DNA of 64,000 nucleotides, from assembly GCF_020520425.1 (NCBI RefSeq), contig NC_079492.1, positions 145,607,861 to 145,671,860 on the forward strand, written 5' to 3'. A program made the position numbers and the translations under genes. The notes beneath the pieces were generated by a model. It worked only from the letters and a program-made list of their open reading frames with translations. It did no database searches and had not been told where the DNA came from. This document shows, in pieces, positions 1-64,000 of the stretch; position 1 is the stretch's first letter, and the number at the start of each line of letters is the position of its first letter. This DNA is from Spinacia oleracea. Its lineage: Eukaryota; Streptophyta; Magnoliopsida; Caryophyllales; Amaranthaceae.

Positions 1-692
1 ACTTATTCATTTCTATTATTTTTTATTTCAATTATTTAATCTACATTTATCCCACTTAGTTTATTCTTTAATAAAACCAACTCATTCATTAAACTAGTGA
101 CAGTTAAAGTACACCAATCATTTTCATACGAAGGTAATAATGGCCTATTAGATGTGGACATGGTCACATGGGTTATGCAGGATTAGGCCTGATTCAAAAT
201 TACGGAGTTGGTTCGACACGGCATATGTCCGTTGTTAGCCAAACATGATAACAGAGGGATAATGGAGAGTCGTTTAAAGAAATCATTATAGAAATTTGGC
301 ACGAGTATGATAAGGAATAAAAACGGGGATAATAATAATTGAGGTTTGGTAAAACGCAGTGCAAAGTAGCAAATGGCAAATGGTCCAATTTGATGGTTTG
401 CCAATTGTTTGTATGTATTTTGATTTTTGACATGTGTGCCGTTTGTTTGGTGTGTCCTCTTGAACAAGATTTTTGTAGACAAGCATCGGGCATCGTCTCA
501 AATTGCACAAACTGACGATCCCCATCCCCAACTCATACTAAAGCATGGGGCCAATTCTATAAGGAAAATTAACGGTCCTCAATTACTCATGTCAGTTCAC
601 CGTCAATATAATCTTACATTAAACAAGCTGTTAATCCAAATGCAATATTCACCATCCTTTTCCAATTAAAGAACTTGAAGAAGGAACAGGTT
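1..692. other. Intergenic, no gene recognised
   Basis: AT-rich sequence with short open frames on both strands and no recognisable domain or splice pattern. A minus-strand stretch around 430-560 reads through without stops but resembles nothing I know. Confidence 0.4.
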
Positions 693-850
693 ACATGTAC
701 ACCTAGTGTATAAGATTCTCATGTATATTACCATTAATTTATTGACATATCATCAAACCCACTAAAAAATGAGAATGAAAGACAATAAATATGTCATTTC
801 AACCAATAGAAAAACATGTTGTAAGATGTCTTGTACACTAGGTGTACATA
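693..850. mobile_element. Short foldback MITE, unclassified
   Basis: The ends are inverted copies: the left end contains ATGTACACCTAGTGTA and the right end TACACTAGGTGTACAT. The interior is AT-rich and non-coding. Length is about 158 bp. No clear target duplication was found, so the superfamily is open. Confidence 0.5.
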
Positions 851-1723
851 TAGTAGAATCCCTTGAAAAAGAACTACCACATGATACTTGCACAACCTCG
901 AACATGGAAAGTAGATTTATTTTGCCACTCCTCCTTTTGAATAGCACACATAAATTGTACTCTTGCAGTAGGTTGTAGGAGAGTCAAGGTCGGCCATGTA
1001 CATGTTCAAAGTGGGACACAGAACATGGCCCTCGTGTTCAAAAGGCCCCCAATTAAATGAATTCACCGCACAACGCTCAATCCACCGCAAATGCCTAAGG
1101 GCATGAATTCACCTCGCAACAGAACATCTACGGCCATTCATACAATTATACAAAACGACGTGCTATGCTACGACAATAACAAGTATTTTCACAAAACCAA
1201 CCCCTGCCCCTTGTTATAAGGTTGCAGGAAAGACCAACCTTATTTCAATATGCCACCATTATGAAGTGATACATTAGTACTACGTACATCATTAACAGCT
1301 AATATAAACCATGCATGTGAAAATTAACATTACAAATCAGTTCTTGCACTAACACGCAGCTCGAAATCAAAACATTCCTGAACATTTAGGATCTTGATTA
1401 CAAAGAATAATCAACCTAAATTTCACAATACCAACATAACAAAAACATGACTACGATTTACAGACATATGATATAAACTGTCTCCTAGAAGATCAGCAAC
1501 CCAAGTTGAAGGGGCACATATTTTGCAAGAAAAATGTGAATCTCTATTTTCTAGAACATCTCCAATCTAAACCCTTCACATGTCTAACATTAGGTTCAAG
1601 ATAACTTTCATCATATTTTTATGTTCTCAAGAAACCTCAACCAACACTTTTACCCTTAATCCAGTAATCCCCAATCCTCGTGAGACAATGATCACGGGAT
1701 CTGAATCATGTCCCTTCTTAGTA
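851..1723. other. Intergenic, nothing recognised
   Basis: No coding pattern, RNA gene or clear transposon end was seen here. Confidence 0.35.
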
Positions 1724-1985
1724 CTTTCTCCGTTTCGCAATAGATGCATCGTTTCTCTTTTGGACATTGTTCATTAATTAACTTTGACAATTATTCTTTC
1801 ACATTATGTAAAAACAAACATAGTCAAGTGAGATCTTGTTAAATTCGTATCAATGTGAGGATTCCAAATATTAATTTTTTATAAGTTTTACTTACACTCA
1901 ATTAGAGATATTAATCTTCAAAGAAGCATGTTGGAATACGTGAAAAAAGAAATGATGCATCGATTACGATACAAAACAGAGGTAG
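1724..1985. mobile_element. Stowaway-type MITE (Tc1/mariner)
   Basis: Terminal inverted repeats of the CTYYCTCCGTTTCG type, flanked by TA on both sides (1722-1723 and 1986-1987). Length 262 bp, with a diverged AT-rich interior. The end sequence matches the common plant Stowaway consensus (CTCCCTCCGTTCC). Confidence 0.7.
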
Positions 1986-2065
1986 TATGTTATCTCATCA
2001 ACCGAAAATAAATCCAAGTAAATGATTTATTTTAAAATCAAAAGAGATGCATACACTAGGCATAA

Positions 2066-2350
2066 AGATGGTTGTGGGCCGGGTTGGGTCACGCTTTGGG
2101 CCGGCCTAAAAGGGCCGAACCCACGCCAATTCCACTCTATATCATGCCGAAAATTTTAAAATTGGGCCTAGGTCCATGGTTGTTATGCCAGGCCAGGCCA
2201 TCGTGTCTAGGCCTAATTTTACAAAACTTAGCGTGTTGTGCCTTATCGTGCTTTTCCCAAAAATTACAGCCCGAGCCCCCGGCCCACGACTTTGTGCTCA
2301 TGCCGGGCCATGCCGTGCTTTTTTCGTGCCGGCCCGGTCCACATTCAACT
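2066..2350. repeat. GGGCC/GGCCC-word repeat, probably a hAT-like MITE relic
   Basis: A GC-rich island full of GGGCCGG, GCCGGGCC and CCGGCCC words in an AT-rich setting. The two halves are roughly inverted. The open frames across it are by-products of base composition. A similar stretch lies at 4965-5110. Exact ends and target duplication were not resolved. Confidence 0.35.
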
Positions 2351-2561
2351 TTAATTGCACAAGGTGATATCACATGTGCGTCCCTGATAACACAAGACAT
2401 GTGCTACCGGGCAGGGACAGGCGACAGCAGAGGTGCTGATCACCAAGCTAGAAGATAACCTTAAGCTATCTCAGCAGCACCAAAACATAAAAATGGCCAA
2501 ATTTCACAAAAATTAGAACTTCTGATACATTTCCGGCATGCAGGACCGTCAACGTACACTG

Positions 2562-2820
2562 CTGTATCACTAAATTGACAAGCTGCTAGTAATCTCAAAT
2601 CTCAATAACCAATTTCTGTATCACAAAACTGACGATCTGCTCAAATCGTAATCTCAATAACCAGATACTGTATAACTAAATTGATGAGCTGCTCAAATCG
2701 TAGTCTCAATAACCAGATACTGTATAACTAAATTGATGAGCTGCTCAAATCGTAATCTCAATAACCAATTACTGTATCAATGAAATGAAGGGCTGCTCGA
2801 ATTATAATCGCAATAACCAA
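2562..2820. repeat. Tandem repeat, about 52 bp, five units
   Basis: Units begin near 2562, 2616, 2668, 2720 and 2772. Each carries CTGTATMAC, a GAGCTGCTCAAATCG-like middle and CTCAATAACCA. The third and fourth units are almost identical, while the outer ones have diverged. It is non-coding. Confidence 0.75.
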
Positions 2821-2904
2821 GGACAGAGTGAAAGATTTCACCAAGAAAACTCAAATCAATATGAAATAAAAATGTATGGTTCATAACATATAAATGGGGT
2901 TATT

Positions 2905-3329
2905 CAAATTTCAACCATGGGTATGGGTTATTCAAGTTATGCTCTTCTACTAACAGTTTCCGTGTGTTGGGTGTTGACACCACTCATAGACGGAGACGAA
3001 GTAGCATCACCCCAAGTAATAGCCCCACATTGTTCACCCAAGTGTGGGAACATCACCATTCCTTACCCGTTTGGTGTTGAAGATTGTTGTTACTTTGCTG
3101 AACACAAACACAAAACTGCACTGCGTTATTGTGTTCATCAAAGTAACAACCATTTCTACACCAAACGGGTAAGAAATGGTGATGTTCCCACACTTAGGTA
3201 AACAATGTGAGGCGATTACTTGGGTGATGCTACTTCGTCTCAGTCGACGAGGGGTGTCAACACCCAATACACGGAAATGGTTAGTAGAAGAGCAAAACTT
3301 GAATAACCCATACCCATGGTTCAAACTTG
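2905..3329. repeat. Inverted repeat of a wall-associated-kinase (WAK) gene fragment; potential long hairpin
   Basis: The left arm (2905-3106) and right arm (3130-3329) are inverted copies separated by a 23-bp spacer (3107-3129). By eye about nine bases in ten pair. Read toward the spacer, each arm encodes the same start of a protein: an initiator Met (about 2917 on plus, about 3317 on minus), a hydrophobic signal-peptide-like stretch, and the motif CGNITIPYPFG or CGNITISYPFG. That motif, preceded by a cysteine pair, marks the galacturonan-binding GUB_WAK domain of WAK and WAK-like receptor kinases. Neither arm continues into the rest of that domain or a kinase, so no receptor is made. A transcript from either side would fold into a stem of about 200 bp, a possible Dicer substrate. 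The right arm ends about 200 bp beyond the stop codon of the minus-strand gene at 3533-3816, so read-through from that gene could supply the transcript. Expression is inference. Confidence 0.85.
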
Positions 3330-3532
3330 AAATTAATGGTTTTTGAACCCATACCCAAATTAAAGTTGCAATCTTTACAGAACTAAAATCAGAAGAGAAA
3401 CATTACAACATCTTTAAAGCCGCCCAAAGAGAGCCAATTTGAATACATCTCAGAAAATCATCGGACAAAAATTGATAAGAATCATTTATCACCTAATTAA
3501 CCAGGTTAATCCCATCGAAAATTAGGGTTTCA

Positions 3533-3816
3533 TCATCTATGAGCAGTAATTAGGGTTTCGATGAACCTTAACCCGTCGAATCTGGGAGAAAATTTCTCCT
3601 TCCCAATTGACGATGATTGCGATCCATAAGGCGGAACTTCCTGCGATAAATCAAAACCCTAAAATTCATAAATTCATGAAAACGAGAATAATTGAAGAAC
3701 AGCCCTAAAAAGAAAATTAAATTGGGGAAAATTACCTGAAATTGTGAAGGAAATGTGAAAAGTGAGAAGGCAGATGCGGCAAGAATCGATGCCACAAGAC
3801 CGCTGGATCTTCTCAT
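3533..3816 (-). CDS. Small conserved plant protein, 62 residues, function unknown
   Basis: Two exons, 3816-3736 and 3640-3533, joined by a 95-bp GT-AG intron. The frame is intact across the junction. The product begins MRRSSGLVASILAAS, a basic then alanine-rich hydrophobic N-terminus that could be an organelle targeting signal or membrane anchor. It ends FDGLRFIETLITAHR. I recall short plant proteins with the same MRRS/GLVASILAAS start and a KF.P.FDGLRFIETLVTAHR tail, which argues for a real conserved gene, but I know no function. The start is the first ATG in the exon. AAACCCTAA telo-box-like words occur in the intron and in exon 2. The WAK hairpin lies about 200 bp downstream. Product identity is inference; the exon structure is seen directly. 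Confidence 0.7.
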
Positions 3817-4085
3817 TGTTGATTTCCTTGTTGAACTGAATAGAATTCTAATGAAATTGGAAAGAAAAAGGTTGAAAATGGGCGAAATCCGGACAGCGCC
3901 GGATCTCGACCAAGAAGAAATTGGTCGCTCAATATCTTTTTGAGTTTATGGAGTATATTTGCGGCTACACGTTTTTGACAGAAAGAAATGTTCTGCACTT
4001 CGTAACTTCCACGCTATATTTTCTCTTTTTTTATATTGGAGAGAGATTTCCAATTCTGGCTGTTTTTTGGGGCGTTACGGACTTA

Positions 4086-5537
4086 AGGGGTGTTTGGTAG
4101 GGGTGTTCATAAAAAATCGTAACCGCGTACCGTACCGAAAATCGAAAAAACCGACCTAAATGGGCGGTAAACCGAACCGAAAAAATAATATAAACGGTTA
4201 CGGTAACCGAACCGGCAAAATTAACGGTTAAACGGGTCGGTTACGGTTACAATTTTTGACAAAACGGTTAACCGAATAAACCGAAATTTATTTTTTCAAA
4301 AAAATAATTCAATTTAATTTAGTTGGAGGTGACAAAATCACAAAATTATAGGTAAAGTATTTAAGTAAAAAAATGTTTGTTTGTGCACAACTAGCCCTAT
4401 TAGTGTACTTACTTCTTAGGCTCTTAGCCCATTAGTCCTTTCTTGAAACAATAAGTACGTTACTTCGTAATTTTGTTTGAAGTTGATGAACTTGTGTAAT
4501 TTTAGACATTGTTTACACTTATTTTTGTTTGACTTGATCTTCTATTTCAGATTGTTATTTTTTGTAAAAAAATAATACGATAAATGTGATACAAAATAAA
4601 AATAAATAATTTAATAGCGGTTTATGGTTCACCGGGTAACCGTACCGAAACCGCGGTTAACCGTTTAAACGGTAACCGGTTTAAACGGTACGGTTACGGT
4701 TCATGAAAATGCCTAACCGAAATTTTCGGTTATCGAACCGAATCAAGTTTCGGGACGGTTAACCACCCATGAACACCCCTAGTGTTTGGTTCACATTCAA
4801 GCAATTTTGGAATCAAGGATGGGGTTGGAAACTTGGAATCAACCAAACCCATACTTTATGTTTGGTTTAATTATTTTTTAAAATTAATACTTGTGGAGTC
4901 CATCCTTGAAACCTCTATGGTATGGGATTCTCAACCTTGAGGGGTAGGTGGATAATTAAAGATGGTCGGGCAAGCTCGAGGCTCGATCGGGCACGAAAAA
5001 AAACCCGATTCGACAAGGGCACGAAAAGAGCACGGCCCGACACGAGCACGAAGTCAAGACATCTATGATGGGGCTGACTCATAACTGTCTTAAACATTAT
5101 ACAGGCCATGTGCTAAATATAAAATTTAGGCCACAAAAAATTAAAAATCAAGAAACAAAAAAAAATGCATATCATTAAAGTCGAACCTGAATCTTGTGTA
5201 CTAAAAAGTTAAGTCTCAACTATTATGGCAAGCAACATTAACTATCTTCTATTACACATTTTATTATATAACCTATGTTGCTTTTAGCCGGGTCTGTGCC
5301 GAGGAGGAGATCTGAAAATTGGGGCATGTTAAGTCTGTTGTAGGGGGGAAAAAGGGGGAAATAAGAGATTAAAATTAAAAAGAAAAAAAATTTGCTAGTC
5401 AAAGGAAAGTTTTGACTTCCAATATTTTGAATCGAAATTCTAATATTAGGTATAGGTTTGTAGGTATCACTTATCCCAATCTCATGGGTTTGATACCTAA
5501 CCCCATACCTGATACCAAATGTGAACCAAACGCCCCC
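4086..5537. mobile_element. Tourist/Harbinger-like element with a nested hAT MITE
   Basis: Ends are inverted: left AGGGGTGTTTGG, right CCAAACGCCCCC. TTA flanks both sides (4083-4085 and 5538-5540), the 3-bp duplication typical of PIF/Harbinger. The left terminal repeat is split by a hAT MITE (4098-4781) and resumes at 4790 with TTCACATTC, which pairs with GTGAACC at the right end. The interior also holds a GGGC/GCCC-word stretch (about 4965-5110) that may be a further nested relic. No transposase is present. The 24076-24307 element has the same kind of ends. Confidence 0.65.
4098..4781. mobile_element. hAT-type MITE nested in the element above
   Basis: Terminal inverted repeat TAGGGGTGTTCAT, flanked by a perfect 8-bp duplication GTGTTTGG (4090-4097 and 4782-4789). 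Both features are hAT hallmarks. Length 684 bp. The subterminal 150 bp on each side are packed with short words such as GGTTAACCG, ACCGAACCG and CGGTAACCG, while the middle is AT-rich. No transposase is encoded. Confidence 0.85.
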
Positions 5538-5769
5538 TTACAGCTTTTAGTTACCAGTTTGAGAAAGTATGTGAGCTTTTTATTACTCTAAACAAGATGA
5601 GAATATGGTTTTAATTTATTGGCAAACTTGCTTAGGGCATGAGCAATAGTACAAACCTCTTCAAGGTTTGTTTATATGCCACATCATCATCACACAAACC
5701 TCTTATTCTACAAACCTTTCACTAACAATAGACAAAGGTTTGTTTAGGGGACTCACCATCAATATACAT

Positions 5770-5788
5770 TTTTTTTTCGAGGGAAACG
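5770..5788 (-). mobile_element. Micro-insertion, likely L1 tail (19 bp)
   Basis: A 19-bp insert reading on the minus strand as CGTTTCCCTCG followed by A's is flanked by an 11-bp direct repeat TCAATATACAT (5759-5769 and 5789-5799). A short 3' end plus poly(A) inside a target duplication is what extreme 5' truncation of an L1 leaves. Confidence 0.55.
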
Positions 5789-6006
5789 TCAATATACATC
5801 ATATGGTCTCTTTTTACATACTTAAGTTAAAGTTGATAAAATAAATAAAATTAGTGAAGTTAATTATGAAAAATAAAATGATCATAAACGTTAAAATGTA
5901 TTTATTTTTTAAATTTAAAATTAATTTCCAATTTTCTTTTTTAACAGATAAAACCATATTTATAAGACATAATGACACTTAACTTTACATGTTGGTTACA
6001 ATTATA

Positions 6007-6517
6007 TAGGGGTGAGCAAAAAGTCAGGGTACCCTGAATCGGAACCGGAACCTGTTAGGAATCTGAGGTTTCGAAACCGAAACCTGTTGTGCAGGTTCCG
6101 GTTCCGGGTAACAAATTTGGGAACCTGTTGCAACAGGTTCTGGTTCCGGGTAACAAATTTTTAGAACGGGTACCCTGTTGGGTACCCTGTACACACTAAT
6201 TTTAACGTGGAGTACCCAAAATAAGGAACTGGGCCATATGAAAATGCTTCATATGCCTAAAATATAATACAATCCAAGCTAATTTTTGGAAAATATAAAT
6301 ATAGAATTGCGACTTAAGCCCAATCTATAAAACAATCAAAGCCCAAACTATAAAACAATCAAAGCCCAAACCATAAAGTAGATAGTTTTTCAATAAAATA
6401 TAAATATTTTACTCAAATTTTCAAAATTACAGGGTACCCTGAATCGGAACCTGTTGCAACAGGTTCCGATTCCGGTTCCTGGAATTTCAACAGGGTACCC
6501 TATTGTGCTCACCCCTA
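6007..6517. mobile_element. hAT-type MITE nested in the Harbinger-like element
   Basis: Terminal inverted repeat TAGGGGTGAGCA, flanked by a perfect 8-bp duplication CAATTATA (5999-6006 and 6518-6525). Length 511 bp. Both subterminal regions consist largely of GGGTACCC and GGAACC/GGTTCC words, partly self-complementary. The middle is AT-rich and no protein is encoded. Confidence 0.88.
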
Positions 6518-6980
6518 CAATTATATAACACAATACACTATTCTAAAATAAATACACAAATCATATTGAAAAATATATCTTGTACAAACTCATAATTAAA
6601 ACGTACAACATTAGCCATTGAATAATTAAAAACTATATGACTAAATAGCCTATAGACATTTATCTCGTACAAATTCATAATTAAAACAAACAACATTAGA
6701 CATTAAATAACTAAAAAAAAATAAGATTAAACATTCTAAAGAAATAATAATAATTGTTATTATTGTTCATAATTTCCTCCAAATTTTGCCCAAATATGCT
6801 CAACCAAATCAGCTCAAAAAAATCTAATTAATCCACCTTTTGCCGTATAATATTACAGTTATGTGGAGTATATTGCATGCTTTGGAGTACATCATCTCAC
6901 TTCCCCATGCATTCTTATCCAACTTTTGCAAAAACAAACCGGTTTATAAAAACAAACCTTGCACAAACCTCATGCTTTGT

Positions 6981-9135
6981 TTTTTTTTTTTTTTTGGCAG
7001 CTATTACAAACAGGCAAAAACAACAACACCCATTACTCTTGGCTATTGGCCATTTCATGGGATACACATATGACCTTATTGTTACAAGACTTATCACTAC
7101 TAATACATGACTCGACACTACTAGCACAAGACTCGAAACTACTAGCATAAGACTCGATACTATTGGTAAGGGACGCATATAAAACCTTCTTCCTTGGACG
7201 TTGTATGCAATCAGATGGCGGGGTAACAACCTTTCTCTTCTTTTCAACTTTGATACTGCTAAAGACAGGGTAGGAGTGAGTTACGATAGCATTTTCCTTC
7301 TTGTCCACTTGCTTCCTCGTAGCCTTCCTTCCAATGCAACGACCATCCTTCTTTCTCACCTTAACTCCTGGATCAAATTTCTCATCTTGCTGGATACTAG
7401 CCGTTGACTTGAAGCAAGCATCGTCCCTGTACTCACTTGCATCTCCTATATGGTGATAGTTTTCCGTAGTGACGCTCATGGACTCACTTTCCGACTCTTT
7501 ATTGGAATCAAATAAATTGTAATGACCATCCAATCTCAACCTCTCTTCTCTTTGGTTTTCTAACTCCTCATTTAAGCCACTAACAATTGAACTATGTTGT
7601 GGCATATCCACCCTAAAGGAGTCTTCCAACCTTTTCTCATGGCATTCATAATTCCTCTTCATAGTATTGTCTAGGCCACCACCTATTACTCTAATGGTCA
7701 TAGGAGACGCCACCTTAGAGTTAAAATATTGAATAGTCTTGCCTTTCAACAACAACTGATAGTCTTTCTTTGAAATAGACAATGATGAACCCGACCTCAA
7801 TCGGTTAACAACCCGGTAATTGGGTTCCACTGGCTTAGAATTCTCAGAGTTTGAAACACTTAAAACATCTTCCATCATCTCCTCTGCTCCTTCCAATACT
7901 GCAGACATGAGATTTTCCTCAACAACACTTGAACTTTCCGACAAATGCTTGTCTTTCATGATAGATAAAACTGGCTCACTTACTGTACTATTCAATCCCA
8001 AGCGAACGTCACACCCAATTTTCTCAGACATAATATGCTCCTTTTCATGAAGCTGAACTTGATCAATGGTATGTTCTTTCACCAATTCCCCTTTAGACTT
8101 TTTCCTCGGTGGAGATAGGCCAAGTCCTAACCCAATTGGAACATCACCTAAGGAATGTTTTCCTGACACCTCCTTTTCTCGGGACTGTTTTACTTCCTCA
8201 AGCTTCTTACGAACCTCTGTATTTCTAGGATCATTATGAGAGGCCATTAACAAGTCTGGGTAGGCCAAGTCACTTCTCCCTAATTCTATAGCAGCCATGG
8301 CTCTTCTATACGAAGCTTTCACATTGTTGGGGTTGAATTCCAATATAACCGAACAAATTTTACCCACTTGCTCAAACTCCCTTTTTCTACTAAAACATGC
8401 TGCTGAATTTAGAAGAATACAGTTAGCCAGATCAAAAAATTCAGCTCTATCATCATTCTCCTCAAACTGAAAACAACCAAGTATAATTCCAGCATAACCA
8501 TACTTTTCTAGAGCATCTTCTATATCTCCTTGTTTGAAAAGAAGGTTTCCTGCCTCCTTCATATCCTTTGCAAGGTCTAAGACCTCCCTAGGACTTTCCG
8601 ATTTTGAAATTAATTAATTAAAAGTTCATCTTCTTCCACGAGATCTTCCCCATCAGTGAGAATTTGATTCAGCTTCCCCCTAAATTTATTATAAAATTCC
8701 AAGGAACACATTTTAAGGGTCCAAGAAACTAAACACCAGACACCAATACTCCACGCAAGAAGAAATACCAAAAGCTAAAATTCCAAAACCACAAAGCAAC
8801 TAGATGCCAGAATAATACTGAACCGTAACTATGTAAATCTTAAAACAAAATAGAAGAAGAGCTCCTTTGTATATTGATTGAGAGCAATTCCGTCTACAAA
8901 AAATAAACTGCAAATCCCAGTAGGTGCAAATCCAGGTAGGATAATTATTCAAGAAGATTACTACTATAAGGCTGAGAAAGACGAACTCGCCGGAGATCAG
9001 AATAGGATGTTCAGGCCTTGCTCCGTCTCCGGCGAGCTTCAACACAAGGTAAATTGCGAGACCCAAGAATTTTTTTTTTAGAGAGAGAATATCGAGAGAA
9101 ATCGGACTACCTTGGTTTCTGTTGCTACCGGAACT
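6981..9135 (-). other. Processed retrocopy (boundaries) of a TPR-protein gene
   Basis: The unit is flanked by a 14-bp direct repeat ACCTCATGCTTTGT (6967-6980 and 9136-9149). Next to the left copy is a run of 15 T (6981-6995), the complement of a poly(A) tail at the 3' end of a minus-strand message. The coding part has no introns, and about 420 bp of 5'-leader-like sequence precedes it. Target duplication, poly(A) and lack of introns are the three classic signs of L1-mediated reverse transcription of an mRNA. It landed inside the Harbinger-like element at 5635-9236. Confidence 0.78.
7033..8711 (-). pseudogene. TPR-domain protein retrocopy, frame broken near the N-terminus
   Basis: A 33-residue reading frame starts at 8711 (MCSLEFYNKFRGKL) and stops at 8610-8612. 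The protein continues in another frame from about 8608 (SPREVLDLAKDMKEAGN) to the stop at 7033. A 2-nt shift within an ATTAATTAATTA run separates them. If the second frame started on its own, its first ATG is at 8562 and gives 509 residues. Its first 130 residues form about three TPR helices (EAGNLLFKQGDIEDALEKYG, then CILLNSAACFSRKREFEQ and KASYRRAMAAIELGRSDLAY), as in co-chaperone-type TPR proteins. The rest is charged, low-complexity and unknown to me. TPRs bind protein partners; no enzyme domain follows. The long surviving frame means recent origin or some constraint. Transcription is not shown by sequence. Confidence 0.65.
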
Positions 9136-9242
9136 ACCTCATGCTTTGTAACTTTACCCACAATAACAAGGTTTGTTAACAAACCTCAAAAAACTTTGCA
9201 CAAACCTCTCCACAAACCTCACTATTGCTAATGCCCTTATCA

Positions 9243-9444
9243 ATAGTTAAGTTCAATTTTGACATCTCCAATTAAAATATGGATTCAACGGACGGTATTA
9301 TCACTGTTTGAGATTCTGAGGGCAAGTGCATTCTAACACGTTGATAGTTAAGTTCAATTTTGACATCTCCAATTAAAATATTGATTCAACGGACGGTATT
9401 ATCACTGTTTGAGATTCTGAGGGCAAGTGCATTCTAACACGTTG
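9243..9444. repeat. Tandem duplication, 101 bp x 2
   Basis: Units 9243-9343 and 9344-9444 differ at a single visible position (ATATGGATTC versus ATATTGATTC). The array begins 4 bp after the target duplication of the Harbinger-like element. It is non-coding and apparently recent. Confidence 0.9.
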
Positions 9445-9979
9445 TTATTAGGTTGTCGTTGATAATGATTGTACTCACTTTTCTATTGACAAGGATAATT
9501 TTGCACTTTGACTGAAAAAGTTCAGGAAATTTCCGTTAATACCTTCTTAGTATTGATTTTTTCTAACGACACCATTTTCGATAATTGGCCTTTCCCAACA
9601 AGCCATCTTATCCCGTCAAAAAAAAAAAATAGAGTCATCTTATGAGTTTTTGCCAAAGTGATCAATAAATAATTATATATCCGCAATCCCGCATTGAAAG
9701 AAGTTAACAGGATTTTCATGCTTAATGTAGATTGGGATGTGAAAATCACGATTCACAGTAGAGAGACATTTTGTCATCCACATATTCTCATTTTTCTAGA
9801 TGCACTTGGGATTTGGAAATCACAAGGAAACAACAAACATGTGAATTGGAAATCACATGCTACGATTGTTTGGAAGAAATTGTATTGTTCACAGCCTTGC
9901 TTTATGAAGTTGGAAACGTTGATACCAAATGAGTGAATGACCTTTGTTTCAATCTTTGGTGATCTTGTGCTTCTTCGTA
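9445..9979. other. Intergenic with a tiny L1-tail-like insert
   Basis: No gene recognised. At 9612-9631 a CCCGTCAAAAA-type tail lies between near-identical 11-bp direct repeats (AGCCATCTTAT at 9601-9611, AGTCATCTTAT at 9632-9642). It looks like a second extremely short L1 insertion. Confidence 0.4.
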
Positions 9980-10174
9980 TTCCTTCCGTTTTGTCCTAGC
10001 CAAAAAATTACTTTATCAAGACTTGGTTGTAAAATTTACACATGGATTGATAAAATAAGAATATGAGGAAAAAAAGAGAGAACAAGTGAAAAAATTTACC
10101 ATTTAAGGTATGGAGTAATCTCAAAAGGACACCCTAAAAAGGAAAATAAGGCAATCGAAAAGGGACGGATGGAG
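9980..10174. mobile_element. Stowaway-type MITE
   Basis: Left end TTCCTTCCGTTTTG and right-end complement CTCCATCCGTCCC, with TA on both sides (9978-9979 and 10175-10176). About 195 bp, non-coding. Confidence 0.65.
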
Positions 10175-11210
10175 TATCTAAAAGAACTTCCTACAAATTC
10201 CTTTTATTTAGTTTGTGCTTATATATTTGGCAACACTGGTTGAAATCGAGCCAAACTGATAAAGTAACTGAAATTGATAAACTAGCACCTTAAATTGATA
10301 AGGTGAAACTGATAACGTAATTGTTTGCATTACTTGTTTAGTAAAACTAATTTCTTAAATACCTTAATTTTTTTAATATTTTAATTAATATTATATTTAC
10401 TCCGTAGTTAAAACATTTCTTTTAAAGAAAATATTATATTACTTCTTTAGTTTCTGACCTTTTCACTTTCTTTGATTTTTCCAATCCACTAGATTACCAA
10501 GCCATATGTCATAGGTTCGAGCCTAAAGTGTGCGACCCGAATCAATCTAAATGTAGTCAGAGTTTGGTGAACCAGGTGTGCTATGCGTGGAAAAAAATGT
10601 CACGCTACAGTGTACTTTAATGATATATCTCTTTCTCTTTTAATTTCTCCTCTTGGTAAGTTGAACATACCAATGCTCATGCATGTCAGGCGAAAAAATT
10701 TCAGCTGACTGATTTGTAAACAATCATATTAACGTCTTAATTTCAGTCATCTAATCGTTCTTAAATAAAATTTCAACTATCTACCAAACACTTCTAATCA
10801 TTTAAAATGACTAAATAAATCAAATCACCACCTTAAAATTAATATCAGCTATCTACCAAACAGAGCCAAAATCAAATCACTACCTTAAAAAAACGCAGGG
10901 AAGATATAAATACTGAATAAATCATATAATAATAAGGGTATGGGAACATCAACATGTTATACAAATTTTATCCATTAATAAATTAACAGATGAACAATAA
11001 TCCCACCTCCACCTCCACCACCACCACCACCACCACCACCGGATAAAGAAAAATAGCACATTCTTCCCGTTTATAATACAACGAGCAACCTTCTCACCTC
11101 GCATGGCCAACAACCAACCTTCTTTCGTTTCCCCACTCGGGGCAAGGCATGCTCTAAATGCAACCATCTGGTTCTTGAATGTGTTGCAACTTTAACATGA
11201 ACAACCCAAG
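10175..11210. other. Intergenic; possible SINE fragment and CCA microsatellite
   Basis: Around 10500-10600 the words GGTTCGAGCCT and GTGCGACCCGA resemble a pol III box B and tRNA-like head, so a diverged SINE fragment is possible. At 10999-11041 there is a CCACCT/CCACCA run. The last part is probably the 3' untranslated region of the START-domain gene. Confidence 0.35.
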
Positions 11211-14200
11211 TCACGTCTTCCGCCCAATTCTTGCAAATCTTCTGGCAACTCCAAAGATGACTGCTTTGGTCAATAGTCCTCTGTCAATAGTACATGCAAG
11301 TGCTATAGCACCACCTACAATGACAGCTCTAGGTATGTTCACTCCTGATTTCTCCGAAGAGTTTGCATCTGTGTCAAGATCTTCATCTTCAAGAGGCAGA
11401 TCACTGGTTTCAGCCTCTAATAAGGCCGTGAGGTAATCTGTACTGACTCGAGTATTGTTATGAGCCATCAAAGCACTACGAGAGAGTGGAGTTTCAGATG
11501 ATGATCTCTGTTTTTGGTATGCGCGCAAACCAGGGTCTATCTTTTTAACTGCATTCCACATACCCTGTCTGATTCCAAGCTTTGCAATTTCCCAAGGAAT
11601 ACCCATGTCTTCGTGATGGAAAAGTATTACCTCAGTTGCAGTCATTTGGCCTTCCTTTTTTTGAGATTCAGCTGGTTCATATTTGAATGATAAGTGTTTC
11701 AGTATTCACTCCCGAGGCCATATTCAAAAACTTAGGCTCCGTTTGTTTGAAAATGATTTTCCATGGAAAACAATTTTCAAGGGAAAACATCAATCGGAAA
11801 TAGCTTCCTTTGTTTGTTTCGTTAGAAGAAAAATTACAAAGAAAAAGAACATAGAGTGGGAATGAGAGGAGATGAAAAGGAAATGTAAGGGATTAGAGTG
11901 GAAAATGTGGCATTCCTTCTTTTCGAAGGGAAAGTTGGTTTCCCTTAGAGAAAGTTGTTTTCCACCCTTAACAAAACAAACAAAAGGAAAGATGGTAAAT
12001 TATTTTCCGGAAAAGTGTTTTTTGTGAAAACAAACGGAGCCTTAATTACTACTAACAAAAGACATTAGTGGTTAAACTTCTACGAAAAATTCCAGATCTT
12101 AACTAAGTACCTGCACGGATGCACCAACTTGAATAAAAGAGATCGACACGCCTTGGTTTGTCTCGTCTAGGAAGAGAGGTAAAAGGTACACCCTGTGACA
12201 AACAGAAAAGGAGCAGATTCGTCAGGTTTGTTCAGCTACGTATGAACAAGAACAGCTTATAACTAGTACCCGTTAATCCTGTAAATAATACATACAGTCA
12301 TCCACGCTAATGCCATTTCACAGTATAAACCTAATTTGACATCACACTGTCGGTTAATATTAAGCAATGGAAATTTTCAACAGAAATTGGGCTGGTACCA
12401 TGCAACTGATGTTTGTCCCCAAGTACGAGCAACCCAGGTTGACCAGAGGATTAATAGAAACTTCAGTTTCTAAGCAACAAAAGAACCTAAACATGCACTT
12501 GCACAACACCCTAACTAATACACAACCATTTGATGGTAGTAATTGGTCCGTTACCAAATCACAAGGGAGCACAATCAGACCCCAATAGATAAGGATTTTT
12601 CATGTAAACAAAGTGAAACTTCTATTAAGGGGTACTAACACAGAGGTAGATGCAGCTTACAACTCTTTTTATGTCAATGAGGGAGGGCAAAAGTTTCAAC
12701 TGATGTAACTGGAACTTGGGAAGGTCTTGAAAGCTGAACTTCTACAGTTCAATGCCGATAATGCCGTAAAAGCTATTGGAAGATGCTGCAAAAATGTTTT
12801 ATGGAGGCGGCTCATTGAGCTTGTTATCCATCATGTTATGTTTCTCAATACTAAAGTGGGTATGGAGTTAAATCAAATTGTCAGAGGTATAAACTTACAC
12901 ACTAGTGTTTCTGAGCTTTGACTCAATAGGTATCTTCAACTTTGGCTCTATGTACGTTTAAGCTTCTTCGACTAATGGATCTATTCATCTACAATTTTAT
13001 CGGGATGTTTCGATCTCCGTCTAAACATGTACTATATGAACTTCAGCTCTAGGTGTTGTGCAGGACTGGCTACAGCTCTAGGATGTATCATGCAGTTATA
13101 TCTATTCAACGAACGGTTTCTTAATAGCATATAAATATTATTGATTCTCATATTTTTGGAAAGCTAAGTACAACGAAATGCAAACATGGATTAAGACATT
13201 GTCAAAAAATCGCAAAAGTAAATGTTACCTTTGTGACGCAATAATAAGAACCTCCAGATTTCCAGATCCGGCGACCAATCACATATTCTCTGTCACTGCA
13301 GAAGAATGGGAACTGTACAGACCATAAATTATGAGCAAGAACAATAATAAATAAAAAAAAAATCAAATGCTTAATCCAAAGAGAAGGGGGGGGGGGGGGG
13401 GGGGGAATGATGTCGATATATACCTTGCGCACCCACTGCACTATCATAGTTCCCGTAGTCTGAGACTCCAGTACAGCATGATGTATGAGCATATCATCCC
13501 ATTTGGAACGAAATTCATCGTCCCAGAAAAAATCTCTCACCATTTCTGGAGTAGCATCTTCAAACACAGTTCTACTACGATATTGAGGAGGACCAGTCTG
13601 CAATATGGACCAACAAAGGTTGTTATTATTTGATACACAGAGAATCAAACTGTCAACTCAAATTATAAAGCGAACAAACACCGAAGTATCTTAACTAGTT
13701 ATAAATTGATTGACATGCCAAGAAAGTAAAAAAAAATATATGAAAACCAACCGGGGGATCTCTGCGCCAAGCTTGGTAGGTCATAGTTGTAGTAGAACGA
13801 TCCATCATATGAATCCAAGCAGGCCCTCCATCTTGCACTTCAACCAATTGATACAAATGCCTTAAATCAGCTTCATTAACCGCATTCGACATGTTTCTCT
13901 CATGCGACAAACTGAACCATGAAATATGACCCAAAATGAATTGGCAAATCAGGGAAGGGAAAAAAAAAAAGCATTTAAGAAATGATGATTGAAGAGAGTA
14001 ACTGATTAAAGAAGTTAACACATAAATTTTGCATGACATCCTTCTACCAAACTCTCTCATTTCAGCCTTTTGAGGTATAAGTGTATAACCCAAGAAACCA
14101 AGAACCAACTGAAAGATATTTCCAAAACTGGGGTAAAAGGCACCTTCCTTGGACAGGTTAACGTTTACTTATAACCTTATTCAAACAATAATTGGTACCA

Positions 14201-15790
14201 AGATATTCTCATCTCTAAGCATCGTCATTAAAAAAAAAATTGTCCAGCAGTTTGTTCTTAAGTAAATAACTTGCTAGTGGCTGACTTGTTTGTATCATAG
14301 GTTTTCAATGCGACTCTTATTATGTTAACCAGATTAACTTACCTACAACCTCGTGAGCAAAGATGTCACACCCCTCCCAAGAAAAACAGAACTCAACATA
14401 CAAGACAAAATACTCTTATATCAAATTCAAATACAGGAGAAACACTTATTAAATCTGAAGTAACCACATTGATGTAAACCTTATGTAAGACCCATACATC
14501 TGTAGGTGAATGTACCTACTTCTATGCTGCTATATCTATAAATAAACAAAAGAGCATACTGCTAGGATTCTACTACTGTAACTACTTCCCCCACTCTCTC
14601 GCTCACTTTTTTTCATTTAATTCATTTCTTCTTTTTCCAAATTTTGCTAAGACAAAAAGTTCTGTCTGACATTGGCAAATACTTTGTACATAATATTCGC
14701 ATTGCGAAGACAGATGAAAAAAAAGATATAGAGGGAACATAAAGAGGGAAGAAAAAAGTTCTATTATTTCGAGCCTTTGTCTACTATATTAGGGATTGAA
14801 TATTTGATACTCCATATTAGATATAGCCTCCAACCAACTTAGTAAATGTAATCATTTTGGTAGAATTGAAATGGAACCAAGAACATTATGTTTTGATAAA
14901 GAATGAACTGAAGTATGCACATATTACTCGATTTCACCCAGAACAATGTTTACTGTATCAACAATTTTCTTCTTCTCAATGTCAATGCTTCTCCTCAATT
15001 ATCTCCAACCTTTGATTCTTCAAACACAAACATCATTTTACTTCAATTTGCTTCTGTTTAGAAACCCTAGATCTCCTTCCAATTAACAACTACTTCTAGA
15101 TAATTCCCCAATTACTTCCTTAAACCCATGAACAGCAGGAATCAATATCAAAATTCTCAGTCAAAAATCAAACCTGATTGCTCATGTCACTCACACTTTT
15201 AGTCAATCATAATCTTACTGGTTTTCGGGTGTTTATTACCGAATTTTACCTGAATTGTTTTTAAAATACTCAAATGATGTAAGTAGATATATTAAAATAC
15301 CCATTTGGCTAATTAGACAGCAAACAACCAATCTAAAAAGTCAACAACTTTTTGATCAAAACAACACGAACAACCTAACATGCCACTATTGTAATCAACA
15401 AAAAGTACATAATACATGAAAAGTAAAAGTTAAAAATTAAACAAACCTTGAACTAGACTTCAAAATGCAAGACTGGTCATTAAAATTAGCATCCTCCAAG
15501 CTGCAATTAGACACAGTCCGAGACAATAAACTCGAAAACAGTGATTTGAAAGATGTTAAACAATGAATTGAATTGAAACCCTTATTATCACTTGCTGAAG
15601 ATGATGAAGAAGATTGCTTCTGAGTTACACTACCACCAAAGATGGCCCAATTGGGCCGCCAAGCCCAACCCACAACAACACCCACAAAAACAGCAATCCA
15701 AAGAGGCACAGTCAACAAAATCAGATCAAATAACATATCCCATATACTGGGTTTCTTTAAAACTTCCAATAATAATGAAATCACCGCCAT
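11211..15790 (-). CDS. START-domain lipid-transfer-like membrane protein, 434 residues
   Basis: Six coding exons: 15790-15447, 13911-13752, 13597-13424, 13312-13229, 12192-12111, 11671-11211. All introns are GT-AG and the frame closes at every junction. Residues about 20-42 form a hydrophobic anchor (LILLTVPLWIAVFVGVVVGW), followed by a serine-rich linker. The START (StAR-related lipid transfer) fold spans roughly residues 115-330. Landmarks include YQAWRRDPP, a VFEDATPEMVRDFFWDDEFR stretch, KWDDM and REYVIGRRIW, then the family's HHEDMGIPWEIAKLGIRQGM segment. A second hydrophobic stretch near the C-terminus (AVIVGGAIALACTIDRGL) could be a tail anchor. This matches the plant family annotated as 'polyketide cyclase/dehydrase and lipid transport superfamily' (At3g13062/At5g54170-like). 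START domains bind lipids in a hydrophobic pocket; ligand and membrane are unknown here. Intron 1 is 1.5 kb. Intron 5 is mostly a MITE (11735-12041). Intron 3 holds a 20-G run (13386-13405). Confidence 0.88.
11735..12041. mobile_element. Tourist-like MITE, family A, in START-gene intron 5
   Basis: Ends GGCTCCGTTTGTTT and AAACAAACGGAGCC, with TTA on both sides (11732-11734 and 12042-12044). 307 bp. It fills most of a 439-bp intron; without it the intron would be about 129 bp. Relatives lie at 18604-18942 and 38878-39145. Confidence 0.85.
13386..13405. repeat. Homopolymer run of 20 G
   Basis: Twenty consecutive G on the plus strand (C in the sense transcript) within an intron of the START-domain gene. 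Run length may be uncertain because of sequencing error. Confidence 0.9.
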
Positions 15791-16442
15791 TTTTCAATTT
15801 CCCCCCCAAATTTTGATAAACCCTCGATTCAATTTGATCTGGGGTTGATCGAATCGAGGGTTTTTGGTTCTGGGAAATTTGAGAAAAATCAGGATAAACC
15901 CCAAATCATTTTTATTTTAATTTCTATGTGAAGTAAAGGATGAAATTAAAAATGAAAAAAAAAGTAAACAATTGGGGATGGAAATGGAAGGGGGAGGAAT
16001 ATAGTACGATTGATTGAGATACGAGTATAAAAATGGAGGAAATTAAAGGAGTGAGAAGAAGACAAAAGGGTAAAATCAAGAAAAGAAACCGAGAAAAAGT
16101 GGATAAGGATTTCTTAGATAAGCGCCAGCTGATTAGTTCAAGACTTCAAGCTGTGGTTGCTACTTGGACCGCCAGATTTTTGGATTTCCTGTAGGACCTT
16201 TTCAAAAAATGTTTTACGAGGTAAGAAAATATTAATCGACCGTGATTTTGTAGAATACTTGTGAATGTGTGTCCGGCAGTAGCGTTTAAAGTAGAAGATA
16301 GCGTTTTGGTCTGTAAGATTTAACTCGAATTTTGTTTTGTTTTTTGTTTTGTTGTTTGCTAAATATTATACTTTACAACTCACACGCCTCTGCCACTTCA
16401 TCTCTTTAATAGCACTCAATACTAATTTGCCATTCAATTTAT
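15791..16442. other. Promoter and 5' region of the START-domain gene
   Basis: Upstream of the minus-strand start codon. It is purine-rich from 15940 to 16110 and then AT-rich. No confident TATA box or upstream gene was recognised. Confidence 0.35.
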
Positions 16443-16672
16443 ACTTCATTCGTTTAAAAATAGTTACACCACTTTCATTTTATGCACTTTCATTTTACAC
16501 CTATAAAAAAAATATTATCTTAAAAAAAATGGTTAGATTAGTCTCAATGTCTACTTTCAAATTATCAAAAAATAATAATTTAATAATGGATAACTAGCTA
16601 TATTAACGGTCAAAGTTGTGCTTTGTCAAACGTGAAAGTCAAAGTGTTGCAACTATTTCTAAACAGAGGAAG
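16443..16672. mobile_element. Stowaway-type MITE
   Basis: Left end CTTCATTCGTTTAAAAATAG, right-end complement CTTCCTCTGTTTAGAAATAG, flanked by TA (16441-16442 and 16673-16674). 230 bp, non-coding. Confidence 0.7.
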
Positions 16673-17525
16673 TATATTTTTTTTCAACCTTCACATTTAA
16701 GCTCTATTTAAATCCTATATTCCCACTAAATTCACAAGTTCTCAATAAAATTAAAATAACGGTATAATTGTCCGTTCTGTGAACGGGCTCAAGAGCTAGT
16801 TGAATTAACACAAAACTCCGGTGATAATGTTATAAATATGTCTAATAGAGTAGTGGATAGGATGAGAGAAGATACAAGGTACTCCATCAAATAATCAATA
16901 ATAATGATGAATTGTAATGACTTAGAGAATGTCATGTGGTTGTTGATTTAAAATAAATGTGCAGAATCACATCAACATGCAATTTAATTGAATGTTTCTT
17001 CTTATAATTTTTAATTTGGAAGAATGATGTGTCATGTTTTAGAACCTGAAACTTATGCGTACAGAGTAATACACATACCCTCGGTCTTAATCACTCGGTC
17101 AATACTTAATTGGTTATGTCGGTCATGTGTGTGGGTACGAATTTTTTTTAATTTTATTTCTAATTAAACTAGAGTAAAATATAACTGTATCATAGATATT
17201 CCTTTGGGACCATGTATTTTTTTGTAGTGCCAGGTTACTACTAGTTGGCATTTCCCAAACATAAAAAATTATCACATCTTTCATTGATCTATCTATTTTC
17301 TTGAAGACCATAGATGCAAATCATGAAATAGACCATAACAAATTTCATTGAATTGAATAATTTACACTGTTGAACCACATTTCTCTGAGACAACCAATTA
17401 GCCATACAAAAAATTGTGCAGATGATCTTTTTTTTTAGCAGACAAAAATCTGGGAAAAAAAACTATCATTCATACACACCCTTTCCCACTCCGCCTCGCT
17501 CCCAAAGTGTAAAAATAGACCAGCT
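16673..17525. other. Intergenic / 3' flank of the galactosyltransferase gene
   Basis: AT-rich with no gene recognised. The part next to 17526 is presumably 3' untranslated sequence of the minus-strand galactosyltransferase. Confidence 0.35.
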
Positions 17526-20500
17526 TCAGAAACTAGAATGCCAGATAGCACCATCACCTTCTCCACACCGTTGGTGCACCTCTCCCATTCTTTCAACTGA
17601 TTTACAAATGCCACTGCAACTCCAGTCGAATGAAGCAGCACACGGGTTTCCTGCTTGTGCCTTCCATTCGCAATCTGAACAAAACATGACAAGGAAGTAA
17701 GACAAGTGATGATGTTTGGGAAGGAAAAGAACGAGAGAACAAAACAATGATAAACACTGATTTGGTTTGGAATGAGTAGGGCAGTTTGTAGAAGAAGTAT
17801 ACATAAGTCTTTAGAAAGTATCAGAAACCATCATAACTACTTGAATTCGTTCTTGGAAGACTTCATATAAATGATGCAACAGATTATATCTAAAAAACCT
17901 TTCTTGATCAATTTGTTCAATAAAATCATCTTAATAACATTACAATGGTGTAACATTTCCATGGTAATGCAATGTATTAAAAACAAGTACCTCTCTAAGA
18001 AATTGAGAAGTGTCTATGATAAACCTCAGGTTATTTCAGACTGAAGGTAAAGCAGGAAATAGTGAATTATCTAACAGCTGAATATTTTGCTAAAATTGAT
18101 GCAACTGTCCCTTTCAGACCAACCATGTAGACGTAATAAAACCCTTCCAGGTAAGGAAGATAAACCAATGAAGCCCAGTAAGAAGTTAGGTCTGCTGATT
18201 ATTTGTTACAATTCACAACTTGCCAACAGATCAAGCACTTAACTACATGAATATAGTTGATCAGAGCCACTAACGGCAAAACAAAGGTATGCTTAGGTAC
18301 ACCAGCTCTACTATAAATCACTGTCTGGCTGTGGAAGTATGCATGTGCCTGAGTGAAATAGGCACACCACACTTAAGATATTCTAATAAGGTATTAAGGT
18401 CTTTACTAGTCATTCTACTACAAAAAGATCACCAAAAATGTAACCAGAGAAAATGATTTCTTTACACTCCAACAAAATAGTAGTACACTCAAGACTCACA
18501 TGAACTGATGAGGTCACCAACTAAGGTAAAACATTATGTACCTGAACCGGCATGAAGCTCTCACTTTCACGAAAGAGGGATCAAAATAGAGTGACCAGTT
18601 TAACGCTCCGTTTGGTTTGGTGTAAAACATTTTCAGTGCAAAATGATTTTCCACGGAAAACACGTTCCAAGGGAAAACACAATATCAAACTAGTTTTCCT
18701 TTGTTTGGTTTCCTCCCTTTTCCAAGGGAAAACACTATATCAAAGAGACGATGGTGAAGATTGAGGGGAAGAAGGAAGAGGGAGGTAAGGAGGAAAGGTG
18801 AAAAAGTGGTTTCGAAAAGGTTTTTCCACCTTTGAGGGAGTACGTTATGAAAAATTGTTTTTCATTCCTTGCCAAACCAAACAACGTAAAATGATTGAAA
18901 AGGGGAAAATCGTTTTACACCCTACCAATACCAAACGGAGCCTAAAATCAACAAAAGCTTAAGTGTACTGCCTATTCATGGTTGCATTGACAAGCATCTT
19001 ACCAAGAGGGGTCCCACAGCAGAGGCTTCTATCGTCAATATGATTGACATCAAGACCAATTAGCCAAGAACCAAGTGATACATCTTCATTAGCAAATCTG
19101 TGAAGTAAATGCCTAAAGCAGAACAAAGTTAGTTTGAAAATCTTTCATCCATTTTCTACATAAATTAGAGAGAAAATAAAGGACTCACTTATTTACTGAA
19201 ATATAGGTGGCTAAGTCTTTTGAAAGTGCGTATATTTGACCTGAGGCATGTCTGAAGTATTTGTTCCCTTCTTCACCAAACTTCCAGAACTCTGGTTCGT
19301 GGTACTTGACTCCCCTGCAAAGGATAGCAAAACCCTCAGTCCAAATCCTCCAAACAACTATATAGAGACAGGAACCTTGAATTTCCTCACCTTTGGGACA
19401 GGACAAGTCCAGACTTCATACAGCCTATATAAACATGGGGCTTTGACCTCTGGCGTGCCAGCGCAGAAGCCACCATACCTGACACACGTAGCATAATATG
19501 TATCTTTACACGTATATTCGAAAAGGTAAAAGTTAGTGGGGATATAGAGACACTAACCAAGATTTACATGCACATCATCATCAACTTTAATGTAGAAGTC
19601 AGCATCCCACTTTGCAACAGCTGTTGAAAAGTAAATTTGAGTTTTTGAAGACAGTTCATGATATCCTTCTACATGGTCCTGCAATATAGATATTTCCCCT
19701 TTAGGTAAGCTCTTCCAAACAGTGAATAAGATATTAGTGCTGCCGCCTATGCCACAGTACAATGGAATTTATGTTAGTTTTCTAATGTAATTAGCAAATA
19801 CTATACTAACCAACTTGTTAGTGCCATTTATCCTCACTCAAATGCAAAAGCTAAGTTTAAGGCGGTTTTGGAATTCGGATAAGTTCAAAAAAATTGATAT
19901 CCTTTTAACATCTTTGCAGGCAATTTTAGTACTAAACGCTGAATATGTCACTCCTTGTCTCATAGAAATCTTTATTCGAACAGGTGTATATAAGACTGAA
20001 TGTTCAAACAAGGGACTGACAGAGTACATAGCACGGATAAAATTCTGCATAATTTATCCACAACTTACTAATCGAAAAAAATCTTTATGTTGAGCTTCTT
20101 CTGCGTCAATGGCCCGATCTAGAATTCCACCAGGGCTGGAACTGAAACAAGGATAAGAGCAGCAGCTTAATTCAAGTGTTGATCTTTAGCAATATACAAC
20201 AATTAGTCCTAGACAAGTAATTACTATTATAGCTATACCTGTGTCCTATAACGAATCGCACAACAATTCCTTTCTCTGTCTCCAACCTTTTTAACTGCTC
20301 ACCTGTAGAAAAAGCAATAAAATCATCAGACATACAACTTTTTCCTAATACATCATGTTACAAAAGGAATTGGGAATTGTCATAATTGAAAGTCAAAATG
20401 AACCTCGTGGCATCCAGGTTTCTCTTATAGAATCCCTGCGTTTTCTGCTACTAAATGCAGTTATAATTCCCATAAAAAAGAAAATCTTGGGACGGTCATT

Positions 20501-20996
20501 TTGTTGGTCAGTTCCTTTGGTTGTAGTAGTTGGAGATACCACTTCATCATGAACTTTGGAAGTTCTTGCTGCAGCTAGCTGCATCTCTAAAGAGGACATG
20601 GTTTTGTCCAGCTCCCTGAACATATAGCAATATTGTCAACGATGCATCATCAAAAGGGTCACTTGATATGTTATAAAAATACAAAGGATAATTACTTTTT
20701 CCATTAAGAAAAGTATAGGAAGGAACTACAATTGCTATAGAAAGTTACATGATTACGTTGTGCGTGTGAGAAACTTGAGAAAAGATGTCGCTGTCTTGGA
20801 AAGATACCTCCTGTAAGAGCAAAGGTAGTTTTTTACACTTGTACGAGTAAACAAAAAATTGTTTGCAGAAAATGCAGTGTTTCATGTCATAAATTCAACT
20901 TGCCCTGTTGTCACAGTTTACTAGTGGTTGAGTTGGAATCCCATTCTGCTTTTGCAACAAAGACGTTCCCTCCATCGTAACAGATTCAGGATCTGC
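17526..20996 (-). CDS. GT31 beta-1,3-galactosyltransferase-like protein (first exon not placed)
   Basis: Ten exons in frame: 20996-20904, 20810-20749, 20615-20404, 20302-20239, 20141-20069, 19678-19558, 19478-19391, 19314-19189, 19112-19003, 17674-17526. Together they encode 365 residues starting ADPESV and ending with a stop. The order of motifs is that of plant GT31 Golgi enzymes. [19 protein letters not shown] is the stem coiled coil and [14 protein letters not shown] the family motif. Next comes [12 protein letters not shown], then VDDDVHVN, the DXD metal/UDP-sugar site. [30 protein letters not shown] and [11 protein letters not shown] follow. It is closest in my memory to At1g77810/GALT31A-type proteins, which add galactose in arabinogalactan glycans in the Golgi. 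The exact linkage is not deducible. The signal-anchor exon expected before ADPES was not found within 3 kb; a candidate upstream exon at 24929-25001 does not join in phase. Intron 1 of the listed exons begins with GC rather than GT. A MITE occupies the last intron. Confidence 0.87.
18604..18942. mobile_element. Tourist-like MITE, family A, in the last galactosyltransferase intron
   Basis: Ends GCTCCGTTTGGTTTGG and CCAAACGGAGC, with TAA flanking (18601-18603 and 18943-18945). 339 bp. It starts about 60 bp past the splice donor of the exon at 19112-19003. Its ends match the START-gene and pyrophosphatase copies. Confidence 0.8.
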
Positions 20997-21945
20997 CTGG
21001 AATCTACAGGAAAGTCCACAGGAAAGTTATTTGCATTAGAAGAAAAGAGTTAGTTGGAGACTAGCCAGCAGATAAGTCTACATGAAAAACATTCATTTCA
21101 GGAGAATTCACCTTCTGAAAATATAGTTCTGTATCATTTGAGTTCCTCTGACTCTTTATGAACCCTTGCCTACTTCAATGTCACATACATTACCATTTTC
21201 ACTAGCCTAGAAAGATTTAGTCATTGACTCACCATCCTCAACCAACAACTTATCCAGTTTTACCCATCTCCACTAACAAGGCCTGCATCTGTCATCTACA
21301 CCAGCCGTAATCTCCTACTACGCAAAAAAAAAAAGGTCATCCTAGGGTAGAAATCCATAAATAAATAAAACATATCCCCGATGGCTCGATAAAAAGACAG
21401 AAGAGTAGAAGACCATATTGGTTGTTCTAGGGTGCACGCGAAAGTACGGAATGGACTATGAGTATAGTCGATCAGCTGCACAAAACTGAAAAACTAACAA
21501 AATGGATGTAAAAAGAGCCTTCTGCATGAGATTTTACTGGAAGATGAAACTTCTTCAAAGGTACCTTGGTCTAGGAATCAAAATGCTGTCTCAGCATGGA
21601 GTCTTAAACTCTCAACTTATCCTCTACCTCCAACCACAAAAGTCCCAAATTTAGAAGGCTTCCGGACAATATGTCTGCAAAGCTATCTACAACCTTAAAA
21701 TCAATGTATTTCATGCAATCCAAGGAACATTAATCTGTCTCCCAGTAAATGAAAGGAAGACTTCGCCATTGCACTGGTGGTTAGTGTTGGGGTTTGTATG
21801 AGTGAGATGGGTTCAAGACTTCAAGGGAAACAATCAAGAAGAGGCATAAGGGAGGCCACGAGTGAGAGAGAAACGTGGGGGAAGCATTGCTAGAAGCCGC
21901 GCCAAATCCCGCACCCTGCCTGCGTCCTTGCAGTTTCAACTTTAT
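20997..21945. other. Upstream intron or flank of the galactosyltransferase gene
   Basis: No hydrophobic signal-anchor exon could be found here on the minus strand, and no other gene was recognised. It is probably first-intron sequence. Confidence 0.35.
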
Positions 21946-23481
21946 TGGAGTACATGATCAGAAGCAAGACAGCAGCACACTTGAGCAAAATCAATCCATC
22001 ACCAATGACAAACTGATCAGCACACTTAAGCAAGATCAGTCCAACACAAGAGCTAAACTGATCACTGTATTGCTGACTCAGTTACTGACACTTGAAGACC
22101 ACAGTGCACAGATTTCTCTCAAGTCTCATTTACACAAGAAGTTCAGCATCAAAGATCTGGGTGAACTAAGCTATTTTCTTGGCATTGAGATTTCTAGGGT
22201 CTAGAGTGGTGTTTTCTTAACTCAATCCAAGTTTACTAGGGAACTTTTGGCAGATTGTAACAAGGATGTGTCCAAGTTAGCCAAAACACCTTTTCCTGTC
22301 AAACTTAAACTCACTACTTCAGTAGATGAGCCATATACTGATCCCACTCAGTATAGGTGCTTGGTTGGAAAGCTAACTTCCTCACTCACACTAGACCAGA
22401 TCTCTCTTTTGCAGTTCAAACCCTAAGTCATTTTATGCAATCTCCTAAGGTGTCTCACTCTCATGCTTTGAATCGTCTGCTTAGATATGTGGCTCATACA
22501 ATTGGTCAAGGGATATACATACAATCTTCTTCTCAATTGATCTTACAAGCCTATTGTGACTCCGATTGGGCTGCATGTCCTGATACTAGAAGATCTGTCA
22601 CTGGTTATGTTATGCTCCTTGGTACAAGTCCAATTTCTTGGAAATCCAAAAGGAAAAGTACCATATCCAGATCATCTTCTGAAGCTGAGTTTAGGGCTAT
22701 GGCTGCTGCAGCTTCAGAAATAACTTGGTTGGTTCGATTGTTACAAGAAATGGGTGTTTCTAACCTAAGTCCAGTTCAGCTTAAATGTGACAACCAATCT
22801 GCTATCCACATTGTAAAGAATCCAGTTCATCATGAAAGAACTAAACACATTGAACTGGATTGCCACTTTACAAGGGACAAAGTGTTAGAAGGTTTGATTG
22901 ATCTTACTTATGTTCCTACTTCTGATCAGCTAGCTGATGTGTTAACCAAAGTCTTGTCATATCCTCAACACTCTGAGTTATTGTCCAAGCTAGGTATGCT
23001 TTATGTTCAATCACCACCTAGCTTGAGGGGGGCTATTGGAGTACATGATCAGAAGCAAGACAGCAGCACACTTGAGCAAAATCAATCCATCACCAATGAC
23101 AAACTGATCAGCACACTTAAGCAAGATCAGTCCAACACAAGAGCTAAACTGATCACTGTATTGCTGACTCAGTTACTGAAACAGATTGAAGACCACATGG
23201 CACTGCAGCACACAGATTGGTGACTTGGCATAGGTTGTTACATGATGTAATAGTTAGTTATAACTAACTTTCTCTGTTGTGTTTCTTCTTCTTACAAACT
23301 AGCACACTAGTATAAAAGGCTGATGTACTTTGCTACTGCTCAATGTAACTAGAATCATTTTGATTCATAATCAATAAAATTCTCTTCTCTCTTTCTCTCA
23401 ATCAGAAGTTCCAAGTATAGAACTTCTTCAAACTTAGTAGCACTCGTGTGTGACCCTGCATCTCTGTTTTTGTTCCTAACA
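21946..23481 (+). mobile_element. Ty1/copia LTR retrotransposon fossil, broken
   Basis: Copia-family remnant on the plus strand. Parts seen are a piece of the 5' LTR (from 21946), the C-terminal part of pol (reverse-transcriptase tail and RNase H) and a 445-bp 3' LTR (23037-23481). A GAGGGGGGC-type polypurine tract precedes the 3' LTR. The pol order and the RNase H motifs are those of Ty1/copia. The stretch shared by the two LTRs (about 140 bp) appears identical, so the insertion is young, but the copy is broken and much of its interior is absent. No matching target duplication was seen at the outer edges. Confidence 0.85.
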
Positions 23482-24075
23482 CATTGTAAACGACGTAGTA
23501 TTTTTATGTCCGTTAGATTAGTCATTAGTTTGTTTTCCCTACACTGTATATATAGTCATTGTAAGCATTGTAATTAGATGTACGGTGAGAGAAAGAGAAC
23601 AAAGATATAGCCCCATGTAAGCACATACACTTAGGGTTAAGTGAGGGAGAGTTTGGGGGAACTTTCATGGTTGATAAAATGTTCCAAATCTTTGTTATTG
23701 TCCATCATCATCATCATGTTCTTCATAGTGGATTGGTGGATTTTCTCCCGGCACCCGAGTTCTCACGGTAAATTTCCTTGTACATTTTCATACATAGTTT
23801 GCTAATCGATCTTCGTTATTTTTAATCAATCACACACGAGTTAGTACCACACATTGTTCCACTATCCTCATCGGTTAGTATAGATAATCTTTTAAATATC
23901 TGGCAGCAATCGTGATCTATTAAGGATACAGTAACTGGTACATTATCTTAGTTGATAGAATTTGTTAGGTGATATATCTTGCTCTACAAAACGATTACTA
24001 AAACGGCTAAAACCTTGGTTTACTTCTAAACACGATCACTTAAAAGCCTTGGATTTCCATATCACAAAACCCTTA
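23482..24075. other. Intergenic or intronic, possibly further LTR-like debris
   Basis: A stretch near 23530-23640 (TATATATAG, then CATTGTAAGCATTGTAATTAG) has the look of LTR promoter sequence but no partner copy is present. No gene recognised. Confidence 0.25.
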
Positions 24076-24307
24076 GGGGGCGTTTGGTTCGCAGTGATAT
24101 GGGGTTGGAATCAGTATTGATATCAAGATGTTATGGGTTAGGAACTTGATTCTTAATAGTTAACACCATGTATTTGATTCAGTTAGGGAATGCATTTTTT
24201 TCCCTTTTATTTGATACATGGAGCAGCCAAACCCACATCTCCCCGGGTTTCTCAATAACATTCAAAACCCATACCTCATACCTAAATTTCGCGAACCAAA
24301 CACTCCC
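24076..24307. mobile_element. Tourist-like MITE (GGGGGCGTTTGGTTC ends)
   Basis: Left end GGGGGCGTTTGGTTCGC; right-end complement GGGAGTGTTTGGTTCGC. TTA precedes the left end and TTTA follows the right, so the duplication is slightly blurred. 232 bp. The ends resemble those of the 4086-5537 element. Confidence 0.6.
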
Positions 24308-24928
24308 TTTAGTGCCTTGCAGAATTTGGCTACAGCTGGTAAGAGGCTCATTGGCAAGCTAACTTCTCAATCATTAGTGGAGCTAATATTGCATTTACAA
24401 AATTACAATGCAAAAGCTCAGCCAATTAAAGCAACATCCTACCAGGCTACCACAATCACTACGCTCAACACATCCATTAAGCGTTCGGATACCGAAACTT
24501 GGTTCCAATACATCTCAATTGTGATCACACAAGCAGCATAGTCTATTGCGACCTAAAATTAGATAATATGTACTTTTTCATCTCCTTTTCCTAAAATTAG
24601 AATTATTTCCCATTGGTGATTTCTGATTTGTTCACAAAAACCTCATGCATCTATACTTGGAAGCTAATTCACATCGAATTACGCCATTCGTGAAACTCCA
24701 TTACACAACTATACATGTAACTACAGTGTACTGTTCTTCCGCACACCAATGATTCAATTGAAAATAAGAAATCAAGGACAAAACAGAAATGTACATAGTC
24801 ATTATCACAAACAAAAAAAACAAAATTCCACTTCGTAATAACTTGTAAAATTCCTTCCAACAATTTTTTTATGTAAAAAAAAAAAAACACTTAAAATCGA
24901 AAATAAAAGTTGGAAAAGGAGAGTTCAC

Positions 24929-25001
24929 CTGCTGACGATAAAAACGCCGCAGAAAAAGCTAGCAATGCAGAAAAAGGAGACGCATCGAATAGAAACTCCA
25001 T
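24929..25001 (-). other. Candidate first coding exon (MEFLFDASPF...), gene assignment open
   Basis: ATG at 25001 opens 24 codons with a hydrophobic run (ALLAFSAAFLSS) and then a good splice donor (CAG|GTGAAC). The CT-rich 5'-leader-like DNA at 25100-25330 fits a promoter-proximal exon. It lies upstream of the galactosyltransferase on the same strand and could encode its membrane anchor. However, it ends in phase 1 while the next known exon starts in phase 0, so another exon is needed or it belongs to a different gene. Confidence 0.35.
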
Positions 25002-25370
25002 TTCCTAATTTGTGTTGTTTGCAGCCTCCCATTTATCTTTCAATTGTTCAAATTGTTGAATTACATGAAATAATTCGTCGCCATGGATGAAAACTTTGAT
25101 CTACAGTAACAATGATTTTTTGTGTATTTTGTTTAAAATGAGAAATTCATGAAAATTGTAGAGTTAATTTGTTGAAATTTGGATCTGATTTCTTTAAAAA
25201 ATGCTGGAAGATTGTAAGAAAGAAGAGATAATTTGATGCGACAAATAGCAGATTCGTGCAAGTATTATTGAAGAGTGAGAGAACTGGGAGTGGGGAAGGC
25301 AGAGGTTGGCTCGGCTTTTTCAGTTTCTTTTGTCTGGGAAGTTTGGCCCCCACACTCCCGGTTTTATGCT

Positions 25371-25843
25371 TTTAAACATTTTTTCAAAATTTTAAAATTT
25401 TAAAATTTTATTCCTCATGGCGAGTATTATGGGATTGCCTTGTTCGTGTAGTCGTGTGTTGTCTGATTTTTTGTTTTTCGGTTATGTAGCATACGTAAGG
25501 AAGATAATTCGGTGCGGTGGGCCGATGGTATTATTTTCTGGTATTTTTGCCGTTTCTAAATTTATTTAGGATGTCATTTAACTAAGTACTACAAAAACTA
25601 TGTGCTCAAATAATGCAATTATTATTATCAAAACAAAAAAAATGCAATTATTAAGCGGTTAAAAAGTATAACTATTCATATATTCTTCGGCTTCATTTAT
25701 TTCAAATCGTATTTGACACTAATTAAGCGTCCGTTCTATTTGACTTATTTAAACTTATCTGAACTTAATTATTTTATTATCTAAACTTATCTGAACTTAA
25801 TTATTTTATTTGAAATAAACTTATTTTGTCTAAAATAAACTTA
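25371..25843. other. Intergenic; AAGTTCAGATAAG-type repeat begins
   Basis: From about 25731 the DNA is rich in AACTTATCTGAACTTA words that resume after the MITE at 25844-26150. The MITE therefore inserted into this older repeat. Related words recur near 35270-35440 and 45590-45830. Confidence 0.45.
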
Positions 25844-26150
25844 GAGCAACTCCAATGGTTACAAAATGGACATGCTCACAAAAAAAAAATGATCATGTGA
25901 GCAGGTAGCCCGCCATTGGTACAACAATGATATAAGCAGCTGTTAAAACCTTGTAGCTATTTTAGGCTACGTACGTAGCTCAAAAAAATATAGCTCTAAT
26001 AAATAAATTATTTAAATTAAAATATTATAGGGAGCTATAAAGTATTGTAGCCCACCAATGTGATAACTTGTAATTTTAATCAATTGTAGCTAGAAATTTG
26101 ACGTGGCAAACTTAGCCACAACATCTTGTAACTCACCATTGGAGTTGCTC
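25844..26150. mobile_element. Tourist-like MITE, family B
   Basis: Perfect end repeats GAGCAACTCCAATGG / CCATTGGAGTTGCTC with TTA on both sides (25841-25843 and 26151-26153). 307 bp. A sister copy lies at 44943-45227. The interior contains GGCTACGTACGTAGC-type palindromes. Confidence 0.88.
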
Positions 26151-26153
26151 TTA

Positions 26154-26747
26154 TTTGTGTGTGAAAATGTCTGAGAAAAACTTATTTTTGTTGAATTATA
26201 TTATCTGGACTTATTTGAACTTATCTAAACTTAATTGAAGCAAAGATGATAGTGTTGTTGACGGCCTCCTGAGCCAAACCGAGAGCTTTATAACTTGATC
26301 ATCATCAACTTTGTAGATATGCACCTAAAACTCTTAACTTTATCAACATCATTATTCTCTATGATTCATATTTATATTTATTTTTATATTTATATTATAA
26401 ACGATGGACTCAATATCCCCTCTAATGAACTTGTGTTACATGCATGCAAATTAAAATTATGGTTTTGATATAGTTAACTACAATAATAAATTAAAGTGCT
26501 CCATCCATTTCTATGAGTTCATATAACGACGTTATCCGAAAGATTTGCCATTTGTATGTATGTAGCCATGTAGGACACACGTAAGAGGCGAGAACGACGA
26601 CCTTTTAAGATTGAGGTTTGAAGCTTCTTTGCAGTCAACATATTGGTTAGGTGGCGACCCCGTTCTACATTGAAAGTCTTGTCATTAGTGTTAAAAATCT
26701 CATGAATAACATGTACCAAGCACTTTCACATTTCTGGAATTTTAATA
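26154..26747. other. Intergenic, nothing recognised
   Basis: Remainder of the AAGTTCAG-type repeat to about 26240, then AT-rich DNA without coding or RNA-gene signs. Confidence 0.35.
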
Positions 26748-26993
26748 CTTCCTTCGTTCCATAAATATCGTATCATCTTGTTTTTTACACTATTCACACT
26801 AGACCTTTTTATTTTTTGTGATTCCTACCTAAGAAAAACTGTAGTACGTGATATCTTGTTAGATTCGTGTGGATATGTATTTTTGAAATACAGAAATATT
26901 TGTAGATTTTACTTATACATAATTCGAGATATTAAGAGTCTAAGTATGCGTTGGGAAGCGTAAGTTAACCATGATGCAATATTTAAGGAACAG
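26748..26993. mobile_element. Stowaway-type MITE
   Basis: Left end CTTCCTTCGTTCCATAAATA; right end TATTTAAGGAACAG, less well matched. TA flanks (26746-26747 and 26994-26995). 246 bp. The interior word order (TTGTTTTTTACACTATTCACAC...) is shared with 34537-34789. Confidence 0.7.
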
Positions 26994-27109
26994 TATTATA
27001 TGAACTTATTTTTTCTGAAATAAGTCAAAATAGGTTGAACCGAACATATCCTAATATAGAGCAACTTCAATGGTTATAGTTAAGGATTTAGGTTTCTTTT
27101 TTTGGACTT

Positions 27110-27480
27110 TATTGCAGTTTCATTCAATCCAGCCAAGTTTAGCTCCATTCAATTCAGTTCAATTCAACTCCATTCAATTCAGTTCAGCTTCATTCAACTA
27201 TATTCAATTCAGTTCACAAGAATGGCACTTTATTTTTAATAATCTTATTTTATTATTTTGTTTATTATTATAATATTAAAGTACTAATATTATATTTTAA
27301 TGTTCATTTTAAATTGTTACGAAGTATTATTATTTATTGATCGTATATTATTTATTATTTCATTATTCATTATTCATTATTCATTATTTATTATTCATAA
27401 TTTATGATTCACTCCCGTATTATTTATTATTTACTATTCGTTTAGTTTCATTAAGTTTAGTTCAGTTCAACCAAATAAAA
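27110..27480. repeat. Simple-sequence-like block of ATTCA/TTCAGTTC and ATTATTC words
   Basis: Irregular repeats of TCCATTCAATTCAGTTCA (27120-27220) and then TTATTCATTATTCATT (27345-27410). A related TTCAATTCAATTTAG block lies at about 49620-49690. Non-coding. Confidence 0.5.
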
Positions 27481-27518
27481 ATCAAAAAAATATGGCCTTA
27501 TTTGTGTGTAATAGAGTG

Positions 27519-27669
<151 letters not shown>

Positions 27670-27788
27670 ATGGCAGGAACTTATTTGTATGTAGTATGTT
27701 TATTATGTTTTTGTTCTCTTGAAATTTTCTAGATTATTTAGGTTTAGTCATATTTGTGTGAAGAATGAGTAGAGTTTGAATTCCGTTA

Positions 27789-28808
27789 GGTAGTGTTTGG
27801 TAACTTGAATTCATTTGAAATATTGTATTTCAAATGTAAAAATTGAAATTCTGAAATTGAATTCCAAATTAAGGGTTTGACAAACACTAATAATTTGATT
27901 TGCGGAATTTCAATTCCACCATAGTGTTTGGAAAGTACCTGTATTTCAATTCAATTTTTATTTTTTGAATTGTTTATTTCAACTAATAAAGGAAGTAAAA
28001 AAAATAAACCACAAAAATGCTGCCAAAAATAAAATTTCACAAAAGCTACAGAGTACACTCCAATAATAATAATTACAATTTAGCTGTCCAAAAAATAAAA
28101 TACAATTTCATAAAATTTCCATATGGATCTAGAAACTGGAAAAATAATCGTAAAAAACAATAAAAATGTAGATAGTTATTGTCATCGTTTTTCCATAACA
28201 ATTAGCTAAAAGTGATCAACAACAAATACAATTGCTACTTTTTTTTATCTAATTGAAAATAAGGATATAGAATTAGCAAACCAAACAATTAACTAGCTCC
28301 GGCGTGAAGAAACAACGACATATAGATCCAATGTCGGCGAAGATTGATTGTTAATCTCCATTTGTGGCTACGTGCGATGGTGGTGGTGGTGGTGATGGCG
28401 TCGGTGGCGGCAGTGGAGTCTTATAACTTAGCAGGGAGAGAAGAGAAACGATAGTTATGGTCGTCGATTATGAGGGTGAAGACAGCGGTTACGGAGGTTG
28501 TGAGGAGAAAGTTGATTGCAAGAGAGGGGAGAGATTGGTGGAGATCTGGTGGCGGAAGCGGTGGTGCGGCCAACTTGGTGGAGGAGAAAGCTTTCTGGCT
28601 TTGAGAGAGGAGAGAGAAAAGAAGTTGAGGATGAAGAAAGGAATTGAAATTACATCATTTGACTTGGAATTTCAAATTCATTAATGTGGGCTTATTTCTT
28701 AGATGGTTTGGCTTTGACCAAATTTAATTCCAAATTCTATGTCTTTCCAAACAAGGGAATTGGGCCAATTCCATCATTTGAAATGAAATGCCCATATCCA
28801 AACATACC
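27789..28808. mobile_element. Foldback element of about 1 kb with GC-rich interior
   Basis: Ends GGTAGTGTTTGG and CCAAACATACC. Both subterminal regions are rich in GAATTC, GGAATT and AATTTGAAAT words. The interior 28290-28630 is unlike the rest: it is GC-rich, with GGTGGTGGTGGTG and GAGAGAGGAG purine tracts resembling a plant 5' leader plus N-terminal exon, perhaps a captured host fragment. No clean target duplication was found, so the class is open. Confidence 0.45.
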
Positions 28809-28860
28809 ATTGTCTCGTCCATTTGAGGATATATCTTATTATACTTAGGGGATTTTTTTT

Positions 28861-29021
28861 GTTAACACCCGGTTCACCCTTAGGGATAATTCGGATTCGG
28901 GGCGAGTTCTTGGTGGATAGGTTTCAATCCCCTCTCAATTGTTGTTGCGGGGGGATCGAACACGCGGTCCTCTCTACCAAGTTCAGCCCCGATCACCACT
29001 GAACCAACAAACAATTGGTAC
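28861..29021 (-). mobile_element. tRNA-derived SINE
   Basis: Flanked by a perfect 17-bp duplication ACTTAGGGGATTTTTTT (28843-28859 and 29022-29038). On the minus strand it begins GTACCAATTGTTTG. It carries a pol III box A-like GGTTCAGTGGTGATCGG and box B GTGTTCGATCC, and ends at a short A-run. The GGGGCTGAACTTGGTAG core is reminiscent of the Au/Amaranthaceae SINEs. 161 bp, non-coding. Confidence 0.82.
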
Positions 29022-29198
29022 ACTTAGGGGATTTTTTTAGTTTAGGTAACATCATGTTTTAACTTATTTAATTTCATTGGTCAGGTATAATTCAAGTTAA
29101 TTACAGTTCAAATTAGTTTTGAGTATATGGCTTTGAGGGAGATTCTAAATAGGGGATGAGTCTTCAAATCGTATCAATTTTGTCAAGTTATCTACACT

Positions 29199-29883
29199 TT
29201 TTTTTAACGCAAACTACGGAGAATATATTAATTAAAAGTTAACCTATTGCATTGTTTTTTAACAGTGAAACTGAGATACTACTTCCAATATCATTTAGAT
29301 TAGAAGTAGACCGGAACTTAGCCCACCAAAAACCAACAAAGTTCCTTAGCATGACAACTAGGGTTATAATACATCCAAAAGATAACACCTACTATAGACA
29401 CGATCTCTTGAAGACCAGATATAGAATGGTAGAAGCACATAAAAACAACCGCCCTTATCACCATTGCATATTTTTTGTCATTCTCATGGTCAGTTTTTAC
29501 TGATGCTGGAGGATCAAAGTGGGATTTATGCCCAACAGCCATATCCATAACAATTGCAGCAAGGCCATGGGCCACCAGATTTTTATGACGCGGAATATGC
29601 CTGAAATCCAGTTCCCAATTTCCGTTGATCAGCTTTCGCACCTCCTCAATGACAGCCACCAACTCATGATGAGGACAAGGATTCACAGTTGAGGTATCAA
29701 GCATGAAGTTCAGAGAGTCTGCATCTATCTCCACCTCTAGCTTGTCAACATCGAAAGTTTTTGCCACAGAAAGGCCCTCCCTCAAAGTTAGAAGCTCAAC
29801 TGCCAGAGGAGTCTTTGCATTAAACTTGCTTGAGTATCCCAGGAACCAATCACATGTTTCCTTTATCAGAACCCTTCCACCTC
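29199..29883 (-). mobile_element. 5'-truncated L1-type LINE
   Basis: Flanked by a perfect 15-bp duplication CAAGTTATCTACACT (29184-29198 and 29884-29898). A T-run (poly(A) on the minus strand) lies against the left copy. The only coding remnant is the C-terminal RNase H-like domain of the L1 polyprotein (GRVLIKETCDWFLGYSSKF, VEIDADSLNFM, DFRHIPRHKNLVAHGLA), about 29390-29883 on minus. 685 bp of what would be a 6-kb element, a typical dead-on-arrival copy. Confidence 0.88.
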
Positions 29884-29898
29884 CAAGTTATCTACACT

Positions 29899-31078
29899 AT
29901 CTATGCTAATATTTTACAACATAAAATTTTACATACTATTTGTCGTTTCTTAAAAAAAATGAACAAATCTCAACTCTTAAAGAACTTTTAACAACTATAA
30001 CCTTCATATTCGTCAATTCTTGATCACTACCTATTTGTCTACTTATTCCCTTTCAACTTTCTACAAGCTTTATAAACTGTGTAAGGGTGTGTTCTATTCA
30101 ACTTTTAAAAAATAACTAGTGTGTGGCTACATTGTTTTTACACATGTTGGTGATGTTCCCGTTGCTATTTTAAATAATTAAAATTCGAGATTCTTTTCCA
30201 GCTCAACATTTGACCAAAATAATGTAAGCCATAAAAGTGAAAAGATTCAATAAGTGCACCAACTACACATGTACACTACGTCATTTACCATGCCAAATAA
30301 TTTTTCAATTAGATCATCTTACAATTCGTTTAATTTATTTTCTAATGAAACTATATACTCTAATTAATAAACACCAAACTTGATGTATGCATGACATTTC
30401 TAAAGTTGATGCTTATGAGACTTATGCTATCATTTTTAATTCATGGTTTTCTTAATGGTTTTTTTATTTTTATTTTTTATTCCAATATAATCCACAATAA
30501 ATAAAAGCTAAAATACATATTTAGTTGTTTTAGACTTAATGTTAAAATGTATTTATAAATTAATGTGCATGGTAATGAGAGTTATTTTCCATACTTGAGG
30601 TCTTGTGTTCAAACCTTATTATTGTATTGATTTTTGGTTGTCAATAACATCACATAACCTTGGTGATTAGTAGATAACGTGGCATAAACAAGAGAGTTCT
30701 ACGTGGCACATAAACTTTTTCCACAACGCCTTTCAATATATTAGATTTTTATGTCTAATAAGTTTAGATAAATACAACAAAATCCTATAAGGTCAATAAG
30801 TTCCAATTAGCTCATACTATGAGTTTACTCTCCTAAGTTTACACTAGTAATCAGGTCTAATAATATTCAATCAGGTCATACCAGGTCAAACATGTTTAAT
30901 CAGTTTTAATAAGTTCACATCAGATAATTTCATACTCCGTATTACATACTTTGAAGAGAACGTAAGTGTGCATATAAATTTGATTAAAAAAAAAACAATT
31001 CGTAAAACACACGGATTAATGATGATTTAATGATTTTACAACGACTACATCAATTTTGTAGCCACTATCAAAACTCTT
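29899..31078. other. Intergenic upstream of RPL11
   Basis: AT-rich with no gene seen. Around 30560-30640 the words GGTAATGAGAG and GGTCTTGTGTTCAAACC could be a diverged SINE head; this is weak. Confidence 0.35.
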
Positions 31079-31086
31079 ATATAAAT
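31079..31086 (+). promoter_or_regulatory. Candidate TATA box of RPL11
   Basis: TATATAAA about 160 bp before the start codon, placing transcription start near 31110 and giving a leader of roughly 135 nt. No other TATA-like word is better placed. Confidence 0.45.
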
Positions 31087-31245
31087 AAAAAAAAATCTTA
31101 AATTAAAGTCGAAATTGAAATCAGAGAAAACGACATCGTATTAGCAACTAATCCAATACCAAATCGCACAAAATAGAGGATAGGCCTCGCCTTGTTCATC
31201 CTTCATCCTCATTCTCTATCCTCTCCTCACTCTCTCGGTTCAACA

Positions 31246-33397
31246 ATGGCGCAACCTTTAGTAGCAGCACCGTCTTCATCTTCCATAACTTCACCAATTC
31301 CCAGAAAACTATGTTCCTCTCTCCTCACACCTTCCTCCTTAAGCTTATCCTCTAACCCCAGAAACTCCCTCCAATTTCTCAACAGCAAACTTTTTCTCTC
31401 TCCTCCTTCCACTTCTCACAGACGTCTTTCCATTGTCGCCATGGCTCCTAAACCCGGAAAAGCTAAAAAGGGTAAGTTCATTCTTCCTCTTAAATTCCAA
31501 TTTTATCCATATTGTATTTATAATTACATCCTTATTGAGGAATTGGGAAATTGTGGGAAAAGTGATTGGAGTAATTAAACTGGCGTTGGAGGCTGGAAAA
31601 GCGACACCGGCACCACCAGTGGGACCTGCGCTGGGTTCAAAGGGTGTGAATATAATGGCGTTTTGCAAGGATTATAATGCTAGAACTGCTGATAAACCCG
31701 GTTTCGTTATTCCTGTTGAGATCACCGTTTTTGATGTAAGCCCCTCTTTTCCTCTCTGAATTTCAATTAATTTTGTTATTGATTTTGATGCGAATTGGGG
31801 TTATTTGGATTTGGACTGAATTGGGGTTATATGGATTTGGACTGAATTGGGGTTTTATGGATATGGGTGAATGCAGGATAAAAGTTTTACTTTCATTTTG
31901 AAGACTCCACCTGCATCTGTTCTTCTTCTGAAGGCTTCAGGTATATCTCTATTTTAAGTGATAGTTCAATTATAAATTGATTGGTAATAAAATTGTGACG
32001 CTATTCCAAAGTTAGCCAAAGTTTATGACTTATGAGCACTATTGTATATTGCATTTGTATTGTGAAATATGTAGTAGGAATTACTATGGAACAACAAAAT
32101 TTTGGTTAATAAACGCTGCATGGAGCGAAGCCAGAAGTTAACAATAGCTGGGGTTAAAATGTTCTTAAATTCGTATGCAATATGAATCGGTTTAAGGATT
32201 GTTGTCTTTGGTAGTAATACTGGTATAGTGGTATTAAAGAGGTTTACATTACATTATAAGTTGCCCCTGAAGTGTCAAACTGAGTGATGAAGTAAAAGGA
32301 ATGGAGGGAGTATTAAATCAATTGACGGACTTCTAAGGCTTATAGGCCTTATACCATAACACCATAAGGCGTATTTGGAATTAGAAGTAATAGGATTTTG
32401 AAGGCATTGTTCAATTGTTATTGGAGTAGTAGTTCAGTTCAGTTCAGTTCTTAGAGCGAGCTTGCAATTATTACACTTGGTATACAGGTCAAGGAATACT
32501 ATTCTAGGCTAGCTTTCTACTGTCTAGCAAGTCTTTGGTTGGACCTTAAAATGGTGATTATTTCCTGAACTTTTTTTCGTTTTCTAGCCTAGCTATAGTG
32601 TCGAAGGGGAGATGTTGGAGATCATACTCACTGAGTGTATGGGCGAGAGTCATGAGACAACATTTGAGATATGTTGGCTTGAGCTGAGCTTTCTAGTTCT
32701 ACAGTCATCGCATTTCAATAGCGATTTTATAATATTGCGTGGTCTTGAACTAGCTTAGTGATATTCACTATCATGTTCAACAAGAATGACATCCTACCTC
32801 GTACTTCTCAGGGTTGCTAGTGCTAATGCTAGTGTTGTTAGCATATATATAGATTGTAAATTGTCCATATTGGTGACAATATTTTGAATTCCTTCTTTGT
32901 TGGTATGGAACGAACACTAGTTTTCCATTTTCTTTGTTTGGTTCATCAAGGAGTGAAAACATTTTCCTTCTCATCCCTCTCCTCCTTAAGTTTTCTAGTA
33001 AGTAATTAAACAAAAGAAAACATTGTTTGAAAGCTGATTTCCCTGGTACGTTTGCCACCTTCTCATAACTAACTAATGTTATTCTTCTCCAGTCCTACTC
33101 AATACCAGAAAATGATACTCCGTAGTTGATTGCATTAGCATTCATTCAATAAAATGTTGTTTCATGGCGATGACTGTTACTGCAGGTGCGGAAAAAGGAT
33201 CAAAGGATCCACAAATGGAAAAAGTGGGGAAGATCACGATCGACCAACTACGAGGAATCGCCACTGAAAAGTTGCCTGACTTGAATTGCACAACCATTGA
33301 ATCAGCAATGAGAATTATTGCAGGAACTGCTGCCAACATGGGAATCGATATCGATCCTCCTATCCTCGTCAAGAAGAAAAAAGAAGTTATCTTCTAA
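31246..33397 (+). CDS. RPL11: 50S ribosomal protein L11, chloroplastic precursor, 224 residues
   Basis: Four exons: 31246-31471, 31563-31735, 31877-31940, 33186-33397. The frame closes at every junction. Residues 1 to about 65 are a Ser/Pro-rich chloroplast transit peptide ([13 protein letters not shown], many Ser, few acidic). From [10 protein letters not shown] on, it aligns with bacterial L11. The N-domain has [19 protein letters not shown] (proline-rich, thiostrepton-region loop), [15 protein letters not shown], then [14 protein letters not shown]. The C-domain, which binds the GTPase-centre 23S rRNA, follows ([25 protein letters not shown]). L11 forms the factor-binding stalk base of the plastid ribosome, helping elongation-factor GTP hydrolysis. 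I chose the start at 31246 because it gives the transit peptide; an in-frame upstream ATG at 31192 would be less usual. The length matches the spinach precursor as I recall it. The third intron is 1.2 kb. The first intron has an unusually purine-rich 3' splice site. Confidence 0.95.
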
Positions 33398-33929
33398 GTA
33401 AATTTTCCCCAATTCTCCATCATGTAGTCAATTTATATAGGTTATTTAAAAGTTATTTGTAATTGATTCTTTTAAGTTGCTGTATAATTCGGCTTGTTAC
33501 ATTGGTCAAGATATATTAGAGCCAGCCATTTTGTAATTGCTTGTTCTTGATCCCTTCGCAAATCGCAAGGGTGATTTCTTTCCCTAGGATTGAAAGCGTC
33601 AAACTTTGAAATTGGCGACAAATTAGAAGGTGCACTACTTTACCTACAATCGGGTTAAAATTACATTTTTATGGTTTAAAAATATATTTTTCAATTTAAA
33701 AGCATATTTTTCCGGTTTAATAGCATATTTTACAGGCAGATACATTTTTCAATTTTTTTATTTTTTATTTTTTTTATGTTGCTGAATGTGTTGTGCAACA
33801 ATATGTTCTTTTAGAGCGGATGTGTGTGTTGCTTTTAAACAATAACAATAACAATGTGCTTTCCCTCAAAATAAAAATAAAATAAAATAACAATGTGCTT
33901 TTTGAAAGATTAAAAATACAAAAACGACT
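33398..33929. other. 3' flank of RPL11
   Basis: 3' untranslated region and then AT-rich DNA with TTTAAAA/GCATATTTT words. No gene recognised. Confidence 0.4.
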
Positions 33930-34885
33930 CATAACATGTTGGGAAGCACGGACACGTCATTGGGCTGTCGTGTCCCATGTCCGACACGTATTGGACACCG
34001 ACACGCCTTGGACACGTGGAAATATGTGTCCGACACGCGAAATCACGTGTCCGGTTGTTTTTGAAAAATTAGGACACGAGACACATGACCGGATACACGA
34101 TGGACACGTCTTGGACACGTCTTGAATACATATTTCAATATAAATTAATATTTTAGATTGCTATATCTTTTTTACAATTCCTTCGAAGGTCTCCTGAGCA
34201 ATCAACAACCTTCATAAATGTAGATCGGATTCACAAGCCACCATGACATTAATTACGGTCTCCTTTGTGGGTTACTCCATCCATCTTGTGAATCTGATCT
34301 TAGGTTTATGAAAGCTTGGTGTTCATTCACAACAATCTCCGTCTACTTTCTAGGAGGAGTGAAAGTTATTACAAAGGAAGAACAAAAATGAGGGATGTGA
34401 GAGGAGATGATTATCATGTCATTTTATGTAGTATAGTTCAATTTTCTTATTTGAATGTCGTTAATAAATTTAAGTACTTTTTGCATTATTTTATTAATGA
34501 TTTTAATTTTCTTTGATATATTATATTATTTTACTACTTCCTCCGTTCCGGAAATATCGCACCATTTGTTTTTTACAATATTCACACTACGACTTTGGTC
34601 ATTTTTTGTGATTCGTATGTAAGGAAAATTTAGTCATGTGTAGTTATGTTAGATTTGTATCGATATATATTTTCTAAATATTATTTTTTTATAATTTTTA
34701 CTTGAACACGATGTGAGATATTAAGAGTCAAAGTAAGGGTTAGAGGATTAAAAGTCAACCATGGTGCGATATTTCTGGAACGGATGAAGTATTATTATTT
34801 ACCGTGTCCCCGTGTCCGTCATTTTTAAGATGGCGTATCCCCGTACCCGTATTGTGTCTGTGTCCATGTCCGTATCTGTTTTGTT
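33930..34885. mobile_element. GGACACG/CGTGTCC-word element split by a Stowaway MITE
   Basis: The left part (33940-34130) is dense in GGACACG, GACACGT and GTGTCCG words. The right part (34800-34880) has the complementary CCGTGTCC, GTGTCCGT and GTGTCCATGTCCG. A 253-bp Stowaway MITE (34537-34789) sits between. The composition resembles the hAT MITEs at 4098 and 6007, but I could not fix the ends or an 8-bp duplication. Confidence 0.45.
34537..34789. mobile_element. Stowaway-type MITE
   Basis: Ends CTTCCTCCGTTCCGGAAATA and TATTTCTGGAACGGATGAAG, flanked by TA (34535-34536 and 34790-34791). 253 bp. It is the best-preserved Stowaway copy in the window. Confidence 0.85.
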
Positions 34886-35269
34886 GCAACCTATTAACAT
34901 GTAGCTCTACATGTAAACAAGTGTATCTTCTACCAATTGAAAAATGACGATTACAAAGGAGATCTTGGTGGTTTGACGACTTCACCCTAACTCTTATGAC
35001 TACTTCTTCTTCTTGATTTCTTTCCTGTGTTTTTTTACTTTTTTTTTAAAGATGTCAAAAGAAGACTATGATAGTCTTCTCACAAGAGTTGGTCATAAAT
35101 CTGCCATCATTCAAAAGATTTACTACAAAAGATGTCATTCTTACGTGCTCATCTACTCTACCTCGAAGCCCAGTCTGCGTAGCTCATTGAGATAAGATCG
35201 AGTAAAACAACTTGTAGAATAATAATGACAATTCACAATCCAATTGATCAATGGTTTGGACCAGAGGTT

Positions 35270-35440
35270 TTGCTATATTCGATTTATTTTGTTCGAATTT
35301 ATATTATCTGAATTTATTTTGTCTGAAATAAATTTACTTGTCAGAACTTATTTTGTCTGAAATAATTTTATTTGTGCGTGAAAAAATATATTTATTTTAA
35401 CTTAACTGTACTTATGTAATCTCCGTTAATTAAGCCTTTT
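35270..35440. repeat. AACTTATTTTGTCTGAAATAA-type repeat
   Basis: Irregular repeats of ATTTATTTTGTCTGAAATAA and relatives, the same family as around 25731-26240 and 45590-45830. Probably remnants of one MITE family; ends not resolved. Confidence 0.45.
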
Positions 35441-35835
35441 ATTATTCATTTGGCTGACATGGCTTTGAAATTTTGATTAAATTGGTGATTTTAAGATGTC
35501 ATTCTCACAAAACTTAAGTTATCTACTCATACATGACAACAAAGGGGATATATGAAAATGTTGATTGTCCTCCACCGAATCACCGACTAACTAATTGGAC
35601 ATGTGATTAATAGGTTAATCATTTTAACCTATAAATAATAATGAGGTATTTCAATCTTAATTTTAAAAAAATCAAATAAGGTAAAATAAGTTAATTAAAC
35701 GGAGCCTACATATTCCGTGTGTGTTTAAAAAGTTCATTAAAGTTGATTAGTTGGTCTCATGTTAGAAAAGAAGAGACAATACAAAAAACATTAGGAGAAA
35801 TGAGAACTTTGTAGCATGCCAGTTTTACTAGGTTA

Positions 35836-36027
35836 TATTTTTTCTACTCCGTAATGGGTAAGAATAATGGACTATATTAAACCAACACCTAGCACAAGTT
35901 AACCAGTCCAGCTACACAAGTCTTTGCTTGAGCTTCTCCCAAGCATTTCGCAGTAGATGGAGCTCGACCCCGTGACCTCCAAGTCACAAGGTGAGTTCCC
36001 CACCAACTTCACCGACTTATGTTTGTT
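35836..36027 (-). mobile_element. tRNA-derived SINE, second family member
   Basis: Flanked by a perfect 15-bp duplication AGTTTTACTAGGTTA (35821-35835 and 36028-36042). On the minus strand it has a tRNA-like head with GTTGGTGGGGAACTC (box A-like) and GGGGTCGAGCTCC (box B-like). It ends near a short A-rich tail against the left copy. 192 bp. Sequence is distinct from the SINE at 28861-29021. Confidence 0.72.
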
Positions 36028-36042
36028 AGTTTTACTAGGTTA

Positions 36043-36664
36043 GGGTTATTCAATTATGAACCGTATTGGTAGACCATTACACAGACAAAGTCTCTCCCTT
36101 TGTACTAAGGGAAGATTGTTTCATTTGGTTTTAGAATATAAAATACTTGTACCCAAAGTACGAAGATCCAAATAGTTTTGTCTAATTAAGATTTACTAAA
36201 TTCTCAAAAAAAAAATACATACATTAAAGATTCACTAAATCACATTCTCCGCACGACCACACCAAAATTGATTGTCAAGTTGATATATTACTAATCATGT
36301 TTTCTCCACCTAGATAAAGTATTATCTGATTTTTCTAAGGTTTGGTCTAGTATAATTTTACCGAATTTGAGTGGTCTTCTCTGAACCGGTTCTCCTCATT
36401 TGACTAAATTGTGATTGTACTTGAATAATAAAATCTTTTTATTTTTTTTACGAGAAACGATAATATCTTAATGAATCTTTTTTTCATTATCAAATACTCA
36501 GTAAGATACTGTTAGATTTAACTTAATACATATGTTTCCAAATGCCATAAATTGTCTTAACATGGTTAATTTATCAAGTTATTTGACATTAACATCTAAT
36601 TTGTTCTAATATGATCTTTTCAAATAGAAGCAAATGCTTTTATCAACTTTATAAGACAAGAAAG
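36043..36664. other. Intergenic, nothing recognised
   Basis: AT-rich, no coding signs. Confidence 0.35.
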
Positions 36665-37130
36665 AAAAAAACTCAGCCTAAATCAAACCAACTACTAATA
36701 ATTTTCCAATTTGTCAAAAAAAACTCGGCCTAAATCAGACTACTCCTTAATATTTTTCAATTTATCCAAAAGAACTCGGCCTAAATCAGACTATTCCGTA
36801 ATATTTTCTAATTTCTCCAAAAGAACTCGGCCTAAATCGGACCAACTGCTAATATTTTTCAATTTGTCCAAAAAAACTCGGCCTAAATCGGACCAACTAC
36901 TAATATTTTCCAATTTGTCCAAAAAAACCCGGCCTAAATCGGACCAACTACTAATATTTTCCAATTTGTCCAAAAAAACTCGGCCTAAATCGGACCAACT
37001 AGCAATATTTTCCAATCTATCAAAAAAACTCGGCTTAAATCGACCAACTACCACTTCGTAATATTTTCTAATTTGTCCAAAAAAACTCGGCCTAAATCGG
37101 ACATACTAATATTTTCCAATTTGTCCAAAC
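36665..37130. repeat. 51-bp minisatellite, about nine units, upstream of the pyrophosphatase gene
   Basis: Each unit contains AAAAACTCGGCCTAAATC, then GGACCAACTACTAATATTTT and CCAATTTGTCC. Units 4 to 7 are nearly identical and the outer units have diverged. Because 51 is divisible by three, a 116-codon open frame of 17-residue repeats (KKTRPKSDQLLIFSNLS) runs through it. This is a by-product of the period and not evidence of a protein. The array ends about 305 bp before the TATA box at 37436. Confidence 0.9.
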
Positions 37131-37435
37131 AAATAACAACTTTAGGGAACATAATTGAACAAAGACGTTTCCTTAAAAAATATAAATGCATGGCACTAAT
37201 CCACTAACATATACACAAACTCTCCATGATCGATCGATCTTGACCTGAGATTTTAGGGAAGGTGGGACAGCGAAACGATCCAACGCGTTCTTCCATCTCA
37301 ATTCTCAAACGTTGACCCTCCCATTTGCATTCCGTTTCACATAGGAGTAGGACAGGACAATTTTGGTTTATACCCATTCCTAATTTAATTAATTAATTTA
37401 AATTGAATATACTAAATTAAATTAAATCCCACCAT

Positions 37436-37443
37436 TATATAAA
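37436..37443 (+). promoter_or_regulatory. TATA box of the pyrophosphatase gene
   Basis: TATATAAA followed about 30 bp later by a leader exon that ends at a good donor (TCTGG|GTATGT, 37551/37552). The leader intron 37552-38518 (967 bp, GT-AG) ends 4 bp before the start codon. Confidence 0.6.
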
Positions 37444-38522
37444 CCCCTCAAAATCAGGAGAAGATCAAGAAATTCATAGATCTCCGTCCCTTCTGTCTTC
37501 TTTCGTGTATTAACTTCCCGAATTTCAGCTCTTCGCTCCACTTTTTTCTGGGTATGTTTTTCATTTCTGCTATTTCTGGGTTTTCTTTGTTTATTTAGTT
37601 GCATTTTTCACCTTCGTTTTGCTTTAATAATAGTTGAATACATTGTTTTGTAATCGGATTATCTTTTGCTGGTTTGATTCCTTGCGCCTTTTTGTTTATT
37701 TTAATTGGGTTTTGCTTTTTGTTTGCTTTTGCGAAGATTTGGATTGAATTTATTCTTATTAATGTGAGATTTCATTTGTTTTGTGGGGTTCATCAATGCC
37801 TTAATATATTGCTGTTCATTGTTGATTAGATTGATTTATCTATGAACTGCATGTTTATGTTTAATCGACGGTTTTGGCTTAATCTGAGTATTTTGGTAGC
37901 TGAAGGCATAGCTAATTTGGATCTTAAACAGATGAACACGAATTAGTAATTACTCTCAAAATCATGTATTCGATATGAATTTACACCTCCCATTACAGAA
38001 TGACGGGCCACATTCGATTACATTTGGTATAAATGATTCGTATAGAGATGATTGTATAAAAGTTTTGGTAGAGATTAATCAACCAAGTTAAAGTTACACA
38101 AAATGTTGAATGCAGATGAGCACCATGATTATCTAAAAAGGATGAATGTAGCCAAGTTTTGCTAATTTGCAGCCTTGCTCTTACAAAAATGTTACAATAA
38201 TGTTTTAGGTCCTATACTTAATAGAAAAAAGTATAATCAACTCAATTTCATTAGGATAATAATAGGGTAACGTTCACAGTTATAGAGAGTTCTATGGTAT
38301 TTTGGGTTCAGGAAATCAATTGAATAAAGGGGTTTCTCCGCTTGAAATATCAGAAGACATTCTCAACTCTTAACACTATTAAATGTTTTAAATTTGTGTC
38401 TCCTTCGTTTTTCCTTGACTATTTGAGAATAATTTGTGAAATTCTTTGCTTATACTGTATCTAAATCATGGCTAATGTGTTGTCACGATGCACTTACACA
38501 TTTTGTTACTTATTTCAGAAAT

Positions 38523-40305
38523 ATGGATGATCAGATAAACGGTCTTGCAAACGTGGATGATCAGGTAAACGGTCTTGCAAAGCAAGTTAAACAAATGTAT
38601 CGCCCAAGCCCAACTCCAAAGTTGAACCAGAGGATCATTTCATCAATGTCAAGGAGATCCGTTGCTGCCCATCCTTGGCATGATCTTGAGATTGGTACAC
38701 ATCTCAAAATGTTATTCCCCTCCCTTCTTCCAAAATTCTGTCTAATTTCTTCGAATGTTATTAAGCGGTTTTTCTTGTTCTGTTAACAGGACCTGAAGCC
38801 CCTGAAATTTTCAACTGTGTAAGTAGTCATCTTCTTCTGATCCCCAAATTGGTTGCAATCTTACTTAGGCTCTGTTTGGTTTGGTGTAAAACATTTTCAG
38901 TGTAAAATGATTTTTCAAGGGAAAACACAATTCCAAACTAGTTTTTCTTTGTTTGGTTCCTTAAAAGAAAATGAGAGAAGATGGTGAAGATTAAGGGGAA
39001 GAAGGGAGGGGGAGGTAAGGAGGAAACCTTTGACGGAGTTATGAAAAATTGTTTTCCATCCGTTTCAAACCAAACAACGTAGAATGATTGAAAAGGAGAG
39101 AATAATTTTCCCTGAATATTGTTTTACACCCTACCAAACGGAACCTTAGTTCCTTGAGGCGATATTTTATCAGTTTAACTAATAACTCTGAAACTTTTTC
39201 TACTACAGGTTGTTGAAATCAGTAAAGGAAGCAAAGTCAAGTATGAGCTTGACAAAAAGACTGGGCTTATCAAGGTGAGTTCGTATTGTCAATCTCCTAC
39301 TCATTTTGCTGACAAAAATCAAAGAGTAGATTTACACTTTTATCTGGAATATCTGCTTGAAGTGTTGTCATACTGTTTTCTGTAGCAATTAGTTTGTTCA
39401 ATTTACAGCTCCGTACTCCATTCCAGACATTTCCAAATATCTGTTCTTTTTCCAGGTTGATAGAATATTGTACTCGTCTGTGGTCTACCCTCACAACTAT
39501 GGTTTTATTCCACGAACATTGTGTGAAGATGGTGATCCCATGGATGTGTTGGTGCTTATGCAGGTAACTTCTGAAACTAAAGCTCAATTGTTTGTCTTCT
39601 TAATAACTATTTTTCCCACCCATAATCAATTGTTTGTCTTCTTAAGGCTCAATTGTTTGTCATATTTTCTATCTTTTCCAGGAACCAATTGTCCCAGGTG
39701 CCTTCCTCCGAGCTCGGGCCATTGGTCTGATGCCTATGATTGATCAGGTTCTACAAATTACATTTATATGTTCAAAGATTGTATTATGATTTATGACTAC
39801 TACTTAATTGACTTTAATGATGATAATTTTTGTTTTATACATCTCTTGACCAGGGGGAGAAAGATGATAAGATTATTGCAGTTTGTGCTGATGATCCTGA
39901 AGTTCGACACTACACCGACATCAACCAACTTCCTCCTCATCGCTTGGCTGAGATCAGACGCTTTTTTGAGGACTGTATCCTTATAAAATTTTCATATAAA
40001 CTAATTACTTATCAAAGAATATTTATAATTTTATCAAAACAAGTTTTTATTATTCATGAGTTTGGAACATGTCTTCTCTTTCCTTAACGATATTCAGACA
40101 AGAAAAACGAGAACAAAGAGGTTGCTGTGGATGAATTTTTGCCACCTCAAACTGCTTGTGATGCCATCAAGCACTCCATGTAAGTGTTACTGCAATATGT
40201 AACTTTGAGGATACTGAATCCAACTTTTCTGATGCCTAATTTTATTTATTTATTTATTTCAGGGATCTTTATGCTGAATACATTCTACAGACATTGAGAA
40301 GATGA
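38523..40305 (+). CDS. PPA: Soluble inorganic pyrophosphatase (family I), 228 residues
   Basis: Eight coding exons: 38523-38694, 38790-38818, 39209-39274, 39456-39563, 39682-39747, 39854-39974, 40098-40179, 40263-40305. All introns are GT-AG and the frame closes throughout. The enzyme hydrolyses pyrophosphate to two phosphates, pulling biosynthetic reactions forward. Active-site landmarks are all present: [14 protein letters not shown] (Glu70, Lys73, Lys78), [11 protein letters not shown] (Tyr104, Arg109) and the PROSITE signature DGDPMDVLV (Asp114, Asp116, Asp119), which binds Mg2+. DDKIIAV and [13 protein letters not shown] follow. No transit peptide is seen, so this is the cytosolic/nuclear plant PPa type, not a plastid form. 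The first 21 residues contain a 10-residue tandem duplication ([20 protein letters not shown]), making the protein slightly longer than the usual 211-218. A MITE fills most of the second coding intron. Confidence 0.96.
38878..39145. mobile_element. Tourist-like MITE, family A, in a pyrophosphatase intron
   Basis: Ends GGCTCTGTTTGGTTTGG and CCAAACGGAACC with TTA on both sides (38875-38877 and 39146-39148). 268 bp inside a 390-bp intron; without it the intron would be about 119 bp. Confidence 0.85.
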
Positions 40306-42144
40306 ATGCTGCTTATAATTTATTTTGACAGCCATATCCTAAAGTTATATGGAAGGCTTTTGGTAACAGATATCACCCGACTCTAGATGCTACCTATTGA
40401 AGAGTTTGTGTTAGAAATTCAAAAAAAAAAACAAAAAAAGCTGAAAATTTATTTGTTCTTCTGTAATATTATTTATCTTGCCAAATTATTGTAGTAAATT
40501 TCAATGAGCTTCATGAAGTTAGAAATTTTGTTTTCTTATACTTCGTATCATGTTTGATATTGGAAGCTATTGTGAAATTGTCACAAAATGGGAATATTCT
40601 TTTTCTTTCAACTTTGTATCTCAGTTGATAAGCTGTGTATGAAACTTCAGTGAATTTTTTGCAGTCAACTACTGCTTGAAGATGCCTAAAAAAACACTTT
40701 GCTGTCAATAATTCAGTAAGGATTGGCTCGAACTTGAAATTGTATGGAGTAACATAGCTACCTCCATTCGTATTTACTCCGTAGTTGTCATGTGATTAGT
40801 TACACATCAACATGAATTAGTAATAAGTGAAGCTATTCAAATGCTCTCAAAATTTTGATAGTCAATGGACCACTTACTACATGCATAGAAATTGGAAAAA
40901 CCTATGCATTGAGTTCTTAAATTTGGAAGGGCTAGGGGGGCCAAATTTAAAGTTACTCCATCCTTTTCCCTCCCCACAACTTTGTCTCAACTATGTTATT
41001 CTTTCGATGAACCCCCCTTGACGAGCCCATACCAGTATTTTAAAGGCCCGTTCGTTATTGTTTTTTGTTTTCAATTTTCTGTTTTTTTCATATAACTAAA
41101 ATCCAAAATATGCCATAAAAATACTTCAGGGTCTGTTCAGTATTGTTTTGTTTTCAGTTTTTACAAAAACAAAAAACCAATATATGAAAAATACTTTTTG
41201 TTGCCAGTTTTCAAAATCAACCTGATTATTATTATAAGTAAGATTATTTTTAGTTCATTATTCAATCTAAATCGTAGTTCATTATTCAATCTAAATCATA
41301 TGATTTACAAAACCAAAAACTGGTAACTAACCGTGATATCAAACAACCTCTTAGTTTTTAGTTTTTTTGTTATCAATTTTCATAATCAACCTGATTAAAC
41401 TAACAGTAATACCGACAAACCCTTAATAATACACTTGCATTTTGGCAAAGGACTAAAAAATGTAGTTTATGTCCTCTTGATATCATGGACTAAACTGATT
41501 GTTGTGTTAAGGCAATGATGTAGCACAGGATACTGCACGTATTCGGTGTTTTTTACATAGGCCGAAGGAGAGACAACTTCTTTACATAGTCTGATAACTT
41601 GTTTACATATGCTAGGGTGGTTAAGTAGCATATCACCAATGCTAGACTGAATAAGGCTTCAGTGCCATTGCCAAAGCAAGCAGAGAACTAAAGCTGTCGT
41701 GTTCGGAATAAGTTTCCTGCCTTCCAAACCTTTCTCTACACCGTTATATTACTGCATTCCACATGCCTCTTTTTATTCGGGTATAGAATACCAAAATTTG
41801 TCACAAAAGTTAATACAGAAATTTCCTATCTACTAAGAGTTCCTTTACAAAGAGAAACAATGAGCATCAGAACTTGGGAGTTCAATCATATTGCGCAAAA
41901 TGCACAAAACCAGCGGCTTGTACCATGAATCAATGATGTACAAGCTCAAAGTTTCAACAAATAACATGAAAAGGAGCTAAGTAAATAATAGAGTTGTTTA
42001 TCAAGGAAATACTTGGAACTGCATTGTTATGAGAGGATCATTAAACTCGCAACATCAGTAATGTTTAAATCAAGTCTATTTTTTTTCTTGACCAGTAACA
42101 GCAAAACTTCCATGCAATTGTTTTTTTCTTCGCCAGACTCGAGA
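40306..42144. other. 3' flanks of the pyrophosphatase and TIM13 genes
   Basis: The genes converge here. A (TTTA)n-rich acceptor region and 3' untranslated DNA come first. At 41040-41430 there are inverted-looking copies of a TTTTGTTTTCAGTTTTT / AAACTGGTAACTAAC block, perhaps an old MITE. No gene recognised. Confidence 0.4.
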
Positions 42145-44386
42145 TTATCGTTGTTGTTGGCTAAAGAGAGCTCTGCTAATTATACCAGTAGCTTCAATAT
42201 ACCGATCAACACACCTTGAAACACAGCTGCTTTCACTTCCACTTAAGCTTGATCCAGGTTTTGTTATGCACTTATCAAAGCACTTTCCCCTAACAGTCTG
42301 AAAACAAAGAAAATACAAGTAAAATCAATAATTGGATTATGTTAATGACTCGTATCTCAAGTCCAAAGGCAATTTTCTGAGATGAAATGTTAATGACACC
42401 AGATAGCACAACTTATCCAAGTGACTATCCAACTAAATCGAGCTTATTCATTCAACGACCAGACAAAATGGTTTGAACTCTTAAAAATCAATTTATAGAA
42501 TTCCCATAGAAGAAAATAGAGTTAAAAAAGCAACACACTATAGTACAACAAGTTCTGAACCAAACGAAGGATAGCTTAGTGTGAGCTTAATAGATAATAC
42601 AATTTGCTCAAACAAATACAATTCATCTACATAATAGCCACATTCTTCCATCCCCTCTTCAAAACTAAAGCCAACATAATATCAAAAAAGTAATAATATA
42701 AATTTCATCCCAATCCGCTATCCATCACTCAACTTGATTGAGACATCTTTAAACATCAATCACAATCTACAACTAATATTTTTTCATAATCAGAGACCTT
42801 ATCTGTGAGTCATCCAAATAAACCTCAATAATGTGTAATGGCCTTGAGTAGGTTAAGAATAAAGTTGTGAACATTCGGATTTCACCAAACCATCCTCGAA
42901 TAGCACTAACAGACTAATAATAGGTTGTTGCTGCATTTTCTAGATTTCCATGATGTATGCTCTAGGAGTATCATACATATAGATGAAGGAACCGTGTTAT
43001 ATGTTACAGTCCACACCACAATAGACCCAGAGTATAGCCATGAGAAGACTAACCTTCAACAATTAAGGCAGCGTTGTACCGAGAGAAAACCATTTACCAA
43101 GAACACTTTTTTTTTCCCATTCTCCAATTTCCCATAACCTTCCCAACATACCCTCTCCTAATCTCTGCCATCCCTCATCTTCCCACCCCCTCTCTAATTT
43201 TGCCAAGATACCAAACAAAAGAAAGTACTAATTTCTATTGAAATATACTCCATCCCTTCGAAAAGATTCAATAGTACTCTGCTTAATCCTTCAACATCAT
43301 AACCCTTGAAAATAGGATTTCCAATCACAAATCCTTGCTTCTCCAATGCAAAAACTTTTTCTGGACATTGTAAACAATGTATATTATGTCTATAATTCAA
43401 GACCTACGAAATCGAATTTCAATCAATTTATCTATGAACTAGACAATCCTCAAAGTTCCTTAATTTGCACAAAAGCTTCAAATTCAGAAGTTCTCAACAA
43501 GGTCAACATATACCAATGCATCATTCAATTCGATTCGTTTGCCTCAATTTCAATTAAAGTACTCACACTATAACATCGGCAAGTCATATTCACATTGAAC
43601 TTAGATAAAAATTAGTTCAAAAATTTATCAATTCTCCAATTTCCCATAACCTTCTCAACATACCTCTCCTAATCTCTGCCATCCCCCATCTTCACACCCC
43701 CCTCTAATTCTGGGGGGATACCAAACAAGAGAAAATACTAATTTCTATCGAAATATACTCCCTCCCTTCGAAAAGATTCAATAGTACTTTGCTTAATCCT
43801 TCAACATTATGATCCTTGAAAATAGGATTTCAAATCACAAATCCTTACTTCTCCAATGCAAAAACTTTTTCCCGACATTGTAAACCAATGTATAATTGTA
43901 TATAATGTCTACAACTCCAGACCTACGAAATCGAATTTCAATTAAATTATCTTCGAACTAGACAAATCCCCAACCTTAATTTGCACATAATCCTCAAATT
44001 CAGAAGTTCTCAACAAGGTCAACATGTAGCAATGCATCATTCAATTCGATTCGTTTGCCTCAACTTTAATTAAAATACTCAAACTATAACATCGGCAAGT
44101 CATATTCACATTGAACTTAGATAAAATTAGTTCAAAAATTTATCAATTCCCCTAATTTCACCTATTCAAATTGAACTAATGAGCAGTAATTATACTTTTA
44201 ATCAAATCAATTCCAGCAAACATTAACTAAAATATTCAACGATTTTTTTAAAAAAAAATGGGAAAAAACCTCGAGGAATTCTTCAGCGTAGGCTTGAGCG
44301 AGCTGATTTTTGACCTGATCCATAATAGCTTCAGGATTAGGCTGCGCAGCAGTTGATCCACTCGTCGACGATCCAAATGAATCCAT
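42145..44386 (-). CDS. TIM13: Mitochondrial import inner-membrane translocase subunit TIM13, 89 residues
   Basis: Two exons, 44386-44270 and 42297-42145, joined by a 1,972-bp GT-AG intron. The frame is intact. The product starts MDSFGSSTSGSTAAQPN and contains QLAQAYAEEFLETVRGKC. The twin CX3C motif of small TIM chaperones is complete: Cys45-FDK-Cys49 and Cys64-VSR-Cys68. Small TIM proteins form hexamers (TIM8-TIM13) in the intermembrane space that carry hydrophobic precursors to the inner membrane; the four cysteines form two disulphides. Length and flanking sequence match Arabidopsis TIM13 (At1g61570), as I recall it. Upstream, a telo-box AAACCCTAA (about 44455-44463) and a site II word TGGGCT (about 44519-44524) are the pair common in promoters of ribosomal and mitochondrial genes. 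The intron carries a 512-bp tandem duplication. Confidence 0.95.
43121..44150. repeat. Tandem duplication of about 512 bp inside the TIM13 intron
   Basis: Copy 1 is 43121-43632, copy 2 about 43633-44150. Both run from TCTCCAATTTCCCATAACC to AAAATTTATCAATT with scattered substitutions and small indels. Neither contains a gene. Confidence 0.88.
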
Positions 44387-44454
44387 TTTTCTCTCTCTTC
44401 CTTAATTCACCGGCGATGCTTTCTCTCTCACAATTTCTCTCCTTTCTAACCGAT

Positions 44455-44524
44455 AAACCCTAACTTAAACCTTCTACGAGTGTAATGGTTTTCGCCTCTT
44501 TTGCAAGCTAAACTTAAATGGGCT
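44455..44524 (-). promoter_or_regulatory. Telo-box plus site II element of TIM13
   Basis: AAACCCTAA and TGGGCT lie about 70 and 135 bp above the TIM13 start codon. This pairing is known from plant genes for ribosomal and mitochondrial biogenesis (TCP-factor site II plus telo-box). Function here is inferred. Confidence 0.5.
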
Positions 44525-44942
44525 GGCATTTATGTGGTCTTTGTTGGCTCGAACTTCTTTTGGGTTGCCTAGATTTAAGTGAGACATTCGTGTAAAGTTT
44601 CAAGTTTAAAATTGGACGTGCGTGACGGTTTTGGATCGGTGTCTAAATTACAAACGGAGAATGGAATTGAACCAGAGAACTATTGTACACGGATTCTTAG
44701 TTTTAATCATTATCTCAAGATCTCATTGATCAAATTGAGTATATGGTCATTATTGTTTTGTAGTCATGTCGGGTAAATGGGTTTATGGGATGGATGACGA
44801 TTGACGAGATCATGTCTTAGGATTTTGTTACAAAGTAGATTGTTCTAGAGTCGGGTCAGTTTTTAATACCTTTAGAATGGCAAGCATTTTTCTTTTTGAG
44901 GCGAATTTATTTTACAGTTTTCTAGAATGGGAGTAAGACTAA
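44525..44942. other. Upstream flank of TIM13
   Basis: No other gene or element recognised. Confidence 0.35.
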
Positions 44943-45227
44943 GAGCAACTCCAATGATGGAAAAAGGAACATGCTCACAAAAAAAATGAGCATGTGAGCA
45001 GGTAACCCACCATTAGTACAACAATGACATAAGAAGCTGTTGAAATCTTGTAGTTATTTTGGGCTACGTAGCTCAAATAAATAAATTATTTAAATTAGAT
45101 ATTGTAGGGAGCTACAAAGTATTGTAGACCACCAATGTGAAAATTTATAGTTTTAATCAATTGTAGTTAGACATTTAATGTGGCAAACTTAGCCACAACA
45201 TCTTATAGCTCACCATTGAAGTTGCTC
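44943..45227. mobile_element. Tourist-like MITE, family B
   Basis: Ends GAGCAACTCCAATG and CATTGAAGTTGCTC with TAA on both sides (44940-44942 and 45228-45230). 285 bp. Clearly a sister of 25844-26150, with the same order of internal words. Confidence 0.87.
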
Positions 45228-47063
45228 TAATGACTATACTAAAATTCTTAAGTCTTATACAAAGTACTCCGTAGTTATAAGCGAGAGATACTTAGTGCAG
45301 TTGGTAAGGGTTTGCCCTACGACCTTTTGGTTGATGATTTACCGTACAACATCAAGACCATGTTTGACCATTAGAGGTTAGCGTTTAGCTGTTAACTGTT
45401 TGTATAAGCAGTTATTTGATTACCTTTTTGTTCAACATATTTGACTAGTTGTTAGTGTAAATGTATTTGGTAACATAGATGTTTGCCAAAAGTTGTTAAT
45501 TACTTATTGTGCAAAATGAAATTTGTGCACATTTGTCTTTTATAACATTTTAATTTAATTTCGTTGGATAAGAATAATAAGGTCATGTTCTGTTCGACTT
45601 ATTTTGACTTATTTCAGACAAAATAAGTTCAGATAAGTTCAGTTAAATTCAGATAAGTTATGCAAAAATAAGTTTTTTCCAGACATTTTCACGCATAAAT
45701 AAGTTGATTTTAGACAAAATAAGTCTTTTTCAGATAAAATAAGTTAAGATAAGTTCAGTTAAGTCCAGATAAGTTCAGATAATATAAGTTCAGTAAAAAT
45801 AAGTCCAATATAACGGAATCTAATTATGGACAAAAATGACATTTATAATGTTAAGTTAGCTATCCTCTAAAAAAAAATTGGTTACATAAACATAACATGG
45901 CCCATAGTCACCTGTATAAATCACGTCCAAGTTATGTGAAATAAGGTTTTATTAAGAGGCCACAGACAAACTTATGTTGGATATCTCGTTAGTCGTTAAT
46001 GATATGAATTGAGTCACTGGTTTTGGTTTTGGGAAGGGGAAGGAACAACTTGTCAAATGACAATTGGCCCCTCGCTTCCGCAGCCGGGAAGAAAAAGATG
46101 AGAACTATATAATACATTAATACGTGTTAATACTAGATTACCGTGTTCTATATTCCATAATGATGTGTATTTAACTGTTAATTAATTAAAAATTACTCGT
46201 ACTAGTTTAACTAAGTTCAATAAAACATGGACGTCAGCCGCGGTGACGAACGCCAATACGCCATGCCCTTAGGTTATTTATAGTAATTAATTAAGGAAAA
46301 TAATCAAACTCATTCTTGTAAATGGAAAAAGGTTAGGCTGAAAGTTTATTCTTTAATCTACGCTTATTATATTGTTAAATTTGATTATTCTTTTTATTAA
46401 AATAACTAACGTCAAAAGAAGCAAACGGACATCAGAATGTCACACTAGAAATTGAACATGACGACATGAAATGTTTGATTTTTGGAACAAAATACATCGT
46501 TTACTTGCAATAGTAATTTTTAAGGACCCTTTCGATATTTTCTGGGGGGTTAAAGAGAGCCCATCAATTAATTAAAGCTAGAATTAAGAGTTATTACATT
46601 ATAGTCACTACGCAGTCCTCGATCTACGATACCCTTTTAGTTTTTAGTTTTTATGACTTCTAAAATCATAAAATCAAAATTTGAAAACTTGTAGTGAAAC
46701 TGCGCGAATATAAGGTTCTGGCATGGTTTTGTTTAAGAAAGCGTGATTGTAACGATTAGCAAGTACCACGTATCATTGAAATATTTACATGGTAAATCGA
46801 GCATGATCTCCAATTAAACAAAACAAAAAAAAAATGTGGACACGTACGTCCTAGTAGTATGAATATCATGGTTTGCAGCTTTCAAATTAGAATTAATTAA
46901 GAGGTATTCCATTATTTCCACCTTGCAACCTTCATCCCCTTTCTCTTATAAAGTTAGGGTTTGTATGTGGGTCCTAAGAGGCAACATCCAACATGGTATG
47001 GTTTTAATTTTTAGGTCATTTAAGTCATAATGCATATCAAAAGTAAATCAGAAGTATTTACAT
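45228..47063. other. Gene-poor stretch
   Basis: At 45590-45830 there is an irregular array of AAATAAGTTCAGATAAGTTCAG words. At about 45290-45330 a GTGCAGTTGGTAAGGGT word might be a SINE box A. No coding region was recognised. Confidence 0.4.
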
Positions 47064-47543
47064 CGTTACATGAATTAAGCTTTGAGAATTTACCTTCACA
47101 CTACCTTATCATGGAAAATTTTATATGAAAATGGACAACGAAGTTCTAATGTTTAAGTTAAACGGTAACTAATTTAGAGTTAAAGTGATCCAAATGTACA
47201 TACGTAAAGCTTAGCTTACTAAAAAGACGTTATGAGTAAATAGGAAAATTCAAAATTAGGTTGCCCTAGCTAGTATAATAGCATGACTCGTTTTCTATGC
47301 TCGTTACATGAATTAAGTATTGAGAATTTACCTTCACACTACCTTATCTTGGAAAATTATATATGAGAATGGACAAAGGAGTTAAAATTTTTAAGTTAAA
47401 CTGTAACTAATTTAAAAGTTAAACTGATCCAAATATACGTACGTAAAGCTGATTAAAAAGACGTTATGATATACAGAGTAAATAGGAAAATTTAAAACTA
47501 GGTTGCCCTAGCTAGTATGGTAGCATGACTCGTTTTCTATGCT
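47064..47543. repeat. Tandem duplication of about 240 bp
   Basis: Copy 1 47064-47301, copy 2 47302-47543, both running from CGTTACATGAATTAAG to TCGTTTTCTATGCT. Divergence is moderate with several short indels. Non-coding. Confidence 0.88.
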
Positions 47544-47976
47544 CGTTACATGATTTCATCCACTTATTTAACTAAAGTCTAAAGAGTTCAAAAAAAGAAA
47601 ATGGGGAAGTACCCGATTGAAGTATGCTTGACCAAGTCATAAATAAAAAGCTAGCTGGTCCGGGTTGTGGATTGTGGAACACTTCTATTGCGACCCGGCA
47701 TGCATTGCGCACATATGTGGTAAACATACAATTGATAGCTACATATATTTACATGGCTAATAATGACATTTATTTTCAGAGGAGATTTTAAATGATACGC
47801 CTATATATATAAGTTAAAAAACTAATTCAACTAAATATTAATACTTATGTCTTTTTATTTCATGTATGTAGTATTATAAATAGCCACCTCCTTTAAAGTT
47901 ACATACGATGATACTTATGTCTTTTTATATTTTTTTTTATAAATATAAGAAAAATAAACTTAAGAGACGTCCCTAT

Positions 47977-48067
47977 CACGACAAAAAATTGTACCATTAA
48001 CGACGGGAAATCCCGTTGCTAAAAGTCAATAATCGCTGATTAATGACGAGATTTCCTGTCGTGATCG
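47977..48067. mobile_element. CACTA-MITE relic
   Basis: CACGACAAAAAATTGTACC followed by ATTAACGACGGGAAATCCCG, which matches the end and subterminal region of the CACTA MITEs at 53824, 60235 and 60871. Only one side is recognisable. Confidence 0.55.
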
Positions 48068-48298
48068 TTAAACACAAAAAACTTAACTAGAATCAAACCC
48101 ACTATATATTAATATATAGGGGTACTTACTATACTGAAACTATGTAGTTTTATTGAGATCTAACGCAAAACAGAATTGAAGAGAAGGGGCGAAAATAACC
48201 AAATTTCCGAAGAAAATTGGTTATTTCCGCCCTTGAAAACCCTAATCTTTGTAAACCCTAAAAAGAGAGAGAAAAGAGGGAGAGAGGGGGGAATGAGT

Positions 48299-48541
48299 CT
48301 AAATATTTGGTTCTTTATTTGCTTCTATATAAATATGCTTGATTTTCCATTCGTCAAATGCTTCAAAAATCATTTTGATGTCCAATATGATATTGTGTAG
48401 CTTCGAGGGGATGGACCAGATGCCTTTAATGGCATTGATGACAAGCATAATGTGACCTTTCAATGTGTAGATGCTTGATGTTGAGTCGAAGAGCTTCTTG
48501 TATACCTTTGTGAAGTACGTGCAAGATCGAGCTTCAACCAT
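48299..48541 (-). pseudogene. Possible L1 RNase H-like fragment
   Basis: Eighty open codons on minus ending IKHIYIEANKEPNI, preceded by a helix-rich LDIKMIFEAFDEWK. The order resembles the last helix and strand of the plant L1 RNase H domain (…HVYREANxxAD). Too short and diverged for certainty, and no target duplication was found. Confidence 0.35.
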
Positions 48542-48701
48542 GAAGGCTCTTGAGTGCTACCTAGCTAGATTGTATGTGGAGGCTGTGACACAATGGCCTT
48601 CTAAATTCCCGATGATTATTCATGTTGCCGCTGACGAGATCAAATCCCGTTTACATCATAACTCTCCGGATCGAAGTCTATATATGCTTACAATAAATTA
48701 A

Positions 48702-49977
48702 CAATAAGAATAGGGCGGTCCGTACGAAATGAATGGGAATGAAGTCAAAGGCTTAAGTTGTCCTTGGTTGGTGAAGGGATGCATAATGCATATTCCAGTT
48801 ACTTTAATTTAGTTTATCTTATAAATCCAATCAATCCTATTTTTAATTACTACAGTAGTATTACCTAATTAAAGAAACCAATCCCACCTCCCAAGACGTA
48901 CATGTCTTTTTCTCCTCTATTTTAATTTTCAAATACAAATACATTAAATTAGAGAAACAGTCCAACACCAAGTGGCAGATAGATCGATGCTAATTTTGTT
49001 TATTTTCTTCTAATCAAACCATGTTGCATAAACAGGATACAAGTTTATCAACCATTTCTTTATTCATCATACACTAAATTACAAACACCATTCAAACTTT
49101 ATACTGTGTTTGATTACTACAAGTCTACAACTATCTCATTATTATATTAACATACTACACTTAGTAACAACTATGGAGTAACAAACTACTCTCCTTCCAA
49201 GTTCCCACCTCTATTAATTAAGAGCTAGCCCACATTTGATTAGCTTCTTGCCCAGACTGTCTGGTTGCTCAAATTTGGCTCGTTACACTTTCATTCGAAC
49301 TTCACCCGTCATTAGAATTGACTTATTAACAACGGTTTAACCAAATATTTTGACCAGACAAGTCAATTAATTTATGAGAAATTGATTCTGGTACACCTCA
49401 TGTGAGTAGAACACGATCTTTAAATCATTAACTAAGTGGTGTGGCAAAAAATCAATTTCCTTAACTTATACACACTCACCAACGTAACATTTTTCCAGAC
49501 CATATTTTCCAAGAATTTACCAATAAGTATCTATCGTATACGACATTTTTATCTTATTTGTAGATCAAGGGAGTAATCATGCTATGTTCTTTCAAATTTT
49601 ATTCTAGTTTCATTAAGCTCTATTACTCTACTTCAGTTTACTTGCATTCAGTTTAGTTCAATTCAATTTAGCTCCATCACATTCAGTACAGAAGAAGATG
49701 TCCTTATTATACAATATCTTGAAATTATAAAAATCTATACGATGGGTTGAGAATAGAATAATACAAGAGGCTGGTGGCATGTGTTTAAAAATAATAATTG
49801 TACTCCAAAATACTCCCCCTAAAATATAATTTAAGCAAGTATAAAAATTGAAAAGAAAAGAAAACACAGCTGGCTAAATGGGCCTAATAAAATCTTTGTA
49901 AACAGCACCCAAGCAAATGAGAGGGACGTGGTCACATGAGCCCAACCAGATACTTGATGGGGTCCCCCCACTCTACG
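48702..49977. other. Intergenic upstream of the NGATHA-type gene
   Basis: AT-rich with TTCAATTCAATTTAG words at about 49620-49690 and no gene. Just above the TATA box lies GGGACGTGGTCACATG (from about 49923), which contains an ACGTGG core typical of bZIP/bHLH sites. Confidence 0.35.
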
Positions 49978-49984
49978 TATAAAG
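49978..49984 (+). promoter_or_regulatory. Candidate TATA box of the NGATHA-type gene
   Basis: TATAAAG followed by a CT-rich start region. It would give a leader of about 540 nt containing two short upstream reading frames. Confidence 0.4.
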
Positions 49985-50285
49985 TCTTCCCTCTCTATCA
50001 ATTCAGAATTTATTCAGGGATCGAACGTCTAGATTATTACGGCCCTTTTTTATAATTTTTTTAAACAAAATAAATTTATTTAATTTACACATTTAATTTC
50101 TTCCTCTTTCTTTTCCTTTTCCCTAATTTCCTTCAATTCACACCATTTTTACCAAAAATATCATATTTACTTTCAATCTCTTTCCTTTTTATATAATTAA
50201 ATCAAAAAATACAACCCCATTAATTAGCCTAGTTAGCTAGCTAGGTAATAGGTAGCTAATTGAGGGTTTAAACTAACATCAATCT

Positions 50286-50381
50286 ATGGTGGGTTGTCGA
50301 ATTCTGAAACTCTTATTACCATTATTATCTGTTTTCATGAAAGTTCGTAGAAATGAAAAAAGGGGTGTTCTAAATTTGTAA
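50286..50381 (+). promoter_or_regulatory. Upstream ORF 1 (31 codons) in the NGATHA-type leader
   Basis: ATG at 50286, stop at 50379-50381, peptide starting MVGCRILKLL. It lies in the leader only if transcription begins near 50010. No known conserved peptide. Confidence 0.35.
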
Positions 50382-50480
50382 CTCCTTAGGTCGACAAAAA
50401 TATCTGAAAACCCTAGCTATACCTAACGTAAGCTAAGGTTTGTACTCTATTTTTTTTTTTTCCTCCTATACTCTTTTTAA

Positions 50481-50504
50481 ATGGTTTGGTTTGCTCTCAC
50501 TTAA
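50481..50504 (+). promoter_or_regulatory. Upstream ORF 2 (7 codons, MVWFALT)
   Basis: ATG at 50481, stop TAA at 50502-50504, 44 nt before the main start codon. A short frame this close could lower main-frame initiation or impose re-initiation. Confidence 0.45.
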
Positions 50505-50548
50505 TTCAACAATCATTTCTCACTACTACTAACAAAAAGAAAGTGAAA

Positions 50549-52015
50549 ATGGATTATACTCCATCTTCTTCAACGATATGGAATGGTTCACCAACCCAGA
50601 TAGAGGCAACAACAACAACATCAGCAATGATGAGAAATGTTGAGGAAGAAGATGATGAGGGGAATAACAAATCGGTAGTAATAATAGAAAGAGAACACAT
50701 GTTTGATAAAGTGGTGACTCCAAGTGATGTTGGAAAGCTGAATCGGTTGGTTATACCGAAGCAACACGCGGAGAAGCATTTTCCGTTGGATTCGTCGAAT
50801 AACGAGAAAGGTTTGCTGCTTAATTTCGAGGATCGAACTGGGAAATCATGGAGGTTTCGGTACTCGTATTGGAATAGTAGTCAGAGTTATGTAATGACGA
50901 AAGGTTGGAGTCGTTTTGTTAAAGAGAAAAAATTGGATGCGGGTGATATTGTTTCTTTTCAAAGGGGTGTTGGTGAAGTTGGTAAAGATAAGCTGTTTAT
51001 TGATTGGAGGCGACGGCCTGATAATTCTTCACCTGGTTTGCTTTCTTACCCGCTACAATCGTACCACCACCAGTACAACCACCGTTCTGCGGCGGCTGGT
51101 TGGGGTAGTAGTAGTAATAGTAATAGTCCGTCGTCGACTTTCGTGTTGAGATCTCATCCTCATTCTCATCCTTACCCTCAACCTTACCCTTACCCCTCTC
51201 CGCAAGGGAGTACAGTGTGGGACCACCAAGGGACGCCTCATTTGTCCAACATGAGTCTCATGAATGTTCTTCCTTCTCAATCATATCCGCCTCGGAGGGG
51301 AACGGGTAATAATAATACAAGTGGTTTGGGTTTGGGGCATTATGGGTACGGGTATGGGTATGGGAATGTGGTGAATCCGTATCCAGTAACCGGATCCTTG
51401 ATCTTTCTTAGATCTTCTCCATCCTCAATAACAACATCATCCACTTCAGCAGTGGGAGCAGCAGCAGCAACCTCATCGGTTTTATTACCGGTACCAGAAA
51501 GTGAAGTAAATCATCCTTATTTTCATCATCATCATCATCGTCAACAGGGTGGTGGAGGAACAGTGATGGAGGTGCAGAGAGAGGAGCCCATGGTATACGA
51601 ATCGGTGCCGGTGGTCCAAGGCAAAGCTGCAGCAAAGAGGTTGAGGCTGTTTGGCGTGAATATGGAGTGCCCCATCTCACATCAAACTCATGATTTTGAC
51701 ATCTTGTCTTCCCCTTTGGCATCCTCGTCCACCCCCAACCACCCTTCGTCTCATCATCATCATCATTATCATCATCCTCAACAACAAAAACAACAACAAC
51801 AACAACAACAACAACATCCTACTACTATGGCAATCTCAATGGGCCCACCATCATCCTCGTCTTCTTCTTCATTTCCCTCTTCACCAAGTAATCAACTACT
51901 TCCCTTGCAACTAAGGTCACTGCAGTATCATGGTACTACTTCTCCTACTACTCCTCCTGAGAAAGGCAAGTCTCCCACATCATCATCATCCATGTCTTTA
52001 GATTTGGACATCTAA
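50549..52015 (+). CDS. NGA: NGATHA-type B3-domain transcription factor, 488 residues
   Basis: A single open exon. I start it at the first in-frame ATG, 50549 ([14 protein letters not shown]); the frame is open upstream but lacks an ATG. The B3 DNA-binding domain covers about residues 52-157. It runs from [19 protein letters not shown] through [32 protein letters not shown] and VSFQRG to [10 protein letters not shown], the RAV/NGATHA class. The RLFGV motif (residues 366-370), followed by NMEC, is the B3 repression domain core of NGA and RAV proteins. The C-terminus SMSLDLDI also fits NGA. No AP2 domain is present, which excludes RAV1. NGA factors act in the nucleus and shape leaf margins, style and stigma with STYLISH and auxin genes; that role is family knowledge. 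His-, Gln-, Ser- and Pro-rich tracts (CAT, CAA, TCA codon runs) fill the linker and may vary in length between lines. Confidence 0.93.
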
Positions 52016-53823
52016 AATTAATCTTTGTTTTAGAGACCATTTCTTTCTTTTCTTCTTTTTAAAAAAAAAAAACATTTCTAACATCTGAAATGTTAGATGA
52101 CAGAGAGCACAATTATTAAATTTTATCTAGGCATGAAACAAGTGGTAAGATTATTATTATTATTATATAATTAGCTCAGTATTCAAAAAAATTCAGCTTC
52201 AATTAAATTACTCATCCCCTAAATTGTATCAAATCTTGTACTAGAACATTATTAGATAGGTCTAAACTCTTAACACTATCAATAACCATGACTACATCAT
52301 AGCAACGTTACTGCGCCGTATTCAACAAGGAAAAGTCAAGCTAATATCAATGACGACCAAGCCGGGCGGATGATCTCAAATCAAATACCCAATGATCAGT
52401 ATGTAGTAGTACTCTCCTAGTACGTCCTAGTATGTTATAATTAGTGATAAAACATTTGTTTAATTCGATTCATGTAAATTAAATGACAATATTTCTAGCT
52501 GTATTTGACTTGTTAGTATATAAATTAATACTTCATTGACAGTAATTTAAGTATGAATGGAGATGATATACTACATTGGCAGTAACTTCACAGCAGCAAC
52601 TTTTGTTATAACCCAATAGATCAGATCGATCAAAGTTCTTCAAAGTTTCAGTAACTGCAGTACTTATATTACAGTCTTTTTATGTATGTTATTATTCTCT
52701 CTCCTACTTTCTTTTGCTGCTGCTTCTTCTGCTGCTGCTGCTGTGGCTACTGTTGTGTTTCGTTCTGGCAATTAATTAAATTCTTAACGAACTTTCTGAC
52801 TTAAGAAGCTAAGAAAGCTGTGTACAGTCCCAACCAGATAGGAGATCAGATCACAACTATATAATTATCAAGTTTGTTTCTAATTTAATTATTTCCTTCG
52901 TCCGTTCTCTTTTAGTTGTAACGTTTTGACTCTTACGTAGCGTATGTATGTATGTATGTATGTATGTATATATGTATGATTGTATATTGTATGACAAATG
53001 TTGTATGTTTGTTGTTGTCGTTGCTTCGATGGGCACGCCGGGGGGGACTGCAGGTGCTGGTATTATATTTACTGTTTCAGACACCTTTTAAAGGTACTGT
53101 CTTTCTTCCTTTATTTAGTTAACTTAATTTCTCAGTTTTTATTTATAGGTTTAATTACCTAATTAAATTAAAATCCTCTTTGTTTTTTAACTTTTAATTA
53201 CTACTATAAGTACTATTTGCTTATCTTCCTGCCTTACTGCTGTTTAGCTAGGTATATATCCTTCTTCTTCTTCTAGCTAGGCACTTAGAGTTAGCCCTAA
53301 AGTTCTGCTTTTATTTCCTTTACAACTCTTCATTACTTAATGCATTGCTATTATTAACTTCAATGAATTCACTTTTGTCTATCTTTCAATCTTCAAATGC
53401 AAGTTTAGCTAAGTTCTAATAAGATAAGATCATAAAAAATAAGTGAAAATCAGGTGAATATAATGCATCTTAAAATATAATTTCATACATCACTCGGTCG
53501 GTGCTTTGTTAATAATAGTTCATATATAGAAGGAGAAATAGGTTACTTCAAAAAAGAAGGAGAAATAGGTGAGTTCATACATATAGATCATTTCATACAT
53601 TAATACTTCTATAGTTCTTAGTTTTAAGGTTGGATCGGATAAGTGCATGTGAGATTTCCTGGTAATAATTCCTGGTTATGGACTACTCCGTAATAATACT
53701 CCTCATTTAACACAAGTATCTGAGTTATTGGATTTATATAAAATATGGTATACTGAATGTTTGATAATACTATGATCATAGCTATGGTGAAAAAAAGTTT
53801 TTATTTGATTCGTTTGTTATGTA
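52016..53823. other. 3' flank of the NGATHA-type gene
   Basis: Contains CTGCTGCTTCTTCTGCTGCTGCTGCTG runs broken by other bases (52720-52745) and a (TATG)n microsatellite at about 52944-52979. No second gene recognised. Confidence 0.4.
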
Positions 53824-54102
53824 CACTACAAGAATTTGTATCTTTAACGACAACCTAATTACGACGGGTCAAAAATCCCGTCGCAAAAGCCTTTTGCGAC
53901 GGGGCTAACAACCAAACAATGACGGGAATAACCGTCGCAAATGTCTTTTACGACAGGTTTACGACGGATTTACGACGGGATTTCTATTAACGACGACCCC
54001 CTTTTATGACGGGTTCGCGACAGGAAATCCCGTCGTTAATCAACGATTATTGGCCTTTCGCGACGGGATTTCCCGTCGTTAATAGTACAATTTTTTGTAG
54101 TG
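53824..54102. mobile_element. CACTA-type MITE
   Basis: Ends CACTACAAGAATTTGTA and TTTTTTGTAGTG with a 3-bp duplication GTA (53821-53823 and 54103-54105), the CACTA (En/Spm) signature. 279 bp. The interior consists mostly of CGACGGG/CCCGTCG words in both orientations. Confidence 0.88.
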
Positions 54103-54105
54103 GTA

Positions 54106-54837
54106 TTTGTTAGATTCAAATCTTTATTTAGAAGTCGTATGACTTTTTATCAATGAATTAATTTGATTATATAAAAAAAACTGAGTTATTGGATTTATAT
54201 AGTTGGGTATATTGGCACTTTGATTCTGGACAACAACCATGGAATTATTTTCAAGAAATAGGTGATGATGAGTCTGACACGTATCTTGGACACATACTAG
54301 TTTAATTTCTAGGACGACCAATATAATGGCCATGTTTGAGTAACATTTGCTAGCTTAGCTGCCACCATTTTATGTTTGCTAACTATCATAATCATTGTCC
54401 TTGGCAAAAGTTTTGATCAAACCTTCAAAAAAAATCAAAATATGCTAGCTTCCAATCCCTTAATTAGTGATGATATCTGATTCCACTACTTAATTAAATC
54501 TACACTTTAGTAATTTCATGTAGTACTTCATCTCTTGATTATAGTAATTGGTACTTTGCTTAGATTATTGCATGTCAACGTAACAAGCATATCTTACAAT
54601 ATGATAGTTAGAATCTATGAATGCAAATTAGTACTCCTAAATCCTAATTAGTTTCTTCCTTGTTGTTCATCAGCTGCTGATGATAGTCTGTTAGTATGGT
54701 GATAATACGTAATCCTAAAGATCGATGTTGCGATCAGTTTGTGTTTTGTTTTCGAATCTAAGACATGAGTAGTATATATGTAAAGTGATACTCCACATTT
54801 CAGACCTCTTTGTTCTCTTCGCATTATTTTATCATTA
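54106..54837. other. Intergenic, nothing recognised
   Basis: AT-rich DNA between the CACTA MITE and the Helitron terminus. Confidence 0.35.
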
Positions 54838-54872
54838 CTAGTTGTTGGAACGTGCGCTAGCGCGCACGTTCC
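54838..54872 (-). mobile_element. Helitron 3' terminus
   Basis: Read on minus, an 11-bp stem GGAACGTGCGC with a 4-nt loop is followed after 5 nt (AACAA) by CTAG, and the next base is T. A GC-rich hairpin just before a CTRR end, inserted 5' of a T, is the standard Helitron 3' end. The element body would extend toward higher coordinates. I could not find its 5' TC end, so its length is unknown. Confidence 0.72.
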
Positions 54873-55248
54873 CCCAAGATATAAAACACTGTCTCACGGA
54901 ACACTATACAAATCACAAGCCTAATTACCATAGAAATAGTTAAAAGTATGAATATAGTACTCCATACATAATAAGAAACACGACTAATTACTTGATGTGG
55001 GTTACATATATAGAATTCATGGCTAAGAAATAAAAATTTACATGGCTAAGTTCAGGAAAATTAAACACGACCGGACTAACAGCCACAAGAGAAAGAGCAG
55101 TCGTGATAGTTCCTCGCCCAACTTTGTGGCAACATACGACTCTGCAAAAAAAGATCCATGATTACTTAGTTGATCAATGACGAAGCAAGAAACATGTAAG
55201 GACTAATGTCGTACTCAATCACCTGGTATATAAGGCCATAATATTATA

Positions 55249-56019
55249 ATCAATGTTGTAGTAAACCATATCCCATCCCTGACTTTCCACCTACATATAA
55301 TCGACGCGAATTTTCCATTTGTCAGCAGCTCATGGAAATAAAAATGAAGTTGTATAAATACATATTACAGAGCGTCAAATTGTAGTATATAGTATATTAC
55401 CTGAAAATGAAGGAGCAATTATGCTCCTTATATGCACGGACAAAAGAGACAAAGGATTTTGTCCTTTCTACATAACATCACGGTCCTTTTTTGCGATAGA
55501 TCTTATCTGAAATAAGATTTGACAACAGAGAACGGAGGAGAAATTAGTTTAGTAACAACAGTTTTCTGTTTAACAAGACCACACATACAAGTATGCAACT
55601 AACTATGTCTTCAATTCCAGAGCATTTTATGTTGAATAATCATCCCAAAAAAAATGAAAGTTCATCAAAACAATACTTCAAACTGCCGAATCACCCACCT
55701 GGGGAATAATATCAGGAGCATTATTTGAGCACTCTCGTTCCTGGAGAGGAACCCTCCAAATCTGCAGAAATTTTACATATGCTTCCTCCTGTACATTTTA
55801 CAACGGTATAACAATAAGTATATCACAAGAATCAACAACATTTGAACACTAAAATTCTAACTCCAAAGTCTCAAGTCTTAATCATTATGTGAAAACTCAA
55901 GTCAAGAAACTACCTTGGATAAATGAAAGACAACTGCAGTTCCTGACTCCCCTTGCGAGCACTCGAGCAGTTCGTCCAACTCTGTGAATAAATAAATTTG
56001 GATATTGTGGAGGATCATA
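55249..56019 (-). pseudogene. Fragment of DEAD-box RNA helicase 18 (RH18/SPB4/DDX55 type)
   Basis: Four exon remnants with splice signals kept: 56019-55914, 55788-55699, 55506-55401 and about 55290-55249. They encode, in order, YDPPQYPNLFIHRVGRTAR (helicase motif VI), GTAVVFHLSKEEAYVKFLQI, RVPLQERECSNNAPDIIPQ, IRSIAKKDRDVM, SFVSFVRAYKEHNCSFIF and GMGYGLLQ. This is the C-terminal helicase segment and start of the SPB4-type extension of plant RH18, a 60S-ribosome-assembly helicase. The gene is dead: the frame shifts after VGRTAR, a stop replaces the Glu after KDRDVM with a further shift behind it, and the last exon is shortened. The N-terminal helicase core is absent. The fragment lies 380 bp inside the Helitron terminus on the same strand, as expected for a captured gene piece. 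Confidence 0.85.
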
Positions 56020-56599
56020 CTGTAATAACAGAACAAAAGAATTGGTATTTTACATGATCTAATTCTATGATACGGAGTAGAAAGTATTAGCGCCTGAAAC
56101 TAATTTTAGCCTTACTTTCCCCTCACTACTTCCAGTAGAACTGTAGCAGACATTACAAGATAAAACTTTTATCCAATGCCCAACTGGCAGTTATAGGAAT
56201 TTCAGCACAAATTGTAATATCCAAAACTCAAAACAGAGAAAGAAAATTCAGCACAAAATCGATCTATCGAAATTTCGACGCAGTGAAAGTAAGTCCAGAA
56301 CATAATAGTATTATCAGAGAGTGAATACAAGATGCTTAAGTGATTATTCAAGTATATGCATCTAAATATAACCAATGGTCAATGCTGTAATGTTTTGATT
56401 GATTTCTAAACTCACTATTTTTCATAAATGTAAATCTGAACTTCTCAGACCATATAAATACTTGTAGCCTCTAATTAGATCGTCTATGCACATTAGAGTT
56501 TGAGGATATCTTGATGTGACACAGGTTCTTAATTGAGTTAAAATGAATACTCTAACACAGACAAGGACAGTAATTGTTAAATTCAGGAAGGGTATCAAG

Positions 56600-59500
56600 T
56601 GGTAACAGGAAGCCTACCCAATCTCCGATTACAAAAGGCTAACAAGGATTCAATTGTGGAGCACTCTTTTCTTCGCCAGTGCATAGGCATCCATCAAAGT
56701 GAAGTTTAAGCTCCAGACTACTTGCAAACCCATGGCAACTATTAGATAGCTGCAAAGGCAATACGTTTTTCAGTCATTCATCTTAAATCCCTCCAAATAC
56801 AAGGATGAAACTTTATTTACACTAATTTACTTCCCAAAGACACTTTCTAATATATCAATTTTTAAACAATCTTGAAGGGTTCTAAGATCATCTTGTACAG
56901 GAGAAAACACCTACATCAAGTTTCCAAAACTATTTGAACTCAACCGTATATAACATGCAAAAATTTATCTCAGTGAATCAAATCTTAGTCTTTCGTTCAT
57001 AAAGTCGAACTAATAATAGTTAGTAAGGTAATGGATCAAATTACTTAAACACTCAAAAGATATGACAACTCCTGCATACTACCAGTTCTATTAAACAATT
57101 TAACAACCGGATAATCACATAAAATTAACAAAAGTCAGAAGATAATTCAAATATCCAAAATTCAAAGATTGAAGAGGAGAAAATCTGCATGCATAGTGTA
57201 TAATAAATATTCATTTACATAATTCAACTATACAAAATCCAGGTGCACATTATAGTATAAACTCCGAAGTTGTTAAAATTTGAAGCAAAATTTCAACCAT
57301 AAAACTCAAAAGAAAAGTAACAAAATTTAACCTGACATTGCCGATAAGATTCGTCAATACCTGCACCCCAAACAAAATTAACAAAGGAAACAAATGTTAC
57401 AAGTTTAAACTCACAGAGCCATAAAATTACAGCACCATAAAAAATATTAATGAAATTGAATTAGAAAAGGTATAAAAATAATAACCCTAAATCAAAATCA
57501 CTGGAATCAGCCAAATAAACAGAAAAAGATTTTATTAATTCGACATATTAGTTGTTCTTGAAGCAGCACCAAGATACAAGACCTTGGCACCATGTTGTTG
57601 TGATTAAACAGAAAATGAGATCCTCCCAATCAGGAATAACAAATAGCCACATAAAAAGATTTGTGAACATTACTCTTGCAATAAATACTTACAGTCCAAA
57701 TGTTATCAACATCACCAGGAATTGCAGCTTCCAACTTTGATTGTTAATGTTGCTGTATAATGTAAAAATACAATTTAATTTAAAATCAAGATATGATAAC
57801 CCATCTTTAATAGAAAGACAACGTAAAATCACAATAACTAAGAATCTCTCGGCAACTAATGATAGTAGCTTCTCCTATGAAACTTCACTTACACCAGCAA
57901 TCAAATTCAGTTGATTCCTCAACAGAAAGACATTACTTGCATAAACCCCAGACACCTTATCTAAAAATTCAGAACCTCATTCATATTACAATGTACGGTA
58001 AAATGCAAATTGTAGTCCTATATTTCTCTCAATAGCTTGGTGTACGACCAAATTTCACAAACATTGAAACACAAATGAATTACCCAGCTCAAATTACATT
58101 ACTAAAACAGTAAATCGTCAACAACATTAAAAATGAAATGAGATTATAAACAAAAGAAGAAAACTTACAATTCTTCTAATAAGTTAGAACCTAAAAAAAA
58201 GAAAAGTGTAATCCCCCTCATCTCTCTGTCTCTCGCCTTATGCAGTACTCCGTAGAATTTTAGAGGAGCGGTTGAATGATTCGGTCATGATATTTTGAAT
58301 TAACTGTGCAATAAACAAATAATAATTATAATAATTAGCAAATAAATTGTATATGCTTAATTGGAAATATGCAACTAAATGTTCATACGTAGACCACAGA
58401 GTAGAGTGAGTTGGTGGGCGTAGTTCAACAGCATATCGCCACAAGAAGGTGCTGAAAGAAGATCAACACCTGTGACCAGCGTGATAGGGACAGAAATCAA
58501 AGAATTCGAAAGAAATTAGAGGCTTGGATCAGCTCAGATATACTATGGGAGTTCATTACTCCTTAGTGACACATATGACTCTGCCTAATTTGGCTACACG
58601 CTTAATTAAGCTTGGGTGCAAATTAAGTTCTAGCTTAAAAATAGAACTTGATACACATATAAGTCATCATCGTGTTGTATAGATCAAGTTGTCAAGTTGA
58701 TGCAATTCCAAGAAAATATATAAAGCAGACAGAACAACCATTATCTATACTCTATAGCTAGCATACCTGAACTGAATCAAAAAAGTTAAACAATTGGGGG
58801 TTTACTAATTTAAGAAAACAAACATAAGGTTAAAGCATACATGAACAATATGGGATGCAATATCTATATGATAATTGAGCTTATCAAATCAACAAGTCCA
58901 GAAAACAGAAAAAAAAAACCACAAGGCATAAGAAAGAAAATAAATTGAGCCGAAATTAATAACTGCATCAAATCAGGTACAAAAACAATACCAAGAGCAA
59001 TCAAACACTAACTTTCAAACTGCATCCAATCAGATTCGGAAACAATCCTAAGACCATGAAAATACATTACCAAAACTGGAACTGAATCATCTATATCAAA
59101 CTATATCAATTGATTACATATGCTAGGCTTGTCTAAGAGAGGGAAAGGCAAGAACATTCATCCTCTTTGGCTGATTTTTGACAAATTTAAGGAAGTTTAG
59201 AAATCCCTAACTTGATTTTTGAGTAAAGATCCCTAGAAAGTATAAATATGCAATCCTCGATGAGAATAAAAACATACCTTAATGTCACCATTCATTGAAT
59301 CATTACTGTCTTCAATTCGCACAAAATCTCCATAACTTGTATTCAAGAAGGAAGCTGTGATAATAAATTGAGTATTTCTGCAAATTCTCGGCATTTAATG
59401 CTACAACAGATGCCTCATTTATCTTTCTGGATATATTTTCCCCAAATCAGCAACAAAAAGCAGAATAAATCAACAAATACATCAATCTAATAAATTAATA

Positions 59501-59960
59501 TCGAAAAAATTAACTACCATATAGAAAAGGTCGAATAAGAGAGATACCTATCTTTGATACCTTTCACGGGGGTGAAGAGCTCGCCATGGAATTACTTCTC
59601 AGGTTCCATTCCTTTCGTACTTCTATTAAATTTCAAAAACTCTACATAAATCCTAAATCCGACCATTAAACCTATTCTTTCAATAATGAAACTAAGAAAA
59701 CTTGGCATAAATGGTTGATGGAGATTACAATATTTAAGAGATCTCACCATTCTTGCCGCGACGAGAGAGCGCGCATCAGAGAGGAGTAGGGCAGAGCAAT
59801 GAAGGAGAGAGGAAGAAGAACGGAGAGGAGAGAGAAAACGGTGGCGGTGGAGATTGGAGTGAGAAGGTAGGGTTTGCCGAAAAATCATCCAAGAATCAGG
59901 GGTGAAAGAAAGAAGAATTGAAGAAGGGAAGCAGGGAGGACTGGAGGAGGGAGCGTGGGA
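56600..59960 (-). other. Exon-like pieces of unknown origin, possibly captured with RH18
   Basis: Several minus-strand pieces look like exons. About 59960-59748 is a CT-rich leader ending ATG|GTGAG. About 59580-59547 encodes LFTPVKGIKD. About 59390-59277 opens RNTQFIITASFLNTSYGD and ends at a GTATG donor. About 57725-57692 encodes LEAAIPGDVDNIW. About 57364-57334 encodes GIDESYRQCQ. About 56755-56640 encodes LSNSCHGFASSLELKLHF to a stop. Junction phases are not all consistent, and I recognise no family. They could be one decayed gene or several captured fragments. Most of the remaining sequence here is AT-rich intron-like DNA. Confidence 0.3.
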
Positions 59961-60234
59961 TGATCCGTAGAGAAGGGTGTACGTGGCACAATCTAGCAAG
60001 AATGGCAAACGAGTAATAAAGAGATATAGGTGGGGGTAAATTTGGCAGCACACTATTGCTGCAATAGTAACTTGAAGTTTGTATGTTTTAAAGTGTTAGG
60101 ATTCATCAGATCAGACTACAGCAGACCAGGATAGCAAAAGCAAAAAACCGCTCAAAAAAAAACATTCAAATTGACCAGATCAAATCAGACCAGACCAGGT
60201 GATTAGATGAAGAGAACAAGTCAAAATAACACGA

Positions 60235-60514
60235 CACTACAAGAAATTGTACTATTAACAACGGGAAATCCCGTCGCGAAAGGCCAATAATTGTTGATTA
60301 ACGACGGGATTTCCGGTCGCGAACCCGTCATAAAAGGGGGCCGTCGTTAATAGAAAATCCCGTCGTAAATCTGTCGTAAACCCGTCGTAAAAGACATTTG
60401 CGACGGTTATTCCCGTCATTGTTTGGTTGTTATCCCCGTCGCAAAAGGCTTTTGCGACGGGATTTTTGACCCGTCGTAATTAGGTTGTCGTTAAAGATAC
60501 AAATTCTTGTGGTG
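60235..60514. mobile_element. CACTA-type MITE
   Basis: Ends CACTACAAGAAATTGTAC and CAAATTCTTGTGGTG with a 3-bp duplication CGA (60232-60234 and 60515-60517). 280 bp. Dense CGACGGG/CCCGTCG words. Orientation is opposite to the copies at 53824 and 60871. Confidence 0.88.
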
Positions 60515-60870
60515 CGAGCACCATAGTTCACTATGTTTGAATCTAGTGAAGATCAATGTGAAAGTTACACGCCTTGCAAAATTATCATTTCCTAAACAAT
60601 TAGGATTCGATCTCTTGCTTTGTGCACGTTTTAAATCAATATGAAATCTAGTCGTTGTTATTGCATGTGTGCTTTGCCCACACAATAGGAAATCGCTTCA
60701 ACCCTATCTTATCATATTCAAAAGTGAATCTAGTCACTATTGTTGTGTTCCTTGCAACTTGTTTTTAAAGTGTCTTATTATATCCAATAAATCGTTACTT
60801 AAATCAAGAAAAATCAAAGTCTCGATGTAATGACATTTCTAAAATTGTTTCTGGAAGAACATCAAATATA

Positions 60871-61137
60871 CACTACAAGAATTTGTATCTTTTACGACAA
60901 CTTAATTATGACGGGTCAAAAATCCCGTCGCAAAAGCCTTTTGCGACGGGGCTAACAACCAAACAATGACGGGAATTACCGTCGCAAATGTCTTTTACGA
61001 CGGGTTTATAACGGGTTTACGACGGGATTTTCTATTAACGACGGCCCCCTTTTATGACGGGTTCGCGACAGGAAATCCCGTCGTTAATCAACAATTATTG
61101 GCCTTTCCCGTCGTTAATAGTACAATTTCTTGTAGTG
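60871..61137. mobile_element. CACTA-type MITE
   Basis: Ends CACTACAAGAATTTGTA and CAATTTCTTGTAGTG with a 3-bp duplication ATA (60868-60870 and 61138-61140). 267 bp. It lies 356 bp from the copy above in inverted orientation. Confidence 0.88.
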
Positions 61138-61140
61138 ATA

Positions 61141-62536
61141 TATCTTGAAGTTCTACAAATAATAAAAATAAAAATTGTCATAGAAGTTTGTGCATAGTCA
61201 ATTGTGAATTGTAAAAAACCTTTTCAACAAAAGGAGTGTTCTAAGTGCTTCCTAAATCAACATAACTACTAACTATGTTTCTTGAAGTTGTTTAATTTAC
61301 ACTCACTATTTGCACAGATTCAACTGCAATATTTAACCATCAATATATCTAATTTCATAAGTGAAAAGTTAGAATAAGTTGATACCAACATGAATCTAAC
61401 AAGATCTCACATGACAATGTTTTGATGTATTAATTAATAGTGAAAATTTACGATTTTTATAATTTTGACACATATTTTAAAGTTTAAAGAATTTTCAGGA
61501 ACAGAGATATATAGTATCAAACAATTTAATTCAAATCCAAGAGAATATAGCAGTCAAAGAAGAGGGGTGGGCATCATATCCAAAGAATCCCTAAATGCTA
61601 CCTTATAAATTAAAGCATAGTGTAGTCTACTAGATAAGGAGAGCTTTTCCACCTTTCTATTAATATATGGGAGTGCCCCCAAACGATCACAGTATTCATA
61701 TATATATAGGCCTGGATTTTGTTATTATAACAATAAATAAATTTAATAATTATAATAAGGGGTAATAATAATAATATACCATAAAAGAGTGTGTTAAAAA
61801 AACGCTCCAAGCTAAGATTACAAACCCAATCACTAGTACACTACACATCACGTGGTATAAGTGTTGGACCCTTTTAGAATTCAATATTTTTTACTATTTT
61901 ACCACCGTGACTCATATTATGTGGTGAAATGTCCAATTTTGAGAAATACAAATTTGGACCACTTATCTCAAATATAAAATGAAGATTAATCAGCAAATAC
62001 AATATCTCTTTTATTTAAGACTTAATAAAGATCCCTCAAAAAAAAGAGGGATAAAAACTCAATTTTTGTCATGGACCAAAAAATTCTTACCAAAGAACAA
62101 TGGGTCGCTTACAAATACTAGCTTCCTCCATTTCTTATTAGGTCATACACTATGTAATAGCTAAAGCTATGCTTTTGGGTCGATCGAGCAATTTGATTTG
62201 ACACAATTCATACAAACTTCTTTAACTTTCTTTATGATTTATACTTTAAAAAAAAAAAAGGTCACATGGGTCTTATCAGATTCGTCTCAATAAATATTTT
62301 CTAAATATCAATTTTTTATAATTTTTTGCTATATATAATTAGAGATATTGATGTTTGAAATTGTGCATATACAAACATGCTTACATAATTATGTCATCTA
62401 AAACAGAACGGAGAAAGTACTTAACTTTGCTCCCTTGAAATATGCACAACTTTAATTCGAAATGAAAAATGAGTGTTGGATACTCGGATATACCTAAAGC
62501 TAGCATAAAACTATAATCATATATTGGTATGGTCTA
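61141..62536. other. Intergenic with a partial Stowaway MITE
   Basis: No gene seen. At about 62250-62417 a sequence ends in AAACAGAACGGAGAAAG followed by TA (62418-62419), the right end of a Stowaway MITE whose left end is degraded. Confidence 0.45.
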
Positions 62537-62554
62537 ATGGTTAAATATACTAGT

Positions 62555-62614
62555 TTTTTGACGGGGAAGAACAATATTCATTAATAATAAGCCATACGGC
62601 ATCTACAATGATAA
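62555..62614 (-). mobile_element. Very short L1 3' end (about 60 bp)
   Basis: Minus-strand sequence containing GATGCCGTATGGCTTATT, a TTCTTCCCCGTC-type end and an A-run, between near-identical direct repeats of about 18 bp (TGGTTAAATATACTAGTT and TGGTTGAATATACTAGTT). This is consistent with an extremely truncated L1. Confidence 0.6.
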
Positions 62615-62633
62615 ATGGTTGAATATACTAGTT

Positions 62634-63555
62634 GAATGGATTATACTATACACTTATTGAAAACCTTTTTAAATTAATTTAAGAAGGCATAAAGATTAGG
62701 GCAGAGGTATACCTAAAATAGTGGAGGGGAGATTCAAATATGGAATTGGAAGCAATTAAACATCTTGGTTTAACCAACTACCAGCCAAACTGTTAATATT
62801 TTTCCATTTGTAGACTATCTATGTTACAGAAAAGCTTCTAGGTATTGACCTAATTACTTGCATTTATAGACCAACCCGTTTAAGTGTAGTTACCAATACT
62901 GTACATATATACTCCTTAGTCCTTATACTCCGTATATGTAATTGCATATGATAACACTACATACGATCTACAAAGTACGGAGTAGTACTATAAAATCACA
63001 AACAGTTTTTAGATAATCATTAATTCATTTAATTAATTTTGTGTCACTTCCAGGTGAAATAAACAATAAGATTTTATGAAATTAAAAATAAGGGCGAAGA
63101 AAACATAATCTTAATGGTAAGAAAGATAAAACAATATATTCGTCGGCAACGACACATCTTGAAAATCATACATTTCCTCAGGGGCGGAATTAGGGGGCCG
63201 GGGCTGGCGGGGTCATGGGCCCCCTTAATATGTTTAAAAATTAAATATGTAATACAAAATCACATATCTAATATAGCTCGAGTGGTTATTTTACCTTAAA
63301 AGTTTGAGTTGAGGTTGTTGGAGGTTATTTTATTTTAGCCCCCATCGCTTTTATATTCCCTCTGTATTTTAAAAGAAATACATTTTTCTTAAACAGCTGT
63401 ATTTTGAAAAGAGATACAATTTCCTTTTTTGACATGTTTTGATCTCCACTTTCAATTATATTAACATTTCTCTTTTTCTTGTGGTCCCCGCACTTATTCA
63501 CAATAATTCAACCACTATCCAACTTAATTTCATCTTATTTTAATAAATTGGTTTT
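62634..63555. other. Intergenic, nothing firm
   Basis: A TTCCCTCTGTATTTTAAAAG word near 63355 may be one end of a Stowaway MITE with no visible partner. No gene recognised. Confidence 0.35.
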
Positions 63556-63752
63556 GGATCCTCTAGAGTTCTAAAATAACTCTACAAGGTAAAGTTTGAG
63601 CATATCAACCATTGAATGAAAAATCAATGGTTCATATATTATCTTTCCAAAATCTCCCCTATTTTTCTCATCAATATGAGCCATTGATTTTAAAATGTAT
63701 GGTTTAGATACAACTCTATCTTGTAGAGTTTTATTAAAACTCTAGAGAATCC
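63556..63752. mobile_element. Foldback MITE
   Basis: Inverted ends GGATCCTCTAGAGTTCTAAA and TTTAAT-AAAACTCTAGAGAATCC-like complement, with further pairing of CTCTACAAG and CTTGTAGAG. About 197 bp. No convincing target duplication, superfamily open. Confidence 0.6.
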
Positions 63753-63862
63753 GGACTCGACTTTTCGTTGTACTCTAACTGAATGCTCCAATGAAATTGA
63801 ACATAAAATGACGGCTGGAAAAATGTGGCAAGCTGGCAAGACAGGAATTGGAACCTTGGATA

Positions 63863-64000
63863 CACTAGAAGTAATTGTACCAGTAACAACGAGAAATCCC
63901 GTCGTTAAAGGTCAATAATCGTTGATTAAAGACGGGATTTCCTATTGTGAACCCGTCATAAAAGGGGACCGTCGTTAATGGAAAATCTTGTCGTTAATCC
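63863..64000. mobile_element. CACTA-type MITE, cut by the window end
   Basis: Begins CACTAGAAGTAATTGTACC and continues with the CGACGGG-type words in the same order as the copy at 60235. Its right end lies beyond the window. Confidence 0.7.

Follow-up and report, generated by a model that had tools for sequence, protein, structure and literature searches.

The spinach (Spinacia oleracea) genome contains, at an apparently unique locus, two inverted copies of the 5' end of a wall-associated kinase (WAK) receptor gene, which face each other across a short spacer and which, with a probability of roughly 45%, can act as a source of long hairpin RNA (hpRNA). The pair lies in the window, the 64,000-nucleotide stretch of contig NC_079492.1 analysed here, and is most reasonably viewed as a candidate hpRNA locus, for which a single intact gene is a plausible target; that it is inert is about equally likely. 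Facing arms carrying a WAK 5' fragment had been predicted at this site, and the inverted copies were recovered there. The relevant features, in window coordinates except for the last, are:

2903..3107, plus strand: left arm, a sense copy of the end of the WAK 5' UTR, the signal peptide and the start of GUB_WAK
3108..3128: spacer (loop) of 21 nt, from the repeat search
3129..3331, minus strand: right arm, an inverted copy whose decay shows in a TGA within the WAK frame and in two deletions of one base each
3332..3350, minus strand: possible extra similarity of the right arm to the 5' UTR of the related gene G9, seen by eye in the alignment
2917..3201, plus strand: open frame of 94 codons that begins in the left arm and terminates within the right arm
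3736..3816, minus strand: putative first coding exon, MRRSSGLVASILAASAFSLFTFPSQFQ, of 27 codons, with GT following at 3735-3734
L009 7354-9901 and L121 1-500: G9, with frame breaks and a stop

In the repeat search the arms are resolved into three nearly abutting inverted blocks (2903-3012/3222-3331, 3011-3081/3154-3224, and 3083-3107/3129-3153) with a complementarity of 91-92%. Over 205 columns, a single gapped alignment of the two arms shows 18 substitutions and two gaps of one base each, and an identity of ~91% is thus kept over 205 bp. When positions 2800-3450 are used as the query in a genome search, the locus matches its own opposite strand with an E value of 1.1e-146. The spacer is short, as had been predicted, and measures 21 nt rather than the 23 bp first given; on both of its sides, similarity to the WAK exon partly continues, as judged by eye. 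Directly to the left of the hairpin is a tandem array of about five units of 52-54 bp (2562-2859).

Minimum free energy (MFE) prediction folds the 456-nt region as one long stem on either strand, at -328.3 kcal/mol for the minus strand (z = -36.6) and -304.4 kcal/mol for the plus strand (z = -30.0), and none of 100 shuffles per strand is equally good. Folding the transcript had been suggested as a check, and the resulting single long hairpin confirms that the arms pair well. The locus therefore has what defines an hpRNA gene in form: a long inverted repeat, a short loop, and the ability to form a single stem. Transcription of the minus strand would convert 6 of the 18 arm substitutions to G:U pairs, and transcription of the plus strand 2 of 18; as a sign of minus-strand transcription this bias was rejected, since the numbers are too few.

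Each arm runs from the tail of a 5' UTR through the start codon and signal peptide into the opening part of GUB_WAK (in the left arm, HCSPKCGNITIPYPFG). The claim that each encodes a signal peptide and the beginning of this domain is thereby upheld, with matches to PF13947 (GUB_WAK) that are weak: the left arm scores 21.1 bits and the right arm 19.6 bits, both below the curated cut-off of 29.4, and they span positions 1-23 and 1-16, respectively, of the 64 in the profile. No other Pfam domain is found in the arm frames at E <= 1, and the arms fall short of a complete WAK receptor-kinase gene, which has GUB_WAK, EGF, and kinase portions. Two homologous genes, G6 and G9, do exceed the GUB_WAK cut-off (38.1 and 43.1 bits), and both also contain EGF_CA and kinase exons.

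A search of 894,210,420 bases in 242 records found no close DNA relatives of the hairpin other than G6 and G9, both on contig C5. Their DNA is 84-88% identical to the arms over ~200 bases, with another 40-base piece at 90%. In G6, at 6.06 Mb, GUB_WAK, EGF_CA, and a kinase split over two pieces are all encoded in open frames, which include the kinase motifs HRDIK, DFG, and SDVYSFG; judged from these, G6 looks like an intact WAK gene. In G9, at 9.08 Mb, exon 1 contains a frame break, and the kinase part contains further ones as well as a stop after DFG (by eye). G9 as assembled here is probably a pseudogene, and the exon 1 break could be a sequencing error at a G run. The search for WAK genes matching the arms, another check that had been proposed, thus recovers one intact-looking gene and one with broken frames.

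The left-arm frame is open for 94 codons from the ATG at 2917. In the comparison of arm with arm, the stop (TGA within the WAK frame, its complement at 3240-3242) and the frameshifts (two one-base deletions relative to the left arm) are confined to the right arm. Over the arm, pN/pS of the left frame is 0.079/0.099 against G6 (a ratio of ~0.8) and 0.066/0.164 against G9 (a ratio of ~0.4), and that of G6 against G9 is 0.098/0.155. These values give no clear sign of protein constraint on the left frame, in a stretch that is too short to exclude it.

The duplication had been called young, which is overstated. The two arms differ at 18 of 203 compared bases (8.9%) and the left arm differs from G6 at 17 of 199 (8.5%); thus, the left arm is at least as close to G6 as to the right arm. 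The remaining comparisons give 26/204 (left arm and G9), 26/197 (right arm and G6), 28/203 (right arm and G9), and 30/199 (G6 and G9). General plant substitution rates (7e-9 to 1.5e-8 per site and year) would place the separation of the arms roughly 3-7 million years ago. A four-sequence tree that includes the arm ends prefers the grouping (left,G6)(right,G9) with a RELL value of 0.912, and the alternatives, pairing left with right or left with G9, have AU p values of 0.074 and 0.045. With the core only, the same grouping again leads (RELL 0.772) and the left-right pairing, at an AU p of 0.26, is not rejected. Three sites in gap-free columns back left with G6 and right with G9, and one backs left with right. 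Both arms end at almost the identical exon position, which favours one event. They may derive from two paralogs, or from one fragment copied in reverse that later underwent conversion or acquired parallel changes by chance. The inverted WAK 5' repeat of the original prediction is real, and the reverse copying of one fragment is not shown by the trees. Where the other three sequences agree in gap-free columns, the right arm deviates at 9 positions and the left arm at 4.

For the prediction of targets, each 21-mer of either arm was scored as an antisense guide, with a penalty of 1 for a mismatch and 0.5 for a G:U pair, doubled at positions 2-12. The left arm (186 21-mers, 2903-3108) has 38 perfect matches to G6 and 130 with a penalty <=3; against G9 the counts are 17 and 117. 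For the right arm (184 21-mers, 3129-3332), 4 are perfect and 57 have a penalty <=3 against G6, and 5 and 76, respectively, against G9. Predicted siRNAs would thus suit mainly G6. Sites elsewhere in the family, for which a GUB_WAK search gives at least 91 matches at E <= 0.1, were scored on both strands of ~600-740 bases around each of the 89 loci besides G6 and G9. Of these, 7 have a left-arm site at <=3 and 28 at <=5; for the right arm the counts are 1 and 20. Twelve shuffles of the left arm find none at <=3 and from 1 to 7 at <=5. The equivalent segments of G6 and G9 themselves reach 11 and 9 loci at <=3 and 36 and 33 at <=5, so this wider reach, while it exceeds chance, reflects conserved WAK coding sequence and is not specific to the hairpin. 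With scoring of whole loci, G6 and G9 included, the left arm has a site at <=3 in 9 of 91 and the right arm in 4 of 91. A 27-base core of the conserved WAK stretch, allowing up to three mismatches, is present at four places, namely both arms, G6, and G9, and a control pattern at none. It had been expected that siRNAs from the hairpin would match WAK genes; this holds for exact 21-mers to the intact-looking G6 and does not extend to a broad reach across the family (7/89 for the left arm and 1/89 for the right). Because the left arm would be the antisense source if the minus strand were transcribed, the fit to G6 would be far better from that strand. By this scoring, it is the transcribed strand that determines which arm would provide the antisense guides to G6.

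No second hairpin of the same kind was found in the 894-Mb genome search, in which very common words are skipped. Three candidate places were scored for the query 2800-3450: G6, G9, and the hairpin locus. Neither flank (2450-2902 or 3351-4000) matches anything other than itself. A repeat-family transposon, which would have multiple copies with common ends, was considered and, within a search of this kind, ruled out by the lack of a further hairpin copy and by flanks that each match themselves alone. Other inverted repeats are present in the window. A pair at 60235-61137 consists of 237-bp blocks that are 95.4% alike and 356 nt apart (91% over ~280 bp). It starts CACTACAAGAAATTG, as CACTA-type elements do. 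Matches of ~280 bp recur genome-wide (40 scored out of 2661 first-look candidates), and the pair resembles two miniature transposons that point in opposite directions. A shorter repeat at 63556-63752 has arms of ~80 bp that are 78% alike and 36 nt apart.

If the putative minus-strand gene starting at 3816 is real, the hairpin may lie within its first intron. No later exon of this gene was identified; for relatives of the 27-amino acid exon, a PDB search gives one hit at E 0.88 and the genome search gives the exon itself alone. Ten frames of the region contain no Pfam match above the curated cut-off, and the few besides GUB_WAK look like chance. No Rfam family, among which a new miRNA is not expected, reaches its gathering score in the window. 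A long plus-strand frame at 22357-23223 resembles, by eye, the RNase H end of a retrotransposon of the Copia type, and the minus-strand frames ~1.8-6.3 kb to the left of the window (L010, G000:C6) resemble, again by eye, a granule-bound starch synthase. The hairpin locus is not named in listings from the literature searched. The available main text of a spinach flower small-RNA study (PMC9029227) does not contain 'wall-associated', 'receptor' or 'kinase'. The terms 'inverted duplication', 'wall-associated kinase', and 'small RNA' co-occur in PMC4848489, where a WAK2 signal peptide serves as a marker, and in PMC4845489; in PMC7339384, 'wall-associated' is confined to the reference list.

As a source of hpRNA, the locus would be transcribed to give an imperfect duplex of ~205 bp. 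In plants, DCL2/3/4 process long endogenous inverted repeats, and Dicer-like enzymes would cut this duplex to a mixture of 21-24-nt siRNAs. Antisense siRNAs would match mainly G6 (C5:6.06 Mb), along with G9, and G6 could be affected. Transcription of the minus strand, for example as an intron of the putative gene from 3816, would yield the better antisense siRNAs for G6. A fuller version, in which the hpRNA lies in an intron, is specific to the lineage, combines the facing 5' ends of two different WAK paralogs, and represses one WAK gene in trans on another chromosome, is unlikely. Counted against the hpRNA reading in general are the lack of wall-associated, receptor or kinase wording in the main text of the flower small-RNA study, a stem without any visibly better preserved part (by eye), and the pseudogene-like decay of the right arm. 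The same decay suits an inert relic, quite conceivably the true state of the locus: a pair of rearranged pseudogenes, either silent or producing at most low-level, self-methylating 24-nt siRNAs, and leaving WAK genes unaffected. The stop and frameshifts of the right arm, the arm-arm difference that about equals the difference between the left arm and G6, the left-frame pN/pS ratio of ~0.8 against G6 (0.4 against G9), and the pseudogene-like frame breaks in G9 are all in keeping with such a relic. The persistence of ~91% identity over 205 bp and of exact 21-mers to an intact-looking gene speaks against a relic, although at such divergence neither needs selection.

Other readings have far lower probability. 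A new MIRNA gene made by inverted duplication (the so-called Allen model) and releasing one defined miRNA is improbable: the arms do carry the extended sequence of a potential target, but the foldback is ~429 nt (2903 to 3331), and MIRNA annotation sets the limit for a compact foldback at about 300 nt. Mean precursor lengths of de novo miRNA genes are 171.85 nt in rice and 196.32 nt in Arabidopsis, as stated in the available part of PMC3237417. Moreover, the substitutions are scattered along the arms with no locally better-kept duplex (by eye), and the Rfam result, for what it can say of a new miRNA, points the same way. The suggestion of a proto-miRNA locus is consequently a poor fit. There is very little chance that the 94-codon frame specifies a secreted short WAK-like decoy peptide (signal peptide plus CGNITIPYPFG). 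A left-arm frame that is open while the right arm is broken would accord with this, as would the pN/pS of 0.066/0.164 against G9, which possibly reflects constraint on the gene branch instead; however, the value against G6 is 0.079/0.099, the frame terminates in the antisense of the other arm, the hairpin should impede translation, and only GUB_WAK positions 1-23 of 64 are present, under the cut-off. A foldback transposon or an assembly artefact is just as improbable as a decoy. Long inverted arms invite the idea, and the window does hold a real inverted transposon-like pair at 60235-61137, but the genome search gives no further copy of the hairpin and self-matching flanks, versus the 2661 first-look candidates for that pair. 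A mirrored read is unlikely because the arms differ at 20 places.

The spinach hairpin is a new example of an already known kind of locus. Plant endogenous hpRNA or inverted-repeat siRNA loci, such as Arabidopsis IR71 and IR2039, have a long, well-paired stem at a single locus, as is seen here; small RNAs are known from those loci and would be predicted for the spinach one. MIRNA genes reportedly arise by inverted duplication of their target genes (Allen et al. 2004, a work cited by PMC4848489 and PMC10575705), and the arms likewise copy a fragment of a potential target gene. In the available portion of PMC3237417, which treats this model, de novo miRNA genes have a match ratio of 75-80%; the spinach stem is much longer, pairs above this range, and is without a defined miRNA duplex. 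Transgenes for hpRNAs with mismatches and G:U pairs still silence, and the mismatches prevent self-methylation (PMC9263138, in the part available). Those hairpins are engineered, and the spinach arm mismatches are natural, with 6/18 (minus strand) or 2/18 (plus strand) giving G:U. If the spinach hairpin is active, a receptor gene family would have acquired its own silencer by rearrangement, before any miRNA was fixed, and a defined trans target, G6, can be named in spinach; if the two-paralog, intron-borne version is true, the locus would show a cell-wall receptor controlled by a hairpin of its own family, a rare example in nature. If inert, it is one example of a functionless gene-fragment hairpin. 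The Nmy and Tmy hairpins of Drosophila simulans share sequence kinship with their Dox-family targets. These newly emerged hpRNA loci silence the Dox family (PMC10292708, in the part available). They resemble the spinach locus as new hairpin RNA loci with kinship to a gene family, for which silencing is here a candidate role; they differ in being from an animal, in that, as far as that text goes, silencing is genetically shown, and in serving sex-ratio conflict rather than wall sensing.
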